Source: Brevundimonas sp. Root608
GTDB taxonomy: Bacteria > Pseudomonadota > Alphaproteobacteria > Caulobacterales > Caulobacteraceae
Reading direction: 5' to 3'
Length of the DNA: 64,000 bases
NCBI RefSeq assembly: GCF_001427825.1
Contig: NZ_LMGT01000001.1
Location: 372,001-436,000 of the forward strand
The position numbers and the translations under genes were made by a program. Under the pieces are notes generated by a model. The model did not search any database and was not told where the DNA came from. It was given only the letters and a program-made list of their open reading frames with translations. Below, one piece after another: positions 1-64,000 of this stretch. Every line of letters starts with the position of its first letter. Position 1 is the stretch's first letter.

Positions 1-993
1 GGCCTGATCACGCGGGTCGTCGGCGAGGCCGTCGCCGTTGCGGGAACGGCCGTGCGCCTCTCGGACGGACGGCGGATCGAGGCCGACGCCGTGGTCCTGG
101 CCACCGGCAACCCGGCCCCGGGAACCGCGGATACGCTCCGCGCGGACGGCCCGGACCAGGTGATCGGCGATCCGTGGCGGCCCGACGCCCTGGATATTAT
201 CGGTCCGGAGGACGATGTGATCATTCTCGGCACCGGCCTGACCATGGTCGATATCATGCTGTGGCTGCAGGCTCGCGGCTGGCGCGGCCGGGCGACGGCG
301 CTGTCGCGACGCGGGCTGACGCCCCGCGCCCACGGAGGGCGCCACGACCCTCCGGTCTCGCCGGGCGACGCGCTGACATCGGGGCCCCTTTCGCGACGGG
401 TGGCCGAGGCCCGGCGGCTTTCGGCCGGGGACGACTGGCGCGGCGTCATGGAGGGGCTGCGCCCGATCACAGCCGCCGTGTGGGTCGCCGCCGACCCCGC
501 GACCCGCGCCCGCTTCCTCCGTCACCTGCGCCCTTGGTGGGACGTTCACCGGCACCGCATCGCCGACAGCGTCGCGGGCACGATGGAGAGGCTGGAAGCC
601 GACGGCCGGCTGGTCATCCTCGCCGGTCGCGTCCGCCGCGCCGAACAGACCGGCGAAGGGATCACGCTGGCGTGGACGCCGCGGCGGGGCGGGTCGCCCG
701 CCCCGCTGACGGGCCGCTGGCTGATCGACTGCACCGGGCCGGGGCACGATCCCGCGACCGCGCCCCTGACGGGTCCGCTGATCGGATCGGGCCGGGCCCG
801 GCTGGACCCCCTGGGACTCGGGCTGGATCTCGATGCGGAGGGCCGGGTCCTCGATGCGACGGGCGCGCCCGACCGCTCGCTGTTCGTCCTGGGTCCGCCG
901 GCTCGCGCGGCCTTCTGGGAGACCGTCGCCGTGCCTGATATCCGCAAGCGGATCGAAGGCCTGGTCGGAACGCTGGCGGGTGCGCGGCTCTGA
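1..993 (+). CDS. FAD/NAD(P)-binding protein, 3' part
   Basis: The reading frame is open from base 1, so the 5' end, including the expected N-terminal FAD-binding GxGxxG segment, lies outside the window. The visible 330 residues contain an ATGNP segment near residue 36, typical of the flavoprotein ATG motif, and a second nucleotide-binding stretch with IILGTGLTMVD around residues 75-85. A C-terminal DCTGPG segment is also typical of these flavin proteins. The pattern matches the FAD/NAD(P)-binding (YdhS-like, NAD_binding_9) family, whose substrates are mostly unknown. It ends 21 bases before the convergent YeiH gene. Family assignment is fairly sure; the reaction is not. Confidence 0.75.
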   Translation, partial: GLITRVVGEAVAVAGTAVRLSDGRRIEADAVVLATGNPAPGTADTLRADGPDQVIGDPWRPDALDIIGPEDDVIILGTGLTMVDIMLWLQARGWRGRATALSRRGLTPRAHGGRHDPPVSPGDALTSGPLSRRVAEARRLSAGDDWRGVMEGLRPITAAVWVAADPATRARFLRHLRPWWDVHRHRIADSVAGTMERLEADGRLVILAGRVRRAEQTGEGITLAWTPRRGGSPAPLTGRWLIDCTGPGHDPATAPLTGPLIGSGRARLDPLGLGLDLDAEGRVLDATGAPDRSLFVLGPPARAAFWETVAVPDIRKRIEGLVGTLAGARL

Positions 994-1014
994 ATCCAGC
1001 GACCGCGCCGAACC

Positions 1015-2115
1015 TCAGAAGACCCCGAGCAACCCGATCAGGCCGAGGGCCAGGCCGATCAGCGACAGCAGCGACAGGGTGACGACGGCGGCGATGCGGA
1101 CGCCCGAGCGGGCGACGGCGCGGGCGTCGGTGCTCAGCCCCAGGCCGGCCATCGAGATCAGTGTCAGGGCGGTGGCGACCTCGGCCATCACCGGCAGGGC
1201 AGGGGCGGGGATCAGGTCGAGCGACCGCGCCGCCATCATCAGCAGGAAGCCGACGATGAACCACGGAACCAGCTGGCCGACCGAGATCCGGCGCGGCCGG
1301 GCCGCTCCCATATCGCCCTGGACGGGAACGTCGCGGTCGGACCTGCGGCCGAGGGCGGTGGCGACGGCCAGGAACAGGCAGACCGGACCCAGCATCAGCA
1401 CGCGGACCAGCTTGATCAGCGTCCCGGCCTGGGTCGCCACCGCGCCCGTGGGCATGGTGGCGGCCAGCACCTGGGGCACGGCATAGACGGTCAGGCCGGC
1501 GAGGACGCCGTAGTTCAGGTCCGTCATCCCCAACGCCACGCCGAGCAGCGGGAGGACGAGCACCACGCCGACTCCGAGGACGGCGGTGAAGGCGATGGCG
1601 GCGGATACGTCCTCGGCGTCGGCGTCGATCACCGGGGCCACCGCGGCTATGGCCGAGTTGCCGCAGATGGCGTTGCCGCACGCGATCAGCACCGCCATCC
1701 GGTGCGGCAGATGCAACAACCGCCCGAGCCCATAGCTGACGGCGAGGGCGAGCACGACGATCAGGACGGTCCCCGCCAGCAGTCCGGGACCGATGGCCAT
1801 GACCGTGGCGGCGCTGATCGAGGCGCCCAGCAGCACCACCGCGATCTCCAGCAGGGTTCGGGCGCTGAACTCGATCCCGGGCCGCAGGCCGGCGGGCGGA
1901 GTCCACACGGATCGCACGGCGGCCCCGATCAGAATGGCCAGCACAATGGCCTCGATCCATCCCCGGCCGAGGAGCCGCAGCTCAAGCGCCTGGGCGCCAA
2001 CGGCCGCCAGGGTGACCGCCGCGCAGGCGATCACGCCTGGTATCAAGGACAGGGCGCCCCGAAGGCGTGCGGGAATCATCATGCGAGACTGCGCCGGGGA
2101 GGCGTCGTGATCCAC
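1015..2115 (-). CDS. YeiH-family putative sulfate exporter
   Basis: A 366-residue, strongly hydrophobic protein with about ten predicted membrane segments and the family-typical IACGNAICGNSAIAAV stretch near the middle. The YeiH/UPF0324 family is annotated as putative sulfate or other anion exporters of the inner membrane; the substrate here is not established. The longest frame starts with GTG at 2115; an ATG at 2082 (residue 12) is an equally possible start, and neither has a strong ribosome site. It faces the flavoprotein tail-to-tail and lies 17 bases downstream of glmM on the same strand. Confidence 0.8.
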   Translation of the reverse strand: MDHDASPAQSRMMIPARLRGALSLIPGVIACAAVTLAAVGAQALELRLLGRGWIEAIVLAILIGAAVRSVWTPPAGLRPGIEFSARTLLEIAVVLLGASISAATVMAIGPGLLAGTVLIVVLALAVSYGLGRLLHLPHRMAVLIACGNAICGNSAIAAVAPVIDADAEDVSAAIAFTAVLGVGVVLVLPLLGVALGMTDLNYGVLAGLTVYAVPQVLAATMPTGAVATQAGTLIKLVRVLMLGPVCLFLAVATALGRRSDRDVPVQGDMGAARPRRISVGQLVPWFIVGFLLMMAARSLDLIPAPALPVMAEVATALTLISMAGLGLSTDARAVARSGVRIAAVVTLSLLSLIGLALGLIGLLGVF

Positions 2116-2132
2116 CGTTCAGTTCGGAGCCG

Positions 2133-3482
2133 CTACCCCGCCGCCTTCACCGCCGCGACCACGTCGGCCACGACCGATTTCACCAGCGCCGCGTCATCGC
2201 CCTCGGCCATGACACGGATCAGTTTCTCGGTGCCCGAGGGCCGGACCAGCAGGCGCCCGACTCCGGCCAGACGCGCTTCGGCGGCGGCGATGGCCGCCTT
2301 GACCGCGGCGTCCTGCAGCGGCTTGCCCGCCGTGAAGCGGACGTTCTCGAGCAGTTGCGGCACCGGTTCGAACTGGCGGGCGAGGTCGCTCATGGCGCGG
2401 CCGCTTTCGACCATCACCGCCAGCACCTGCAGGGCCGACAGCAGGCCGTCGCCGGTGGTGGCGTAGTCGTGCAGGATGATGTGGCCGGACTGTTCGCCGC
2501 CCATGTTGAAGCCGCCCTGGCGCATCCGCTCCATGACATAGCGGTCGCCGACCTGGGTCCGCTCCAGCGTCAGTCCGGCCGCGTTCAGCGCGCGCTCCAT
2601 CCCGAGGTTGGACATGACGGTCGCCACCACGCCGCCGCCGACCAGCAGACCTCGCCTGGCCCAGTCCAGGGCCACCATGGCCATGATCTGATCGCCGTCG
2701 ACGACCTGACCTTTCTCATCGCAGATGATGACGCGGTCCGCATCCCCGTCCAGGGCGATGCCGATGTCGGCGCGATGGGCCTTGACCGCCTCGGCCAGGG
2801 CCTGGGGATAGGTCGAACCGCAGTTCGCGTTGATGTTCAGCCCGTTGGGATCGACGCCGATCGGGAAGACCTCGGCGCCGAGTTCGTACAGCGTCGTGGG
2901 CGCGACCTTGTAGCCGGCCCCGTTGGCGCAATCGACGGCGATCCGCAGGCCCTGAAGGCTCCGACCCTTGGGGAAGCTGGCCTTGGCGATCTCGATATAG
3001 CGGGCCTGGGCGTCGTCGACGCGCTTGACCCGTCCCAGCTTGTCCGGGGGCGCGAGGCCCGCGTCGAGGGCCTGGTCCATCATGGACTCGATCTTCAACT
3101 CGACTTCATCCGACAGCTTGTAGCCGTCGGGCCCGAACAGCTTGATGCCATTGTCCAGATAGGCGTTGTGCGAAGCGGAGATCATCACCCCGATGTCGGC
3201 CCGCATCGAGCGGGTCATCATCGCCACGCCGGGGGTCGGCAGGGGCCCGAAGGTCAGAACGTCCATGCCCGCCGAGGCGAAGCCCGCGACCAGCGCCGGC
3301 TCGATCATGTAGCCGGACAACCGCGTGTCCTTGCCGATCACCACCAGATGGCGACGGTCGTCGGACGACATGAACAGCCGCCCGGCCGCCAGCCCGACCC
3401 GCAGCGCCACCTCGGGAGTCATCGGATGGGTATTGGCGCGTCCGCGGATGCCGTCCGTGCCGAAATAGCGTCTCTCGCCCAA
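2133..3482 (-). CDS. glmM: phosphoglucosamine mutase
   Basis: GlmM converts glucosamine-6-phosphate to glucosamine-1-phosphate in the cytoplasm, on the way to UDP-N-acetylglucosamine for peptidoglycan and lipid A. The 449 residues begin with FGTDGIRG, contain the phosphoserine loop ISASHN near residue 100, the metal-binding DGDADR near residue 240, and end with the sugar-phosphate-binding [12 protein letters not shown]. The length is normal for the family. The start is a TTG at 3482, chosen because GlmM proteins begin a few residues before FGTDG and because an upstream GAGAGGAAG fits a ribosome site. It is divergent from glmS, the preceding enzyme of the pathway, across a 166-base gap. Confidence 0.96.
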
Positions 3483-3648
3483 GCGTCGTCTTCCTCTCGT
3501 CGCGGTCGCAGAAACCTTGCGAAACCGCTTTTTAGGTGCAAACCGGGGCGCCTGTCGCCTACATCGGCGCCAGACAGCCGGGCTCGGCTTAGACCGTTAC
3601 CCGTCCGTGCGCAAAGCACGGAAAGGCAGATTTCCGAGGGATTTATCT

Positions 3649-5463
3649 ATGTGCGGCATCATTGGCGTGACGGGCGTCGGCCCGGCGGTTCCCCGTTTGA
3701 TCGACAGTCTGAAGCGGCTGGAATACCGGGGCTATGACTCCGCCGGCGTCGCGGCCCTGGTCGATGGCCGCATCGAACGCCGTCGCGCCAAGGGCAAGAT
3801 CCGCGAGCTGGAAGCGGTCCTGCTCGCCGAACCCCTGAACGCCACCATCGGCATCGGCCACACCCGTTGGGCCACGCACGGCGCCCCGACCACGGCCAAC
3901 GCCCACCCCCACCATGCGGGGCGGGTGGTGCTGGTCCACAACGGCATCATCGAGAATTTCGCCGAGCTGAAGGCCGAGCTGGCCGCCGAGGGCCATGTCT
4001 TCGAAAGCCAGACCGACACCGAGGTCGTGGCCCATTTGATCGACCGTGCGCTGGGGACCGACAACGATCCGCTGGTCGCCTTCAAGACCGTGCTGGACCG
4101 GCTGACCGGGGCCTATGCCCTGGCGGTGCTGGTCGAGGGCGAGGACGGGTTGATCATGGGCGCCCGACGCGGCAGTCCGCTGGTGGTCGGCTGGGGAGAG
4201 GGCGAGATGTACCTGGGCTCCGACGCCCTGGCGGTCGGCCCCTTCACCCAGAAGATCTCCTATCTGGAAGAGGGCGACTATGTCGGCGTCGACCGGAACG
4301 GCGCGCGCATGTTCGACGTGGACGGCGCCGCGGTCGAGCGGCCGATCGTGCAGGTCTCGGCCTCGTCGGCCCTGGTCGAAAAGGGCGAGTACCGGCATTT
4401 CATGGAGAAGGAGATCCATGAGCAGCCCGACAGCGTTCAGCACACCCTGTCGCACTACCTCGATTTCGTGAACGGCAAGGCCAAGACAGACTCCGCAGAC
4501 TTCGCCGCCATCGACCGGATCCAGATCGTGGCTTGCGGCACCGCCTTCTACGCCGGCCAGATCGGTCGCTATGCGTTCGAGAAGCTGGCGGGTCTTCCCT
4601 GCGACGTCGAGATCGCCTCGGAATTCCGTTATCGTCAACCGGCCCTGACGCCCGGAACGCTGGCCGTCGCGGTCAGCCAGTCGGGTGAAACCGCCGACAC
4701 CCTGGCCAGCCTGTCCTGGTGCAAGGCCAAGGGGCTGAAGACCGCCGCCCTGGTCAATGTCCACTCGTCCTCGATGGCGCGTGAGGCGGGCCACCTGTGG
4801 CCCACCCACGCGGGCCCCGAGATCGGCGTCGCCTCGACCAAGGCCTTCACGGCCCAGGTCGCCGCCCTGCTGGCGCTCGCCGTCGCGGCCGGCGTCCAGC
4901 GCGGCCATATCGACCCCTTGCGCGAGGTCGCACTGGTCAAGGCCCTGTTCGAGGCGCCGCGCCTGATCGCCGAGGCCATGGCGATGGAGGACGACCTGAA
5001 GGCCGTCGCCCAAGACATCGCCAAGGCCACAGACGTCCTGTTCCTCGGTCGTGGGGCGATGTTCCCCCTGGCCATGGAGGGCGCGCTGAAGCTGAAGGAG
5101 ATCAGCTATATCCACGCCGAGGGATATGCCGCCGGCGAGTTGAAACACGGCCCCATCGCCCTGGTCGACGAATTCACCCCGATCATCGCCCTCGCCCCGC
5201 TGGACGAAGTGTTCGAGAAGACCGCCTCCAACCTGCAGGAGGTGGCCGCGCGCGGCGGGCCGGTGATCATGATCGCGCCGAAATCCGCGCCTGATCCGCA
5301 CGGCGCCGGCATCCGCCGCGTCGACGCGCCCGCGTGCCACTCGCTGATCGCGCCGCTGGTCTACGCCATCCCGGTGCAGCTGCTGGCCTATTACACCGCC
5401 GTCCAGAAGGGCACGGACGTCGACCAGCCCCGCAATCTGGCCAAGTCCGTCACCGTCGAGTGA
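3649..5463 (+). CDS. glmS: glutamine--fructose-6-phosphate aminotransferase
   Basis: GlmS makes glucosamine-6-phosphate from fructose-6-phosphate and glutamine, the entry step of the hexosamine pathway. The frame is open further upstream, but the start is placed at 3649 because the mature enzyme must begin MCGI, with Cys2 as the Ntn-type glutaminase nucleophile. The N-terminal amidotransferase half is followed by two SIS sugar-isomerase domains (about residues 280-600, with SQSGETADT and STKAFTAQ). The C-terminal end NLAKSVTVE is the canonical GlmS end. With 604 residues it is full length. Its partner glmM is divergent on the other side of the shared promoter gap. Confidence 0.97.
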   Translation: MCGIIGVTGVGPAVPRLIDSLKRLEYRGYDSAGVAALVDGRIERRRAKGKIRELEAVLLAEPLNATIGIGHTRWATHGAPTTANAHPHHAGRVVLVHNGIIENFAELKAELAAEGHVFESQTDTEVVAHLIDRALGTDNDPLVAFKTVLDRLTGAYALAVLVEGEDGLIMGARRGSPLVVGWGEGEMYLGSDALAVGPFTQKISYLEEGDYVGVDRNGARMFDVDGAAVERPIVQVSASSALVEKGEYRHFMEKEIHEQPDSVQHTLSHYLDFVNGKAKTDSADFAAIDRIQIVACGTAFYAGQIGRYAFEKLAGLPCDVEIASEFRYRQPALTPGTLAVAVSQSGETADTLASLSWCKAKGLKTAALVNVHSSSMAREAGHLWPTHAGPEIGVASTKAFTAQVAALLALAVAAGVQRGHIDPLREVALVKALFEAPRLIAEAMAMEDDLKAVAQDIAKATDVLFLGRGAMFPLAMEGALKLKEISYIHAEGYAAGELKHGPIALVDEFTPIIALAPLDEVFEKTASNLQEVAARGGPVIMIAPKSAPDPHGAGIRRVDAPACHSLIAPLVYAIPVQLLAYYTAVQKGTDVDQPRNLAKSVTVE

Positions 5464-5488
5464 TCGCATCCGGGCGCGGATGCGTTTA
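5464..5488 (+). terminator. weak hairpin after glmS
   Basis: Directly after the glmS stop, cgcatccg (5465-5472) and cggatgcg (5477-5484) form a perfect 8-bp stem with a four-base loop, followed by only TTTA. It could act as a weak intrinsic terminator or attenuator between glmS and galU. Confidence 0.45.
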
Positions 5489-5519
5489 GGCTGTCCGACC
5501 CCGCCGTTCAGGATTCCGC

Positions 5520-6398
5520 ATGACCGCTCACAGCCGCCGCCTTCGCAAGGCCGTCCTGCCCGTCGCCGGCCTCGGCACGCGGGTTCTGCCCGGCACCAAG
5601 ACCACGCCCAAGGAACTGCTGAACGTCGTCGACCGGCCGATCCTCAGCTACATCGTGGAAGAGGCGCGCGAGGCCGGGATCGAGCACATCGTCTTCGTCA
5701 CCGGTCGGTCAAAGGGCGCGATCGAGGACTATTTCGATCACCAGATCGAACTCGAGGCCCAGCTTCTGGCCAAGGGCAAGACCGACATCCTCGACGCCAT
5801 GATCGCCGAACTGGCGACGGCCGGCGAAATGAGTTTCACACGGCAGATGCAGCCGCTGGGCCTCGGCCACGCCGTCTGGTGCGCCCGCGATATCATCGGC
5901 AATGAACCGTTCGCCGTCCTGCTACCCGACGTCATCGTGGACTCCCAGCCGGGTGCGCTGAAACAGCTGGCCGATGTCTACGCCCAGGTCGGCGGCAACG
6001 TCATCGGCGTGGAGGCTGTGCCCGAGAGCGAAACCCACAAATACGGCATCGTCGATCCAGAGAATCGGGACGGCCGCCACATCCGCATGAAGGGGATGAT
6101 CGAAAAGCCGCCCCGGGGCGAGGCGCCGTCGAACCTGTCGATCTCGGGACGCTATATCCTGCAGCCGGAAGTCTTCGACATTCTGCAAAATCAGCCGCGC
6201 GGCGCGGGCGGCGAGATCCAGCTGACCGACGGCATGGCCCGGCTGATGAAGGAACAGACCTTCACGGCCGTCGAGTATGAGGGCGTCACCCACGACTGCG
6301 GCGACAAGATCGGGCTGCTGAGGGCGAATGTGGCCCTGGCGCTGAAACGTCCCGACCTGGGCGAGGCGGCAAGGGCGGCGATCACCGCCCTGCTCTGA
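5520..6398 (+). CDS. galU: UTP--glucose-1-phosphate uridylyltransferase
   Basis: GalU joins UTP and glucose-1-phosphate to UDP-glucose, the sugar donor for envelope and exopolysaccharides. The 292-residue protein shows the N-terminal nucleotide-binding GLGTRVLPGTKTTPKE motif (about residues 18-33), the EKP motif near residue 195 and the GHAVWCA segment near 120, all typical of bacterial GalU. The ATG at 5520 has an AGGA ribosome site about eight bases upstream. It follows glmS by 56 bases, so the two may be partly co-transcribed. Length is normal. Confidence 0.95.
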   Translation: MTAHSRRLRKAVLPVAGLGTRVLPGTKTTPKELLNVVDRPILSYIVEEAREAGIEHIVFVTGRSKGAIEDYFDHQIELEAQLLAKGKTDILDAMIAELATAGEMSFTRQMQPLGLGHAVWCARDIIGNEPFAVLLPDVIVDSQPGALKQLADVYAQVGGNVIGVEAVPESETHKYGIVDPENRDGRHIRMKGMIEKPPRGEAPSNLSISGRYILQPEVFDILQNQPRGAGGEIQLTDGMARLMKEQTFTAVEYEGVTHDCGDKIGLLRANVALALKRPDLGEAARAAITALL

Positions 6399-6404
6399 CG
6401 AGGC

Positions 6405-6629
6405 TCAACCGCCGCTGGTCAGCCGCGAGGCGCCGCCGGTGATCCTGCAGACGTTGTCGGTCTGGGGTCGGCCCGATTGCTGGCCGGTCGGGGACAGAAT
6501 GCCGCCCCGGGCGGCGCAGTCGTCAGACAGACGCTGAAGCTCGGAGGCGTAGCGGTCGACGCCGGCGGTCGGGGCGCAGCCGGCGGCGGCCAGCAGAAGC
6601 AGGGCGGGGGCGAAAGTCAGGACGCGCAT
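6405..6629 (-). CDS. small predicted lipoprotein
   Basis: A 74-residue protein with a short positively charged start, a hydrophobic stretch and LLLAAAGC, which resembles a lipoprotein signal with the modified Cys at residue 18. The remaining part is short and polar with two further Cys residues (near 38 and 61), which could form a disulfide. A GGAG ribosome site lies eight bases upstream of the ATG. It is convergent with galU, with six bases between stops. No family was recognised. Confidence 0.7.
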   Translation of the reverse strand: MRVLTFAPALLLLAAAGCAPTAGVDRYASELQRLSDDCAARGGILSPTGQQSGRPQTDNVCRITGGASRLTSGG

Positions 6630-6667
6630 GAGGGAATCTCCTTGCGATGCGGTCTGTATTTAAGCGC

Positions 6668-7411
6668 TCAACGACGCATCCGTTCAATCGCCTCGATCAG
6701 GCGCTCCAGGTCCGCCGGGCTGGACAGGCGATGGTCGCCGCCCTCGATCAGGTCCAGCCGGATGTCGCCTCCGGTCAGGCGCTCGACCAGACGGACCGCA
6801 TGGCCCCAGGGCACCACGTCGTCGGCCCGCCCCTGCAGGATATGCACGGGCGCGGCGACCGGAATGGCCGCGTCCAGCATCAACCAGTCACGGGCCTCTT
6901 CGAACATGGCGAGGGTCAGGACATATTCGCCGAGCCCTTCCTCGGTGATCAGCGTCTCTCCATCGCGCAGGATGGCCTGCCGCTCGTGATCGGCAAGGCC
7001 GGGCCACATCAGCCGCTCGGTGAAGTCGTGGGCGGGATTGACCAGCGCGAGCCCCGCCATTCGGTCCGGCCGCGCCAGCGCCAGCAACAGGGCCACCCAT
7101 CCCCCCATCGACGACCCGACCGGAATGACCGGCCCGTCCAGACTGTCGATCAGGCCGATGGCGTCCTCGCGCCAGCGGCCGACGGTGGCCTGGCGCCAGT
7201 CCCCGGTCGACTGGCCGTGGGCGAAATGATCGTAGCGGACATAGTTCCAGCCCCGCTCGCGGGCCGCCGCGTCCAGCACCAGGGCCTTTGTCCCTTCCAT
7301 GTCGGAGCGGAAACCGCCGATCCAGACGACGGTCGGACCGTCGCCCTCGATCCGCCGGAAGGCGAGGGTCTCGCCGTCCGGCCGCCGCAGCCGCTGAATG
7401 CCGTCGCTCAT
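6668..7411 (-). CDS. alpha/beta hydrolase, ABHD10-like
   Basis: A 247-residue cytosolic alpha/beta hydrolase. The oxyanion region WIGGFRSDMEGTKA, the GQSTGDW loop, the nucleophile elbow GSSMGG (Ser near residue 104) and a late Asp/His pair (DDVVPW, GGDHRL) give a complete catalytic set. The order and spacing match the ABHD10-type subfamily of small carboxylesterases; the substrate cannot be told. The frame stays open upstream to 7549 but that would cover the start of the divergent glycosyltransferase gene, so the ATG at 7411 was chosen. Confidence 0.82.
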   Translation of the reverse strand: MSDGIQRLRRPDGETLAFRRIEGDGPTVVWIGGFRSDMEGTKALVLDAAARERGWNYVRYDHFAHGQSTGDWRQATVGRWREDAIGLIDSLDGPVIPVGSSMGGWVALLLALARPDRMAGLALVNPAHDFTERLMWPGLADHERQAILRDGETLITEEGLGEYVLTLAMFEEARDWLMLDAAIPVAAPVHILQGRADDVVPWGHAVRLVERLTGGDIRLDLIEGGDHRLSSPADLERLIEAIERMRR

Positions 7412-7460
7412 GAGCCGCCTCTCGCGAAAACCGTCGCGGACTGATAGCGAACCCCGCGTA

Positions 7461-8453
7461 ATGAAGCGAAGGCCAAAGCGCGTGCCCGATCCCCAGACCG
7501 CCCCGAAGGTTCTGTTCGTCACCTCCAACCGCATCGGCGACTGCGTCATCTCGTCGGGCGTGATCCGCGAGATCGGGCGTCAGCTTCCGGGCGCGCGGAT
7601 CACCGTCGCCAGCGGCCGCCCGCCCGCGCCGCTGTTCCGCGCGGCGCCCGGCGTCGAGCGGGTCGTCATCCTCGACAAGAAGAAGTTCGCCGGACACTGG
7701 GTCGACCTGTGGAAGCAGGCGGTCGGCGTCCGCTGGGACCTCGTGATCGACATCCGGGGTTCGGCCCTCAGCTATCTGGTCCCGGCGAAACGGCGCGTGG
7801 TCTACAACCGGTCGTGGGAGACCGGAGTCCGCAAGGTGGAGATGGTGTCGCGCCTGATGGGCGCCGCGGCGCCGCTGGACCCGGAAATCTTTCTCGACGA
7901 TCAGGCGCGGACCGAAGCCGCCGCCGTCATCGACCCCCAGCTGGCGACCGCTCCGGGGCCGATCATCGCCCTTGCCCCCATCGCGCACCAGCCCGGCAAG
8001 AGCTGGCCGGCGGATCGCTGGGGCGGGCTTGTCGAGAGACTGAAGGCCGATGCCCGGTTCGACGGCTGGCGTTTCATGCTGGTCGGCGGCCCGGGCGACC
8101 ATCCTCCGGCGGCGCCGGCCCTGGCGGCGGCGGGCCTTCGGGGGATCGACTTTGTCGGCAAGGGCGACATCCTGGCCTCCGCGGCCGCGATCGACCGCGC
8201 CGCCCTGTTCGTCGGCAATGATTCCGGGCTGATGCACGTGGCGGCCGCCGCGGGCCGGCCGACGCTGGGACTGTTCGGTCCGACCGAATGGTGGCTGTAC
8301 GGGCCCTGGGGGCCAAAGACCCGCACTGCGGCTTCCAACGAGACCCGCGGCGCGTTCGCCCCCATCGAGGCGCTGACCACGGAGCGTGTCTTCGACGCCG
8401 TGATCGACCTGCATACTGCGTTCATCGGCGGGGGCGGCCCCGCCAAACCTTGA
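7461..8453 (+). CDS. glycosyltransferase family 9 (heptosyltransferase-like)
   Basis: The 330-residue protein starts with KVLFVTSNRIGD, the typical N-terminal donor-fold motif of ADP-heptose:LPS heptosyltransferase-like GT9 enzymes, and carries GNDSGLMHVAAAAGRPTLGLFG near residue 250, the nucleotide-sugar-binding motif of the C-terminal Rossmann domain. GT9 enzymes add heptose or other sugars to the lipopolysaccharide core at the inner membrane; the acceptor is unknown here. The ATG at 7461 was chosen over an upstream one at 7398, which would overlap the divergent hydrolase start. Confidence 0.85.
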   Translation: MKRRPKRVPDPQTAPKVLFVTSNRIGDCVISSGVIREIGRQLPGARITVASGRPPAPLFRAAPGVERVVILDKKKFAGHWVDLWKQAVGVRWDLVIDIRGSALSYLVPAKRRVVYNRSWETGVRKVEMVSRLMGAAAPLDPEIFLDDQARTEAAAVIDPQLATAPGPIIALAPIAHQPGKSWPADRWGGLVERLKADARFDGWRFMLVGGPGDHPPAAPALAAAGLRGIDFVGKGDILASAAAIDRAALFVGNDSGLMHVAAAAGRPTLGLFGPTEWWLYGPWGPKTRTAASNETRGAFAPIEALTTERVFDAVIDLHTAFIGGGGPAKP

Positions 8454-8576
8454 AGAGACGGGCGTTCGCGGTCATATAGGCCGCTGGAGGGGAACGCGGC
8501 GAACCGTCGCGCGCTCCGGCCTGTCAGAACTCTACTTCTTCTTCCACGCAAGGAACCGACGCTCATTCGCCGTCCG

Positions 8577-9098
8577 ATGAACCAGCCGCCCGTCAAGGAC
8601 GGGCCCCCCATGAACCAGGATATCCGCGCGCCGCGCGTTCTGTTGATTGATCAGAACGGCGAGAAACAAGGCGTCATGCCGACGTCCGCCGCGCTGGAAG
8701 CCGCCGAAGAGGCCGGCATGGACCTGGTTCAGATCGTCTCGACGTCGGAGCCGCCGGTCTGCAAGATCCTCGACTACGGCAAATTCCGCTTCCAGGAGCA
8801 GAAGAAGAAGGCCGAGGCGCGCAAGCGCCAGAAGGTCGTCGAGCTGAAAGAGATCAAGCTCCGCCCCAACATCGACGTCCACGACTACGAGGTGAAGGCC
8901 AAGGCCATGCACCGCTTCTTCGACGAGGGCGACAAGGTCAAGGTGACCCTGCGCTTCCGCGGCCGCGAGATGGCCCACCCCGAGCTCGGCATGAAGCTGC
9001 TGAACAAGGTCCAGGCCGATTTCGACGAGATCGCCAAGGTCGAATACGCGCCGCGTATGGAAGGCCGTCAGATGATCATGATCCTCGCGCCGAAATAG
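8577..9098 (+). CDS. infC: translation initiation factor IF-3
   Basis: IF-3 binds the 30S subunit, proofreads start-codon selection and blocks early 50S joining. The 173 residues include the IF-3 N-domain ([14 protein letters not shown]), the linker rich in Lys/Arg ([17 protein letters not shown]) and the C-domain with [16 protein letters not shown]. The length equals that of typical alphaproteobacterial IF-3. Start is an ATG at 8577; the usual rare IF-3 start codon is not used here. A second ATG at 8610 is better spaced from an AAGGA sequence, so translation could begin there. Unlike the common infC-rpmI-rplT order, the next gene is an MFS transporter. Confidence 0.95.
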
Positions 9099-9121
9099 GC
9101 CGAAGGGTTTTCAGGATGCAG

Positions 9122-9153
9122 AACGCCCCGGCCGGAAACGGCCGGGGCGTTTT
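9122..9153 (+). terminator. intrinsic terminator after infC
   Basis: A perfect 13-bp GC-rich stem (9122-9134 with 9139-9151) with a GAAA tetraloop is followed by a short T run. It lies 24 bases after the infC stop, so infC is likely a separate transcript from the downstream genes. Confidence 0.9.
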
Positions 9154-9190
9154 CGTTTGTCGGCCGCGAGGCGCGGGATATGGTCGGGCC

Positions 9191-10441
9191 ATGACAGCAC
9201 CCGGCCCGGCCCCCGCCGCCTCCCGCTCCGCCCTGTTCGTCCTCTTCGGCGTGGTCTTCATCAATCTGGTCGGCTTCGGCATCGTCGTGCCGCTGTTGCC
9301 CTTCTACGGCCAGACGCTGGACGCGCCGCCGTGGCAGGTGGCGCTGATGTTCTCGGCCTATTCGCTTGGCCAGTTCTTCGCCGAGCCATTCTGGGGCCGG
9401 CTGTCGGACCGGATCGGGCGCAAGCCCGTGCTGCTGATCACCGTGATCGCCAACGCCCTTGGCTATCTGATGCTGGCTTTCGCCCCCAACATCTGGCTGG
9501 CCATCGGCATTCGGCTGTTCACCGGCTTGGGAGCCGGCAATATCTCGACCGTCCAGGGCTATGTCGCCGACGTCACGCCCCCGGAGCGGAGAGCCGGCCG
9601 CATGGGCCTGATCGGCGCGGCCTTCGGTCTCGGCTTCATCGTCGGTCCGGGGCTGGGCGGCCTTCTGACCCGCCCGGATATGGGGACACTCGGATATCAA
9701 CTGCCGATCTTCGTCGCCGCCGGCCTGTGCGTGCTGGCCGCAGTGGGCATTGCGGTGCTGCTGAAGGAGAGTCGAGCCAGGGTCGATCCCGCCGCCCCGC
9801 GTGCGCCGTTCCTCAGCGGGGTGCACGACGCCGTCGCCAATCCGGTGGTGTCCCGGGTGTTGCTGGTCACCCTGATCTACATGGCGGGCTTCTCCGGCAT
9901 GGAGTCGACCTTCGGCTTCTGGACCGAGGCCCGCTACGGCTGGGGCGCGCGCGAAGTGGGGCTCAGCTTCATGGCGGTCGGCATCGTCTCGACCATCTGC
10001 CAGGGCCTGATCGCCGGGCGCTTGGCCCGGCGCTTCGGCGAGGCGCGGGTTCTGGCGGTCGGCTGTCTCATCTTCGGAGCCGGCCTGGTGGGGCAGGTGG
10101 CCGCCAGCCGCCTCCTGCCGGACGCCGAGGCCCTGGTCCCGGTGATCATGGCCGCAGGAGCCTTCGGCATGGCGATGACCATGCCCAACATCTCGGCCCT
10201 GATCTCGCGCTCGGTCGATCCGGACCGCCAGGGCGCGATGCTGGGACTGAACATGGCAGCCAGCTCCAGCGCCCGCATCTTCGGCCCGATCGCGGCCGGC
10301 GCCCTGTTCTCGGGCCTCGGCCATGACTGGCCCTTCCTGATCGGCGCCGCCCTGACCGTTCCGGCGGCTGTCATGGCCATCAATGCCGGACGCGCGTTTC
10401 GCAAACGGCAGGCCGGGGTGGTCGCCGCGCCGGCTGAATAA
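9191..10441 (+). CDS. MFS transporter, TetA/TCR-like
   Basis: A 416-residue inner-membrane protein with twelve predicted helices. It carries the MFS loop-2/3 motif GRLSDRIGRKPVL (about residues 74-86) and the drug/H+ antiporter motif GLGFIVGPGLGG near residue 150, typical of DHA1-type efflux pumps such as the TetA group. Substrate is unknown; it is probably a proton-driven exporter. The start at 9191 was preferred to an upstream frame opening at 9116, which would run through the infC terminator. Confidence 0.87.
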   Translation: MTAPGPAPAASRSALFVLFGVVFINLVGFGIVVPLLPFYGQTLDAPPWQVALMFSAYSLGQFFAEPFWGRLSDRIGRKPVLLITVIANALGYLMLAFAPNIWLAIGIRLFTGLGAGNISTVQGYVADVTPPERRAGRMGLIGAAFGLGFIVGPGLGGLLTRPDMGTLGYQLPIFVAAGLCVLAAVGIAVLLKESRARVDPAAPRAPFLSGVHDAVANPVVSRVLLVTLIYMAGFSGMESTFGFWTEARYGWGAREVGLSFMAVGIVSTICQGLIAGRLARRFGEARVLAVGCLIFGAGLVGQVAASRLLPDAEALVPVIMAAGAFGMAMTMPNISALISRSVDPDRQGAMLGLNMAASSSARIFGPIAAGALFSGLGHDWPFLIGAALTVPAAVMAINAGRAFRKRQAGVVAAPAE

Positions 10442-10507
10442 GGCGTCGCTTGCAGCCGCGTCGCCCCCGCTCTTATGGTCGCGGACACAAAGGGGCGGGG
10501 GCCGCGT

Positions 10508-12439
10508 ATGACTATCCGATACACAGCGTCTGCGCTTGCCGCAGCGGGCGTGATCCTGACGGCCGGTGCAGTCCGGGCCCAGGACGTCGCGCCGCTCGAC
10601 GCCTATGGCGCCCTGCCCGCGCATGAACTGGTCGAGGTCTCGCCGAGCGGCGACCGCCTCGCCTATGTCACGGTCGTTGGCGAGGAGCGCGCGCTGGTCA
10701 TCCACGACCTGAACGACATGAGCCTGATCGGCGGCGTCCGCGCCGGGCCGGTCAAGGTTCGTGACATCGGCTGGGTGGGTGAAGACCACGTCTATGTCTA
10801 CAGCACCGCCACCCAGGTCGGAGCCTCCATCGGCCTGAGGCGATCCGAGCTGGCCGATGCGTCGATCTACGAAATCCCCACGCGACGGGTGGCGCTGGCG
10901 CTGAATCACACGCCCGGCGTCTTCGCCAAGGTGTTCGGTTCGCCGATCGTGCGCACGATCGACGGCGAGCCTTCGCTGATCGTGGTCGGCCAGGGACGCG
11001 AGGGCGGGGGCCTGTTTCGCATCGACCTTTCGACCGGCAGGGGCGAGGAGCATGTCGAGCCGGACCGGAAAGGCCCGCCGTCCCTGCTGGACGTCAATGG
11101 CGAGCCCGTCGCGCGGGTCACCTATGACGGCGAGACCTGGGAGGTCCAGGCCCGGCGCGGGGGCTTCTGGCGCACGATGTGGCAGACGGACGCGAAGATC
11201 GACACGCCCGGGCTGGCCGGATTCGGACAGACCACAGACAGCGTCGTCCTGCACGGTCGGATCGATGGCCGTGATGAGGGATTCTACGCCCTCGATCTCG
11301 CAACCGGAGCCATTTCCGATCTGCCGTTCGAAGGCCGGCCCACCAGTCTGATCCACCATCCGAAGACCAGGCTGCTGATCGGCGCGCGGACCGTCGGCGA
11401 AGACGACCAGGTGAGGTGGCGGTTCCTCGATCCCGACGCCGACCGGGCCTGGCGGTCGGTGCAGGCGGCGTTCCGGGGCAAGCAGGTGAGCCTGACCTCC
11501 TGGTCGGAGGATATGCGCCAGATCATCGTCTTCACCCAGGGGACGGGCGACGCCGGCACCTATCAACTGGTGGATCTGGACCGCGGCCTGGCCGAGATCG
11601 TGGGCGAGGCCTACCCGACCATCACCGGCGCCCGCGTCGGCGAGGTGCGGTCGATCAGCTACCTGGCCGCCGACGGGATGCGCATCCCGGGCTATCTGAC
11701 GCTGCCGCCCGGCGTCACCGATCCGAAGGGTCTGCCGCTGGTGGTGTTCCCGCACGGAGGGCCGGCCGCCCGGGACTACAAGACGTTTGACTGGTGGGCC
11801 CAGGCGATGGCCTCGCGCGGATATGCGGTGCTGCAACCGAATTTCCGTGGCTCCGACGGCCTCGGCACGGCGCATCTGGAGGCCGGCTATGGCGAGTGGG
11901 GCCGCAAGATGCAGACCGATCTCTCGGACGGCGTGCGCTGGCTGGCGTCGGAGGGACTCATCGATCCGGCCCGGGTGTGCATCGTCGGCGCCAGCTATGG
12001 CGGCTATGCGGCGATGGCCGGGCCGACGCTCGATCCCGGCGTCTACCGCTGCGCCGTTGCCGTCTCCGGCGTCTCGGACCCGCGGCAGATGGTGCTGTGG
12101 GAGGCGGACCAGGGCGGACGGCGCGACTCGCCGGTGGTGCGCTACTGGAACCGCTTCATGGGCGCCGACCGGCTGGGCGACCGCGACCTGGACCAGATAT
12201 CGCCGGCGGCCCAGGCCGCGCGCGCCGACGCGCCCATCCTGATGCTGCATGGCCGCGACGACACGGTGGTGCCGTTCGAACAGAGCCGGATTCTCGCCGA
12301 GGCCCTTCGCCGGGCGGGCAAGCCGTTCGAACTGGTCGAGCTGCCCAGCGAGGACCACTGGCTGTCCCGCGCCGCCACCCGGCAGTGGATGCTTGCCGAA
12401 ACCGTCCGGTTCCTGGAGCAACACAACCCGCCGCGTTGA
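10508..12439 (+). CDS. S9 family peptidase (prolyl oligopeptidase type), exported
   Basis: A 643-residue serine peptidase. The N-terminus from the ATG at 10508 is a Sec signal peptide ending AVRA-QD near residue 26, so it acts in the periplasm. An N-terminal beta-propeller-like part is followed by an alpha/beta hydrolase domain (about residues 390-640) with nucleophile elbow GASYGG, Asp in GRDDTVVP and His in EDHWLS. S9 enzymes cleave short peptides, often after proline or as acylaminoacyl peptidases. It separates infC from rpmI, which is an odd place for a peptidase gene. Confidence 0.9.
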
Positions 12440-12494
12440 GCCTGCACCTTGCCTTTATGCGCCGCGTGGACTAGAAGCCGCGCCTTCGCGTACG

Positions 12495-12529
12495 AACCGC
12501 CGGGCTAACAGGCATGCCTGGGCGGTTTT
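12495..12529 (+). terminator. hairpin with T run before rpmI
   Basis: aaccgcc (12495-12501) pairs with ggcggtt (12521-12527), with a second small palindrome inside the loop and four Ts at the end. It probably terminates the peptidase transcript. A further small stem (12545-12550 with 12555-12560) follows in the rpmI leader. Confidence 0.6.
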
Positions 12530-12590
12530 CATCAGGCCTCTCGTCCGGACTTTGGTCCGGGCGGCGCAGGCCCACTTAGAGAGAGTGAAA

Positions 12591-12788
12591 ATGCCGAAAC
12601 TGAAGACGAAGTCTGGCGCCAAGAAGCGCTTCAAATTCACGGCGACGGGCAAGGTGAAAGCCGGCGTGGCAGGCAAGCGGCACCGCTTGATCAGCCACAA
12701 CAGCAAATACATCCGCCAGAACCGCGGCACCTCGGTCATGGCCGACGCCGACGCCAAGAAGATCAAGTCCTACATGCCGTACGCCTGA
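12591..12788 (+). CDS. rpmI: 50S ribosomal protein L35
   Basis: A 65-residue basic protein starting [15 protein letters not shown], the L35 signature, with the conserved [11 protein letters not shown] stretch. L35 is a small component of the large ribosomal subunit. The ATG at 12591 follows a GAGAGAG purine run. rplT begins 54 bases downstream, the usual rpmI-rplT pair, so they are probably one transcript. Confidence 0.97.
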
Positions 12789-12842
12789 TCGGCGCGCGAC
12801 ATCCCGACCTGATCTCCACACAGAATTTGAAAGGATAGCGAC

Positions 12843-13199
12843 ATGGCTCGCGTCAAACGCGGCGTAGTTTCCCACGCCAGACACAAGAAGGTTCTCAAGC
12901 AGGCCAAGGGTTTCTACGGCCGCCGCAAGAACACCATCCGCACCGCCAAGGCCGCGGTCGACCGCGCCGGGCAATACGCCTACCGCGACCGCCGCAACAA
13001 GAAGCGCTCGTTCCGCGCCCTGTGGATCCAGCGCATCAACGCCGCCGCGCGTCTGGAAGGCTTCACCTATTCGCAGTTCATGCACGGCCTCGGCGAGGCC
13101 GGCATCGAGCTGGACCGCAAGGTCCTGGCCGCGATGGCCGCCGACGAGGCCGCCTTCAAGGCCGTGGCCGACAAGGTCCGCGACGCGCTGAAGGCCTAG
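12843..13199 (+). CDS. rplT: 50S ribosomal protein L20
   Basis: The 118-residue protein has the L20 hallmarks: an RVKRGV start, [14 protein letters not shown] near residue 20 and the [11 protein letters not shown] segment near residue 60. L20 binds 23S rRNA early in 50S assembly and in several bacteria represses its own operon by binding the leader RNA. An AAAGGA ribosome site lies upstream of the ATG at 12843. It ends in a hairpin-rich gap before the dodecin gene. Confidence 0.97.
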
Positions 13200-13220
13200 G
13201 CTGAACCGCAGGACTGATGA

Positions 13221-13249
13221 ACGCCCGCTCCGGTCTCCGGGGCGGGCGT
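13221..13249 (+). terminator. hairpin after rplT
   Basis: A 13-bp stem with one G-T pair (13221-13233 with 13237-13249) and a three-base loop lies 22 bases after the rplT stop. No T run follows, so it may be an imperfect terminator or an RNA-stabilising hairpin. Confidence 0.55.
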
Positions 13250-13343
13250 CGTCGTGAGGGGCTCCCACGCAACCCCCGCCGCCCCGTCCCGTTGAGACGA
13301 CAGCGCCGCACGATCCGGCGCGCCTTCAATCCCGGGGAATCCC

Positions 13344-13547
13344 ATGTCCATCGCCAAGGTCACCGAAGTCACCGCCTCGTCCACCGTCAGCTTCGAGGAC
13401 GCGCTGAAACGCGGCATCGCCCGGGCCGACAAGACCCTCAACAATGTCGCGGGCGCCTGGGTCCAGGAGCAGAAGGTCGTGGTCAAGGGCGGCGAGATCG
13501 TCGAATACCGCGTCAATATGAAGGTCTCCTTCGTCCTCGAGGACTGA
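13344..13547 (+). CDS. dodecin family flavin-binding protein
   Basis: A 67-residue protein matching the dodecin fold: KVTEVTASSTVSFEDALKRG at the start, a central AWVQEQKVVVKGGEIVEYRV strand pair and a short end. Dodecins form hollow 12-mers that store or buffer flavins; the Trp that stacks on flavin is seen near residue 39. It stands alone between the ribosomal protein genes and pheS, with gaps of 144 and 66 bases, and has a normal family length. Confidence 0.9.
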   Translation: MSIAKVTEVTASSTVSFEDALKRGIARADKTLNNVAGAWVQEQKVVVKGGEIVEYRVNMKVSFVLED

Positions 13548-13613
13548 CCCGCCGCGCTTCCGTCCGGCGGGCGGGGTGACGAAACCGTCCGCGCCCGCTA
13601 GACGACGGTCGCA

Positions 13614-14690
13614 ATGACCGATCTCGCCCAACTCGAACTCGACCTGATCAACGCCATCGGCGCGGCGGAGACCGCCGCGGCGGTCGAGGCGCTGCGCGTC
13701 GCCGCCCTCGGCAAGTCCGGCTCGATCTCCGGCCTGCTCAAGGGCATGGGCGCCCTGTCGCCGGACGAGCGCCGCGAACAGGGGCCGATGATCAACGGCC
13801 TGCGCGACCGGGTGTCGTCCGCCCTGGCGACCCGCAAGGCCGAGCTGGAGGGCGCCGAGCTCGACGCGCGGCTGCGGGCCGAACATGTCGATCTGACCCT
13901 GCCGGCGCGCCCGCGCCGCAAGGGTTCGGTCCATCCCACCATGCAGGTGATGGATGAGATGATCGCCCTGTTCGCCGACATGGGCTTCGCGGTCGCCGAA
14001 GGCCCCGACATCGAGGACGACTTCCACAATTTCACGGCCCTGAACTTTCCGCCGAAACATCCGGCGCGGGAGATGCACGACACCTTCTTCCTCAGGCCTG
14101 ACCCCGAAACCGGCGACCGCAAGGTCCTGCGCACCCACACCAGCCCGGTGCAGGTGCGCACCATGATGACGCAGAAGCCGCCGATCCGGATCATCGCGCC
14201 CGGCCGGACCTTCCGTAAGGACAGCGACGCCACCCACACGCCGATGTTCCATCAGGTCGAGGGGCTGGTCATCGACCGCGGCATCCACATGGGCCACCTG
14301 AAGTGGACCCTGGAGACCTTCGTCGCCCGCTTCTTCGAGGTGGACGGCGTCGACGCCCGCTTCCGCCCGCACCATTTCCCCTTCACCGAGCCGTCGGCCG
14401 AGATGGACATCCGCTGCGACCGCTCCGGCGGCGAGCTGAAGCTCAACACCGGCGACAGCTGGATGGAGATTCTGGGCTGCGGGATGGTGCATCCCAATGT
14501 GCTGCGAAACTGCGGCATCGACCCGGATGAATACCAGGGCTTCGCCTTCGGCATGGGCGTGGATCGGCTGGCGATGCTGAAGTACGGCATTCCCGACCTG
14601 CGCCCGATGTTCGAGGCCGACACCCGATGGCTGGCCCACTACGGCTTCTCGCCCTTCGCCGCCCCCAATCCCGCAAGCGGACTGTCCTGA
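13614..14690 (+). CDS. pheS: phenylalanine--tRNA ligase alpha subunit
   Basis: The catalytic subunit of the alpha2-beta2 phenylalanyl-tRNA synthetase. The 358 residues show an N-terminal coiled coil, then class II motifs: motif 1 around [10 protein letters not shown], motif 2 around [21 protein letters not shown] and motif 3 around [22 protein letters not shown] near the end. Length is normal. Its TGA overlaps the ATG of the next small gene by one base, so translation is likely coupled. Confidence 0.97.
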
Positions 14691-15085
14691 TGACCGACCA
14701 GCCCTTCTCCCCCACGGCGCCGTCCCGCACCCTGGACCCGCTCGCCAGGGAGTTCACCGGCGCGAGCTTCTGCCTGTTCGACCTCTACCGCGCCAGCGTC
14801 CAGGCGGGCGGCGGGGTGATGATCGAGGGCCGGAGCTTCACGGATTGCGTCATCGAGGGGCCGGCGCTGATGCTGGTCCTCGACGGCGTCCACTTCGAGA
14901 GCACCCATTTCGGCCCGACCAGCGGCGACCTGCGCAACATGCTGTTCCAGCCTATGGGCAGTATGGGGATCGGCGCCATTCCGGTGCACAACTGCACCTT
15001 CACGCGGTGTCAGTTCCAGACCCTTGGGATCACCGGCAACGAAACCCTGCTCAAGATGCTGATCGAACAGGTCCCCGTCGGCTGA
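14690..15085 (+). CDS. pheS-linked small protein A, hypothetical
   Basis: A 131-residue protein of unknown function starting at an ATG that overlaps the pheS stop (TGATG). It contains [16 protein letters not shown] (about residues 46-61) and NCTFTRCQFQTLGITG (about 101-116). Alternating Cys/Phe positions resemble short turns of a pentapeptide-repeat-like beta helix, but too few repeats are present to be sure. The gene after it is clearly a paralogue: both share [10 protein letters not shown], the NCxFxRCxF motif and GxTGxxxLL near the end. It has no signal peptide. Location inside the pheS-pheT operon is unusual. Confidence 0.8.
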   Translation: MTDQPFSPTAPSRTLDPLAREFTGASFCLFDLYRASVQAGGGVMIEGRSFTDCVIEGPALMLVLDGVHFESTHFGPTSGDLRNMLFQPMGSMGIGAIPVHNCTFTRCQFQTLGITGNETLLKMLIEQVPVG

Positions 15086-15116
15086 TGGCCAGAACCGAAA
15101 TCGAGAGACCCCAGGC

Positions 15117-15548
15117 ATGACCGACCAGATCCCGACCCTGTCCCCGGAAGAGGCCGCCGGCCGCGCCCTGGTGGCGCGCACCAGTTTCGAGAAGGAGGCC
15201 GTCTGGCTTCCGTCCCTGGCCGTTCAGCACTGGAACGCCGGCCAGATGGCGATCGACGGCAAGACCTTCACCGACTGCGTGATCGAGGGGCCGGCGGTGG
15301 TGGCCGTCATGAACGGGACGACGTTCGACAACTGCGCCATGGGCACGACGTCGGATGTCCGCAATCTTCTGTACCGGCCCCTCAGCACCACCAAGCTGGC
15401 CGGGGTCGTCGGCATGTCGAACTGCCGTTTTGTCCGCTGCCGGTTCGCGCAGGTGGGCTTCACCGGATCGGACGATCTGCTGGAACAGCTTCGGGGCGGC
15501 GTCAAATCCATGTCCGACGTCGCGACACCTTCCGGAACCCTCGCGTGA
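15117..15548 (+). CDS. pheT-linked small protein B, hypothetical, paralogue of A
   Basis: A 143-residue paralogue of the preceding gene. It keeps [16 protein letters not shown] (residues about 48-63), a central [12 protein letters not shown] that matches SGDLRNMLFQPM of protein A, and [16 protein letters not shown] near residue 104. The C-terminal tail is longer. Its stop overlaps the GTG start of pheT by three bases, so it sits in the synthetase operon. Function is unknown; the two copies could form a heteromer. No signal peptide or membrane segment is visible. Confidence 0.8.
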
Positions 15549-17968
15549 AATTCACCCTCTCCTGGCTGAAGGAACATCTCGACACGGACGCCGAAGCGGC
15601 GGCCGTGGCCGACGCCATGACGATGGCGGGGCTGGAGGTCGAGGATGTCCACGACCCGATCGCGGCGCTCGCGCCGTTCACGGTGGCCCGGATCGTCTCG
15701 GCCGAACGCCATCCCAACGCCGACCGGCTGCAGGTCTGCCAGGTCGACACCGTCGATGGCCGCAAGGAGATCGTCTGCGGCGCGCCCAACGCCCGCGCGG
15801 GGCTGACCACCATCTATGCGCCGATCGGCGCCTATGTGCCCGGACTGGACGTCACCCTGGTCGAGAAGCCGGTGCGCGGCGTGGTCTCGCACGGCATGCT
15901 GTGCTCGGCGGCGGAACTGCAGCTCGCCGGCGAAAGCGACGGCATCCTCGACCTGCCCGACGACCTGACGGTCGGGACCCCGGCGGCGGGCGTGTTCGGG
16001 GCCGAGCCGGTGATCGATTTCGAGGTCACTCCGAACCGGCCCGACTGGCTGGGCGTGGCGGGCGTCGCGCGCGACCTCGCGGCGGCGGGTCTCGGCCAGT
16101 TGACGACCCCGTCCGTGGAGCCGGTGGCGGGCGCCTTTGCGTCGCCCATCACGGTACGGATCGAGGCGCCGGAGATGTGTGCGGCGTTCGCCGGTCGCCT
16201 TATCCGGGGGGTCAGCAATGGTCCGTCGCCGGACTGGCTGCAGCACCGGCTGATCGCCATCGGCCTGCGCCCGATCAACCGGCTGGTCGATGTGACCAAT
16301 CTGGTCGCCTATGACCGCTGCCGCCCCCTGCACGTCTATGACGCGGCCAAGCTGGTCGGGACCGAGATCGTCGTACGTGGCGGGCAGATCGCTTCCGCCA
16401 CGCCGGGCCACGAGGGCGGCCAGCCCGAGCACCTCATCGCCCTGGACGGCAAGACCTACGCCGTCGACCCGAGCATCTGCGTCATATCCGACGCCGCCGG
16501 CGAGCGTCCCATCGGCCTCGGCGGGGTGATGGGGGGCGAGTCGACCGGCTGTTCGGACGAGACCGTGGACGTCTTTCTCGAGAGCGCCTGGTTCGACCCC
16601 CTGGTGACGGCCCAGACGGGCCGGGCGCTGGGGATCAGTTCCGACGCCCAGTACCGGTTCGCGCGCGGCGTCGATCCGGCCTTCATGGCGCCGGGTCTTG
16701 AGCTGGCGACACGTCTGATCCTCGACCTGTGCGGCGGCGAGCCGTCCGAGGTCGTCCTGGCGGGGCAGGCCCTGGCCGATCCCGCGCCCTTCGCCTTCGA
16801 TCCGGCCCGCGTCGGTCAGCTGACGGGCCTGTCTCTGGACGACGACAGGATCGCCGAAATCCTGACCCGCCTCGGTTTCGAGGTCGCCCGGGGCGCGCCA
16901 TGGACGGTGACGCCGCCATCCTGGCGCCGCGACGTTGAGGGGCCCGCCGATCTGGTGGAAGAGGTCGCTCGCATCGAGGGCTACGCCGCCCTGCCGTCGA
17001 CCCCGTTGCCCGACCAGGGCGCGCCGTCGCGCGGCGTGCTGAACCCGCGTCAGGCTCGCGTCCGCCGCGCGCGCCGGGCTCTGGCGGCCATGGGCTATGC
17101 CGAGGCCGTCACCTGGTCCTTCACCAGGCAGTCGACCGCGGCGCTCTTTGGCGGCGGCGACGAACGTCTGCTGGTCGAGAACCCCATCGCGGTCGATCTG
17201 GACTGCATGCGGCCCTCGGTCCTGCCGAACCTGATCCAGGCCGCCGCCCGCAACGCCGCGCGCGGTCACGCCGACGCCGCCCTGTTCGAGATCGGGCCCA
17301 TCTATCTGGACGACAGCCCGACCGGCCAGCGCACCGTCGTCGCCGGCCTGATCGCGCCGCGCTCGGCGCGGCACTGGGGCGGAGCGGCCGAGGACGCCCT
17401 GTTCGGCCTCAAGGGCGACCTGATGGCGCTGCTGGAGGAACTGGGCGCGCCCGTGGGTTCGCTGCAACTGGTCCAGGGCCAGAACCGGGACTGGTGGCAT
17501 CCGGGCCGCTCGGCCCGCCTGCAGCTGGGTCCGAAGACCGTCATGGTCGAGTTCGGATCCTTGCACCCCCGGGTGCTCAGGGCGCTGGACGCAGACGGGC
17601 CGATGCTCGGGTTCGAAATCGTGCTGGACGCGGTTCCCGAGCCACGCGGGGCAAAATCCAAGGCGCGGGGCGCGGCCAATCTGGCCAATCTCATGCCGTT
17701 GACCCGGGACTTCGCCTTCGTGGTCGAGGACGGCAAGGCGGTCGGTGACCTGACGCGCGCTGTGGCCGGGGCCGACAAGGCCCTGATCGCCGACGTGCGG
17801 GTGTTCGACGTCTATCGCGGCGCGGGCGTGGCCGAGGGCATGAAGTCGGTGGCGCTGGAGGTCGTGATCCAGCCCGTCGAGGCGACCCTGACCGAGGCGG
17901 AGATCGAGACGTTGTCGGCGAAAATCGTCGCCGCGGCGGGCAAGCTGGGCGCGGCCCTGCGGGGCTGA
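15545..17968 (+). CDS. pheT: phenylalanine--tRNA ligase beta subunit
   Basis: The 807-residue beta subunit, starting with GTG at 15545 and [12 protein letters not shown]. Domains in order: tRNA-binding OB-fold (EMAP-like, about residues 40-150), B3/B4 editing domain (about 210-380), B5 DNA-binding-like domain (about 400-475), inactive synthetase core, and C-terminal anticodon-binding FDX-ACB domain (about 710-807, with [17 protein letters not shown]). The subunit recognises tRNA-Phe and edits Tyr-tRNA. All parts are present. It is translationally linked to the small gene upstream. Confidence 0.97.
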
Positions 17969-18065
17969 ACGGCCTTTTCGGCAAGGTTCCGTTAACCTTG
18001 CCGCCGCAAGGCTGACGCAAAAGACGGCGACCTTGCCTTGTCCCGTCCGCGCTGAGAGATTCGCC

Positions 18066-18680
18066 ATGCACCGTCGCCAACTGATCCTGTCCGGTCTCGC
18101 CGCCACCGCCGGCGCCGCGGGCCTGTCCGCCTGCGCGACCAACGGCCAGGCCGGCGATCCCAACTATCCGATCGCCTCCGATCAGCAGGCCCAGGCCTAT
18201 ACGGCCGACGAACTGGTCGCCGCCGGCTCGCGCGAGCTGGGCATCGCCGCCGAGGCCATCGGCGGCGCCATCGAGCGCATCTTCGCTGAACAGGGAGACC
18301 GCCCGACGGCCTACATCGCCGGCGAGGAGGGCTCGGGCGCGGCCGGCATCGGCCTGCGCTACGGCCGCGGCGCGCTGCACATGAAGGACCTGTCCGCCTC
18401 GCAGGAGGTGTTCTGGCAGGGCATTTCCATCGGCTGGGACGTCGGCGGCAACGCCAGCCGGGTCTTCACCCTGGTCTACGGCCTGTTCCACCCCGACATG
18501 ATCTACCGCCGCTACCCCGGCGTGGAGGGCTCGGCCTATCTGGTCGGCGGTCTGGGCGTGAACTACCAGCGCGCCGACGGCATCGTCCTGGCCCCGATCC
18601 GCACCGGCGTCGGCCTGCGGTTGGGCGCCAACGTCGGCACCATGGCCTACAGCCGTCAGCGCAACCTGCTGCCGTTCTAG
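18066..18680 (+). CDS. EipA family (DUF1134) envelope protein
   Basis: A 204-residue exported protein. The N-terminus has RRQLILSG followed by a hydrophobic run and LSAC, suggesting a Tat-like lipoprotein signal with Cys near residue 23. The rest matches DUF1134: a long helix (ADELVAAGSRELGIAAEAIGG), then a beta-rich core with GWDVGGN and VGTMAYSRQRNLLPF at the end. In Brucella the DUF1134 protein EipA is needed for envelope integrity; a similar envelope role here is inferred. It is monocistronic, about 100 bases after pheT. Confidence 0.85.
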   Translation: MHRRQLILSGLAATAGAAGLSACATNGQAGDPNYPIASDQQAQAYTADELVAAGSRELGIAAEAIGGAIERIFAEQGDRPTAYIAGEEGSGAAGIGLRYGRGALHMKDLSASQEVFWQGISIGWDVGGNASRVFTLVYGLFHPDMIYRRYPGVEGSAYLVGGLGVNYQRADGIVLAPIRTGVGLRLGANVGTMAYSRQRNLLPF

Positions 18681-18700
18681 AACGGCTTCACCTTCCATCC

Positions 18701-18730
18701 GTCATCCCGGACTCGTCCCGGGTATGATGG
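18701..18730. repeat. GTCATCCCGG-type palindrome
   Basis: gtcatcccgg at 18701-18710 is followed after six bases by its approximate reverse complement. The same core recurs in other gaps of the window (30571, 46179, 46355, 63334), so it belongs to a dispersed REP-like family. Confidence 0.6.
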
Positions 18731-18825
18731 CGGCGAGGTGGTTGTCGTCCTTGTGCCGGATATCGATGATGTCGCGCCCGCGATGTCGCGGATGTCGTCG
18801 CCCGATTGTCCTGTACCGATGTGGC

Positions 18826-19704
18826 CTATGTCGCGGTGTCCCGGACCATCGCCTCCAGCCCGTCGCGCCAGGTCGGATAGGTCGGCCGCCAGCCGAGCTC
18901 GGCCTTGGCGCGGGCGTTCGAGAGGCGTTTGGAGTCGAGATAGAAGCGCCGCATCGCCTCGCTGACCGAGGGGTCGCGCCAGTCGACTTCGGGCGGCAGG
19001 GGCAGGCCCAGCCGCCGGGCCGCGCCTTCCATCACCACATCGGCGGGCGCGGGCTCGTCGTCGCACAGGATGTAGGCCGCGCCGGGCCGCGGCCGCGCCA
19101 TGGAGGCGAAAAGGCCCGACACCGCGTCGTCGACGTGGACGCGATTGAAAACCTGGCCCGGCTTCCTGACCAGCCGCGCCGTGCCGTCGCGCAGACGGTC
19201 CAGAGGCGAGCGGCCGGGACCGTAGAGGGCGGGAAGCCGGAACAGCTGCACGGTCAGTCCCATGCCCTGTCCCGCGTCCAGCCAGTCGCGTTCCGCCCTG
19301 ACGCGCCGCGCCCCCTCGAGGCTGGCGGCGTTCAGCTCGCTGTCCTCGAGCGCCCAGCCGCCGGCGCGGTCGCCATAGACGGCCGTGGACGAGACGTAGC
19401 CGATCCAGTCGGGCCAGGATCCCGACGCCGTGATCGCGGGCAGCAACGCCTTCACGCCGGGACAGCCGGTCGCCTCCGGGGGCGCGGTGATCAGGATGGC
19501 GGAGGCGTCGGCGACCGCAGCCGCCAGCGCTGCCGGGTCCGCTGGATCGACGGCGACGAAACCGTCCGCGGCCAGGGCGGCGCGCCGTCCGGCGTCACGA
19601 CTGGTCAGGACGGCCCGGCCGCCGCGCCGAATCGCCTCTCGGGCGGCGGCACGGCCCAGCCAGCCGCCGCCGAAGACCAGCAGGGATGCGGGAGCGTCCG
19701 GCAC
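18826..19704 (-). CDS. NAD(P)-binding SDR/epimerase-like protein
   Basis: A 292-residue Rossmann protein with a GGGWLG dinucleotide-binding loop at the start, a YVSSTAVYGD segment near residue 105 that contains the Ser and Tyr of the extended SDR class, and RVHVDDAVSGL near residue 190. It resembles the YeeZ-like group of NAD-dependent epimerases of unknown substrate. The GTG start at 19704 lies 9 bases after the stop of sqdB on the same strand, so the two are probably co-transcribed. Confidence 0.8.
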   Translation of the reverse strand: MPDAPASLLVFGGGWLGRAAAREAIRRGGRAVLTSRDAGRRAALAADGFVAVDPADPAALAAAVADASAILITAPPEATGCPGVKALLPAITASGSWPDWIGYVSSTAVYGDRAGGWALEDSELNAASLEGARRVRAERDWLDAGQGMGLTVQLFRLPALYGPGRSPLDRLRDGTARLVRKPGQVFNRVHVDDAVSGLFASMARPRPGAAYILCDDEPAPADVVMEGAARRLGLPLPPEVDWRDPSVSEAMRRFYLDSKRLSNARAKAELGWRPTYPTWRDGLEAMVRDTAT

Positions 19705-19713
19705 GCAGGTGTC

Positions 19714-20949
19714 TCAGGCCGATCGCGCGTGGACCGGAGTCTTCGGCGGCGCGGTCAATGTGGGCTCGGTCTGCACCGCCAGCGCCCGCTTGCTGTTCCA
19801 GGTCGAGACGCAAGGCACCTTCGACAGATCGGCCCGGCCGGCGTAATGGCGGGCGATGTCGGTGACCTCGTCCAGCAGGCCCTGGGCCAGGGTGATCGGC
19901 TTCAGGCCCAGGTCGCGGAACTGGTCATTGGCCACGATCAGTTCGTTCTCGTCGGCTTCCTGGCGGGGGTTCGGCACATTGTGCACTTCGGCGCCCGTCA
20001 TGTCGGAGATCATGGCGGCCAGATCGCGGACCCGGCGGCTCTCGGTCATCTGGTTCAGGATCTTGACCCGCTCGCCGGACTTCGGCGGATTGGCGAGCGC
20101 CAGTTCGACACAGCGCACCGTGTCCTGAATGTGGATGAAGGCGCGCGTCTGGCCGCCCGTGCCGTGCACCGTGAGCGGATAGCCCACCGCCGCCTGCATC
20201 AGAAACCGGTTCAGCACCGTGCCGTAGTCGCCGTCGTAGTCGAAGCGGTTGATCAGCCGCTCGTCCCGGCGCGTTTCTTCGGTCTGGGTGCCCCAGACGA
20301 TGCCCTGGTGCAGGTCGGTGATCCGCAGGCCGTCGTTGCGGGCGTAGAACTGGAACAGCAGGGCGTCCTGCGTCTTGGTCATGTGATAGATCGAGCCGGG
20401 GTTCGGCGGGAACAGGATCTCCTGCTCGGCCGGGCCGAAGTCGGTGTCGACCGTGACCTTCAGATAGCCTTCCGGGATGCGCAGGCCCGCCGTGGTGTAG
20501 CCATAGACACCCATGGTGCCCAGGTGCGCCAGGTGTACGTCCAGCCCGCTCTCGACGATGGCCGCCAGCAGGTGGTTCGTCGCATTAAGGTTGTTGTCGA
20601 CCGTGTACAATTTGTGCCGCGCCGACTTCATCGAATAGGGCGCGGCCCGCTGCTCGGCGAAATGCACGACACTGTCGGGCTTCCACTCGCGGATCAGGGC
20701 GACCAGCCGGTCGAACTCCTTGCCGACCGTCATGTTGACGAAGTCGATGGTCCGGCCGCTGACGTCCTTCCAGGCGGCGATGCGCTCGCCCATGGTCCGG
20801 ATCGGGGTCAGGGACTGGACCTCCAGCTCATTGTCGATGTTGCGGCGGCTCAGATTGTCGACGACGCAGACGTCCCAGCCCCGCGCCGACAGATGCAGGG
20901 CTGTCGGCCAGCCGCAGAAACCGTCGCCGCCCAGAACAAGAACCCGCAT
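19714..20949 (-). CDS. sqdB: UDP-sulfoquinovose synthase-like epimerase
   Basis: A 411-residue extended SDR. The GGDGFCGWPTALHLS start, the T-x-GTMGVYG region near residue 145, the YHMTKT active-site Tyr-x3-Lys near 190 and PRQEADENELIV late in the protein are the signature of SqdB, which makes UDP-sulfoquinovose from UDP-glucose and sulfite for sulfolipid (SQDG). galU in this window can supply UDP-glucose. The glycosyltransferase partner is not in the window. SQDG has been reported from Brevundimonas, which supports the reading. A GGTCAA-AGC-TTGACC palindrome lies just upstream (21002-21016) and includes a possible -35 element. Confidence 0.87.
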   Translation of the reverse strand: MRVLVLGGDGFCGWPTALHLSARGWDVCVVDNLSRRNIDNELEVQSLTPIRTMGERIAAWKDVSGRTIDFVNMTVGKEFDRLVALIREWKPDSVVHFAEQRAAPYSMKSARHKLYTVDNNLNATNHLLAAIVESGLDVHLAHLGTMGVYGYTTAGLRIPEGYLKVTVDTDFGPAEQEILFPPNPGSIYHMTKTQDALLFQFYARNDGLRITDLHQGIVWGTQTEETRRDERLINRFDYDGDYGTVLNRFLMQAAVGYPLTVHGTGGQTRAFIHIQDTVRCVELALANPPKSGERVKILNQMTESRRVRDLAAMISDMTGAEVHNVPNPRQEADENELIVANDQFRDLGLKPITLAQGLLDEVTDIARHYAGRADLSKVPCVSTWNSKRALAVQTEPTLTAPPKTPVHARSA

Positions 20950-21001
20950 CCGACCATCCTTCGTGATTTGCGCCGACCTTGCGTACCGGATGGCGACGCG
21001 G

Positions 21002-21016
21002 GGTCAAAGCTTGACC
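21002..21016. promoter_or_regulatory. palindrome upstream of sqdB
   Basis: ggtcaa and ttgacc, separated by three bases, lie 53 bases upstream of the sqdB start. Read on the minus strand the right half gives TTGACC with TACGCA about 16 bases later, a possible promoter. Regulator unknown. Confidence 0.35.
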
Positions 21017-21044
21017 TTGTAACGCGCGAAACGACCGGTCGGGC

Positions 21045-21584
21045 TCAGCCCGGCCTGCGCGCCCGCCACTCGTCCCGGCTCTGACCCCAGCGGTCAATCG
21101 TGAGCTCGTGGAACGGCGGGGGAAGGCGGGTCGGTCCCAGATTGCGTGAGCCGATCCGCTCGGCCAGCCGCTGCGACGGGACATTGTCCGGATCGATGCA
21201 GTGGATGACCTCGGTCCAGCCCAGGGTGTCGAATGCGTAGTCGATCGCCGCGGTGGCGGCCTCGACGCCGTAGCCCCTGCCCTGGGCGTCGGGGTGCAGG
21301 CCCCAGCCGACCTCGGTTCCCGGCCAGCCCTCGGGCCGCCATGGCCCGATCCGGCCCAGCCACTGGCCGGTCTCGCGCTCGATCAGCGAGAACATGGAAA
21401 TCCCGGTCAGGCTCCAGGCCCCGGCCATGGTCATGAAGCCGCGCCAGGCCACCGCCGCCGGCTGGGCGCCGCCAAGGAATTTCGCCGCCTCGGGATCGCC
21501 CATCATCTCCGCCCAGCGGGGGAAGTCCTCGATCGCGATGGGGCGAAGGATCAGGCGTTCGGTTTGAAGGACCGGTCCGGTCAA
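21045..21584 (-). CDS. GNAT family N-acetyltransferase
   Basis: A 179-residue acetyltransferase of the RimJ/RimL-like (Acetyltransf_3) type. LQTERLILRPI at the start and GRGYGVEAATAAIDYAF near residue 110, the acetyl-CoA pyrophosphate-binding loop, define the family; SQRLAERIG near 145 completes motif B. Substrate is unknown. The start is a TTG that overlaps the stop of thpR by three bases, so it is translated together with that gene. Confidence 0.87.
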   Translation of the reverse strand: MTGPVLQTERLILRPIAIEDFPRWAEMMGDPEAAKFLGGAQPAAVAWRGFMTMAGAWSLTGISMFSLIERETGQWLGRIGPWRPEGWPGTEVGWGLHPDAQGRGYGVEAATAAIDYAFDTLGWTEVIHCIDPDNVPSQRLAERIGSRNLGPTRLPPPFHELTIDRWGQSRDEWRARRPG

Positions 21585-22120
21585 AGCAGATACTCCCGCT
21601 CGAGTTCGTAATGGCTGCCGTCGTGGGTCAGGACGCTGGAAAAGAGGCCGAAGCGGTCAATCCGTATCGGCGGCGAATGCAGCAGGTTGTGGCCGGCGAT
21701 CCAGGCGCCGATCCGATCCGGATTGGCGTGCGGCTTGAGATAGGCCAGCGTCAGGTGCGGGCGGTAGTCGCGGCGTTCTACCGCAATCCCGGCCCGATCG
21801 GCGGCGCTGCGACAGCGGCCGGCCAGGACCGACAGCCGCTCGCTCGGCTCGACCCCGGCCCACAGGGTCCGCGATTGGTGGTCGTCGCCGAACGAACCGA
21901 CGCCCGTCAGGGCGACCTCGAATGGCCCGCCCGCCGCCGCCCGCTCCAGTTCAACGGCCAGATCGTCGGCGCGGCGTCCGTCGACCTCGCCATAGAAGGT
22001 CAGGGTGATGTGCAACTGGTCCCGGTTGCGCCATTTCGCGCCGGGCAGGCCGGTCTGGCGGCGCGCCAGCGTTTCGGCCACGTCGTCGGGAACGGACAGG
22101 GCGGTGAAGAGCCGGACCAT
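21581..22120 (-). CDS. thpR: RNA 2',3'-cyclic phosphodiesterase
   Basis: The 179-residue protein carries the two HxTx motifs of the 2H phosphoesterase superfamily: HITL at residues 37-40 and HLTL at 122-125. With MVRLFTALSVPDD at the start and RIDRFGLFSS near the end, it matches ThpR/LigT, which opens 2',3'-cyclic RNA ends. The frame continues far upstream, but the ATG at 22120 matches the family start. It leads a two-gene unit with the GNAT gene. Confidence 0.9.
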   Translation of the reverse strand: MVRLFTALSVPDDVAETLARRQTGLPGAKWRNRDQLHITLTFYGEVDGRRADDLAVELERAAAGGPFEVALTGVGSFGDDHQSRTLWAGVEPSERLSVLAGRCRSAADRAGIAVERRDYRPHLTLAYLKPHANPDRIGAWIAGHNLLHSPPIRIDRFGLFSSVLTHDGSHYELEREYLL

Positions 22121-22243
22121 GCGACCCTTGGTAGCGGTTGGGAACGGCGGGCCCAAGTCCGGTTTTCCTTGCGGAAGGGGCCAAGCGGCCCGATATTTGT
22201 GCAAAGGCCGGGACTGCCGGCCCAATGGAGGACCGATCTCGCC

Positions 22244-22990
22244 ATGAGCGATTTCAGAAACGGCTACAACACCGCGCCTGCGACGGCCGATATGTCGACG
22301 GACGCGGGCCTGCGCAGCTTCATGCTGGGCGTCTACAACAAGCTGGCCCTGGGCCTGGTGGTCGCCGGCGCCCTGGCCTACCTGACCGGCAACGTCCCCG
22401 CCGTGCAGCAGCTGCTGTTTGCGGTGGGACCGGACGGCCGCATCGGCCTGACCATGCTCGGCATGATCGTCCAGTTCTCGCCGCTGGTGATGCTGTTCGG
22501 CTCCATGTTCTTTATGAAGAACCCGACGGCGGGCGGCGTGAACCTCCTCTACTGGGCCGTGGTCGCGACCATCGGCGCCGGGCTGGGCATCGTGTTCCTG
22601 CGCTACACGGGCGAATCGGTCGCCTCGACCTTCTTCGTCACGGCCGCCGCGTTCGGGGGGCTCAGCCTGTTCGGCTATACGACCAAGAAGGACCTGACCG
22701 CGATGGGCAGCTTCCTGATCATGGGCGTGATCGGCCTGATCATCGCCATGGTGGTCAACATGTTCCTGCAGTCCGGCATGCTGGCCCTGATCATCAGCGG
22801 CCTCGGCGTGCTGATCTTCTCGGGCCTGATCGCCTTCGACACCCAGCGGCTGAAGATGACCTATTACGCCCTGGGCGGCGACAAGGCGGCCATGGGCGTG
22901 GCGACCGGTTTCGGCGCTCTGTCGCTGTTCATCAATTTCGTGAACCTGTTCCAGTTCCTGCTGATGTTCATGGGCGGCAGCCGGGACTAG
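22244..22990 (+). CDS. Bax inhibitor-1/YccA family membrane protein
   Basis: A 248-residue inner-membrane protein with seven predicted helices and the TMBIM/BI-1 family features: MLGVYNKLALGLVVAGALAYL in the first helix, and IAFDTQRLKMTYY near residue 200 whose acidic residue belongs to the family's pH/Ca2+-sensing site. Bacterial members such as BsYetJ are pH-dependent calcium leak channels; YccA modulates FtsH. The ATG at 22244 was chosen inside a longer open frame because MSDFRNGYN is the typical family start. It ends at a strong terminator. Confidence 0.9.
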   Translation: MSDFRNGYNTAPATADMSTDAGLRSFMLGVYNKLALGLVVAGALAYLTGNVPAVQQLLFAVGPDGRIGLTMLGMIVQFSPLVMLFGSMFFMKNPTAGGVNLLYWAVVATIGAGLGIVFLRYTGESVASTFFVTAAAFGGLSLFGYTTKKDLTAMGSFLIMGVIGLIIAMVVNMFLQSGMLALIISGLGVLIFSGLIAFDTQRLKMTYYALGGDKAAMGVATGFGALSLFINFVNLFQFLLMFMGGSRD

Positions 22991-23013
22991 GCGGGCCGGC
23001 AACTCAAGATCGG

Positions 23014-23045
23014 AAAGGCCCCGGCGGAAACGCCGGGGCTTTTTA
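23014..23045. terminator. bidirectional terminator
   Basis: gccccggcg and cgccggggc (23018-23026, 23031-23039) with a GAAA loop are flanked by AAA on the left and TTTTT on the right. It can stop the rightward membrane-protein gene and the leftward DUF2794 gene. Confidence 0.9.
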
Positions 23046-23381
23046 TTCGACAATGGAGAACCGGCGGCTGTCGAACACCCGCAGCACCTGGGCCAGTTCG
23101 CGGCCCCGGCGCAGCACATGGCCGCCTTCGCCGATGACGGCCCACTGGCCCTGCTTCAGGCGCAGGGCGGGGCGTTTCTCGATCCGGTACAGGGGCGCGT
23201 CGCCCGAACGGCGGAAGACGGCGAATTCGGCGACGTCCCTGTGCCCGACCATGGCGTAGTCGCGCCATTCGGCGGCGGCGACCATCCGTCCGTAGACCCT
23301 GAGAATCAGGTCCAGCTCCTTGCGGTCGAAAAAGACCGGACCGGGCTGTGACTGCAGATCGGCGGCGTCGCTCATCAGCAT
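23043..23381 (-). CDS. DUF2794 domain protein
   Basis: A 112-residue soluble protein. The stretch VFFDRKELDLILRVYGRMVAAAEWRDYA and the C-terminal LAQVLRVFDSRRFSIVE match DUF2794, a family found in Alphaproteobacteria with no known function. Two ATG codons (23381 and 23375) are possible starts. Its stop lies in the edge of the bidirectional terminator shared with the convergent BI-1 gene. Upstream is a 340-base gap discussed as a possible structured RNA. Confidence 0.83.
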   Translation of the reverse strand: MLMSDAADLQSQPGPVFFDRKELDLILRVYGRMVAAAEWRDYAMVGHRDVAEFAVFRRSGDAPLYRIEKRPALRLKQGQWAVIGEGGHVLRRGRELAQVLRVFDSRRFSIVE

Positions 23382-23539
23382 CAGGTTACGCCGACATTCG
23401 CGAAACGCCAGCGCTCCCGCGCCGTCTCCAGGAGCGTCTCCACCGAACACTGTGTCGGCAAGAACAGCTCCCCGCGAAAATCGCGCCGAACATGAAATCG
23501 CCTCGCTTCGGCCCATCGCCCGCCGCGTTACGGGGTGAA

Positions 23540-23700
23540 GTCTCGGTATCGGCCCGCTGGAGTTCGGAGCAGTTCCGGATCTGAACAGCCCCCCCAGCCC
23601 CTCCTGGATTTCTCCACCAAGGGCTCCGACGGGCCGATGCTTCCTCCAAAGCGAGACGCCCGCTCCGCCACCCTCCCCCCTCCGGCAGAGCGGGCGTTTT
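23540..23700 (+). ncRNA. possible structured small RNA
   Basis: In the 340-base gap between DUF2794 and the protease, two nested long-range stems can form: gtctcg (23540-23545) with cgagac (23652-23657), and atcggcccg (23548-23556) with cgggccgat (23630-23638). About 73 bases lie inside the inner stem. A GC-rich hairpin (23656-23665 with 23688-23697) ending in TTTT follows, as expected for an RNA gene's 3' end on the plus strand. No convincing protein is encoded. 6S RNA-like architecture is possible, but no 6S, SRP or tmRNA sequence signature was recognised. The rest of the gap (23382-23535) shows nothing clear. Confidence 0.3.
23656..23700 (+). terminator. intrinsic terminator of unassigned transcript
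   Basis: acgcccgctc and gagcgggcgt form a 10-bp stem with a 22-base loop, followed by TTTTGCTG. No plus-strand coding gene precedes it, which points to a non-coding transcript. Confidence 0.65.
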
Positions 23701-23721
23701 GCTGTCTGGCGTCGACAGGGG

Positions 23722-25053
23722 TCAGGGCAGGCGGATATCCACCGTCGCTTCGCCTCGCGTAACCGACAGCGCCGCCTCCCCGGTCTTGTCCAGCGCCCGC
23801 GTGAGGCCCGCGAGGTCCACCGTCGCCTGACCATCGACCGAGCGAATCATGTCGCCGGCCTGCAGTCCGGCGGCGGCGGCGGGTGATCCGCCTTCGACAG
23901 CGAAGACCTGCAGGCCGTCGCTGGCCAGACGCACCGCCGCCCCGCGCGCGATCACCGCGTCCGCCCCGGAGATGACCGGGCGGTCGCTCGGCGCCTCCAC
24001 GGTCAGGGTGGTGCGGGCCTCGTGTCCCTCGCGCAGATAGACCACGGCGACCTCGGTTCCCGGCGCGGCGATGCCGACGGTCGCGGCGACCGTGCCGGCG
24101 TTCGACACCGGGCGGTTCTGGATTCGGGTGATGACGTCGCCCCGGCGCAGGCCGCCCGCCTCGGCCGAGGAGCCCGGCGCCACGTCCTCGACCACCGCGC
24201 CGCGAACGATGCCGAGGCCGAAGGTGCGGGACCGCTCGGCGTTCAGCGATCCTAGGATGACGCCCGTCGTCCCGCGCTTGACCTGGCCGGTCTCGCGCAG
24301 CTGGGCCACGACATACATCATGATCCGGCTGGGCACGGCGAAGGCGATGCCGTCATTGCCGCCGCCGCCGCCGGACAGGATGGAGGTGTTGACCCCGATC
24401 AGCCGACCGCGGCTGTCCAGCAGCGGGCCGCCTGAATTGCCCGAGTTCACGGCCGCGTCGGTCTGGATATAGTCCTCGATCCGGTCGCCCATGCCGGACC
24501 GGCCCAGGCCCGAGATCACGCCCATGGTCAGGGTCTGGTCCAGTCCCAGCGGATAACCGACGGCGAAGGCAAGGTCGCCGGTCCGCAGGGAATCGGAATT
24601 GACGACCTCGATCTGCGACAGGCCGAGACCCGTCGAGGAGGCCGCCTCGATTTTCAGCACGGCCAGGTCCGTGGCCTTGTCGGTGCCGATCAGGACGGCG
24701 TCGAAGATACGGCCGTCGGTCAGGTCGACGGTGAATTTCCGCCCCCCCTCAACCACGTGGTTGTTGGTCACGACGATGCCCTCGCGGGCGTCGATAATGG
24801 CGCCCGAGCCGCTGGAGATCGGGCGCGGCTCGTTCTCGCCGGAGCTGGGACCCTCGGACTGGCCCAGGGTCGTGACCTGGACGACGGCCGGCAGGGCACG
24901 CTCCAGTCCGGTGGCGAAGGTGAACACTCCGCGCTGGGCGTCGAACGGCACCGGCGACTGCTGGGCCGCGACAGGCCCGGCCGCCAGCAGCGGAACCGCC
25001 GCAGCGAGCGCCAGCAGGGAAAGGCCGCCGGCCCGAAGATTGAAACGCCGCAT
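23722..25053 (-). CDS. S1C (HtrA/DegP-like) serine protease with PDZ domains
   Basis: A 443-residue periplasmic protease. A Sec signal peptide ends near PVAAQQ (about residue 31). The trypsin-like domain has His in VVTNNHVVEGG, Asp in KATDLAVLK and Ser in NSGNSGGPLLD, a full triad. Two PDZ domains follow (about residues 250-340 and 365-440). HtrA proteins degrade or refold damaged envelope proteins. The ATG at 25053 was preferred to a GTG at 25074. It ends close to the unassigned terminator. Confidence 0.92.
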   Translation of the reverse strand: MRRFNLRAGGLSLLALAAAVPLLAAGPVAAQQSPVPFDAQRGVFTFATGLERALPAVVQVTTLGQSEGPSSGENEPRPISSGSGAIIDAREGIVVTNNHVVEGGRKFTVDLTDGRIFDAVLIGTDKATDLAVLKIEAASSTGLGLSQIEVVNSDSLRTGDLAFAVGYPLGLDQTLTMGVISGLGRSGMGDRIEDYIQTDAAVNSGNSGGPLLDSRGRLIGVNTSILSGGGGGNDGIAFAVPSRIMMYVVAQLRETGQVKRGTTGVILGSLNAERSRTFGLGIVRGAVVEDVAPGSSAEAGGLRRGDVITRIQNRPVSNAGTVAATVGIAAPGTEVAVVYLREGHEARTTLTVEAPSDRPVISGADAVIARGAAVRLASDGLQVFAVEGGSPAAAAGLQAGDMIRSVDGQATVDLAGLTRALDKTGEAALSVTRGEATVDIRLP

Positions 25054-25126
25054 CGCTGGTCCCCCCGTGATCACGCTGACCCTAGCGCGGGAAAGCGGCG
25101 ATGACGACAGGGTGATGAAGCGAGGC

Positions 25127-26317
25127 CTAGAAGGCGCTTTCCCCGGTGATGGCCCGGCCCAGGATCAGGGCGTGGACGTCGTGGGCGCCCTCATAGGTGT
25201 TGACCGTCTCGAGGTTCATGGCGTGGCGCATGACGTGCATCTCGCCGGTGATGCCGGCGCCGCCGTGCATGTCGCGGGCCTCGCGGGCGATGGCCAGGGC
25301 CTTGCCGCAGTTGTTGCGCTTCATCATCGAGATGGCCTCGGGGACCCAGGCCCCCTGATCCAGCAGCCGGCCCAGCGCCAGGGCACCCTCGAAGCCGAGG
25401 AAGATCTCGGTCTGCATGTCGGCCAGCTTCTTCTGCACCAGCTGGCGCGAGGACAGGGGGCGGCCGAACAGCATGCGCTCGCCGACATAGTCGCGGGTCA
25501 GGTGGAAACAGGCCTCGGCGGCGCCCATGGCCCCCCAGGCGATGCCGTAGCGGGCCTTGTTGAGGCAGGAGAAGGGACCGCGCAGGCCCTTGACGCCGGG
25601 CAGCAGGTTCTCTTCCGGCACGAACACGTCGTTGAGGCCGATGTCGCCGGTGATGGAGGCCCGCAGGGACAGCTTGTCGCCGATCTTGTCGGTGGTGAAG
25701 CCGTCCATGCCGCGCTCGACGATGAAGCCGCGGATCACGTCGTCCAGCTTGGCCCAGACGACGGCCAGGTCGCTGATCGGCGAATTGGTGATCCAGTATT
25801 TGGCGCCGTTGAGCCTGTAGCCGCCGTCGACGGCGACGGCCTTGGTCTTCATGGAGGCCGGGTCGGAGCCGCCGTCGGCCTCGGTCAGGCCGAAGCAGCC
25901 GACCAGTTCGCCGGCGGCCATGCGCGGCAGGAAGCGCATCTTCTGCTCTTCGGAGCCGAAGGCGTAGATGGGGTACATGGCCAGGGACGACTGGACCGAC
26001 ATGGCCGAGCGATAGCCGCTGTCGACCGCCTCGATCTCGCGCGCGATAAGGCCGTAGGCGACGTGGCTGACCGAGGAGCCGCCGTACTGTTCCGGCAGCA
26101 TGGCGCCGAGGAAGCCCATCTCGCCCAGTTCGGTCATGATGGCGCGGTCGAAGGTCTCGTCGCGGAAGGCCTCGACCACGCGGGGCAGCAGCTTCTCGCG
26201 GGCGTAGGACCGGGCCGCGTCCTGGATCATCCGCTCGTCGTCGGTCAGCCGGCCCGACAGGTCCAGCGGGTCGTCCCAGCGGAAGGTCTTGTGGGAAGCG
26301 GGGGCGCCGTCGGCCAT
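25127..26317 (-). CDS. gcdH: glutaryl-CoA dehydrogenase (acyl-CoA dehydrogenase)
   Basis: A 396-residue FAD acyl-CoA dehydrogenase. [17 protein letters not shown] and [11 protein letters not shown] are the family's substrate and flavin contacts, and the C-terminal [20 protein letters not shown], with the catalytic Glu, is the glutaryl-CoA dehydrogenase form. The enzyme converts glutaryl-CoA to crotonyl-CoA in lysine/tryptophan and glutarate breakdown. The ATG at 26317 matches the family start. The CaiB/BaiF gene on the opposite strand would fit as a glutarate CoA-transferase. Confidence 0.88.
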
Positions 26318-26455
26318 GGGGGTCTTTCCTGAGCGTGTCGGGGGCGCGCGGCGGAATCGTCCCGCGATCCGGCCTCCCCCTGTTCTGGCGCGCGGTTTAG
26401 GCCAAAATACATCGGTCGGGTAGAGGGACGGCCCGACGCAGGCTAGGCTGTCGCC

Positions 26456-26722
26456 ATGATCCGCACCTTCCATCGACTCTTCGTCGAACACCCGCGCCAG
26501 GTCGAAGAGGGCTATTTCGAACATATGGCCGCCTCGTCACGGTTCGGCCTGCGCCTGCTCAAGCTGGCGGCCTGCGCCTTCACCCACGCCCTGGTGCCCG
26601 GGGTTCACAAGGCCACGGTGTCCAGGGCCGTCTGCTGCATGGCCGAGGAGATGGACGGCCGGGCGCGCGAGGCCCGCGAATGCCGTATGCGCGACGCCGG
26701 CGTGTGGGATCCGGGGCTCTGA
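26456..26722 (+). CDS. DUF6356 family small protein
   Basis: An 88-residue protein with [23 protein letters not shown] at the start and a hydrophobic central segment ([25 protein letters not shown] split over two short helices), the pattern of DUF6356. One membrane-associated helix pair is likely. Function is unknown. It is divergent from gcdH, and its end overlaps the CoA-transferase frame by 43 bases. Confidence 0.75.
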
Positions 26723-27909
26723 CAGTCACTCCGAAAGGCCCGCTCTCCGGCGTTCGCGTCCTCGACCTCAGCCGCGTGCTGGCGGGGCCGTGGGCGACGC
26801 AGATGCTGGCCGACCTCGGGGCCGAGGTGATCAAGATCGAGCGGCCCGGCGTCGGCGACGACACCCGACACTGGGGTCCGCCCTTTACGATGAAGACGGA
26901 CGGGTCGAAGGGCGACGCCGCCTATTTCCTGTGCGCCAACCGGGGCAAGAAGTCGGTCGAGCTGGACCTCGCCACGCCCGAGGGGGCGGCGGTCATCCGC
27001 GAGCTGGCGAAGACCTGCGATGTCGTGGTCGAGAATTTCAAGACCGGCGGGCTGAAGAAGTACGGCCTCGACCACGTGGCCCTGTCGGCGATCAATCCGA
27101 AACTGGTCTATTGCTCGATCACCGGCTTCGGCCAGGACGGGCCGGACGCCCACCGCGCCGGCTACGACTACATGATCCAGGCCATGGGTGGGCTGATGTC
27201 GATCACCGGCCAGCCCGACGGCTCAGCCGGGGCCGAGCCGATGAAGGTCGGGGTGGCGGTCGTGGACCTGTTCACCGGCCTCTACGCCTCGAACGCCATC
27301 CTGGCGGCCCTGATGCATGCGCGGGCGACAGGGCAGGGGCAGCATGTCGATATCGCCCTGTTCGACGTCCAGGCGGCCATGCTGGCCAATCAGGCGACGA
27401 ACTTCTTCGTCTCGGGCAAGGCGCCGACGCGGATGGGCAATGCGCATCCCAATCTGGCCCCCTACCAGCCCTTCCCCTGCACCGACGGCATGGTAGTGAT
27501 CGCCGTGGGTAATGACGGCCAGTTCCGGGCCCTGTGCGGGGCGCTGGGGGCGGAGGGGATGGGCGCCGATCCGCGCTTCCTGACCAACGCCCTGCGCATC
27601 GAGCACCGCGCGGTCCTGACGGCCGAGCTGTCGGCCCTGACGGCGTGGCAGACCATGCACGGGCTGATGGCGGCGCTGGAGGCGGCGGGCGTGCCCTGCG
27701 GGCCGGTCAACACGATCGACCAGGTCTTCGCCGAGCCGCAGGCGAAGCACCGTGGGCTGGAGGTGACGCAGTCGCGGGCGGACCTGTCGGGGACGGTGCG
27801 GACGGTGGCCTCGCCGATCCGGATGTCGCTGACGCCGGTCGCCTATGACCGGGCGCCGCCCGCGCTGGGCGCGGATACGCAAGAGGTGCTGGGCAGCCTC
27901 GGGACCTGA
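26680..27909 (+). CDS. CaiB/BaiF family CoA-transferase
   Basis: A class III CoA-transferase. GVRVLDLSRVLAGPWATQMLADLGAEVIKIE is the family start; NRGKKSVELDL and GYDYMIQAMGGLMSITG, containing the catalytic Asp near residue 168, follow. Neighbouring gcdH suggests the glutarate (SUGCT-like) branch: glutarate plus succinyl-CoA to glutaryl-CoA. This substrate is inferred. The true start is uncertain: ATG at 26680 overlaps the previous gene, while GTG at 26704 overlaps less. About 400 residues, normal length. Confidence 0.87.
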   Translation: MPYARRRRVGSGALTVTPKGPLSGVRVLDLSRVLAGPWATQMLADLGAEVIKIERPGVGDDTRHWGPPFTMKTDGSKGDAAYFLCANRGKKSVELDLATPEGAAVIRELAKTCDVVVENFKTGGLKKYGLDHVALSAINPKLVYCSITGFGQDGPDAHRAGYDYMIQAMGGLMSITGQPDGSAGAEPMKVGVAVVDLFTGLYASNAILAALMHARATGQGQHVDIALFDVQAAMLANQATNFFVSGKAPTRMGNAHPNLAPYQPFPCTDGMVVIAVGNDGQFRALCGALGAEGMGADPRFLTNALRIEHRAVLTAELSALTAWQTMHGLMAALEAAGVPCGPVNTIDQVFAEPQAKHRGLEVTQSRADLSGTVRTVASPIRMSLTPVAYDRAPPALGADTQEVLGSLGT

Positions 27910-27941
27910 AGCCGACCCCTCTCGAGACGGGCGGAAAACGC

Positions 27942-28028
27942 AGTCTCATGAGTCTCATGAGTCTCATGAGTCTCATCCGTCCCCTGAAAAACACCGTCCG
28001 AAGCGTCCGAAGAGTCCACTCCGTCCAC
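27942..28028. repeat. two short 9-bp tandem arrays
   Basis: agtctcatg is repeated nearly four times at 27942-27976. After 16 bases come four looser 9-bp units of the form xxxGTCCGA/GTCCAC (27993-28028). Both arrays keep exact 9-bp spacing. They sit in the gap after the CoA-transferase gene; nothing else is visible in this gap. Confidence 0.8.
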
Positions 28029-28132
28029 CCGGGGTCTCGCGCGACCACGCCGAACTCAGTTGTCAAAGACCAGACCCTGCGGGGTTTTCAGCCATCACAG
28101 CATGCGCATGCGTCAAATCTGGACGTAGCCGT

Positions 28133-28456
28133 TCACGAGCCGACCAGAAATCCAGGTCCGATCGCCGCGAGGAGCGCCAGCGGACCTGCCTTGCGCACGG
28201 GATCGGCGGTGACGGGGTCCGCGTCCTCAAGCCGCTCGGCGCCGCCCCGAAGGCTTTCAAGCAGCGTCCGCGCGGCGATCGCCTGAGCATTCGGCACCGA
28301 CAGGTTCACGCCGCCCAGGGCCTGGAGGACCAGCGGATTGACCTTCACATGCTCGGCTCCGCCCAGCACGGCGTCATAGCCGTCGGCCCGCAGGCGCGAC
28401 GCAGCGATCTCGGCTTCGTAGACGTCGGCGAACCGGGCGATCTCGATCATCGTCAT
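28133..28456 (-). CDS. DUF2007 domain protein
   Basis: A 107-residue protein whose first 70 residues (EIARFADVYEAEIAASRLRADGYDAVLGG, then LVLQALGGVNLSVPNAQAIAARTLL) match DUF2007, a ferredoxin-like signal-transducing-protein family of unknown role. The C-terminal part has a Gly/Leu-rich stretch (LALLAAIGPGFLVGS) that could touch the membrane. It follows the small membrane-protein gene by 56 bases on the same strand. Confidence 0.75.
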   Translation of the reverse strand: MTMIEIARFADVYEAEIAASRLRADGYDAVLGGAEHVKVNPLVLQALGGVNLSVPNAQAIAARTLLESLRGGAERLEDADPVTADPVRKAGPLALLAAIGPGFLVGS

Positions 28457-28512
28457 GCGTCTCAGGTAGTCACGAACCGGACGATTGCTCGCCCGACTGC
28501 CCCTGCGGGACT

Positions 28513-28989
28513 TCAGGCCGAGCGGAACGGCTGTGGCAGGGCCTCAAGCAGCGCCCGGTCCAGGGTCAGGATGAGCATGCCCGGCAGGAAAAACCGGACC
28601 CAGTCGACTAGGACGTCAAACGAGATCATCGCCGCCGGGTCGATCCCGCCCGAGACCAGGGCGCCGGCGAGCAAGAAGACGAAATGGCCCGCAGCGCCGA
28701 TCAGCCAGGGCTGAAGCGCCGGGCGGCGGCGCCAGCAAGCGACCGCGGCCACTCCGTATCCGCCGATCGCAACGAGTATGGGGACATCAAGGATCGGCAG
28801 CCACGGGAGCGGCAGATCGAATGGAGGCTGCGAGACCGGCCGGTCGAACCAGCCGAGCCAGACAAGGCTGCCGCCAAGGAACAACAGGCCAAGGACGCTC
28901 GCCGCGAGCCACAGGATCACCAACCACCGAGCAAAGGGCGGCGGGGCCGCGCCGACGCCCGGCCGAAGCGGCGCCCCCCAGCCGCCCAT
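28513..28989 (-). CDS. hypothetical membrane protein
   Basis: A 158-residue protein with four predicted membrane helices (about residues 22-47, 67-85, 94-115 and 130-148) and no recognised family. The ATG at 28989 overlaps the odhB stop by one base (TGATG on the minus strand), so translation is probably coupled to the 2-oxoglutarate dehydrogenase operon. Its role is unknown. Confidence 0.65.
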   Translation of the reverse strand: MGGWGAPLRPGVGAAPPPFARWLVILWLAASVLGLLFLGGSLVWLGWFDRPVSQPPFDLPLPWLPILDVPILVAIGGYGVAAVACWRRRPALQPWLIGAAGHFVFLLAGALVSGGIDPAAMISFDVLVDWVRFFLPGMLILTLDRALLEALPQPFRSA

Positions 28990-30542
28990 CACAGGTCCAG
29001 CAGCGCCCGGGCCGGGTCTTCCAGCAGTTCCTTGACCCGGACGAGGAAGGTCACGGCCTCCTTGCCGTCGACGATGCGGTGATCGTAGCTCAGGGCCAGG
29101 TACATCATCGGCCGGATCACTACCTCGCCGTTCACCGCCATGGGGCGCTGGACGATGTTGTGCATGCCCAGGATGCCCGACTGCGGCGCGTTCAGGATCG
29201 GCGTCGACATCAGCGAGCCGTAGGTGCCGCCGTTGGTGATGGTGAAGGTGCCGCCCTGCAGTTGATCGAGGGTCAGGGCGCCGTCGCGGGCCGCCTTGCC
29301 GAGGGCCGCGATGCCCTTCTCGATGCCCGCCAGCGACAGCGCATCCGCGTCGCGCAGGACCGGCACGACCAGCCCCTTCTCGGTGCCGACGGCGACGCCG
29401 ATGTCATAGTGGTTCTTGTAGATGATGTCCGTGCCGTCGATCTCGGCGTTGACCGCCGGAATCTCCTTCAGGGCGGCGACCACTGCCTTGGTGAAGAAGG
29501 ACATGAAGCCCAGCTTCACGCCGTGGCGCTTCTCGAACACCTCCTTGTACTGCGTCCGCAGGGCCATGACGTTGGTCATGTCCACCTCGTTGAAGGTGGT
29601 CAGCTGGGCGGCGGTGTTCTGCGATTCCTTGAGGCGGCGCGCGATGGTCTGGCGCAGCCGGGTCATCTTGACCCGCTCCTCGCGCGGCTGGTCGGCGCGC
29701 GGCGCGGCGGGGGCTGCTGGAGCCGCGGCGGCCGGAGCCGGAGCGGCGGCGCCAATGGCCGCGATGGCGTCCGCCTTGGTGATGTTGCCCTTGGGCCCGG
29801 TGGCGGCCAGCGCCTTCGGATCAAGGTTGTTCTCGGTGACCACGCGCTGGACGGCGGGCGACAGGTGCGGGGCGTCCCCGCCTGCGGCCCTGGCCGGGCT
29901 GGCGGCGGCCGGAGCCGGCGCGGCTGCGGCGGGCGCCGCGCCTTCACCGGAGGCGGCGATCGAACCGATCTGCTGGCCGGGCGTGACCGTCGAACCGGCC
30001 TCGGCGGCGATGGTCAGGACCCCGGCGGCGGGAGCCGACACCTCGACCGCGACCTTGTCGGTCTCGATCTCGACCAGCATTTCGTCCTTGGCGACGACAT
30101 CGCCGGCCTTCTTCAGCCAGGTTCCCATCGTGCCCTCGGCGACGCTCTCGCCCATGGTCGGGGTCATGATGGCGACCGAGCCGCCCGAGGCGGCGGCGGG
30201 CGCGGGGGCAGGTGCCGCGGCGGCGGGGGCCGGAGCGGCCTCAGCCTTCGGCGCCGGAGCAGCTTTCGCCTCGGCCTTCGGCGCTTCGGCGGACGGCGCG
30301 GCGGCGGCGCCCTCGGTGACCACGCCCAGGACGGCGCCGGGGGTCACGGTCTCGCCGTCGGGCGCCTTGATCTCGGACAGGACGCCGTCGGCGGGCGACA
30401 CGACTTCCAGCGACACCTTGTCGGTTTCCAGCTCGACCAGGACCTCGTCCTTCTTCACGGCGTCGCCGGCCTTCTTCGTCCACTTGCCGATGGTGGCTTC
30501 GGTGACGGATTCGCCGAGGGCGGGGGTCAGGATGTCGGCCAT
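28989..30542 (-). CDS. sucB: 2-oxoglutarate dehydrogenase E2 (dihydrolipoyl succinyltransferase), two lipoyl domains
   Basis: The E2 core of the 2-oxoglutarate dehydrogenase complex, transferring the succinyl group to CoA. This 517-residue copy has two lipoyl domains, each with an ETDKV lipoylation site (Lys near 43 and near 155), separated by Ala/Pro-rich linkers, then a peripheral-subunit-binding domain (about 215-250) and the acyltransferase domain ending [14 protein letters not shown] with the catalytic His and Asp. Most bacterial SucB proteins have one lipoyl domain and about 400 residues. It follows sucA by 68 bases. Confidence 0.94.
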
Positions 30543-30570
30543 GGGACGGGCTCTCTCAGGTTCGTTCGTT

Positions 30571-30610
30571 TGTCATCCCGGAAACGGCCCAGCCGTTGTC
30601 CGGGACGGGA
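30571..30610. repeat. GTCATCCCGG-type palindrome between sucA and sucB
   Basis: gtcatcccgg (30572-30581) and ccgggac (30600-30606) flank an inner aacgg/ccgtt stem. It is a member of the dispersed palindrome family and fills the sucA-sucB spacer. Confidence 0.6.
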
Positions 30611-33600
30611 TCAGGCGAAGGCGTCGGTCAGGAAGGCGTCGAGTTCTTTCAGGTGCCGGCTCATCAATCCGGCGGCGGTCGAGGCCGAGGCCGGGCGGCC
30701 CACATAGCGCGCGCGCTTCGACTTCACGGACAGCTTCTCCAGCGTCAGTTCGATCCATGGATCGACGAAGGTCCAGCCGCCCATGTTCTTGGGCTCTTCC
30801 TGGCACCAGACCAGCTCGGCGTTGGGGAAGCGGCCCAGTTCGGTCAGCAGGGACTTCATCGGCCACGGATAGAATTGCTCCAGCCGCATCAGATAGACGT
30901 CGTCGATCTGGTCGCGTTCGCGCCGCTCCAGCAGGTCGTAATAGACCTTGCCCGAGCACAGGACGACGCGACGGATGTCCTTGTCGGCCTTGATTTTGAT
31001 CCCCGCGACCTCGGGCCGCGTCTGGGCGTCGTCGTGCAGCACGCGATGGAAGCTTGATCCCTCGGCCATGTCGGCGAGGGTCGAGACCGCCTTCTTGTGC
31101 CGCAGCAGGCTCTTGGGCGTCATGATGATCAGCGGCTTGCGGAAGGGCCGGTGCATCTGGCGGCGCAGGATGTGGAAATAGTTGGCCGGGGTCGAGCAGT
31201 TGGCGACCTGGATATTGTCCTCGGCGCACTGCTGCAGGAAGCGTTCGAGACGGGCCGAGGAGTGCTCGGGCCCCTGGCCCTCGTAGCCGTGCGGCAGCAG
31301 CATCGTCAGGCCGCACATGCGCAGCCATTTGCGTTCGCCCGAGGTGATGAACTGGTCGATCACCACCTGGGCCCCGTTCACGAAGTCGCCGAACTGGGCT
31401 TCCCACATGACGAGGGTGTTCGGGTCGGTCAGGGCGTAGCCGTATTCGAAGCCGAGGACGGCTTCCTCCGACAGGGCCGAATCGATGACCTCGAACTCGG
31501 CCTGGCCCTCGCGCAGGTTGTTGAGCGGAACGTAGCGGGCCTCGGTGGTCTGGTCCACGATGCCCGAGTGGCGCTGGGAGAAGGTGCCGCGCACCGAATC
31601 CTGGCCCGACAGGCGGACGGGGAAGCCCTCGTCCAGCAGCGAGCCGAAGGCCAGGCTCTCGGCCGTGGCCCAGTCGATGTTCTGGCCCGAGGTGATCATC
31701 TCGCGCCGGCCGTCCATGACGCGTTTCAGCGTCTTGTGCATGTCGACGTCGTTGGGGATGGCCGTCAGCCGGTGTCCGAGATCGGCCAGTTTCGCCGCCG
31801 GGACCGAGGTCTCGCCGCGGCGCTCGTCGCCCTCGGGCAGGCCGATGCCCTGCCACTGGCCGTCCATCCAGTCGGCCTTCTTGGCCTCGAACGCCTTGCC
31901 GGCCTCGAACTCGGCGTCGAGGAAGGCCTCGAAGCGAGCGACCTCGGCGTCGACATCGGCCTGGCTGATGACGCCTTCCTTGATCAGGCGCTCGGCGTAG
32001 ATCTCGCGCGTCGAGGGCAGGGCGCGGATCTTCGAATACATCAGCGGCTGGGTGAAGGTCGGATCGTCGCCCTCGTTGTGGCCGAAGCGGCGGTAGCAGA
32101 ACATGTCCACCACCACGTCCTTGTGGAATTTCTGCCGGAACTCGGTCGCCACCTTGGCGGCGAAGACCACGGCTTCCGGATCGTCGCCGTTGACGTGGAA
32201 GATCGGCGCCTGGACCATCAGGGCCACGTCGGACGGATAGGGCGAACTGCGCGAGTTGCGCGGGCTCGTCGTGAAGCCGATCTGGTTGTTGACGACGAAA
32301 TGCATCGTCCCGCCGGTGCGGTAGCCCTTCAGCCCCATCAGGGCGAAGCATTCGGCCACCACGCCCTGGCCGGCGAAGGCCGCGTCGCCGTGGATCAGCA
32401 GGGGCATGACCCTGGAGCGGTCCAGCGCGAGTTGCTCGTCGGGGTCCCCAGACCGCGCGGCATTGGCCTCGCGGATGTCGAACGCCTGTTTCGCCCGCGC
32501 CTTGCCCAGCACCACGGGATTGACGATCTCGAGGTGCGACGGATTGGCGGTCAGGGACAGGTGGACGGTGTTGCCGTCGAACTCGCGGTCCGACGATGCG
32601 CCCATGTGATATTTGACGTCGCCGGAGCCCTCGATGTCCGAAGGCACGGTCGAGCCGCCCTGGAACTCGTGGAAGATGGCGCGATAGGGCTTGCCCATCA
32701 CGGCGGCCAGGGTGTTCAGGCGGCCCCGGTGGGCCATGCCGAAGACGACCTCGTCGACGCCGAGGGCGCCGCCGCGCTTGATGATCTGCTCCAGCGCCGG
32801 GACCATGGCCTCGCCGCCGTCCAGACCGAACCGCTTGGTGCCGGGGAAGCGTTTGTGCAGGAAGCGTTCGAAGCCCTCGGCCTCGATCAGCTTGTTGAGG
32901 ATGGCCAGCTTGCCTTCCCTGGTGAAGGCGTTCTGCTCGAACTTGTCCGGGCCTTCGAAGCGCGCCTGCAGCCAGGATTTCTCCTCCGGCTCGGCGATGT
33001 GCATGAACTGGATGCCGATATGGCCGCAGTAGGTGCGCTTGAGGATGGCCAGCACCTCGCGGATGCTGCCGGTCTGCAGCCCCAGCACGCCGTCCAGATA
33101 GATGGGTCGGTCGAGGTCGGCCTCGGTGAAGCCGTAGAATTCGGGGGTCAGTTCAGGGTTGTGGGTGGCCTGTTCTATGCCCAGCGGGTCCAGCGTCGCC
33201 TGCAGGTGGCCGCGCACGCGGTAGCTGCGGATCAGCATCAGGGCGCGGATCGAGTCATGGGCGGCGGCGCGGACGGCCTCGGCGGAAACGGCCGGCGTCG
33301 CCGCGGGCGCAGCAGCGGCGGCGGCGGGCTTCTTCGGGTCAGGTTTCGGAGCGGGCCAGCGGCCGTCGAACACAGCGGCGGCTTCGGTCGGCTCATCAGC
33401 GGCCGAACGGCCCCACGCGCCCGCGGCGCCCGAGGCGCGCACGGTGTCGGCGGTGTCGCGCAGCTGGTCGAAGAAGGCGCGCCACTCGGCCGAGACCGAG
33501 GCCGGATCGGCGGCCCATTTCCCGTGCAGGTCCTCGATGAACGAGGCGTTCGAGCCATACAGGAAGCTGGTCTCGGCAAAGACCTGGTTCAGCCGACCGG

Positions 33601-33613
33601 CATCGTCCGCCAT
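30611..33613 (-). CDS. sucA: 2-oxoglutarate dehydrogenase E1
   Basis: The thiamine-diphosphate-dependent E1 subunit that decarboxylates 2-oxoglutarate. The 1000-residue protein has the N-terminal SFLYGSNASFIEDLHGKW segment that docks E2, the GMAHRGRLNTLAAV region near residue 300, the ThDP motif GDAAFAGQGVVAE near 430 with NNQIGFTT, and a C-terminal transketolase-like half (ERFLQQCAEDNIQVANCSTPANYFH). Length is normal. It precedes sucB; lpdA is not in the window. ThiC downstream in the window makes a ThDP precursor but the link is only general. Confidence 0.96.
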   Translation of the reverse strand: MADDAGRLNQVFAETSFLYGSNASFIEDLHGKWAADPASVSAEWRAFFDQLRDTADTVRASGAAGAWGRSAADEPTEAAAVFDGRWPAPKPDPKKPAAAAAAPAATPAVSAEAVRAAAHDSIRALMLIRSYRVRGHLQATLDPLGIEQATHNPELTPEFYGFTEADLDRPIYLDGVLGLQTGSIREVLAILKRTYCGHIGIQFMHIAEPEEKSWLQARFEGPDKFEQNAFTREGKLAILNKLIEAEGFERFLHKRFPGTKRFGLDGGEAMVPALEQIIKRGGALGVDEVVFGMAHRGRLNTLAAVMGKPYRAIFHEFQGGSTVPSDIEGSGDVKYHMGASSDREFDGNTVHLSLTANPSHLEIVNPVVLGKARAKQAFDIREANAARSGDPDEQLALDRSRVMPLLIHGDAAFAGQGVVAECFALMGLKGYRTGGTMHFVVNNQIGFTTSPRNSRSSPYPSDVALMVQAPIFHVNGDDPEAVVFAAKVATEFRQKFHKDVVVDMFCYRRFGHNEGDDPTFTQPLMYSKIRALPSTREIYAERLIKEGVISQADVDAEVARFEAFLDAEFEAGKAFEAKKADWMDGQWQGIGLPEGDERRGETSVPAAKLADLGHRLTAIPNDVDMHKTLKRVMDGRREMITSGQNIDWATAESLAFGSLLDEGFPVRLSGQDSVRGTFSQRHSGIVDQTTEARYVPLNNLREGQAEFEVIDSALSEEAVLGFEYGYALTDPNTLVMWEAQFGDFVNGAQVVIDQFITSGERKWLRMCGLTMLLPHGYEGQGPEHSSARLERFLQQCAEDNIQVANCSTPANYFHILRRQMHRPFRKPLIIMTPKSLLRHKKAVSTLADMAEGSSFHRVLHDDAQTRPEVAGIKIKADKDIRRVVLCSGKVYYDLLERRERDQIDDVYLMRLEQFYPWPMKSLLTELGRFPNAELVWCQEEPKNMGGWTFVDPWIELTLEKLSVKSKRARYVGRPASASTAAGLMSRHLKELDAFLTDAFA

Positions 33614-33757
33614 CGTATCGTCACGTCCCTTGGATCGGTGCGCGCACGCCTGCGTACAACCGGCGCCGCTGATATAGGCGCTGTTTCCTTATCGGTCATG
33701 ACCGAATGGGGGCCAAAGGGTCGAAATTCGCCTAATTCGGGTGAAATTCGTACGTCT

Positions 33758-33831
33758 CTTGTCCCGGCGCCGGGACAAGTCGGGCTGCACTCTCAGACCG
33801 TGATCCTCGGGTCAAGCCCGAGGATCACGGT
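33758..33831. repeat. palindrome pair in the sucD-sucA gap
   Basis: 33758-33779 is a perfect 22-bp palindrome with a CCGGCGCCGG centre. 33797-33831 is a 15-bp perfect stem with a five-base loop and a CTCGGG core. Neither is followed by a T run in either direction. They resemble dispersed repeats rather than terminators, although they could protect the sucC-sucD mRNA end. Confidence 0.75.
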
Positions 33832-33851
33832 CGGGAAGGGAGGCGGTGCGC

Positions 33852-34754
33852 CTAGCCCTTGAGGACTTCCACCAGCGTCGTGCCGAGACGCGCGGGCGAC
33901 GGCGAGACGCGGATGCCTGCCGCCTCCATGGCCGCGATCTTGGACTCCGCGTCGCCCTTGCCGCCCGAGACGACGGCCCCGGCGTGGCCCATGGTGCGGC
34001 CCTTGGGCGCGGTGCGGCCGGCGATGAAGCCGACCATCGGCTTCTTGCGGCCCTTCTTCGCCTCGTCGATCAGGAACTGGGCCGCGTCCTCCTCGGCCCC
34101 GCCGCCGATCTCGCCGATCATGACGATGGATTGCGTCTCGTCGTCGGCCAGGAACAGCTCCAGCACGTCGATGAATTCGGTGCCCTTGACCGGGTCCCCG
34201 CCGATGCCGACGGCCGTGGTCTGGCCGAGGCCCTCGTTGGTGGTCTGGAACACCGCCTCATAGGTCAGGGTGCCCGAGCGCGAGACGATGCCGACGTTGC
34301 CCTTCTTGAAGATCGAGCCCGGCATGATGCCGATCTTGCACTCGTCCGGGGTCAGGATGCCGGGGCAGTTGGGGCCAAGCAGGCGGGACTTCGACCGATC
34401 CAGCCGCGCCTTGACCCGCACCATGTCCAGCACCGGGATGCCCTCGGTGATGCAGGTGATGAAGGGGATCTCGGCCTCGATGGCCTCGATGATGGCGTCG
34501 GCGGCGCCCGCCGGCGGGACATAGATGACCGAGGCGTCGGCGCCGGTGGCGTCTCGCGCCTCGGCCACCGAGGCGTAGATCGGCAGGGTCTCGCCGCCCG
34601 AGCCGGTCCAGGTCTGGCCGCCCTTGGTCGGGTGCACGCCGCCGACCATCCTGGTGCCGTGATAGGCCAGCGCCTGTTCGGTGTGGAAGCCGCCGGTCTT
34701 GCCGGTCAGGCCCTGGACGATGATCCTGGTGTTGCGGTCGACGAGGATGGACAT
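33852..34754 (-). CDS. sucD: succinate--CoA ligase alpha subunit
   Basis: The 300-residue alpha subunit carries the CoA-binding Rossmann start ([16 protein letters not shown]), the ThPKKGG-type segment and the phosphohistidine loop [17 protein letters not shown], with the active His near residue 250. With SucC it forms succinate plus nucleoside triphosphate from succinyl-CoA. The gene follows sucC by 53 bases and precedes sucA after a repeat-containing gap. Confidence 0.96.
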
Positions 34755-34807
34755 GGATATTCTCTGATTATTCGGTCAGCGGGACGGTCGGTGGCGAAGC
34801 CGAAGCT

Positions 34808-35998
<1,191 letters not shown>

Positions 35999-36078
35999 GG
36001 GGAGGCGCCGCCGGACTGCTGGGAGGAGTTGCGGCGCTTATAGGGGCTGCGCCTTCGCAGGCGCAACAGGCGAGGGAA

Positions 36079-36177
36079 CAGGTTCCAGGGGATAGGGGCC
36101 AGGGAGGATCGGAGCTCCGCCGCGGTCGCAGCGCCAAAACCTGATCCCTGGAACCTGGAACCTAAAACCTGGAACCT
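36079..36177. repeat. ggaacct repeats and inverted repeat upstream of sucC
   Basis: caggttccaggg (36079-36090) is the exact reverse complement of ccctggaacctg (36146-36157). The second arm continues into direct copies of cctggaacct up to 36177. The element lies between the MFS gene end and the sucC start. Confidence 0.7.
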
Positions 36178-36178
36178 T

Positions 36179-37690
36179 CTAGTCGACCCAGTCCCTCTTC
36201 AGCGTCCGCGAGGCGCCGATCAGCAGCACCGCCGCCAGCAGATAGAAGCCCATGCCGGTGTAGATGGCCCAGCGCAGGCTCTCCTCGCCGAAGCGGGGCG
36301 CCAGCAGGTCGCTCATCCAGCCGAAATAGTAGAAGCCGACGGCGATCCCGAGCAGATTGTTGATCAGCAGGAACAGGGCCGAGGCGGTCGAGCGCATCGG
36401 CGCCGGAACCAGGTGCTGGATCGAGGCGGTGATCGGCCCCAGCCAGGCCAGGTTCAATCCGGTCGGGATGATGAAGATCAGGAAGGCCAGGATCAGCTGC
36501 TGGGCGTTGGTGCCGCCGCCCGGGATCACCAGGCCGATCAGCCACGGCGAGTTCATGGCCAGGATGAACATGGGCGCCGAGATCAGGAAGGCGATGGCGG
36601 GGGTCAGGGGATAGGCCCCCTTGCCGCGCTTCGACAGCTTGTCGGCGATGGCGCCGCCGGCCCAGATTCCCAGGGTCCCGCCGATCAGGGCGATGCCGGC
36701 GTAGTACCAGCTGGTCTGAGACAGGGTCAGGCCGAAGCTGCGCATGAAGAACAGCGGCAGCCAGCCGGCGACGCCGTAGCCGCACACCGAGGACGAGGCC
36801 GCGCCCAGGGCCAGAAGCCAGAAGCTCGGCTTGGGAATGACCGCCGAGGCGGTGCGGCGCGCGATGGTCAGGGAGATGCCGATCACCATGGCCAGCAGCC
36901 CGCCGAAGGCGAACACCAGCGGATTGCCGAGGGCCAGGCCGGCGAAATGGATCAGGGCCGCGAGGGTCAGGGCGCCGGCTCCGATGCCCAGCATGATCAG
37001 GGCCGCGATCGCGCCCGCCCGGCCGGAGCCGACCACCGGCGCGGCGGCGATGACCGCCAGCTCGGCCTCGGTCTTGGCCGTGTCGGTTCCGCCGCGCGTG
37101 GGATTGCGCACCGTGAACAGAAGCACCGGCGCCAGCACCACGCCGAGCAGGCCGACGGCGATGAAGGCCGTGCGCCAGCCGTAGGTCGCGGCCAGCAGGC
37201 CGCCGACGAGCGTCCCTGCCGCCGTGCCCAGCGGAATGCCGAAGGCGAAGGCCGCCAGGGCCCGCGCCCGCTGATGCGGCGGGAAATAGTCGGCGACGAG
37301 GGAATAGGCCGGGGCCACGCCCCCCGCCTCGCCGACGCCAACGCCCATGCGGAACAGGAACAGCTGGGTGAAGGATCCGGCCACGCCGCACAGGGCGGTG
37401 AAGCCGCTCCACACCGCCAGGGCGCCGGTCATGATCCAGACGCGGCTGTAACGGTCGGCCAGCCAGGCCAGGGGAATGGCGAGGGTCGAATAGACCGAGG
37501 CGAAGGCGATCCCGCCCAGCAGGCCGAACTGGCTGTCGGACAGGCCGAACTCCGCTTTCAGCGGCGCCGCCAGGATGCCGATGATCTGCCGATCCAGGAA
37601 GTTCAGCATATAGACGAGGATCAGGATCGCCAGGACGTAGAAGCGATATCCGGGCCGAACGGCGGGCGCGGCGGCGTCCGTGGCGGTCAT
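36179..37690 (-). CDS. MFS transporter, spinster-like
   Basis: A 503-residue inner-membrane transporter with twelve predicted helices. The first helix region VYMLNFLDRQIIGILAAPLK and the loop motif LADRYSRVWIM match the spinster-type MFS group common in sphingomonads and Caulobacterales. GVGVGEAGGVAPAYSLVADYF near residue 115 is also typical. Substrate is unknown. The start at 37690 drops a poorly conserved 34-residue extension. It lies downstream of a TonB-dependent receptor on the same strand, beyond a terminator. Confidence 0.87.
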   Translation of the reverse strand: MTATDAAAPAVRPGYRFYVLAILILVYMLNFLDRQIIGILAAPLKAEFGLSDSQFGLLGGIAFASVYSTLAIPLAWLADRYSRVWIMTGALAVWSGFTALCGVAGSFTQLFLFRMGVGVGEAGGVAPAYSLVADYFPPHQRARALAAFAFGIPLGTAAGTLVGGLLAATYGWRTAFIAVGLLGVVLAPVLLFTVRNPTRGGTDTAKTEAELAVIAAAPVVGSGRAGAIAALIMLGIGAGALTLAALIHFAGLALGNPLVFAFGGLLAMVIGISLTIARRTASAVIPKPSFWLLALGAASSSVCGYGVAGWLPLFFMRSFGLTLSQTSWYYAGIALIGGTLGIWAGGAIADKLSKRGKGAYPLTPAIAFLISAPMFILAMNSPWLIGLVIPGGGTNAQQLILAFLIFIIPTGLNLAWLGPITASIQHLVPAPMRSTASALFLLINNLLGIAVGFYYFGWMSDLLAPRFGEESLRWAIYTGMGFYLLAAVLLIGASRTLKRDWVD

Positions 37691-37756
37691 GGCGTTTCCC
37701 TCGATTTGGTCTTCTGGTTGGGCCGAACGGTAGCGGCGCTTTTCAGCAGCGCCAAA

Positions 37757-37790
37757 GAAAAAGGGCGGCGGCTCAGGAGAACCGCCGCCC
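37757..37790 (-). terminator. terminator after the TonB-dependent receptor
   Basis: On the minus strand gggcggcgg and ccgccgccc (9 bp) close a ten-base loop and are followed by TTTTTC. It separates the receptor from the MFS gene. Confidence 0.85.
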
Positions 37791-37826
37791 ATGATCAGAT
37801 GGATCAGGTTTCAGGAGTCGTGGTGA

Positions 37827-40025
37827 TCAGAACTTGACCTGCAGCGAGGCGGTGACCGTCTGCGGCGGGCCGTAGTAGCCGATGATCGAGTTGTCGAAGA
37901 GCGCGCCCGGGAAGTTGTAGCCGCCGACGCGGTACTCCTCGTCGGTCAGGTTCTTGCCGTAGAGGCCGAGGGTGTAGCGGTCGCTCGGGTCGGTCCAGAC
38001 GATCGCCAGATCGACCAGGGTGTAGGCCTGCTGATCGAGGATCGGGTTCGGGAACTCGAACATGCTGGAGTCGCCGCGGTAGCTGACCGAGGGTGTGACC
38101 GCCAGGCTGCCGCCGGCCACGTCGCCGATCCAGGTCAGGCCGAGGTAGCCGGTCCACTCCGGGGCGTTCTGCAGCACGACCTGATCCGAGATGTCCTCGA
38201 ACGCCAGGGTGGTCAGGTTGTAGCGCAGGAACTCCTCGAAATCGGAGTTCAGATAGCCGACCGCGAAGTTGGCCGACAGGCTGTCGAGGATACGCAGCTG
38301 GCCTTCGAACTCGGCGCCGTAGAAGGTCGAGGACCCGACGTTGTCGACGAAGCTGGCGATGCCGGCGACAGCCGGAACCTGGGTGGTGACCTGCTGGTCC
38401 TTGTATTCGTTGTAGAAGATCGAGGCGGCGAACGTCAGGCGGTCGAGCGCGCCCTTCAGGCCCATCTCATAGGAGTTGACCGTTTCGGGATCATAGCCGT
38501 TGACGGTGTTGGGCGTGAGGATCGCGTCGCCCCGCATGTCGAAACCGCCCGACTTGAAGCCCTGTGAGTACGAGGCGTAGGTCGTCATGTCGTCCGTCAG
38601 ATCGAAGGACAGGGCGATGCGCGGTGTAAACTGGCTGAAGTCCTTGGAGCGGGTGTAGCTGGTCCGGAGCAGGGTCGGCGCGCGCGGCGTGCCGCCGAGC
38701 AACGGGCTGCGGGTGGCCGTGGCGTAGTTGGCGCGGAACACGGTTCCCTCCTTGTCGTCCAGCGTATAGCGGAGGCCAAGGCCAAGGTGCAGGCGGTCGG
38801 TCAGGTCGAGGTTGACGTCGGCGAAGCCCGCCCAGCTCTCGGTGTTCACCTGGCCGTTGGTGCCGATAACGAAGCCCGCATTGCCCAGGACGGTGTCGAA
38901 AGCGCCCTCCGCATGGCCATCCAGATAGAAGAAGCCGGCCACGCCCTGGATCCGGTCGTAGTCGAACAGGAACTGGAACTCCTGCGTCAGCTGATCGTCG
39001 GCATAGAAGCCCGGGATGTCCAGCGTCGCCGCCGGGGTGTTGTCGAAGTCGATCACCGTCGTGGTTTCGCCTTCGCGCCAGGCCGTGATCGACTTGAAGG
39101 TCCAGTGGTCGTTCAGGTCGATCTGGACGGTGGCGGAAGCGCCCTGGCTCATCACCGAGTTGTCGTCGCCGAGGCCGGCGTTGGTGTCATAGACGCTGGG
39201 CAGAACCGCGCCGGCCGGGGTGGCGCCGGCGACCAGACGGTGGCCGTGGCGGGGGTTGGAGTCGTCCTGGACCCGGTCATAGGCCAGGCGGATCGACATC
39301 TCCTCGCGGGGTTCCCATTCGGCGCTCAGGCGGCCGGCCAGAACGTCCTTGTTATAGTGCTCGGCGCCGGTGTTGATGTTCTCGCCGTAGCCGTCGCGCT
39401 GATAGCTGGCGATGGCGGCGCCGACGCGGAAAGTGTCGGCCAGCGGCAGGCTGCCCGAGGCCATCAGGTCGACCTGGTTATAGCTGCCGTAGGCGCCGCG
39501 CAGCGTCAGTTCGGGGTCATGCGACAGGCGGTTGGTGACGTATTTGATCGCGCCGCCGACCGTGTTGCGCCCGTAGAGTGAGCCTTGCGGACCGCGCAGC
39601 ACCTCTATGCGCTGGACGTCGTAGATGTCCAGCACGGCGCCCTGCGGGCGGGCGACGTAGACGTCGTCGACGTAGAGGCCCACGCCGGGCTCGAAGCCCC
39701 ACAGGGGATCCTGCTGGCCGACGCCGCGGATGAAGGAGATCAGGGTGGAGTTGGAGCCGCGGGCGACCTGTACGGTCGCGTTCGGCGTCTGCTGCTGCAG
39801 GGCGGTGATGTCGGAAGCGCCGGTCTGCTCCAGCCGCTCCTCGCCGAGGGCCGAAACCGAAATCGGCACGTCCTTCAGCAGTTCGTCGCGGCGGCGGGCG
39901 GTGACGACCACGTCGTCCAGCGCGGACGCCTGGTCCTGCGGTCCGACATTCTGGGCCACGGCGAAGGTCGAGAGCGCGCTCCAGGCGGCCCCCGCAAGCA
40001 AGGCGGTCTTTACGTAGCGATTCAT
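37827..40025 (-). CDS. TonB-dependent outer-membrane receptor
   Basis: A 732-residue receptor. A signal peptide ends at AVAQN (about residue 25); DDVVVTARRRDELLKDVPISVS is the TonB-box/plug start, the plug has YVDDVYVARPQG and VLRGPQGSLYGRNTVGGAI (about 95-140), and the last strand ends in Phe (ASLQVKF). The barrel imports a scarce ligand powered by TonB; the ligand is not clear. The divergent TetR gene and the nearby MFS transporter suggest a small uptake locus. Confidence 0.93.
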   Translation of the reverse strand: MNRYVKTALLAGAAWSALSTFAVAQNVGPQDQASALDDVVVTARRRDELLKDVPISVSALGEERLEQTGASDITALQQQTPNATVQVARGSNSTLISFIRGVGQQDPLWGFEPGVGLYVDDVYVARPQGAVLDIYDVQRIEVLRGPQGSLYGRNTVGGAIKYVTNRLSHDPELTLRGAYGSYNQVDLMASGSLPLADTFRVGAAIASYQRDGYGENINTGAEHYNKDVLAGRLSAEWEPREEMSIRLAYDRVQDDSNPRHGHRLVAGATPAGAVLPSVYDTNAGLGDDNSVMSQGASATVQIDLNDHWTFKSITAWREGETTTVIDFDNTPAATLDIPGFYADDQLTQEFQFLFDYDRIQGVAGFFYLDGHAEGAFDTVLGNAGFVIGTNGQVNTESWAGFADVNLDLTDRLHLGLGLRYTLDDKEGTVFRANYATATRSPLLGGTPRAPTLLRTSYTRSKDFSQFTPRIALSFDLTDDMTTYASYSQGFKSGGFDMRGDAILTPNTVNGYDPETVNSYEMGLKGALDRLTFAASIFYNEYKDQQVTTQVPAVAGIASFVDNVGSSTFYGAEFEGQLRILDSLSANFAVGYLNSDFEEFLRYNLTTLAFEDISDQVVLQNAPEWTGYLGLTWIGDVAGGSLAVTPSVSYRGDSSMFEFPNPILDQQAYTLVDLAIVWTDPSDRYTLGLYGKNLTDEEYRVGGYNFPGALFDNSIIGYYGPPQTVTASLQVKF

Positions 40026-40201
40026 GTGTAGCCCCAATCCAATGATTTCCAGCCCGAGACGCTTTTATTCAGCGTTCAATGATTTTCGCGGAACGTAATC
40101 GTTTTCGGCCGCCTGTCAAACAGCGCAGCTTCCCCGAAGTCAGCAGCGTCCCGACCTGTGGCGCCGTTGCACAGCCGGGGGAATGCAGCCTAGCTTGGCT
40201 C
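40026..40201. promoter_or_regulatory. divergent control region, receptor/tetR
   Basis: The 176-base gap separates two divergent genes and is more AT-rich than its flanks around 40065-40110. cgttc (40073-40077) and gaacg (40091-40095) form a short inverted repeat with 13 bases between, a weak operator candidate for the TetR protein. Confidence 0.35.
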
Positions 40202-40903
40202 ATGACCAAGCTCGATGCGCCGGCCGCCAGACGCGGACGTCCCCCGAAAGCCAAGGCGGCCGGTTCGGCCGACACTCGCGACCTGATCCTGGACGCGGCG
40301 GAGGACCTGTTCTCGAAGCACGGCTTCTATGGGGTCACGATCCGGGAGGTAGCGCGCGAGGCCGGGGTCGATACGGCGCTGGTGCACTATTATTTCGGGG
40401 CCAAGCGGGGGCTGTTCGACGCCGTCTTCCTGCGCCGGGCCGAGGTCTGGAACAACGAGCGGGTCGATGCGGTCAACCGCTATGCCCGCGAGGCCGGGCC
40501 GGGCGGGATGACGCTGGAGGGGCTGCTGGAGGCCTTCCTGCGCCCGCCGTTCCAGTGGTCGCTGAAGGGCGGCCCCGGGTGGAAGCACTATTCCGCCCTG
40601 GTGGCCCAGACCAACGCCAACCCGACCTTCGGCGGCGAGACCATGGCCCGCTATTTCGATCCGGCGATCCGGCGGCTGATCGAGCTGATCAAACAGATCA
40701 TGCCCGAGGCGCGGGAGGTCGATCTGTACTGGGCCTATCACAACCTGTCCGGGGCCCTCACCCTGACCCTGGGCGAGACGGGGAGGCTGGACCGGCTGTC
40801 GGGCGGCCTGTGCCGCTCGGGCGATCTGGAGAGCGCCTGCGACTATATGGTGCGGTTCGCGGCGGCGGGGTTCCGGGCGGTGTGCCTGCCTAGCGAAGAC
40901 TGA
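40202..40903 (+). CDS. TetR/AcrR family regulator
   Basis: A 233-residue repressor. The N-terminal HTH (TRDLILDAAEDLFSKHGFYGVTIREVAREAGVDTALVHYYFGAKRGLF, residues about 24-72) is a clear TetR_N domain preceded by a basic RRGRPPK arm. The ligand-binding part contains a GGPGWKHYSALVAQTN segment. It is divergent from the TonB-dependent receptor and likely controls it. The frame is open further upstream but 40202 is the natural start. Its 3' end overlaps the convergent DUF2141 gene by 14 bases. Confidence 0.92.
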   Translation: MTKLDAPAARRGRPPKAKAAGSADTRDLILDAAEDLFSKHGFYGVTIREVAREAGVDTALVHYYFGAKRGLFDAVFLRRAEVWNNERVDAVNRYAREAGPGGMTLEGLLEAFLRPPFQWSLKGGPGWKHYSALVAQTNANPTFGGETMARYFDPAIRRLIELIKQIMPEAREVDLYWAYHNLSGALTLTLGETGRLDRLSGGLCRSGDLESACDYMVRFAAAGFRAVCLPSED

Positions 40904-41306
40904 TCTCCTGGCGGGCGCCGGCGGCGGGCAGGTCGAAGGCGGCGGCGTCGAAGGCCGGCGGACCGAAGCGGCCGCGGGCGTTGCGGGAAAAGCCGTAGGC
41001 CTCCTTCGGCAGGCCGATCGGCCAGGTGCTGAGGCGGCCGTTTCCGTCGGTGTCATGGAAGGCGGCGACGGCGTAACGGCCGGGCGTCAGGCCGGCGAGC
41101 GTGGTCGTCGTCACCCGGCCGGTGCGGGGGATCAGGGCGGTGCGCACGGCGCCCTCGCCGCGGCGCATTGCGTCGGCGTCGCGGTAGACCGCGATGGCGA
41201 TCCGCCCCCCGGACGCGCGGGTCGACAGGGCCAGCGTCAGCTCGGCCGCCGCGGCCGGGGCGGCGGCCAGCACAAGGGCGGCGGCGAACAGCGATGCGCG
41301 CTTCAT
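40890..41306 (-). CDS. DUF2141 exported protein (1)
   Basis: A 138-residue periplasmic protein with a Sec signal peptide (about 22 residues, ending AAAAE) and one DUF2141 domain: AIAVYRDADAMRRGE, GLTPGRYAVAAFHDTDGNGRL, then PKEAYGFSRNARGRFGPPAFDAAAF. The DxDxNGxL segment looks like a metal-binding turn. DUF2141 proteins have no known function. A second member lies at 43668-44072, on the other side of the LytTR and carotenoid oxygenase genes. It is divergent from the LytTR gene. Confidence 0.87.
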   Translation of the reverse strand: MKRASLFAAALVLAAAPAAAAELTLALSTRASGGRIAIAVYRDADAMRRGEGAVRTALIPRTGRVTTTTLAGLTPGRYAVAAFHDTDGNGRLSTWPIGLPKEAYGFSRNARGRFGPPAFDAAAFDLPAAGARQEISLR

Positions 41307-41370
41307 TCCGGGTCCGTTTCGTGGTCTCAAGGGCGGATCCACAGACCACGCCTGGAGGAGGCCGTCCAGC
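41307..41370. promoter_or_regulatory. inverted repeat between DUF2141 and lytTR genes
   Basis: cgtggtct (41320-41327) and agaccacg (41343-41350) form a perfect 8-bp inverted repeat with 15 bases between, filling most of the 64-base divergent gap. It is a good operator candidate for control of both genes. Confidence 0.5.
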
Positions 41371-42150
41371 ATGAGCGCGAGCGAGACCGGGCCGGATGTC
41401 GTGCGCATCGCCATCGACAGGCGGCTGTTGCGCGGGATCGCCGTGGCCCTGGCCGGCGGCGTGCTGCTGGCCCTGACCGGGGCCTTCGGCATGCACGACG
41501 TGTCGCTGGGGTTCCGGCTGACATACTGGCTGCCGGTGATGCTGATGGGGGCCCTGTGGGGGCATCTGTGCTCGCGGCTGGTCGAGCGGCGCGTGGACAT
41601 CGACGCGCGGCCATGGCTGGCGGTGGCGGCCCTGACGGTGGTCATCTCCGGGCCGCTGGCGGTGATGGTCTGGGCCGTCACGGGCTGGTTCTTCGACGAC
41701 GACCGGTCGGTGACGCTGGCGCGGCTGCCGGACTTCCTCGGGCCGGTGCTGGTGGTGACCGGGACGCTGAGCGCCCTGAACGTCTTTCTGGGGCGGACGC
41801 CGGTCCAGACGCATGCGGCGGCGGCGGGGGCGAAGCCGGCGCGGTTCCTCGACCGGGTGCCGTTCAGGCTGAGGGGCGCGGTCATCCGGGCGGTCCAGTC
41901 CGAGGACCATTATCTGCGCCTCCATACCGACCGCGGTTCGGACCTGATCCTGATGCGGCTGTCCGACGCCCTGGCCGAGCTGGAGGGGCTGGAGGGCGCC
42001 CAGACGCACCGCAGCTGGTGGGTGGCGAAGGACGCGGTGCGCGGGGTGAGCCGGCGCGACGGCCGGGCCACCCTGACGCTCGAGGGCGGGCTCGAGGCGC
42101 CGGTGAGCCGCCGCTACGCCAGGGCCCTGCGCGAGGCCGGCTGGTACTGA
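41371..42150 (+). CDS. membrane-bound LytTR-family transcription regulator
   Basis: A 259-residue protein: four predicted membrane helices (about residues 22-45, 52-72, 84-106 and 115-135), then a C-terminal LytTR DNA-binding domain (about 160-257) with IRAVQSEDHYLRLHT and HRSWWVAKDAVRGVSRR. Such proteins lack a receiver and are thought to sense a membrane signal directly. The neighbouring carotenoid oxygenase and DUF2141 genes are possible targets. The start at 41371 has a GGAGGAGG-like ribosome site upstream. Confidence 0.87.
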   Translation: MSASETGPDVVRIAIDRRLLRGIAVALAGGVLLALTGAFGMHDVSLGFRLTYWLPVMLMGALWGHLCSRLVERRVDIDARPWLAVAALTVVISGPLAVMVWAVTGWFFDDDRSVTLARLPDFLGPVLVVTGTLSALNVFLGRTPVQTHAAAAGAKPARFLDRVPFRLRGAVIRAVQSEDHYLRLHTDRGSDLILMRLSDALAELEGLEGAQTHRSWWVAKDAVRGVSRRDGRATLTLEGGLEAPVSRRYARALREAGWY

Positions 42151-42196
42151 GCTCCTTCCCTGGCCTGCCGCGCCTCGCGCTGCCTGAGGCCATTTC

Positions 42197-43657
42197 CTAC
42201 CCCGCCCAGACGCCATGGAAGCCGGCCGGCAGGGCGACGTCGGCGCGCCAGGTGGCGACCGGGCCGTCGGCGACGCAGGCGGCGTCGAAGGCGTGCAGCT
42301 CGGTGACCCCCTCGCGCAGATTGATCGACGGGGCGATCAGCCAGGCGTCGGTTTCGTCCGGGCCGCGGGGGACGAAGACGGCCTCCTCGACGATCTGGGT
42401 GACCCCGAAGTTGAAGTAGTCGGATACGCCGCTGTCCCAGTTCCAGGTCGCCAGACCGGTGGGCAGGGGGCGGTCGGGGCGCTCGCCGGCGACGTGGACG
42501 GTCAGGCGGCGGGGCAGGCCGGCGCGGCGCGGGTCGTTCTTCGGGAACTCGGCGGTGACGCCCGAGGAAGCCAGTTCGGCGCGGCCGTCGGCGTGGAGGG
42601 TGACCAGCTTGAGCACCGCATGCTCGCCGGGGACCGAGCCGCGCTGCTCGACCAGGACGCGGGCGCCGTCGATGGCGAAGGCGACGTCCTTGCCGGCGGC
42701 GACGTCGAAGCGGATCGTGCCGGACCTATCCTCCCAGGCGTCGCCGAGATGGAAATAGCTGAAGGCGGGCAGGTCGAAGAGGCGGCGGCGCGACAGGTCG
42801 GCCTTGTCGACGACGAGGATCTGGGTGCCCAGCTCGGGCTTCCAGGCGAACTGGCTGGCGTAGGGCATGCCGCGGTGGTCGAAGACCCAGGGCTGGAGCA
42901 CCAGGATCAGGTGGCGGGCCGTGGCGGTGAAGTCATGCATGAAGCTGGCGCGCGGCAGGTCGATCAGCTGGGCCGTGTTAAGGCTGCGGTCGGCGTTGAG
43001 GCGCCAGACGATGGCCTTGTCGCCGTTCAGGCCGATGTTCCAGATCGTGCCGTCGGGGTCGTAGCGCGGGTGGGCCTGGAAGGGCATGCCCTTGAGGTCG
43101 TCGCGCAGGCTGACGAAGCGCCGGGTCGACAGGTCAGCGGCGGACATGGCCAGGGGCGAGCCGCCTTCCCATAGGGCCCAGACCTCGTCGCCGGCCAGCA
43201 TGACGGCGGTGTTGGCGGCGTTGACGTCGTCGTTGGAGCCGACCCGGGCGCGGGCGTCGCCGGCGGTGCCGAAGCCGGGCGAGACCACGGCCCCGATCTC
43301 GCTCTCCCAGCGCCGCTTGGGGGTGTCGGCGAAGCGGGCGTCGAGGGTCACCTGGCCGTCGTTGATGCGGAAGGCCCGCATCAGGCCGTCGCCGTCGAAC
43401 CAGTGGGTGGCCGAGCCGCCGGGGCGGCGGAACTTGCCCGGGCCGTTGCGGAACAGCGTCCCCGTCAGGCCCGCCGGGGCGCGGCCGTGGACGAGGCGCA
43501 GGACCCGCGGCGCGACGTCGGCCTCGAGGTCGGCGGTGGCCAGGGCCCAGTCGGCCGAGGCCTGCATGGCGGCCATGGCGCGGACCGTTTCCGGCGTCAC
43601 CACGGCGGCGGAGAGGGCGGCGGCGCCCATGAGGAAGTTCCGGCGGGAGGCTTGCAT
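42197..43657 (-). CDS. carotenoid oxygenase family protein, Tat-exported
   Basis: A 486-residue member of the carotenoid cleavage dioxygenase family. The four Fe(II)-binding histidines are visible in FQAHPRYD, FMHDFT, YFHLGD and, at the C-terminus, GFHGVWAG. A SRRNFL twin-arginine signal at the start implies export of the folded, iron-loaded enzyme. Family members split carotenoids or stilbenes; substrate unknown. It is the second gene after a DUF2141 gene, 10 bases apart, in one leftward unit. Confidence 0.9.
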   Translation of the reverse strand: MQASRRNFLMGAAALSAAVVTPETVRAMAAMQASADWALATADLEADVAPRVLRLVHGRAPAGLTGTLFRNGPGKFRRPGGSATHWFDGDGLMRAFRINDGQVTLDARFADTPKRRWESEIGAVVSPGFGTAGDARARVGSNDDVNAANTAVMLAGDEVWALWEGGSPLAMSAADLSTRRFVSLRDDLKGMPFQAHPRYDPDGTIWNIGLNGDKAIVWRLNADRSLNTAQLIDLPRASFMHDFTATARHLILVLQPWVFDHRGMPYASQFAWKPELGTQILVVDKADLSRRRLFDLPAFSYFHLGDAWEDRSGTIRFDVAAGKDVAFAIDGARVLVEQRGSVPGEHAVLKLVTLHADGRAELASSGVTAEFPKNDPRRAGLPRRLTVHVAGERPDRPLPTGLATWNWDSGVSDYFNFGVTQIVEEAVFVPRGPDETDAWLIAPSINLREGVTELHAFDAACVADGPVATWRADVALPAGFHGVWAG

Positions 43658-43667
43658 CAGGGGGCCC

Positions 43668-44072
43668 CTAGCGGATGCTGATCGTCTGGGCGGTTTGGCC
43701 CGAGACGGGGAAGCGGGCGGCGGCCCAGCGGGCGGGGCCCATATTGCCCACGGCGTTGTTGGAGAAGGCGTAGGGCTCGATCGGGATGCCGAAGGGGTTG
43801 GCGTTCATCCGGCCGTCGCCGTTGACGTCGTGGAACGCCTTCACGGCGTAGTCGCCGGCGGGCAGGTGGTCGAAGCGGGCGACGACGGGGCCGTCGGCGG
43901 GGACGGCCAGGCGGGCGACGGCGGGGCCGCCGTTGTACGCGGCCTCGGAGTCATAGAGGGCGACCATGACCGAGCCGGTGCGGGCCCCGGTCTCGAAGGT
44001 GACGACGACGCTGGAGTCGGCGGGGGCGGCCTGGGTGGTCAGGAGCAGCAGGGCGGCGGCGAGGAAGAGCAT
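43668..44072 (-). CDS. DUF2141 exported protein (2)
   Basis: A 134-residue paralogue of the DUF2141 protein at 40890-41306, with a signal peptide (ending about residue 18), LPAGDYAVKAFHDVNGDGRMN and PIEPYAFSNNAVGNMGPARWAAARF. It leads the unit that continues into the carotenoid oxygenase gene. The start codon at 44072 is preceded by AAGGAC. Both DUF2141 copies end in a short hydrophobic strand plus Ser-x-Arg. Confidence 0.86.
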   Translation of the reverse strand: MLFLAAALLLLTTQAAPADSSVVVTFETGARTGSVMVALYDSEAAYNGGPAVARLAVPADGPVVARFDHLPAGDYAVKAFHDVNGDGRMNANPFGIPIEPYAFSNNAVGNMGPARWAAARFPVSGQTAQTISIR

Positions 44073-44174
44073 GGGGCGGTCCTTGAACGGGGCCCGACGA
44101 CCGGGCCGTTTCGATGGACCGACCCTGGGGCGGGGCCGGGGCCCCCGTCCTCAGGATTGCGGGATTTGCAGGCG

Positions 44175-44210
44175 GCCGTTCGCGAACGGCGGCGGGCGTG
44201 CGTTCACGAA
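44175..44210. promoter_or_regulatory. GTTCnCGAA repeats upstream of the DUF2141/carotenoid oxygenase unit
   Basis: gccgttcgcgaacggc (44175-44190) is a perfect 16-bp palindrome, and a second gttcacgaa lies at 44202-44210. The two GTTCnCGAA cores are direct repeats starting 24 bases apart, the kind of arrangement LytTR regulators bind. They lie about 100-140 bases upstream of the DUF2141 start. Confidence 0.45.
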
Positions 44211-44289
44211 GCGCGGGCGGACAGGCCTCCGGGGGCAGGCGGCGCGGGGCAGGCGGCGCGGAGTTCGGCGAGGGTGGAGCCGACGTGGC

Positions 44290-44631
44290 CTAGCCGCAGG
44301 CGCAGACGGCCTCCCGGACGCAGGTCGAGGCGCGGCCGGACCCCGGGGCGGCGTAGCGGGTCACGCCGGTGGCGCACCGGGCCGGTTGTCCGGCGGGGCA
44401 GACGGCGGTGCAGCCGCCGCAGACGCCGGTCGGGGCGGCGCTGCAGCCGGCGGCCTGGGCCGCGCCGGCGCCGGCCTCGACCCGGGTGATGACGGCGTCG
44501 ACCTGCGAGGGGTGATCGCCCGCCGGCTGGCCGAAGGTGCCGAGGAAGCCGGCGCCGGGAATGCCGCCGGCCGGCACACAGCCCGCGAGCGCCAGGGCGA
44601 GCGTTGCGATAGCCAGGACGCGTTTGAACAT
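44290..44631 (-). CDS. Cys-rich predicted lipoprotein
   Basis: A 113-residue protein with a lipoprotein signal (LALALAGC, Cys18) and eight further Cys residues (63, 71, 74, 78, 86, 104, 110, 112) in the C-terminal half, including CGGC and CAC. This could be a disulfide-stabilised or metal-binding surface domain. No family was recognised. It is a single gene; the start codon lies at 44631 with GGATCC-type purines upstream. The DsbA-like gene is nearby but on the other strand. Confidence 0.6.
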   Translation of the reverse strand: MFKRVLAIATLALALAGCVPAGGIPGAGFLGTFGQPAGDHPSQVDAVITRVEAGAGAAQAAGCSAAPTGVCGGCTAVCPAGQPARCATGVTRYAAPGSGRASTCVREAVCACG

Positions 44632-44737
44632 GGGATCCTCCCCGGGATGGTCCTCAATGGGTAGGCGATCAGCGGTATTTGAGCAAGGCGGGACAGGGTC
44701 GGTCATGAGGCCGGATTTGCGGATTGGAGGTCGTCGT

Positions 44738-44881
44738 CCTTCCCCCATTTCGGGGGAAGGTGGGCCGCGCAGCGGCTCGGATGGGGGCTCTGTCCGGTTC
44801 GCCGTCAGCGAGCAGCGTTCGCCGCCGACAGCCCCCATCCGTCAGGCTTCGCCTGCCACCTTCCCCCGAAATGGGGGAAGG
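44738..44881. repeat. MITE-like inverted-repeat element (144 bp)
   Basis: A 26-bp sequence at 44738-44763 is the exact reverse complement of 44856-44881. Each arm is itself a hairpin with a CCCCC-ATTTCG-GGGG core. Inside, cggatgggggct and agcccccatccg form a second inner pair. No coding capacity. The whole element sits between the Cys-rich lipoprotein gene and the DsbA-like gene. Confidence 0.85.
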
Positions 44882-44911
44882 GCCATATGCGGCGGACACG
44901 GAGACCGCCCC

Positions 44912-45574
44912 ATGCCCAAGACCCTCCACATCGACTTCGTCTCCGACATCGTCTGCCCCTGGTGCGTGGTGGGGCTGGGCGGGCTGGAGACGGCGCTGGC
45001 GACGCTGAAGGCCGAGGGGATCGAGGCGGAGGTGCATTTCCAGCCGTTCGAGCTGAACCCGCAGATGCCGCCCGAGGGCGAGAACATCGTCGACCACATC
45101 GGCCGCAAATACGGCTCGACCCCCGAACAGTCGGCGGCCAACCGGGCCATGATCACCCAGCGGGCGGCGGAAGCCTGGCCGGGGTTCGAGATGCGGATGG
45201 GGCCGGCTGGGCGCATCTGGAACACCTTCGACGCCCACCGGCTGCTGCACTGGGCGGGGACGGTGGGGATGGCGGAACAGAGGGCGCTGAAGGCGGCGCT
45301 GTTCACGGCCCATTTCACCGAGGGCCGGACGATGACGGACGCGGTGGTGCTCGCCGAAGCGGCGGCGGCGGCGGGGCTGGACCGGGACAAGGCGGTCGAG
45401 GTGCTGGCCGACGACCTCTATGCGGCCGAGGTGCGGGCGGCGGAGGCGCTGTGGGTCTCGCGCGGGATCACCGGCGTGCCCGCCGTGGTGGTGGAGGGGA
45501 AGTGGCTGATCTCGGGCGGGCAGCCGGCGGGGGTGTTCGAGGAGGCCCTCAGACAGATGGCCGCCGGGGGCTGA
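44912..45574 (+). CDS. DsbA family oxidoreductase, FrnE-like
   Basis: A 220-residue thioredoxin-fold protein with the CPWC active site (residues about 15-18) in FVSDIVCPWCVVG, a helical insertion and the cis-Pro loop GITGVPAVVVEGKWLISGGQP near residue 185. FrnE-like DsbA proteins lack a signal peptide and act in the cytoplasm as disulfide oxidoreductases or isomerases. The last 147 bases recur as a broken copy at 46401-46547. The start lies 30 bases after the MITE-like repeat. Confidence 0.9.
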   Translation: MPKTLHIDFVSDIVCPWCVVGLGGLETALATLKAEGIEAEVHFQPFELNPQMPPEGENIVDHIGRKYGSTPEQSAANRAMITQRAAEAWPGFEMRMGPAGRIWNTFDAHRLLHWAGTVGMAEQRALKAALFTAHFTEGRTMTDAVVLAEAAAAAGLDRDKAVEVLADDLYAAEVRAAEALWVSRGITGVPAVVVEGKWLISGGQPAGVFEEALRQMAAGG

Positions 45575-45582
45575 GTCGGCGC

Positions 45583-46101
45583 TCACGCGCCGGGTCCGGA
45601 AACATCGTTCACACCGTTCACATCGTTCACATCGTGCGCCTCGCGCGGGGGGCCGCTCTCCTCGAAGGCGCAGCGCAGGACCTCGTCGGCGTGGATCCGC
45701 CGCGCCAGCTCCCGGGCGTCGGACTCGATCACGGCGCGTACCCGGCGCCAGCGCAGGGCCTCGACGGCGTCGCCGCGCAGGACGGCCCGCATCATCCGCC
45801 GGTCGGCGATCCATTCGAGTTCGTGCAGTTCGACCTTGTCGAGGTCGCCGGCGACCCGGTCCTCCAGCAGCACGCCCTCGTCCCACGGGTCCAGCCGGAC
45901 CGGCGGCGTCCACGGCTGGTCGGCCCGCCGCCAGCCCTCGCCGGCCGCCCGCTTGCGCAACGCGGTCAGCCCGACTCCGTGACGCCGGCAGCATTCGGGG
46001 GCGGAAATCCCGGCCAGATAGTCCTGGCGCACCTGGGCCCAGACCTCATCGGGCGCGCTGCGATGGCCGTTGGTGGATGTGGCGGGGGCGCCGTCGGGCA
46101 T
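45583..46101 (-). CDS. hypothetical protein with HTH-like N-terminus
   Basis: A 172-residue protein. The segment VRQDYLAGISAPECCRRHGVGLTALRKRAAGEGWRRADQP (given here as a region, residues about 23-63) reads like a helix-turn-helix of the kind seen in small-terminase-like and recombination-related proteins. The C-terminal half is acidic and helical. The last residues (DVN-DVN-GVN-DVS) are encoded by a 9-bp tandem repeat. Function unknown. It lies 8 bases from the convergent FrnE-like gene, within an accessory region. Confidence 0.6.
   Translation of the reverse strand: MPDGAPATSTNGHRSAPDEVWAQVRQDYLAGISAPECCRRHGVGLTALRKRAAGEGWRRADQPWTPPVRLDPWDEGVLLEDRVAGDLDKVELHELEWIADRRMMRAVLRGDAVEALRWRRVRAVIESDARELARRIHADEVLRCAFEESGPPREAHDVNDVNGVNDVSGPGA
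45604..45639. repeat. 9-bp tandem repeat
   Basis: Four 9-bp units (atcgttcac, accgttcac, atcgttcac, then a degenerate one) fall at the 3' end of the minus-strand hypothetical gene and encode its DVN-type tail. Confidence 0.8.
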
Positions 46102-46178
46102 GGGGTCCTCCCTTGTGATCAGGAGGGAGGATAGACCCGGGGTACGTCAGATTTGGACGGGGGCGGGCCAGCGCCTGC

Positions 46179-46392
46179 CTTGTCATCCCGGCCCAGCCGC
46201 GCAGCGGCGCAGAGCCGGGACGACGGGGGTTTCCCCGTCCGCCCTCCCGGACAGCCCGTCAGGGCTGAGCCGGGAGCCATGCGGCGCGGCCCTGACCTGT
46301 CGCCCGGACAGGCGCGGTGCGCCTTCCGGGCGGGCGGGGGGTGGATGCTGTGCCGTCCCGGATAGCCGCTGCGCGGCTTCCGGGATGACAAG
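46179..46392. repeat. palindrome-dense element with ~40-bp inverted ends
   Basis: The left arm (46179-46221) and right arm (46355-46392) are near reverse complements that share CTTGTCATCCCGG and CCGGGAC with an inner AGCCGCGCAGCGGC. Between them are several perfect hairpins: gacgggg/ccccgtc, ctcccgg/ccgggag with inner agccc/gggct, and cctgtc/gacagg. No credible gene is seen. It may be a composite REP/BIME or non-autonomous element. Confidence 0.75.
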
Positions 46393-46400
46393 GGACCGGT

Positions 46401-46547
46401 GAGGTGCGGGCGGCGGAGGCGCTGTGGGTCTCGCGCGGGATCAACGGGGTGCCCGCCGTGGTGGTGGAGGGGAAGGGACTGATCTCGGGCGGGCAGCCGG
46501 CGGGGGTGTTCGAGGAGGCGTTGAGGGGGATGGCGGGGGAGTGGTGA
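46401..46547 (+). pseudogene. 3' fragment of a second FrnE-like DsbA gene
   Basis: This 147-base stretch aligns without gaps to 45428-45574, the end of the intact FrnE-like gene. The first ~117 bases differ at only about four positions; the last ~30 are more diverged but stay in frame to the stop. The encoded EVRAAEALWVSRGINGVPAVV tail has no start or CPWC region in front of it: the palindrome element ends 8 bases upstream. It is the remnant of a tandem paralogue or a partial duplication. Confidence 0.85.
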
Positions 46548-46586
46548 TTCCGCCCCATACGGCGAAGCCTGTTTATGTTTATTGGA

Positions 46587-46615
46587 TTGACAAGACGATC
46601 TCGTTCATGCATAAT
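46587..46615 (+). promoter_or_regulatory. near-consensus sigma-70-type promoter
   Basis: TTGACA (46587-46592), a 17-base spacer and CATAAT (46610-46615) precede the gene at 46638 by about 23 bases. Such an E. coli-like promoter stands out in this GC-rich genome. Confidence 0.65.
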
Positions 46616-46637
46616 GTGAGCATGACGGAGAATTCCC

Positions 46638-47183
46638 ATGTCTGATCGCTCTCTTTCCGCCCTGCTGAGTTTCTTGGAATACCTCGGCTCTAAAGGCCTG
46701 ATGCCCCGGAACACGGTCGGGGGGCGCCGCGCTGCGGTGTCGAAGATGCTTGGTGTCCTTGATCCGGAAGAGACCGGGGACGTGACCGCCCTGAACCTCG
46801 ACCAGGTCATGACGCGGTTCGTGAACCTTGAGGGCAAGAACTACACGCCGGATAGCCTGACCGTTTATCGGAGCCGGGTGAATGCCTCGATTAATGACTT
46901 TGTGGCCTATCTGGACAATCCGGCCGCCTTCAAGCCTGGTGGTTCCAGCAAGAAGCCGAAATCAGAGGGAGGCAAGAAGCCTTCTCCGCCGAAGGCGCAT
47001 GTTCAGACCAAGGTTCAGGACCCGGTGCCGCGTTTCGACACGACCCACGTCTCTCCGACGAACGTATTCCCGATCCCCATCCGTCCCGATGTGGTTGTCC
47101 GCATCCACGGCATGCCGTTCGACCTTACGACCGCCGAGGCCGAGAAGATCGCCGCCATCGTGAGGGCCATGGCCATGCCGTAG
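46638..47183 (+). CDS. SAM-like (integrase N-terminal-like) small protein
   Basis: A 181-residue protein. The first 100 residues (LSALLSFLEYLGSKGLMPRNTV ... YTPDSLTVYRSRVNASINDFVAYLDNP) look like the helical SAM-like core-binding domain of tyrosine integrases, but no catalytic domain follows. A Lys/Pro-rich linker (about 105-125) leads to a short C-terminal strand-helix unit (FPIPIRPDVVVRIHGMPFDLTTAEAEKIAAIVRAM). It is probably DNA-binding or regulatory. A GGAG ribosome site lies eight bases before the ATG. Codon use is less GC-rich than in neighbours. Confidence 0.7.
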   Translation: MSDRSLSALLSFLEYLGSKGLMPRNTVGGRRAAVSKMLGVLDPEETGDVTALNLDQVMTRFVNLEGKNYTPDSLTVYRSRVNASINDFVAYLDNPAAFKPGGSSKKPKSEGGKKPSPPKAHVQTKVQDPVPRFDTTHVSPTNVFPIPIRPDVVVRIHGMPFDLTTAEAEKIAAIVRAMAMP

Positions 47184-47351
47184 AATTAGAAAAGCCCGGG
47201 CGGACACCCGGGCTGATCCATTTCCTTATCGGGCACAACGGGGCTCGCCGGTAAGGAAGCCTTGGATGCACCAAAGAAGGTCTGTCGCAAGTTCTTCTTA
47301 TGCCACGACGGCGGTAAATTCAAGGTTCACAGCGCCCCGGGAGGGCACAGG

Positions 47352-47489
47352 ATGGCGCGCAAGCTCCCTCCGGCGCCCCCCGGTTACCGGTACATCTTCC
47401 GCGCTTCGCGGAAGTGCCGGTCGACTGGGGACGTGCTCTACGCCAAGGACTTCGGTCTTAGGGCGTGGCCGATTCTTATTCCCCGATAG
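47352..47489 (+). CDS. 45-residue hypothetical protein
   Basis: A short Arg/Pro/Tyr-rich protein: RKLPPAPPGYRYIFRASRKC at the start and DVLYAKDFGLRAWPILIPR at the end. I recall similar small proteins in other proteobacterial accessory regions, but no function. A GGGAGG ribosome site lies about eight bases before the ATG at 47352; the frame is open to 47262, giving a 75-residue alternative. Its stop codon lies in the loop of a hairpin. Confidence 0.5.
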   Translation: MARKLPPAPPGYRYIFRASRKCRSTGDVLYAKDFGLRAWPILIPR

Positions 47490-47533
47490 GGAATAAGGAG
47501 CGGGTGGGCGGCACCTAGTTGGTGCCGCCCACC
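47475..47533. terminator. two strong hairpins at the convergent gene ends
   Basis: cttattccc/gggaataag (47475-47497, loop cgata) is followed by a perfect 13-bp stem (47503-47515 with 47521-47533, loop tagtt). Neither has a T run, but their position between the 45-residue gene and the convergent CBS gene suggests transcription or mRNA end formation. Confidence 0.5.
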
Positions 47534-47581
47534 GTCTGGCTCATAGGCGAAGGCTATGATGTGGTCGAGGTTGAGGCGTAC

Positions 47582-48631
47582 TTACCCGACTAGAAGCTGG
47601 AGCCGGCTAAGAAATCTTGTGTAGTCGCGAAGGCGCTCCAAATCAGACGGTGGCACCCCGTCAGGGTCGAAATGCATAACGTCGTTTCTTATCCGGCGGA
47701 CGTCATCAAGGCCCTTGCAGAATATCGTTCTGTCGATTGCAATTCCAAATTTCGCCCACCGCTCTGGGTTCTCTAAGAGGCGAATATATTCTCCGAAGGT
47801 TAGATCCGCGACACCGATCACTTGTCGCTCTGCGTCCTCTTCATCGACACATCCGCGGAGCTCTTCAACGTCAAAACGGCGATCGATCATTATACGTAGG
47901 AGATTCTCGATCTCACTAAGCAGTAGAAATGGTTCCGATAGTTGCCGAAACTGAACGCTTAAATCACTAGCTGTGATGATGCCAGAAATACGGTTCTCTT
48001 CAGAGCGGACAAGCACGCAGTCTCGAGCAACTATAGTCTGTATAACATCAAACATGGAATCAGAGTGCCGAACCTCGTAGGCCTTCTCCATGTAGTCGCG
48101 AGCAAACGGCGCTTTGGTAGATAAAGCAATTTTGGCACCTATCGAGCCCCACGAAATTATACCCTTAACTTCGCGTTCGCTAGTCATAACCGGGATTTGG
48201 GAGAAATCACGTTCGAGCATAACGGTCACGACTTGCTCAATAGTCGAGTCTGGCTTGACGCTTATAACCCCTTGGTTAGCCGCAGCGAGCTTGCTGACGC
48301 GATAGGTCGGGTCTTGGCGGACCAGTTCGTTCTCTGCTGAAACCGCCCCCGAAGGCTCGGCTGGCGGAAGCTCGGTGGCGGCGGCATCGATGGGCTTCTT
48401 CTTATTGTAATCGTGTAGTTCGAAGGAGATGAGCGCATCTATATAGGCTGACTCAAAATCCGGGACCGTAACCAATCCCGCATCTTTCAACGCCTTCCGA
48501 ATCTTCCAAACGACGACATATCCTCGACGCTGAGCACCGAACCACCAGAGAAATTGGCGGGTGGAAACGACCGGAGCCTCACCCTTGCCTTTAAGGGTTT
48601 TCGCGATCTGGTTTAGCTTATCGCCGTTCAT
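47582..48631 (-). CDS. CBS-pair protein with C-terminal HEPN-like domain
   Basis: A 349-residue protein of three parts. Residues about 22-72 (RQFLWWFGAQRRGYVVVWKIRKALKDAGL) look like a winged-helix-type unit; residues about 115-232 form two CBS motifs (SQIPVM...GIISWG and VLVRSEENRISGIITASDL), which usually bind adenine nucleotides; residues about 235-349 are helical with R315-N-D-V-M-H320, the R-x4-H pattern of HEPN ribonucleases. A nucleotide-gated RNase or regulator is inferred. The ATG at 48631 has AGGAG five bases upstream. Base composition is visibly lower in GC than the surroundings, suggesting transfer. Confidence 0.8.
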   Translation of the reverse strand: MNGDKLNQIAKTLKGKGEAPVVSTRQFLWWFGAQRRGYVVVWKIRKALKDAGLVTVPDFESAYIDALISFELHDYNKKKPIDAAATELPPAEPSGAVSAENELVRQDPTYRVSKLAAANQGVISVKPDSTIEQVVTVMLERDFSQIPVMTSEREVKGIISWGSIGAKIALSTKAPFARDYMEKAYEVRHSDSMFDVIQTIVARDCVLVRSEENRISGIITASDLSVQFRQLSEPFLLLSEIENLLRIMIDRRFDVEELRGCVDEEDAERQVIGVADLTFGEYIRLLENPERWAKFGIAIDRTIFCKGLDDVRRIRNDVMHFDPDGVPPSDLERLRDYTRFLSRLQLLVG

Positions 48632-48648
48632 TACCGCTCCTCGGTCCG

Positions 48649-48715
48649 CAACCTTCAAAGCCCAACGTCCAAGGGGCGGCGGTCTGCTTCATCTCAACCG
48701 AATAACTGAAGGTTG
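48649..48715. promoter_or_regulatory. inverted repeat upstream of the CBS-HEPN gene
   Basis: caaccttca (48649-48657) and tgaaggttg (48707-48715) are perfect 9-bp inverted arms, and cccaac (48661-48666) / gttggg (48712-48717) offers an alternative pairing. It begins 18 bases upstream of the start codon: a candidate operator or leader structure. The remaining gap to thiC shows nothing further. Confidence 0.45.
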
Positions 48716-48798
48716 GGAAGACATTTGGCTGCGGCCAGAAATGAGGACCACGTTGCCGGCACCCTTTTGGATCACAAAACCACAGAGTAAGGCGGGCC

Positions 48799-50866
<2,068 letters not shown>

Positions 50867-50909
50867 CGCGACCCTACGCCCGACCGGCGCGCGCTTCAAT
50901 CGGCAAGGC

Positions 50910-51332
50910 TCAGGGCTCGGACCAGCCGCGCACCGTCAGCTCGAGCCGGCCCTGATGCGGGTCCTCGCGGAACAGCAGGGTCAGGGTCTCGCTGCCGCCC
51001 CCGGGGGCGTAGTCGAGGGTGGCGGATGCGGTCTCGGGGGCGCCGGCGGGCGGGGTCAGGACGCCCTCGACCTCGACGGCGGCGGCGGTCTCGCGGCCGC
51101 TGTTGCTGACCTCGACCTCGACCCGGAAGCCGGCGGCGACCGGGGTGACCGAGGCCGCGCGCGCCGAAAGCTCCGGCGGCGAGGCGGGCGCCAGGGCGGC
51201 GAGGGCCAGCACGATCAGCACCCCGACGGTCACGACCAGGCCGAGGCCGGCGACGGCCCATTCGAGCAGGGGCCGCGACGCAGGGGGCCTGCCGGCGGGG
51301 GACGGGCGGGCGGAGGCGGGCTTTCGGGCCAT
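50910..51332 (-). CDS. TIGR02588 family protein
   Basis: A 140-residue protein with a basic start, one membrane helix (about residues 25-48) and an extracytoplasmic beta-sandwich-like domain (FRVEVEVSNSGRETAAAVEVEG). It matches TIGR02588, a family that regularly lies beside TIGR02587, as here (4 bases apart). Function unknown. Last gene of a probable tetR-TIGR02587-TIGR02588 unit. Confidence 0.8.
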   Translation of the reverse strand: MARKPASARPSPAGRPPASRPLLEWAVAGLGLVVTVGVLIVLALAALAPASPPELSARAASVTPVAAGFRVEVEVSNSGRETAAAVEVEGVLTPPAGAPETASATLDYAPGGGSETLTLLFREDPHQGRLELTVRGWSEP

Positions 51333-51336
51333 GGGA

Positions 51337-52161
51337 TCAGACCAGCAGCCGCGCGACGGCGGCTCCGAGGGCGGCGGGGAAGGCGAGCACCGCGGTGGTT
51401 GAGACGATCATCGCCGGCGCCTGGCCGTCCAGCCGCCCGAACACCCACAGCACGAACAGGCTGACCAGCAGGGCGATGGCGTAGCCGACGATGGTGAAAA
51501 GGAACAGGGCCGCGCCGGGGTGGCTGGCGGACTCCTGACCCGCGAAGCCCACCGAAAACACCAGCAGGTGCAGCAGGACGATCGAGAGCAGGGCCAGCAG
51601 CAGGATCTGCCAGCCGGCCATCTGCCAGGCGATCAGTATGACCTCTTCCGTCGGGGCGACATTGAAGGCCAGCACCAGGGCGCCGGCGGCCATCAGGAAG
51701 AGCTCGCCATAATAGGGCGCGGTGTCCTCGGCGCCCTCCTCGGCGCCGGCGCTGAGCTGGCGGCGGGCGAGGGTCGCGCCGATGGCGGCGGGCACGCCCT
51801 GCAGGGTTATCCGGCCCATGGCCTCCGCCGCCGTGACGTCGGGACCCAGCAGGCCGAACAGGGCGAGGAAGGCCGCAGCGGTGGCGAAGCCGACGGCCAG
51901 GGCGGACAGGGTGTTGAACAGGTCGTTGCGCCAGCCGCGCCGGGCGTCGAAGCCGGCGTAGTCGGACAGGCCGTACAGCAGCGGCAGACCGAGCAGGACG
52001 AGGGCGATCAGGCGTGCGGGCGGGATGGCGACGCCGAACGCCCACATCTCCATCGTCATCAACAGGGGGAAGGCGAAGATCAGGGCTCCGCCGAAGGCGC
52101 GCCCCAGGCCCGCGGCATAGGTGCGCTCCCGGCCGGGGTTGATGGCGAGCCTGGCGATCAT
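51337..52161 (-). CDS. TIGR02587 family membrane protein
   Basis: A 274-residue integral membrane protein with seven or eight predicted helices; FAFPLLMTMEMWAFG near residue 30 and NVAPTEEVILIAWQM near 165 are family features of TIGR02587. The conserved acidic residues inside helices hint at transport or ion coupling, but the function is unknown. It is four bases upstream of its usual partner TIGR02588 and 37 bases after tetR. Confidence 0.83.
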   Translation of the reverse strand: MIARLAINPGRERTYAAGLGRAFGGALIFAFPLLMTMEMWAFGVAIPPARLIALVLLGLPLLYGLSDYAGFDARRGWRNDLFNTLSALAVGFATAAAFLALFGLLGPDVTAAEAMGRITLQGVPAAIGATLARRQLSAGAEEGAEDTAPYYGELFLMAAGALVLAFNVAPTEEVILIAWQMAGWQILLLALLSIVLLHLLVFSVGFAGQESASHPGAALFLFTIVGYAIALLVSLFVLWVFGRLDGQAPAMIVSTTAVLAFPAALGAAVARLLV

Positions 52162-52198
52162 CGGGTCCCCAACGCCTCCGGAGCGCCGAAGCTCCCGA

Positions 52199-52822
52199 TC
52201 AGTCCGGGAAGGCGAGCAACAGGCGGTCCAGCGCGGCCTCGGCGCGGGGCCAGCCTTCCGCGTCGAGGGCCAGACCGGCGACGCCGCCGCGGCGTTCGGC
52301 CGAAAGGGCCAGGTGCTGGACGGCGGCCAGGAGGACGGCGTTCAGGGCGGTCGGATCACCCTCGGGCGGGACGCGCAGACGGGGACGCCGCTCGCGCATC
52401 CAGTTTTGCAGCACGGCGGCGCGGTCCGCCTCTATCCGGCGCAAGCGGTCGGAATCCTCGACCAGGGCCCAGGCCATCAACCGCAGGCTCAGGGGGCTGG
52501 CGCGCAGGGCGGCCAGCCAGGTCAGCAGGCTGATGCGGGCGAAGGTCCGCAAGGAGGCGGTTTCGACCTGCGGAATGGAGGCGAGGCTGGCGGCGAGGGC
52601 CGCGTGGGCGCGGTCGGCGATGCGCGTCACCACCCCGTCGGCGCCGTCGAAATAGCGGTACACCAGCTTGCGATCGCAGCCCGCTTCGGCGGCCAGGGTC
52701 TGGACGTTCAGGCCGGGAAAGCCGTCGCGCAACAGGATGCGCTCGCCGGCCGCGACGATGGCGGTCTCGGTGGCGTTTCGGTCACGCAGTCTCGCGAGGA
52801 CGGGGGCGGGCGATTCGGCCAT
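52199..52822 (-). CDS. TetR/AcrR family regulator
   Basis: A 207-residue protein with a TetR_N HTH (residues about 18-62: ETAIVAAGERILLRDGFPGLNVQTLAAEAGCDRKLVYRYF). The C-terminal effector domain is Ala/Leu-rich and not assignable. The start at 52822 was chosen since the sequence upstream lacks family similarity. It heads a same-strand unit with TIGR02587/TIGR02588 and probably controls it. Confidence 0.85.
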   Translation of the reverse strand: MAESPAPVLARLRDRNATETAIVAAGERILLRDGFPGLNVQTLAAEAGCDRKLVYRYFDGADGVVTRIADRAHAALAASLASIPQVETASLRTFARISLLTWLAALRASPLSLRLMAWALVEDSDRLRRIEADRAAVLQNWMRERRPRLRVPPEGDPTALNAVLLAAVQHLALSAERRGGVAGLALDAEGWPRAEAALDRLLLAFPD

Positions 52823-52882
52823 GCGCACAGCATCGGTCCGCGCGACCTGAGTCGGCAAGCGGGGCCGGGTTAAGAGGAAGAT

Positions 52883-52925
52883 GCGGCCCGGTCTGCGTCG
52901 GGGGGCGTGGCAAAGACCGGGCCGC
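52883..52925. repeat. 12-bp hairpin in the tetR-BLUF gap
   Basis: gcggcccggtct (52883-52894) and agaccgggccgc (52914-52925) form a perfect stem with a 19-base loop. A second small stem aacgga/tccgtt lies at 53054-53069. The 320-base gap 52823-53142 between divergent genes holds no gene; promoters of both are expected here. Confidence 0.6.
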
Positions 52926-53142
52926 GGAGGACTCTGTCGAGCGCGCATCGCCGCAAGGTCCGATGGGGAAACTGCGGTCTTCAAAAACCGTTCCGCGCCG
53001 GTTAAAAATTTTCCCGGGCTCGCGCCGGCGCGCCGGACGAGCGGATGTCGGGAAACGGACATTTCCGTTCAGGGGCAAATCTTTAGCGGCCTGCAACCGG
53101 GACGGCGGCCCCGCATTAAGGCTCGACGCAAAGAGGGTGAAC

Positions 53143-53574
53143 ATGAGTCTGGGTCTGGAACGGCTGGTCTATGAAAGCACCGCGACGGGCACCACCGCCT
53201 CGTTTGGCAACCTGGCGGTCATTCTGGCCGAGTCGCAGCGCAACAACGACCGGGACGGCCTGACGGGCGTGCTGGCCGCGCACCGGGACCGCTATATCCA
53301 GGTCGTCGAGGGATCCGGGCAGGCGCTGGACGCCCTGCTGCGGCGGCTGGAAAACGACCCCCGTCACCGCGACGTCACCCTGATCGGTCGCGAGCCGATC
53401 TCCGAGCGGCTGTTCAGCCGCTGGTCCATGGCCAACGCGCGGATCACGCCGGTTCACGGCGCGGCCCTGGACAGTCTGACCGACCATGACGAGCTGACGC
53501 CGCGCGAGGTGGTCGCGATTCTGCTGGACGCGCTGCAAAAGGCCGACGCGGCCAGAGCCTCCGCGCCGGCCTGA
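53143..53574 (+). CDS. BLUF-domain blue-light sensor
   Basis: A 143-residue single-domain BLUF protein that binds FAD and senses blue light. The photoactive residues are in place: Tyr10 (ERLVYES), Asn35 ([13 protein letters not shown]), Gln53 (YIQVVEG) and the W94-S-M96 pair ([10 protein letters not shown]). There is no fused output domain, so it probably signals through a partner protein. AAGAGGGTG precedes the ATG as ribosome site. It is monocistronic. No known BLUF partner gene is adjacent. Confidence 0.93.
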
Positions 53575-53711
53575 TCAGCCGGCGACAGCCGCGGATCCCA
53601 TCCGGACCCACGGCGCGCCGGGGCTGGCGGGCCCTCAGCCCGGGACAACGGCGAAGCGGTTCGGCAAATCGGGCGGAGGCGTCTAGAAGGGGCCCACATC
53701 GGAGCTCCACC

Positions 53712-54710
53712 ATGCATCTCGCCCGCTTTCCCCGCGTCCGTCTCGCCCATCTGCCGACCCCGCTGGAGCCGCTGCCGCGGCTGAGCGAGGCGCTGGGCGT
53801 CGAGATCTGGATCAAGCGCGACGACTGCACCGGCCTCGCCGGGGGCGGCAACAAGACCCGCAAGCTGGAATTCCTGCTGGGCGACGCGATGGAGCAGGGG
53901 GCCGACACCCTGGTCACCCAGGGCGCGGTGCAGTCGAACCATGTGCGCCAGACGGCGGCGGCGGCGGCGGCGCACGGCTTCGCCTGCGAGGTCATCCTGG
54001 AAGAGCGGACGGGGTCGAAAGCCATCGACTACACCCGCAACGGCAATGTGCTGATGGACCGGCTGTTCGGGGCGGGCATCCGCACCGTGGCCGGCGGCAG
54101 CGACATGCCGGCCGAACTGGAGAAGACGGCGGCCGAGGTCCGGGCCCGGGGCGGCAAGCCCTACATCATCCCCGGCGGCGGCTCGAACCCGGTCGGAGCC
54201 CTGGGCTATGTCGACTGCGCCCGCGAGATCGTGGTCCAGGCGGACGAGCTGGATATGCAGATCGACCGGATCGTGACGGCGACGGGCAGCGCCGGGACCC
54301 ACGCCGGCCTGGTGGCCGGGCTGGCGGTCATGGGGGCCGACATTCCGGTGCTGGGCATCGGGGTGCGGGCGCCGAAGGCCAGGCAGGAAGAGAATGTGCT
54401 CAAGCTGGCGCGCGAGACGGCGGCCCTGCTGGGACGGCCGGACGCGGTCGAGGACCGGATGGTGGTCGCCGACTGCGACTATGTGGGCGAGGGATACGGC
54501 CTCATCGACGGCGCCGTGATCGAGGCGCTGAAACTGGCGGCCCGGACCGACGCGATCGTGCTGGATCCGGTCTATACCGGCAAGGCGATGAAGGGGCTGA
54601 TCGCCCTGGCGAAGGCGGGCCGGTTCGAGAACGAGACGGTGGTTTTCCTGCACACCGGAGGGGCGCAAGGCCTGTTCGGGTACCAGGCCGAGATTGAGGG
54701 TTCGCTCTGA
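53712..54710 (+). CDS. D-cysteine desulfhydrase-like PLP enzyme
   Basis: A 332-residue fold-type II PLP enzyme. The PLP lysine is in [10 protein letters not shown] (about residue 51), followed by [16 protein letters not shown] and, later, [13 protein letters not shown] and the C-terminal [11 protein letters not shown]. The motifs match D-cysteine desulfhydrase/ACC deaminase relatives; the related L-cysteate sulfo-lyase CuyA is an alternative. It releases sulfide (or sulfite), ammonia and pyruvate. The TGA overlaps the racemase ATG by one base. Confidence 0.85.
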
Positions 54711-55372
54711 TGGGCAAGGTTCTTGGAGTGCTGGGCGGCATGGGGCCGGCGGCGACGGTGGCGTTTCTGGCGCGGGTGCAGGCGCTGACGCCGGCGCAGG
54801 GCGATCAGGATCACATCCGCATCATCGCCGACATCAACCCGCAGGTGCCGGACCGCAACCGCCAGTCCGACGCCGCCGAGGCGACCCTGGGGCAGATGGC
54901 GATGCGGCTGCGCGACGCCGGGGCCCAGGTCCTGTGCATGCCGTGCAACACCGCCCACGCCCAGGCGGCGGGGATCAAGAAGGTCGGCCTGCCCTTCGTC
55001 GACATGATCGCCGAAACGACCGAGGCCGCGGCGGCGGGCGGGGCGAAGAAGATCGGCGTCCTGGCCACGCCCGGCGGCGAGGCCCTGTACGCGCGCGCCC
55101 TGCAGGGCAAGGGCGTGAAGATCGTGCGCCTGAGCGGCCCCGCGCGCGAGGCCTTCATGGCCTGCGTCTATGCGGTCAAGCGCGGCGACCTGGGCGAGGC
55201 GCCGCGCGCCGAGATGCGGCGTCTGGCGGCGACCCTGGTCGCGGCCGGGGCCGAGGCGGTGATCGCGGGATGCACCGAGGTGCCGCTGCTGCTGGGGAGC
55301 GAGGACGTGTCCGTGCCGCTGGTGGATTCGGCCGAGGTGCTGGCGCAGGCGTGCGTGAACCGGTGCAAGTGA
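54710..55372 (+). CDS. aspartate/glutamate racemase family protein
   Basis: A 220-residue racemase with the two catalytic cysteines: CMPCNTAH (about residue 81) and AGCTEVPLLL (about 190). GVLGGMGPAATV at the start is typical of the Asp/Glu racemase (RacX/YgeA-like) group, which interconverts D and L amino acids without PLP. Coupled to the D-cysteine desulfhydrase gene, it suggests D-amino-acid metabolism. Its 3' end overlaps the upstream part of a TPP-riboswitch-like sequence. Confidence 0.88.
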   Translation: MGKVLGVLGGMGPAATVAFLARVQALTPAQGDQDHIRIIADINPQVPDRNRQSDAAEATLGQMAMRLRDAGAQVLCMPCNTAHAQAAGIKKVGLPFVDMIAETTEAAAAGGAKKIGVLATPGGEALYARALQGKGVKIVRLSGPAREAFMACVYAVKRGDLGEAPRAEMRRLAATLVAAGAEAVIAGCTEVPLLLGSEDVSVPLVDSAEVLAQACVNRCK

Positions 55373-55432
55373 CCGGCTGAGAGTTGCCTATCGGGGCGAC
55401 CCGCTTCAAACCTGATCCGGTGAAAACCCTGT
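55360..55432 (+). promoter_or_regulatory. TPP-riboswitch-like sequence at nucleoside hydrolase start
   Basis: ggctgaga (55375-55382), a gttgcc/ggcgac stem and acccgcttcaaacctgatc (55399-55417) with CCGG after it copy the most conserved boxes of the TPP aptamer in the right order. A ccggt/accgg stem (55360-55364, 55372-55376) precedes CTGAGA. The usual 3' part (GCGTAGGGA-like) is absent; the GTG start codon at 55420 falls there instead. Either a variant or a decayed THI element. Confidence 0.55.
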
Positions 55433-56352
55433 CCCTCATCATCGATTGCGATCCCGGCGTGGACGACGCCGTGGCGCTGATGCTCGCCTTCGGGTCGGGC
55501 GAGCTGGAGCTGCTGGCCGTCACCGCCGTGGGCGGCAATGTGCCGGTGGAGAAGACGGCGCGAAACGCCCGCATCCTGCGCCAGATCGCCCGGCGCGAGG
55601 ACGTGCCCGTCTTCATGGGGGCGGAGCGGCCGTTGCGGCGCGAGCCGGCCGGGGCGGGCGAGTTCCACGGCGCCGAGGGGCTGGGCGACCTGACGCCGTT
55701 CGAGCCGGATGCTCCGTGCGCGGATGGCCATGCGGCGGACGCCATCATCGACCTGGTCATGGGCCGGCCGGAGAAGTCGGTCGCGATGGCGGTGCTGGGG
55801 CCGATGACCAATCTGGCCCTGGCCCTGCGCAAGGCGCCCGGGCTGGCGGACCGGTTGGGGACGGTGGCGGTCATGGGCGGGGCGAGATCCGAGGGCGGCA
55901 ACATCACCGCCTCGGCCGAGTTCAACATCTGGGCCGATCCCGAGGCGGCGGCCGAGGTGCTGGCGACCGGCTGCGACCTGGTGATGTTCGGGCTGGACGC
56001 GACGCATCAGGTGCGGGCGACCGACGCGCGGATCGCGGCGCTGGAGGCGGTCGGGACTCCCATGGCGGATGCGGCGGCGGCGATGATGCGGTTCTCGCAG
56101 AGGGTCGAGCGCAGGATCGTCGGCTGGGACGCGCCGCCGGTGCATGATCCGTGTCCGGTGGCCTGGCTGCTGCGGCCCGGGCTGTTCGAGCTGAAGGCCT
56201 GCCGGATCGCGGTGGAGACGCACAGCGACCTGACGCGCGGCCATACGGCGGTCGAGTTCCGCGAGGCGGTGGCGGGACCGCTGCCGCACCGCTGGGCGGC
56301 GGCGGCGGACGCGGACGGGGTCTTCGACCTGATCGCGGAGGCGGTGAGGTGA
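55420..56352 (+). CDS. nucleoside hydrolase
   Basis: A 310-residue IU-type nucleoside hydrolase. The calcium-binding DCDPGVDDAVALM motif is at residues about 9-21 and the active-site region SAEFNIWADPEAA near 165; a late DATHQV is also typical. It cleaves nucleosides to base and ribose. The GTG at 55420 gives the family-typical start. It overlaps the ribokinase gene by four bases, which fits ribose salvage, though a TPP-like element at its start hints at a thiamine-related nucleoside as substrate. Confidence 0.88.
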   Translation: MKTLSLIIDCDPGVDDAVALMLAFGSGELELLAVTAVGGNVPVEKTARNARILRQIARREDVPVFMGAERPLRREPAGAGEFHGAEGLGDLTPFEPDAPCADGHAADAIIDLVMGRPEKSVAMAVLGPMTNLALALRKAPGLADRLGTVAVMGGARSEGGNITASAEFNIWADPEAAAEVLATGCDLVMFGLDATHQVRATDARIAALEAVGTPMADAAAAMMRFSQRVERRIVGWDAPPVHDPCPVAWLLRPGLFELKACRIAVETHSDLTRGHTAVEFREAVAGPLPHRWAAAADADGVFDLIAEAVR

Positions 56353-57197
56353 GGCTGACCGTCATCGGTTCGATCAATCTGGATTTCGTCGCCTCGGCGC
56401 CGCGTCTGCCGCGCGCGGGCGAGACCGTGACCGGGGCGACCCTGGCGCGGCATCCGGGCGGCAAGGGCGCCAACCAGGCGCTGGCGGCGCAGCGGCTCGG
56501 CGCCGAGGTCTGTCTGATCGGCCGGGTGGGGCGCGACGGCATGGCCGAGGAGGCCATGGGCCTGCTGCTGGCCGAGGACGTCGATGTCGCCGGGGTGATC
56601 ACGGACGCCGCGGCGCCGACGGGCGTGGCCCTGATCGCCGTCGATCCCCAGGGCGAGAACCAGATCGTGGTCGCGGCGGGGGCCAATCACAGCGTCATGC
56701 CCGAACAGCTGCCGGCGCGGATCGAAACCCCGCTGATCCTGCAGCTGGAGCTGCCGGTCGAGACGGTCGAGGCGGCGGTGGGGCGGGCGACCGAGTTCGT
56801 CTGCGTCAACCTGGCCCCGGCGGCGCCGGTGTCGGACCAGCTGCTGCGCCGCGCCGACCTGCTGGTGGTCAATGAGACCGAGGCCGAATTCTACGGCGAC
56901 CTGCTGCATCACGGCGGCGGTCGGGTGGTGGTGACGCTCGGGGCGCGGGGCGCGGTCATGTACCAGCGCGGGGCCGAGGTCGCCCGGGCGACGCCGCCCA
57001 GGATCCGGCCGCTGGACGCGACCGGGGCGGGCGACGCCTTCGTCGGGGCGATCTGCGTGGCCCTGCTGGAGGGGATGGCGGCCGAGCCGGCGTTGCGGTT
57101 CGCCTGCGCGGCGGGGGCGGTGGCGGCGACGCGGGCCGGGGCGCAGCCCTCGCTGCCGACGCGGGCCGAGGTCGAGGCGATCATTACCGCGACGTAA
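56349..57197 (+). CDS. PfkB-family (ribokinase-like) kinase
   Basis: A 282-residue sugar kinase: GSINLDFVASAPRLPRAGETV at the start, GGKGANQALAAQRLGA near residue 37 and DATGAGDAFVGA near 228, which holds the catalytic Asp. It resembles ribokinase and is expected to phosphorylate the ribose released by the upstream nucleoside hydrolase, whose stop it overlaps (GTGA). GTG start. PfkB-family members also include thiamine-precursor kinases, so another substrate cannot be excluded. Confidence 0.86.
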   Translation: MRLTVIGSINLDFVASAPRLPRAGETVTGATLARHPGGKGANQALAAQRLGAEVCLIGRVGRDGMAEEAMGLLLAEDVDVAGVITDAAAPTGVALIAVDPQGENQIVVAAGANHSVMPEQLPARIETPLILQLELPVETVEAAVGRATEFVCVNLAPAAPVSDQLLRRADLLVVNETEAEFYGDLLHHGGGRVVVTLGARGAVMYQRGAEVARATPPRIRPLDATGAGDAFVGAICVALLEGMAAEPALRFACAAGAVAATRAGAQPSLPTRAEVEAIITAT

Positions 57198-57264
57198 CTA
57201 TGGCCCGCGAGATCGGCTGATAGGGTCCCGCATCCGTTCAGACGCCGCTCCGGGGATCGCCGAC

Positions 57265-60111
57265 ATGACACGCACCGCCGCCCTTCTGGGGGCTTCGCTC
57301 CTGACGCTTTCTACGCTCGCCGCCGGACCGGGTTTCGCCCAGACAGCGCCCGCGCCGATCAGCGTGCCGCCGCTGGAATACACCCACCGCGAGCTGGCCA
57401 ACGGGCTCGACGTCTACGCCATGCCGGACGCCACGGCCGGCACGGTGACGGTGACCCTCTGGTACGACGTCGGCGGCAAGGACGATCCGCAGGGCCGCAG
57501 CGGCTTCGCCCACCTGTTCGAACACATCCTGAGCCGCAAGACGGTCAACCTGCCCTATGGCCAGATCTCGACCCTGGTCGAAAACGCGGGCGGCTCGCGC
57601 AACGCCTCCACGGGGCAGGATTTCACCAACTATTACGAGACCGTGCCGCCGCAGTACCTGGAGACGATGCTGTGGACCCACGCCGAGCGGATGGCGCGGC
57701 CGGTGGTCGATGACGCCGTGTTCCAGGCAGAGCGTTCGATCGTCAAGGAAGAGCTGCGCCAGCGGGTGCTGGCCCCGCCCTATGGCCGCTTCCAGCGGTT
57801 CGTGATCGGCGACAACAGCTTCGACGAAAGCATCTACCGCCGCAGCGTGATCGGCTCGATCGAGGAACTGGATTCAGCCGTCATCGACGACGCCCGGGCC
57901 TTCCACGAGGCCTACTACCGCCCCGCCACGGCGACGATGATCGTGTCGGGCAATTTCGATCCGGCGCAGCTGGACCGCTGGGTCGACCAGTATTTCGCCG
58001 GCATTCCGAACCCGGAACGTCCCGTGCCGGTGTTCCAGCGGCCCGTCGAAACGCCGCGCACCGCGCCGCGCAGGGTCGAGGCCTATGCCCCCAATGTGCC
58101 GATGCCGGCGGTGGGCGTCCTCTATCCCGGCATTGCGGCGAACCACCCCGACGCCGCCGCCCTGGACGTGCTGCAGGCCATCATGTCGCGCGGTGACAGC
58201 TCGCGCCTGTATCAGGCCCTCGTCTACGGCAAGCAGCTGGCCTCGACCGCCAATTTCGGCGCCAACAGCATGGAGGAGGACGGCTCGATCGGCGTGACCA
58301 GCACGGTGGCGCGCGGCAAGTCGATGACCGACCTCGAGGCGGCGCTGGACATCGAACTGGCGCGGGTGCGCGACGAGCCGGTGACCGCGGCCGAACTGGC
58401 CGAGGCCAAGACAGAGATCATCGCCGCCGAGCTGCGCCAGCGCGAGACGGCCTCGGGCCGGGCCTTCATCCTCGGTCAGGCCATCGTTTCGGAGAATGAT
58501 CCCGGGGCGCCCGACGCACGGCTGGCCGCGGTGCAGGCCGTGACCGCGGCGGACGTGCAGCGGGTGGCGCGGACGTATCTCGACGACCAGGCCCGGGTGG
58601 CGGTGCGCTATCAGGACGAGAGCGCCCGGCCCGCCGGCGCGCCCGAGGACAGCTGGCGCAATCCGGCGCCCGTGCCGACCTATCTGACCGTGCCGCCGGC
58701 CATCCTGCCGGCCAATGAACTGCTGCCCGAGGGCCAGCGGATGGCCCCGCCGGCGCCGGGGCCGGTCCGGGCCATGGCCACGCCGCGCGTGGTGGAGCGG
58801 ACCCTGTCCAACGGCCTGCGCGTCATCGCGGCCAAGTCGACCAACCTGCCGATCATGAACGTCCAGCTGAGGATGGCGGGAGGCGCGGCCGGGGATCCCG
58901 CCGGCCAGCCGGGTCTGGCCTCGATGACCGCCAATCTGGCGACGCGGGGCGCGGGCGAACGGTCGGCCCCCGAGATCGCGCGGGCGCTGGAGGCGCTGGG
59001 CGCCGACCTGAACAGCGGCGCGGGCGCGGATTCCAGCTCGGTGTCCCTGTCCGCTCCCATTGCGTCCGCGGACCAGGCGGGATCGGTGTTCGCCGACGTG
59101 GTGATGCGGCCGACCTTCGCCGCGGCGGAGCTGGAGCGCAGCCGGACCCAGACGGTCACGGGCCTGACCGTCGCCCTGCGCGATCCTGGAAACCTGGCGT
59201 CGCAGGTGCTGAACCGGCTGGCCTTCGGGGGCGCGGCCTATGGAGCGCCGGCCGCGGGGACGCCGACCTCGGTCGCGACCCTGACGCGCGACCAGGTCGT
59301 CGACTTCCATGACCGCTGGTGGCGGCCCGACAACGCGGCCCTGATCATCACGGGCGGCATGGAGCCGGAGCAGGCCTTCGCCTTCGCCGAGCGCACCCTG
59401 GGCGGCTGGGAACGGCCGTCGGACCCGGTTCCGACCGTCCCGAACCGGGCGGGTGGACGACCGGCGCCGCGCATCGTCGTGGTCGACCTGCCCGGCGCCG
59501 GACAGGCGGCGGTCGCGGCGGCCGTGCGTGGACCGCGCCGGTCGGACGAAGCCTTCTATCCGCTGGCGGTGGTCAACAGCGTCATCGGCGGCGGCCAGAA
59601 CGGTCACCTGTTCCAGGAGGTGCGGGCCAAACGCGGCCTGTCCTACGGCGCCAGCTCGACCCTGGGCGCGCGGGTGGACGGCGGCCTGCTGTCCGCCGCG
59701 ACCCAGACCAAGAACGAAAGCGCCGCCGAGGTCGTCGCCCTGGTGCTGGCCGAGTTCGACCGGCTGAAGACCGAGGCGGTGACCGACCAGGCCGTGACCG
59801 ACCGCGAGGCCTTCATCACCGGCGGCTTCTCGCGCGCGGTCGAGACCACGGGCGGTCTGGGCGGGGTGCTGGCGGACCTGGTCACCTATGGCCTGCCGCT
59901 GACCGAGGTCGAGACCTATCCCGCCAGGATCAACGCCACCACGCCCGAGGGCGTGATGGCGGCGGCGCAAGGGGTCGGGTCGGATCAGGCCTATGTCGTG
60001 GTCGTGGGCCAGTCGGCGATGTTCATCGACGCCCTGCGGGCGGCCCATCCCGACGTGGTGGTGATCCCGGCGGCGGAGCTGGATCTGAACAGCGCGACGC
60101 TGGGGCTGTAG
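57265..60111 (+). CDS. M16 family metallopeptidase, exported
   Basis: A 948-residue periplasmic zinc peptidase with two M16 halves. A signal peptide ends at FAQTAPA (about residue 28). The N-terminal half has the inverted zinc motif HLFEH (residues 83-87) with the downstream Glu in the ERSIVKEELRQ region; the C-terminal half (from about 500) lacks HxxEH and is the structural partner, with GGQNGHLFQEVRAKRGLSYG. It probably degrades small peptides. The gene is 67 bases after the kinase gene. Confidence 0.92.
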   Translation: MTRTAALLGASLLTLSTLAAGPGFAQTAPAPISVPPLEYTHRELANGLDVYAMPDATAGTVTVTLWYDVGGKDDPQGRSGFAHLFEHILSRKTVNLPYGQISTLVENAGGSRNASTGQDFTNYYETVPPQYLETMLWTHAERMARPVVDDAVFQAERSIVKEELRQRVLAPPYGRFQRFVIGDNSFDESIYRRSVIGSIEELDSAVIDDARAFHEAYYRPATATMIVSGNFDPAQLDRWVDQYFAGIPNPERPVPVFQRPVETPRTAPRRVEAYAPNVPMPAVGVLYPGIAANHPDAAALDVLQAIMSRGDSSRLYQALVYGKQLASTANFGANSMEEDGSIGVTSTVARGKSMTDLEAALDIELARVRDEPVTAAELAEAKTEIIAAELRQRETASGRAFILGQAIVSENDPGAPDARLAAVQAVTAADVQRVARTYLDDQARVAVRYQDESARPAGAPEDSWRNPAPVPTYLTVPPAILPANELLPEGQRMAPPAPGPVRAMATPRVVERTLSNGLRVIAAKSTNLPIMNVQLRMAGGAAGDPAGQPGLASMTANLATRGAGERSAPEIARALEALGADLNSGAGADSSSVSLSAPIASADQAGSVFADVVMRPTFAAAELERSRTQTVTGLTVALRDPGNLASQVLNRLAFGGAAYGAPAAGTPTSVATLTRDQVVDFHDRWWRPDNAALIITGGMEPEQAFAFAERTLGGWERPSDPVPTVPNRAGGRPAPRIVVVDLPGAGQAAVAAAVRGPRRSDEAFYPLAVVNSVIGGGQNGHLFQEVRAKRGLSYGASSTLGARVDGGLLSAATQTKNESAAEVVALVLAEFDRLKTEAVTDQAVTDREAFITGGFSRAVETTGGLGGVLADLVTYGLPLTEVETYPARINATTPEGVMAAAQGVGSDQAYVVVVGQSAMFIDALRAAHPDVVVIPAAELDLNSATLGL

Positions 60112-60158
60112 GGGAGCTCCGTCTCCTCCCCATCGCTGCGCGACAGGGAGGAGACGGT

Positions 60159-60830
60159 TCAGCGTCCCCGGAAGCTCGCGATCGCGTCCACCGTCCTGCG
60201 CACATTCGCCTCGACGCCGGCCCAGTCGCCGGCCTTGACCGCCGCGTCGGTGATCAGTTTCGAACCCATGCCGGCGGCGACGATGCCGCTGCCGAACCAT
60301 CTGGCGATGCTGGCCTCGTCGGGGTCGACGCCGCCCGTCGGCATGATCTTCGTCCAGGGCATGGGGCCCAGCACCGCCTTGACGAAGTCCGGGCCGCCGA
60401 CGCTGGCGCCCGGGAACAGCTTGACGATCTCGCAGCCCAGTTCATGCGCCTGGCCGATCTCGGTGACTGAGCCGCAGCCCGGGAAATAGGCCGTCATGCG
60501 CCGGTTGCAGACGCGGGCGACATCCGGGACCAGGCAGGGGCTGACCACGAAACGGGCGCCGCGGTTGAGGTAGAGGCTCGCCGTGCCCGCATCGACCACC
60601 GAGCCGATGCCGAGGATGATGTCCGGGTCGGTCTTCTGCAGTTCGCGGGCGATGTCGCCGAACAGGTCGCAGGCGAAGTCGCCGCGGTTGGTGAATTCGA
60701 TCACGGGCGCCCCGCCGCGGGCGCAGGCGCGGATCACGTTCAGGCAGACCTGCGGATCCGGATGATAGAAGACCGGGGCCACGCCCTGGGACTCGAGGGC
60801 GGTCAGGACGGAGAGGCGGTCGTGGCGCAT
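60159..60830 (-). CDS. KDPG / 4-hydroxy-2-oxoglutarate aldolase family
   Basis: A 223-residue class I aldolase. The proton-transferring Glu is in VIEFTNRG (about 45), the Schiff-base Lys in IVKLFPG (about 143) and the phosphate-binding loop in PTGGVDPDE (about 170). The family cleaves 2-keto-3-deoxy-6-phosphogluconate or related keto acids to pyruvate. No Entner-Doudoroff partner lies nearby, so the physiological substrate is uncertain. It is convergent with the M16 gene. Confidence 0.86.
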   Translation of the reverse strand: MRHDRLSVLTALESQGVAPVFYHPDPQVCLNVIRACARGGAPVIEFTNRGDFACDLFGDIARELQKTDPDIILGIGSVVDAGTASLYLNRGARFVVSPCLVPDVARVCNRRMTAYFPGCGSVTEIGQAHELGCEIVKLFPGASVGGPDFVKAVLGPMPWTKIMPTGGVDPDEASIARWFGSGIVAAGMGSKLITDAAVKAGDWAGVEANVRRTVDAIASFRGR

Positions 60831-60948
60831 GGTTCTTCCCCCGCCGATCGGTCCGGCGATGCGCCATGCTTATCCCACCCGCCGCATCGCGGGAAAGCGC
60901 CGGCGCGGGGAGCGGGGAACTTTGTGTTTCGAAACCCGGTCCGGACGC

Positions 60949-61074
60949 TCAGTTCACCCGTCGCCTGGCGCCGCAGAGGTCGCAGAACTCACGCCCCGAG
61001 ACGCGGCGGTCCGGACGCCAGCGATGGCGTCGGCAGCGAAGGCGGCGGAGGAACTTTCGAAGAAGGCGAAACAT
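60949..61074 (-). CDS. possible 41-residue zinc-ribbon-like protein
   Basis: A very basic small frame, MFRLLRKFLRR at the start, with CRRHRW and EFCDLCGARRR. Two Cys-containing knuckles (one Cys-x2-His, one Cys-x2-Cys) could bind one zinc ion. GGGG lies just upstream of the ATG at 61074. It falls in a 418-base gap (60831-61248) where no other convincing gene was seen. It could be a chance frame. Confidence 0.3.
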   Translation of the reverse strand: MFRLLRKFLRRLRCRRHRWRPDRRVSGREFCDLCGARRRVN

Positions 61075-61248
61075 GAATCCCCGAGTACGCAACCGACCGC
61101 GAGGAGAGGCGGCCGACCGCGCGCAGACACGACCATTCTTCGCTTCGGTCAAGCGATGAATCGAGGAGCGCAGGCCGATAGAGCCCTGGGCTCCGCAGCC
61201 CCGGCCAGGATGCCGGAACCGGAATCCCGCTGACGACTTTTCCATCCC

Positions 61249-61617
61249 ATGATCGCCGCATTCTCGTCATTTTTTCTCGCCGCCGCAGGGCAGGCGTCGC
61301 CGGTCGCAATCCCGCCGCCGTCTGCCGCTGAGCCGGATATAAGCCTGTCGATATCGGCCCATGCCGACCAGATTCGATGGCGGCAGGTCGGGACGGTGAG
61401 AGTCCGGGCCTGGGCCGAGCCGTCGGGATCCGTGATCGAGGAAAACCTGTCGACCGGCCTGCCGCGACCGATTCCCGGTCAAAGGACATTCCGGAACGTC
61501 CAGTGGAACCTGACAGCGGCCGCGACGATCGCCGTCCCCGACGCCGCCCCGGCGTCCCCCCAAGCCGATGTGCGTCCGAGCGACGCGCCTGACCCACCCC
61601 AAGGAGACCCTCGATGA
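61249..61617 (+). CDS. exported hypothetical protein
   Basis: A 122-residue protein with a short signal peptide (MIAAFSSFFLAAAGQASP). The mature part is Pro/Ala/Asp-rich, apart from a central stretch (SISAHADQIRWRQVGTVRVRAWAEP) likely to form beta strands. No family recognised. Its ATGA overlap with the next exported protein gene means the two are translated together and probably work together. Confidence 0.6.
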   Translation: MIAAFSSFFLAAAGQASPVAIPPPSAAEPDISLSISAHADQIRWRQVGTVRVRAWAEPSGSVIEENLSTGLPRPIPGQRTFRNVQWNLTAAATIAVPDAAPASPQADVRPSDAPDPPQGDPR

Positions 61618-62165
61618 AGCATCTACTGGCGAGCGGCGCAGCCGTAATTCTTCTGGCCGCCGCAGGCCACGCCGCGGCCCAGTCCCCGGCCGGAGGCATG
61701 CAGGTCCAGCCGGTTCAGCCCCTGTCCGCGCAGAGCGCGACGCCGCCCTCCAGCCCCTCGGCCGAGCCGGATGTGCTGCTGGATATCCCGAACCTGTCGG
61801 TCGAGGAGATCACGATCGAGGTGGAAAACCTCCAGGCCAAGATCGCTCTGGAAGCGCGGCTGGCCAATCTGCTGCACCTGAGCGCCGGCGCCGACGTCTC
61901 GGTCGACAACGTCAAGATAAGCATCAAGGGCGTCAGCGCCCAGGTGCTGCTGAAGGTGCGGCTGGACAATGTCCAGGCCATCATCGACCGAACCCTGACG
62001 ACCATCGACCGGAATCCGGAAATCCTCGAGCGGCTGCTCACCACGGTGGACAATACGGTCAACACGGTCGGCGGCGTGGCCAATACGACCCTGCAGCCGG
62101 GCGGTGTGGTCGATAACACCGTCGGCACGGTGGGGCAGGTCGCGGGCGACGCGACGCGCCGTTAA
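61614..62165 (+). CDS. exported hypothetical protein, partner of the upstream gene
   Basis: A 183-residue protein with a Sec signal peptide (about residues 1-22). The core LLDIPNLSVEEITIEVENLQAKIALEARLANLLHLSAGADVSVDNVKISI (residues about 55-105) has a regular hydrophobic pattern that fits amphipathic helices and strands, and a C-terminal VDNTVNTVGGVANTT repeat-like segment follows. Similar sequences occur in other bacteria without known function; I recognise the pattern only loosely. Confidence 0.65.
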   Translation: MKHLLASGAAVILLAAAGHAAAQSPAGGMQVQPVQPLSAQSATPPSSPSAEPDVLLDIPNLSVEEITIEVENLQAKIALEARLANLLHLSAGADVSVDNVKISIKGVSAQVLLKVRLDNVQAIIDRTLTTIDRNPEILERLLTTVDNTVNTVGGVANTTLQPGGVVDNTVGTVGQVAGDATRR

Positions 62166-62181
62166 GCCGACAGGAAGCGGA

Positions 62182-63000
62182 TCAGGCGGCCTTCGCCAGG
62201 CCGACGATCCGCTTCACCAGCGGGCTGTCCGCGTCGAACAGCGGGTCCAGCACGGTGAAATGGTTCAGGCCGGGCAGGGCCTCGTAGCGGGTCTCGACGC
62301 CGTTGGCGGCCCAGTGGTCGGCCATCAGCCGCGACTGGCGCAGGAACTCCGGGCTCTCTTCCCCGCCCACGACGCAGTCCAGGATCGTGCCCCCGGGCGT
62401 CGAACCGTTGGGCACGGGCCAGAAGAGGGGCGACAGGGCGGCGGCCTCGCGCTCATCCAGATCGAGCGCCTTGTTCAGGGAGGTGGGGACGAGCCGGCGC
62501 AGGTCGAAGACGCCGCTGATGGCGACGGCGGCCGAGGCGCGGCCCTCGGACAGCATGCAGGCCGCCATATGCCCGCCGGCGGAGTGGCCGAACACCACGG
62601 GGCGGGTCCCCGTGCGGGCGCGGATAATCGCCACCGCCTCGCGCGCCTGACCGAGGATGCGGCCGAGGCGGACGGCAGGGGCCAGGTCATAGGAGGGGAC
62701 GGCGAGGCTGACGCCGTGGGCGAGGAAGGCGGGGGCGAGGCCGCTGAACCAGCCCTTGTCCAGCGCCTGCCAGTAGCCGCCGTGCAGAAAGACGGCGACC
62801 GGGGCGTCCGGGTCGGCCTCGAACAGGTCCATGACCTCGCGTTCGCCCTTGCCGTAGGCGATCTCGACGGGCGGATGGGCGGTGCGGGCCGCTTCGGCGG
62901 TTTCGCGCCACATGGCCATGACGGCGGGATGGTCGGGCACGCGGGCGCGGTTGTTGTATTCGGCCTCGAGGTCGATGACCGCTTCGCTCTTACCCGTCAC
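62182..63000 (-). CDS. alpha/beta hydrolase, kynurenine formamidase-like
   Basis: A 272-residue hydrolase. The oxyanion motif HGGYWQ (about residue 74) and nucleophile elbow GHSAGGH (about 138), with a late His in PGLNHFTVLDP, match the kynurenine-formamidase-like group. These enzymes open N-formylkynurenine or related amides; the actual substrate is uncertain. A GTG at 63000 was taken as start because earlier ATGs would overlap the divergent Lrp/RAM gene. Confidence 0.85.
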   Translation of the reverse strand: MTGKSEAVIDLEAEYNNRARVPDHPAVMAMWRETAEAARTAHPPVEIAYGKGEREVMDLFEADPDAPVAVFLHGGYWQALDKGWFSGLAPAFLAHGVSLAVPSYDLAPAVRLGRILGQAREAVAIIRARTGTRPVVFGHSAGGHMAACMLSEGRASAAVAISGVFDLRRLVPTSLNKALDLDEREAAALSPLFWPVPNGSTPGGTILDCVVGGEESPEFLRQSRLMADHWAANGVETRYEALPGLNHFTVLDPLFDADSPLVKRIVGLAKAA

Positions 63001-63046
63001 GCAACCATCCGCTAGATGAACCTCCACGCACCGGAGGACCGCCGCC

Positions 63047-63304
63047 ATGATGACCGCCATCTTCGTCTTCATCAAATGCGAGCTGGGTCACGCCAACGAC
63101 GTGGCCGCCGACATGGTGGACAATGTCGAATTCGTCTCGGAGGTCTATTCGACGTCGGGCCAGTATGACCTGCTGGCCAAATTCCAGCTGCCGAAGGAGA
63201 TGGACATCGGCACCTTCGTGACCAAGTCGGTGCAGACGCGGGCCAATATCCGCGACACCTTCACGGTCATCACCTTCTCGCCCTTCCTGCCGGGCGGGGG
63301 CTGA
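63047..63304 (+). CDS. Lrp/AsnC ligand-binding (RAM) domain protein without HTH
   Basis: An 85-residue stand-alone RAM domain: AIFVFIKCELGHANDVAADM at the start and GQYDLLAKFQLPKEMDIGTFV near residue 38. The DNA-binding half of Lrp/AsnC regulators is missing, as in single-domain SraA-like proteins, which bind amino acids and may modulate other regulators. A GGAGGA ribosome site precedes the ATG. It is divergent from the formamidase-like hydrolase. Confidence 0.85.
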   Translation: MMTAIFVFIKCELGHANDVAADMVDNVEFVSEVYSTSGQYDLLAKFQLPKEMDIGTFVTKSVQTRANIRDTFTVITFSPFLPGGG

Positions 63305-63333
63305 CGCTACGTCACTCGTGAATCGCTGCTAAT

Positions 63334-63360
63334 GTTCCGGCTTTCGCCGGGATGACAAGG
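63334..63360. repeat. GTCATCCCGG-type palindrome
   Basis: On the minus strand the sequence reads CTTGTCATCCCGGCGAAAGCC and continues to form a hairpin with a GAAA loop. It is another member of the dispersed family, 60 bases after the RAM gene. Confidence 0.6.
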
Positions 63361-63367
63361 GTTCAGC

Positions 63368-64000
63368 ATGACCGATCTTGATGCGTTCCGCGCGGAGACC
63401 CGCGCCTGGCTCGAGGCCAACTGTCCCGCGGAGTGCCGCGGGCCGGTGGAGAGCGACGACGACCGGGTCTGGGGCGGGCGCAACGCCGTCTTCCCGACGC
63501 CGGCGCACAGGACCTGGCTGGAGCGGATGGGCGCGCGCGGCTGGACCGCGCCGGAATGGCCGGCCGAATACGGGGGCGGCGGGCTGAGCCGGGAACAGGC
63601 CAAGGTTCTGGCGTCGGAGATGCGCCGCATCGACGCCCAGGCGCCGCTGGCCAGTTTCGGGGTCTGGATGCTGGGGCCGGCGCTGCTGGCCTTCGGGACC
63701 GAGGAACAGAAGCAGCGTTTCCTGCCCGAGATCGTGCGCGGCGAAATCCGCTGGTGCCAGGGCTATTCCGAGCCGGGGGCCGGGTCCGATCTGGCGGCGA
63801 TCCAGACCCGGGCGGAGGACCGGGGAGACCACTGGATCGTCAACGGCCAGAAGGTCTGGACCTCCTACGCCGACAAGGCGGACTGGATCTTCTGCCTGGT
63901 GCGGACCGATGCGGAGGCGCCCAAGCATCTGGGCATCTCCTTCGTCCTGTTCGACATGGCGACGAAGGGCGTAAGCACGCGGCCGATCACCCTGATCAGC
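63368..64000 (+). CDS. acyl-CoA dehydrogenase, 5' part
   Basis: The first 211 residues of an acyl-CoA dehydrogenase, cut by the window end. MTDLDAFRAETRAWLEANCP is a typical start, WPAEYGGGGLSREQAKV near residue 55 belongs to the N-terminal helical domain, and YSEPGAGSDLAAIQTRA (about 135) plus NGQKVWTSYADKADW are the middle-domain flavin/substrate contacts. The catalytic Glu and substrate preference lie outside. It begins eight bases after the palindromic repeat. Confidence 0.9.
   Translation, partial: MTDLDAFRAETRAWLEANCPAECRGPVESDDDRVWGGRNAVFPTPAHRTWLERMGARGWTAPEWPAEYGGGGLSREQAKVLASEMRRIDAQAPLASFGVWMLGPALLAFGTEEQKQRFLPEIVRGEIRWCQGYSEPGAGSDLAAIQTRAEDRGDHWIVNGQKVWTSYADKADWIFCLVRTDAEAPKHLGISFVLFDMATKGVSTRPITLIS

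Follow-up and report, generated by a model that had tools for sequence, protein, structure and literature searches.

Among the closest described relatives of the locus analysed here are LytTR regulators, and the following draws on the accessible text of the reports cited. RcoM and CoxC are one-component regulators whose LytTR domains bind TTCNNGCA-type repeats; CoxC is embedded in the membrane and senses CO through an MHYT domain, while RcoM senses it through haem (PMC11347149). In the LytTR Regulatory Systems (LRS) the regulator is encoded together with a membrane partner, a separate transmembrane inhibitor, and its own promoter carries a repeat site of 9-bp direct repeats 12 bp apart and ahead of the -35 box, and in the LRS-like versions of Bacteroides the LytTR protein is itself membrane-embedded (PMC6193735). 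HigX of Caulobacter crescentus is a membrane-associated Caulobacterales LytTR factor linked to cell-envelope genes; its gene lies beside that of a putative COG4188 hydrolase, in Caulobacter also beside ctrA, and its motif is ATGTTASC-GSTACCAT (PMC13384398). DUF2141 genes lie beside crtG in Sphingomonadales, a pairing with an enzyme for a hydrophobic polyene; the partner there is a biosynthetic hydroxylase, and neither a LytTR regulator nor an oxygenase is mentioned in the accessible text (PMC5989583, PMC9241875). A literature search found no publication on a module of LytTR, DUF2141 and oxygenase genes.

Organisation of the locus

The window is a 64,000-nucleotide stretch of the genome of Brevundimonas sp. 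Root608, and the genes and repeats that a first-pass annotation had named are all present where it placed them, as judged from Pfam profile scores and inspection of the sequence. A small exported protein, DUF2141a (40890..41306, minus strand; PF09912, 94 bits against a cut-off of 24.4), is divergent from a 259-residue membrane LytTR regulator (41371..42150, plus strand). Beyond this, on the minus strand, are the 486-residue enzyme of the RPE65/carotenoid oxygenase family (42197..43657; PF03055, 283.7 bits against 27) and DUF2141b, the first gene of the operon (43668..44072; PF09912, 92.8 bits against 24.4), whose product is 36% identical to DUF2141a. A TetR gene (40079-40903) neighbours the locus. 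Scanning 40800-44700 for sigma-70 promoters and terminators gave none, with results near the shuffle mean.

The LytTR domain occupies residues 172-256 of the regulator (PF04397, 61.1 bits against 22.6) and is joined to an N-terminal half with three hydrophobic segments above threshold, and perhaps a fourth by eye, making the protein a membrane one-component regulator. In contrast to CoxC and RcoM, no Pfam sensor domain was found in it, and a sequence search of the PDB gave no match at E<=0.1. Orthologues, taken as the best match per genome down to about 1e-41, are present in 120 of 149 Caulobacteraceae genomes, a set drawn from the 136 genomes with any match. The protein is 40% identical to the probable HigX of B. 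lenta. Orthology with HigX was nevertheless rejected on neighbourhood: the window gene is flanked by TetR, DUF2141 and oxygenase genes rather than by a COG4188-type hydrolase, and genome G049 has both a second LytTR gene divergent from an alpha/beta-hydrolase-like gene and a separate orthologue of the window's protein (C3:622761), so that the two would be paralogues, with the caveats that the hydrolase of G049, at 26 bits against 27, is just short of the Pfam cut-offs and that the identity of this genome as B. lenta is only presumed.

Comparison of relatives shows the DUF2141 and oxygenase genes to be a regular pair: in 56 of the 59 genomes of the clade a DUF2141 gene comes immediately before that of the oxygenase, as against one of 45 other matches to the RPE65 family. 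LytTR, the oxygenase and an adjacent DUF2141 gene occur together in 40 of 64 named loci found via LytTR, so the gene set is conserved in relatives. The suggestion that the system is self-contained did not hold, as LytTR in relatives is linked to a further membrane protein, DUF2306, for which there is no match at the search threshold in the window's genome. In at least 57 of the 120 genomes (rows picked by eye) LytTR has a DUF2306 gene as its divergent neighbour, the bacterial neighbours scoring barely over the cut-off (32.4-39.8 against 31.6 bits), and in two loci (L009 and L014, with open reading frames read by eye) it is DUF2306-like frames whose place DUF2141a occupies. The LRS differ in having other partners and direct repeats, (PMC6193735, accessible text); the candidate partner in the window's relatives would be DUF2306, which is divergent rather than co-operonic and is not known to act as an inhibitor.

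A predicted composite operator associated with LytTR

Spaced GTTCnCGAA repeats had been noted upstream of the DUF2141b-oxygenase unit. They are present, as a pair at 44178-44210, and form part of a composite site predicted to be an operator (44176..44216, minus strand), which contains GTTCGCGAA (44178) and GTTCACGAA (44202) and matches a model, R1, with 39.1 bits (E 2.4e-9). R1 has the consensus RTTCGCGnnnCGnGAACGGnC-N~10-cGTTCGCGAA and a site of 41-43 bp; it was trained on 51 operon- or DUF2141-side sites from relatives with the window's own excluded, the position weight matrix that preceded it having been seeded with the window's site. In the 2.79 Mb genome this is the single strong match, the runner-up scoring 17.3 bits (E 0.017), and a pair of TTCRYGAA elements spaced 8-26 nt likewise occurs once genome-wide, against 0 for the reversed-pattern control. 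Upstream of DUF2141-oxygenase units TTCRYGAA was found in 29 of 45 loci (shuffle mean 1.0), and at least two copies in 14 of 45 (0.01 in shuffles).

The genome survey ties this site to LytTR and supports its reading as regulatory. R1 sites at E<=0.01 are present in 98 of the 149 Caulobacteraceae genomes: 93 of the 120 with a LytTR orthologue, 27 having none, against five of the 29 without (p 2.6e-9). When each genome is represented by its best listed site alone, this site lies just upstream of the LytTR orthologue and/or the DUF2141-oxygenase operon in 85 of the 98. The upstream limits were 400 bp for LytTR and 1.2 kb for the DUF2141 unit, the latter set after noticing that DUF2306 may intervene. 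Two of the remaining 13 sites (in G087 and G062) directly precede a DUF2306 gene. In 36 genomes that lack the operon the best site is 25-136 bp upstream of LytTR, where about 0.01 would be expected by chance, and in three (G148, G051 and G141), where LytTR and the operon are on separate contigs, there is a site at each. Of the 32 named loci that were not used for training, nine carry a site (E<=0.01) at the start of LytTR. No site was among those listed for ten of 58 operon genomes, a list in which G070 has a placeholder coordinate with no DUF2141 recorded there, the DUF2141 of G133 is on a different contig and G115 is missing. Five Brevundimonas genomes have LytTR at a distance from the operon; in two of them, G083 and G127, LytTR adjoins DUF2306 yet no R1 site is found there, nor anywhere in the genome of G127. 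R1 has no match at E<=1 in the Pseudoalteromonas loci (L055, L057-L059) or in L049 and L053, so that the tie between operator and LytTR in these loci draws on short look-alikes.

From this distribution we infer that LytTR itself is the protein that binds the R1 site. The locus would then probably be a member of a conserved membrane-LytTR regulon, in which LytTR binds the composite TTCGCGAA-type operator through its LytTR domain and controls the oxygenase operon. The site can be read as either an inverted or a direct repeat; direct repeats are the classical targets of LytTR factors and palindromes are common targets of TetR proteins. It is improbable, if conceivable, that the operator is that of a different regulator, the neighbouring TetR being the most plausible candidate, and that LytTR is only a passenger of the same promoter. 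Besides the palindromic reading, this would fit the retention of TetR, TonB receptor and MFS genes in the vicinity of LytTR across many loci of Brevundimonas and some of Caulobacter. The site, however, also precedes LytTR in loci with no TetR match (for example L036, L041, L043 and L048) and in G088, G094 and G128, where it is sucCD-like genes that follow (names assigned by eye), and none of the 29 LytTR-less genomes has it at these places, although this is partly by construction of the count.

Under LytTR control, the arrangement seen in many relatives, with the operator between LytTR and a divergent DUF2306, DUF2306-DUF2141-oxygenase or DUF2141-oxygenase unit, suggests that LytTR would control its own gene as well as the adjoining ones. 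In most of the Brevundimonas examined, including the window, LytTR appears to have moved off the operator and is now behind the oxygenase or elsewhere, while the operator remains before the DUF2141b-oxygenase operon, the control of which would then be in trans. The letters of the TTCNNGCA-type repeats bound by RcoM and CoxC are similar to those of TTCGCGAA, although the geometry of their site is not that of the R1 site (PMC11347149, accessible text). The R1 repeats are conserved and differ from the LRS direct repeats in sequence and spacing. The class of membrane LytTR regulators gains a concrete predicted operator in this way, and DUF2141 and DUF2306, two families of unknown function, a testable shared regulon.

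The exported oxygenase

The N-terminus of the oxygenase, MQASRRNFLMGAAALSAA, is a twin-arginine signal. The arginine pair is present in 25 of 31 aligned relatives, and in the other six once the reading frame is extended upstream. The envelope location proposed earlier for the system is supported. The AlphaFold model (pLDDT 90.9) is a seven-bladed propeller with a TM score of 0.83 to 2biw_A, the Synechocystis apocarotenoid oxygenase, which is the best match in both sequence and fold at about 25% identity. Alignment also shows the metal site and its second shell to be intact: His196, His241, His303 and His481, Glu164, Glu370 and Glu425, and Trp163 are invariant in the 31 relatives, and the histidines and glutamates align with those of 2biw that we take to be its four iron-binding and three second-shell residues. 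We infer periplasmic activity for the enzyme. The exported products would be a small DUF2141 beta-sandwich protein and an iron(II) enzyme of the carotenoid-cleavage type, the latter folded and carried by the Tat pathway; at the envelope it would break a C=C bond in a hydrophobic polyene. No copy of the oxygenase was found in viral contigs.

The highest NCBIfam score of the oxygenase is to lignostilbene dioxygenase (NF053778), and NOV1 and LSD4 are close to it in structure, but that score, 134.5 bits, is far under the family cut-off of 800. At the positions of NOV1 Tyr101 and Lys134, which we assume to bind the 4-hydroxyl, the window's enzyme has Phe and Trp (positions counted by hand). The latter is the invariant Trp163, a carotenoid-type residue in place of the stilbene-type Lys. 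An aromatic dioxygenase of the lignostilbene/isoeugenol type, with lignin-derived compounds as substrates, is thus an unlikely identity for the enzyme.

A role in apocarotenoid processing, as first suggested, agrees with the carotenoid-type active site, including the Trp163-Glu164 pair shared with the Synechocystis enzyme, and with the presence in this strain of crtI (C10:82305-83783) adjoining a lycopene cyclase gene (C10:83846-84952), but is not supported as the general role, since 42 of 59 operon carriers have neither a crtI-type desaturase over the cut-off nor a lycopene cyclase. Across the 149 genomes the operon shows no association with carotenoid genes, crtI being found in 17 of 59 carriers against 23 of 90 non-carriers (p 0.71) and lycopene cyclase in 11 of 59 against 18 of 90 (p 1). 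A function as a genuine cleaver of carotenoids or apocarotenoids, with the strain's own carotenoids as substrate, is possible but doubtful: the crtG neighbours of DUF2141 in Sphingomonadales (PMC5989583, PMC9241875, accessible text) would suit it, whereas its export speaks against it, as does a score of 121.9 bits where the 8'-apo-carotenoid 13,14-cleaving dioxygenase equivalog (NF052295) has a cut-off of 675. A link to rhodopsin, with the enzyme as a maker of retinal, was also rejected, PF01036 being present in two of 59 carriers against nine of 90 others. The window-type enzyme differs from 2biw in being Tat-exported, in its operon with DUF2141 under predicted LytTR control and in occurring mostly in genomes without carotenoid genes. 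Its export by such bacteria makes the real substrate an answerable question.

The model of DUF2141b is a beta-sandwich (pLDDT 91.3). Foldseek gave nothing for DUF2141 at E<=0.001, and the VIA matches had a Z of at most 8.4, so that the fold offers no functional lead; a PDB sequence search with DUF2141b found none at E<=1. For DUF2306, the fungal membrane protein PraC belongs to the same Pfam family as the neighbour of LytTR in relatives and is required for epoxidation in pramanicin biosynthesis, acting on a hydrophobic compound (PMC12895699, accessible text); PraC is, however, fungal, the bacterial neighbours are just above the family cut-off and the window's genome is without DUF2306. As a tentative extension, a dedicated envelope pathway might be common to Alphaproteobacteria and Pseudoalteromonas, in which a membrane LytTR sensor, acting at a single TTCGCGAA-type operator, would control three proteins: a membrane redox protein (DUF2306), a binding protein (DUF2141) and a periplasmic dioxygenase of the carotenoid-cleavage type. 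The dioxygenase would not act on the cell's own carotenoids; its substrate might be an isoprenoid of the envelope, an unsaturated lipid or an apocarotenoid that the cell scavenges, to name examples, and product or substrate would be the LytTR signal. If so, the pathway would be ancient.

The inverted repeat between DUF2141a and LytTR

The gap between DUF2141a and LytTR contains the 8-bp inverted repeat reported earlier, CGTGGTCT-N15-AGACCACG (41320..41350, on neither strand in particular). It had been described as matching the GTTCnCGAA site, but the two are different sequences and R1 finds nothing in 41307-41370. Shuffling the 64-nt gap 5000 times gives an 8-bp inverted repeat of this kind 96 times, and 45 of 999 tiles of the window contain one, so this one is only mildly unusual in itself. 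A reading as an RNA stem was rejected, there being no fold signal (z 0.22). The repeat appears to be a separate DNA site confined to Brevundimonas, and it is rather unlikely that it is a second LytTR operator governing LytTR and DUF2141a: besides the difference in letters, the pattern occurs in five of 61 Brevundimonas genomes, below the 12 of 61 of the reversed control, and elsewhere in Brevundimonas LytTR is found without such a gap. The repeat does sit in the divergent LytTR promoter, with an arm spacing of 23 bp that is near the 24 bp of the R1 site. Its 7-bp arms, GTGGTCT and AGACCAC, are constant in all five aligned Brevundimonas loci, the window and four others, despite a variable spacer, the eighth base pair being absent in L008.

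Gene order and conservation

The membrane LytTR regulator (41371–42150, +) has DUF2141a (40890–41306, −) on one side and, on the other, a unit in which DUF2141b (43668–44072, −) precedes an RPE65/carotenoid-oxygenase-family enzyme (42197–43657, −). These are the only two DUF2141 genes in the window's genome (2,789,653 bases, 11 contigs). A TetR gene ending at 40903 (+) flanks DUF2141a, with a TonB receptor (37827–40037, −) on the same flank, while a small cysteine-rich lipoprotein-like ORF (44290–44631, −) lies on the opposite one. The oxygenase clade was found in 59 of 149 Caulobacteraceae genomes and in 56 of these DUF2141 is directly upstream on the same strand, with match-to-match gaps of 32–103 nt; of the other three, G133 and G115 have the oxygenase at a contig end and G070 has no DUF2141 listed there. 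Of the next RPE65-family matches outside the clade, 1 of 45 has DUF2141 in front of it.

The position of the LytTR gene is more varied. Among the 58 genomes listed with the DUF2141b–oxygenase type of operon it is divergent from the DUF2141 side in 18, convergent behind the oxygenase, as in the window, in 16, on another contig in 16, far off on the same contig in 7 and absent in 1. The first-pass annotation had proposed a self-contained LytTR–oxygenase–DUF2141 locus with matching operators. The genes are indeed neighbours in relatives, LytTR, oxygenase and adjacent DUF2141 occurring together in 40 of 64 named loci found through LytTR, although LytTR is unlinked in 23 of the 58 operon genomes. 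Among named LytTR relatives the closest come from Brevundimonas; four Pseudoalteromonas loci (L055, L057–L059), with LytTR proteins 28–30% identical, are also among the 40.

A composite operator associated with LytTR

Words like TTCGCGAA were read directly in several DUF2141/LytTR gaps of distant relatives. Upstream of the DUF2141–oxygenase unit TTCRYGAA occurs in 29 of 45 loci, where dinucleotide shuffles give 1.0 on average and never more than 4; 14 of the 45 have two or more copies (shuffle mean 0.01). Starting from the window site, a position weight matrix was applied to 95 upstream regions (100 less five near-duplicates) and gave a 43-bp composite in which RTTCGCGnnnCGnGAACGG forms the left element and cGTTCGCGAA the right. 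Sites with a score of 40 or more numbered 52; without the window's own they formed a gapless alignment of 51 in which C6, G7, C11, G12, C37, G38 and A40 are invariant. The resulting sequence-only model, R1, was trained solely on sites upstream of DUF2141. In the window's genome it has a single strong site, at 44176–44216 (−) (39.1 bits, E 2.4e-9), the second-best match scoring 17.3 bits (E 0.017).

R1 sites at E≤0.01 were present in 98 of the 149 genomes, and in 85 of these the best site is no more than 400 bp upstream of the LytTR orthologue and/or no more than 1.2 kb upstream of a DUF2141 unit. It stands 25–136 bp before LytTR in 36 genomes without the operon, before LytTR but not the operon in 9 operon genomes, between divergent LytTR and operon in 13, between LytTR and a DUF2141 gene that has no oxygenase with it in 4, and before the operon alone in 23. 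The chance expectation for sites near LytTR is ∼0.01, and none of the 36 LytTR-side sites of operon-less genomes was in the training set. LytTR orthologues occur in 120 of the 149 genomes; 93 of these 120 have a site, against 5 of the 29 without LytTR (p 2.6e-9). Where LytTR and operon are on different contigs in G148, G051 and G141, there is a site at both. Of the named loci, 32 lay outside the training set; 9 of them (L031, L036, L037, L041, L042, L043, L048, L052 and L063) have a site at the LytTR start at E≤0.01, and L051 has one at E 0.02; nothing was found at E≤0.6 in the Sphingomonadales and Pseudoalteromonas triads among these loci. Counting against the tie, no site was found in 27 of the 120 LytTR genomes, 13 of the 98 best sites lie elsewhere, and in G083 and G127 LytTR is beside DUF2306 with no R1 site there. 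It is likely that LytTR regulates through the R1 operator.

The locus is a well-supported candidate for a previously unrecognised LytTR regulon with a defined predicted operator. No description of the module was found in the literature outside subscription papers, nor was LytTR together with a carotenoid oxygenase in the open literature searched. DUF2141 beside crtG is noted in PMC5989583 and PMC9241875, and one paper lists LytTR and DUF2306 as separate halotolerance-associated clusters. The nearest regulator, HigX (PMC13384398), differs in neighbours and motif. A hydrolase-linked LytTR in G049, 40% identical to that of the window, is a separate gene.

The DUF2141a/LytTR gap and the DUF2306 partner

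The gap between DUF2141a and LytTR contains the 8-bp inverted repeat CGTGGTCT-N15-AGACCACG (41320–41350), whose arms are retained over 7 bp in L006, L008, L009 and L014, with a varying spacer. Between TetR and LytTR, L009 (5357–5900) and L014 (5357–5971) have, instead of DUF2141a, DUF2306-like genes (−) assigned by eye, so that one divergent promoter faces either of two unrelated families of exported or membrane proteins. Since the gap in both loci is bordered by a DUF2306-like gene, the repeat goes with the promoter on the LytTR side rather than with DUF2141a. Most other TetR-adjacent Brevundimonas loci have no gap of this kind, LytTR starting between a few bases and ∼120 after TetR. Genus-wide the pattern is found in 5 of 61 genomes and its reversed control in 12 of 61, and the evidence for the repeat is therefore its conservation at this place rather than rarity.

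In operon-less genomes LytTR faces, across the operator, a gene for a DUF2306-family membrane protein; this held for all eight proteins scanned (32.4–39.8 bits; cut-off 31.6). DUF2306 is divergent from LytTR in at least 57 of the 120 LytTR genomes and lies between LytTR and DUF2141–oxygenase in several Caulobacter-type genomes (e.g. G130, G134 and G077); none was detected in the window's genome at E≤0.001. PraC, a fungal DUF2306 protein, is required for an epoxidation (PMC12895699). G056, G064, G142 and G146 (e.g. L226) have DUF2306 and a DUF2141 match divergent from LytTR with the operator present, and no oxygenase of the window's clade among the matches listed; DUF2141 can apparently come under LytTR without the oxygenase. 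Beyond the operator, DUF2306 is followed in G088, G094, G128 and G132 (L207, L220, L221 and L223) by sucC-like and in some also sucD-like genes, as judged by eye, a possible link to central metabolism.

The oxygenase

The four iron-binding histidines, three glutamates and a tryptophan of carotenoid-type pockets are invariant across 31 oxygenase sequences, and the predicted fold is that of an apocarotenoid oxygenase. The enzyme's scores for the lignostilbene and 8'-apo-carotenoid equivalogs are far under both curated cut-offs. RR signals occur throughout its relatives, from which we infer that folding and iron loading probably precede its export. Across the 149 genomes its presence does not go with the carotenoid genes compared: crtI passes its cut-off in 17 of the 59 carriers versus 23 of the 90 others, and lycopene cyclase is found in 11 of 59 versus 18 of 90. 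Since crtI and lycopene cyclase are both present in the window's strain, its own carotenoids are possible substrates here.

Neighbouring features

In many loci of Brevundimonas and some of Caulobacter, LytTR has an MFS transporter, the TonB-dependent receptor and TetR (36179–40903 in the window) nearby, and this group might import the oxygenase substrate. The lipoprotein-like ORF matches no Pfam family, and none of the other loci compared has a relative of it; it is possibly lineage-specific. Between it and a DsbA-like gene (44912–45574, PF01323) the exact palindrome CTTCCCCC-N5-GGGGGAAG occurs twice (44739–44759 and 44860–44880; 0.07 expected in the window), bracketing ∼140 bp; the arrangement looks like a small intergenic element, mobile or repeated.
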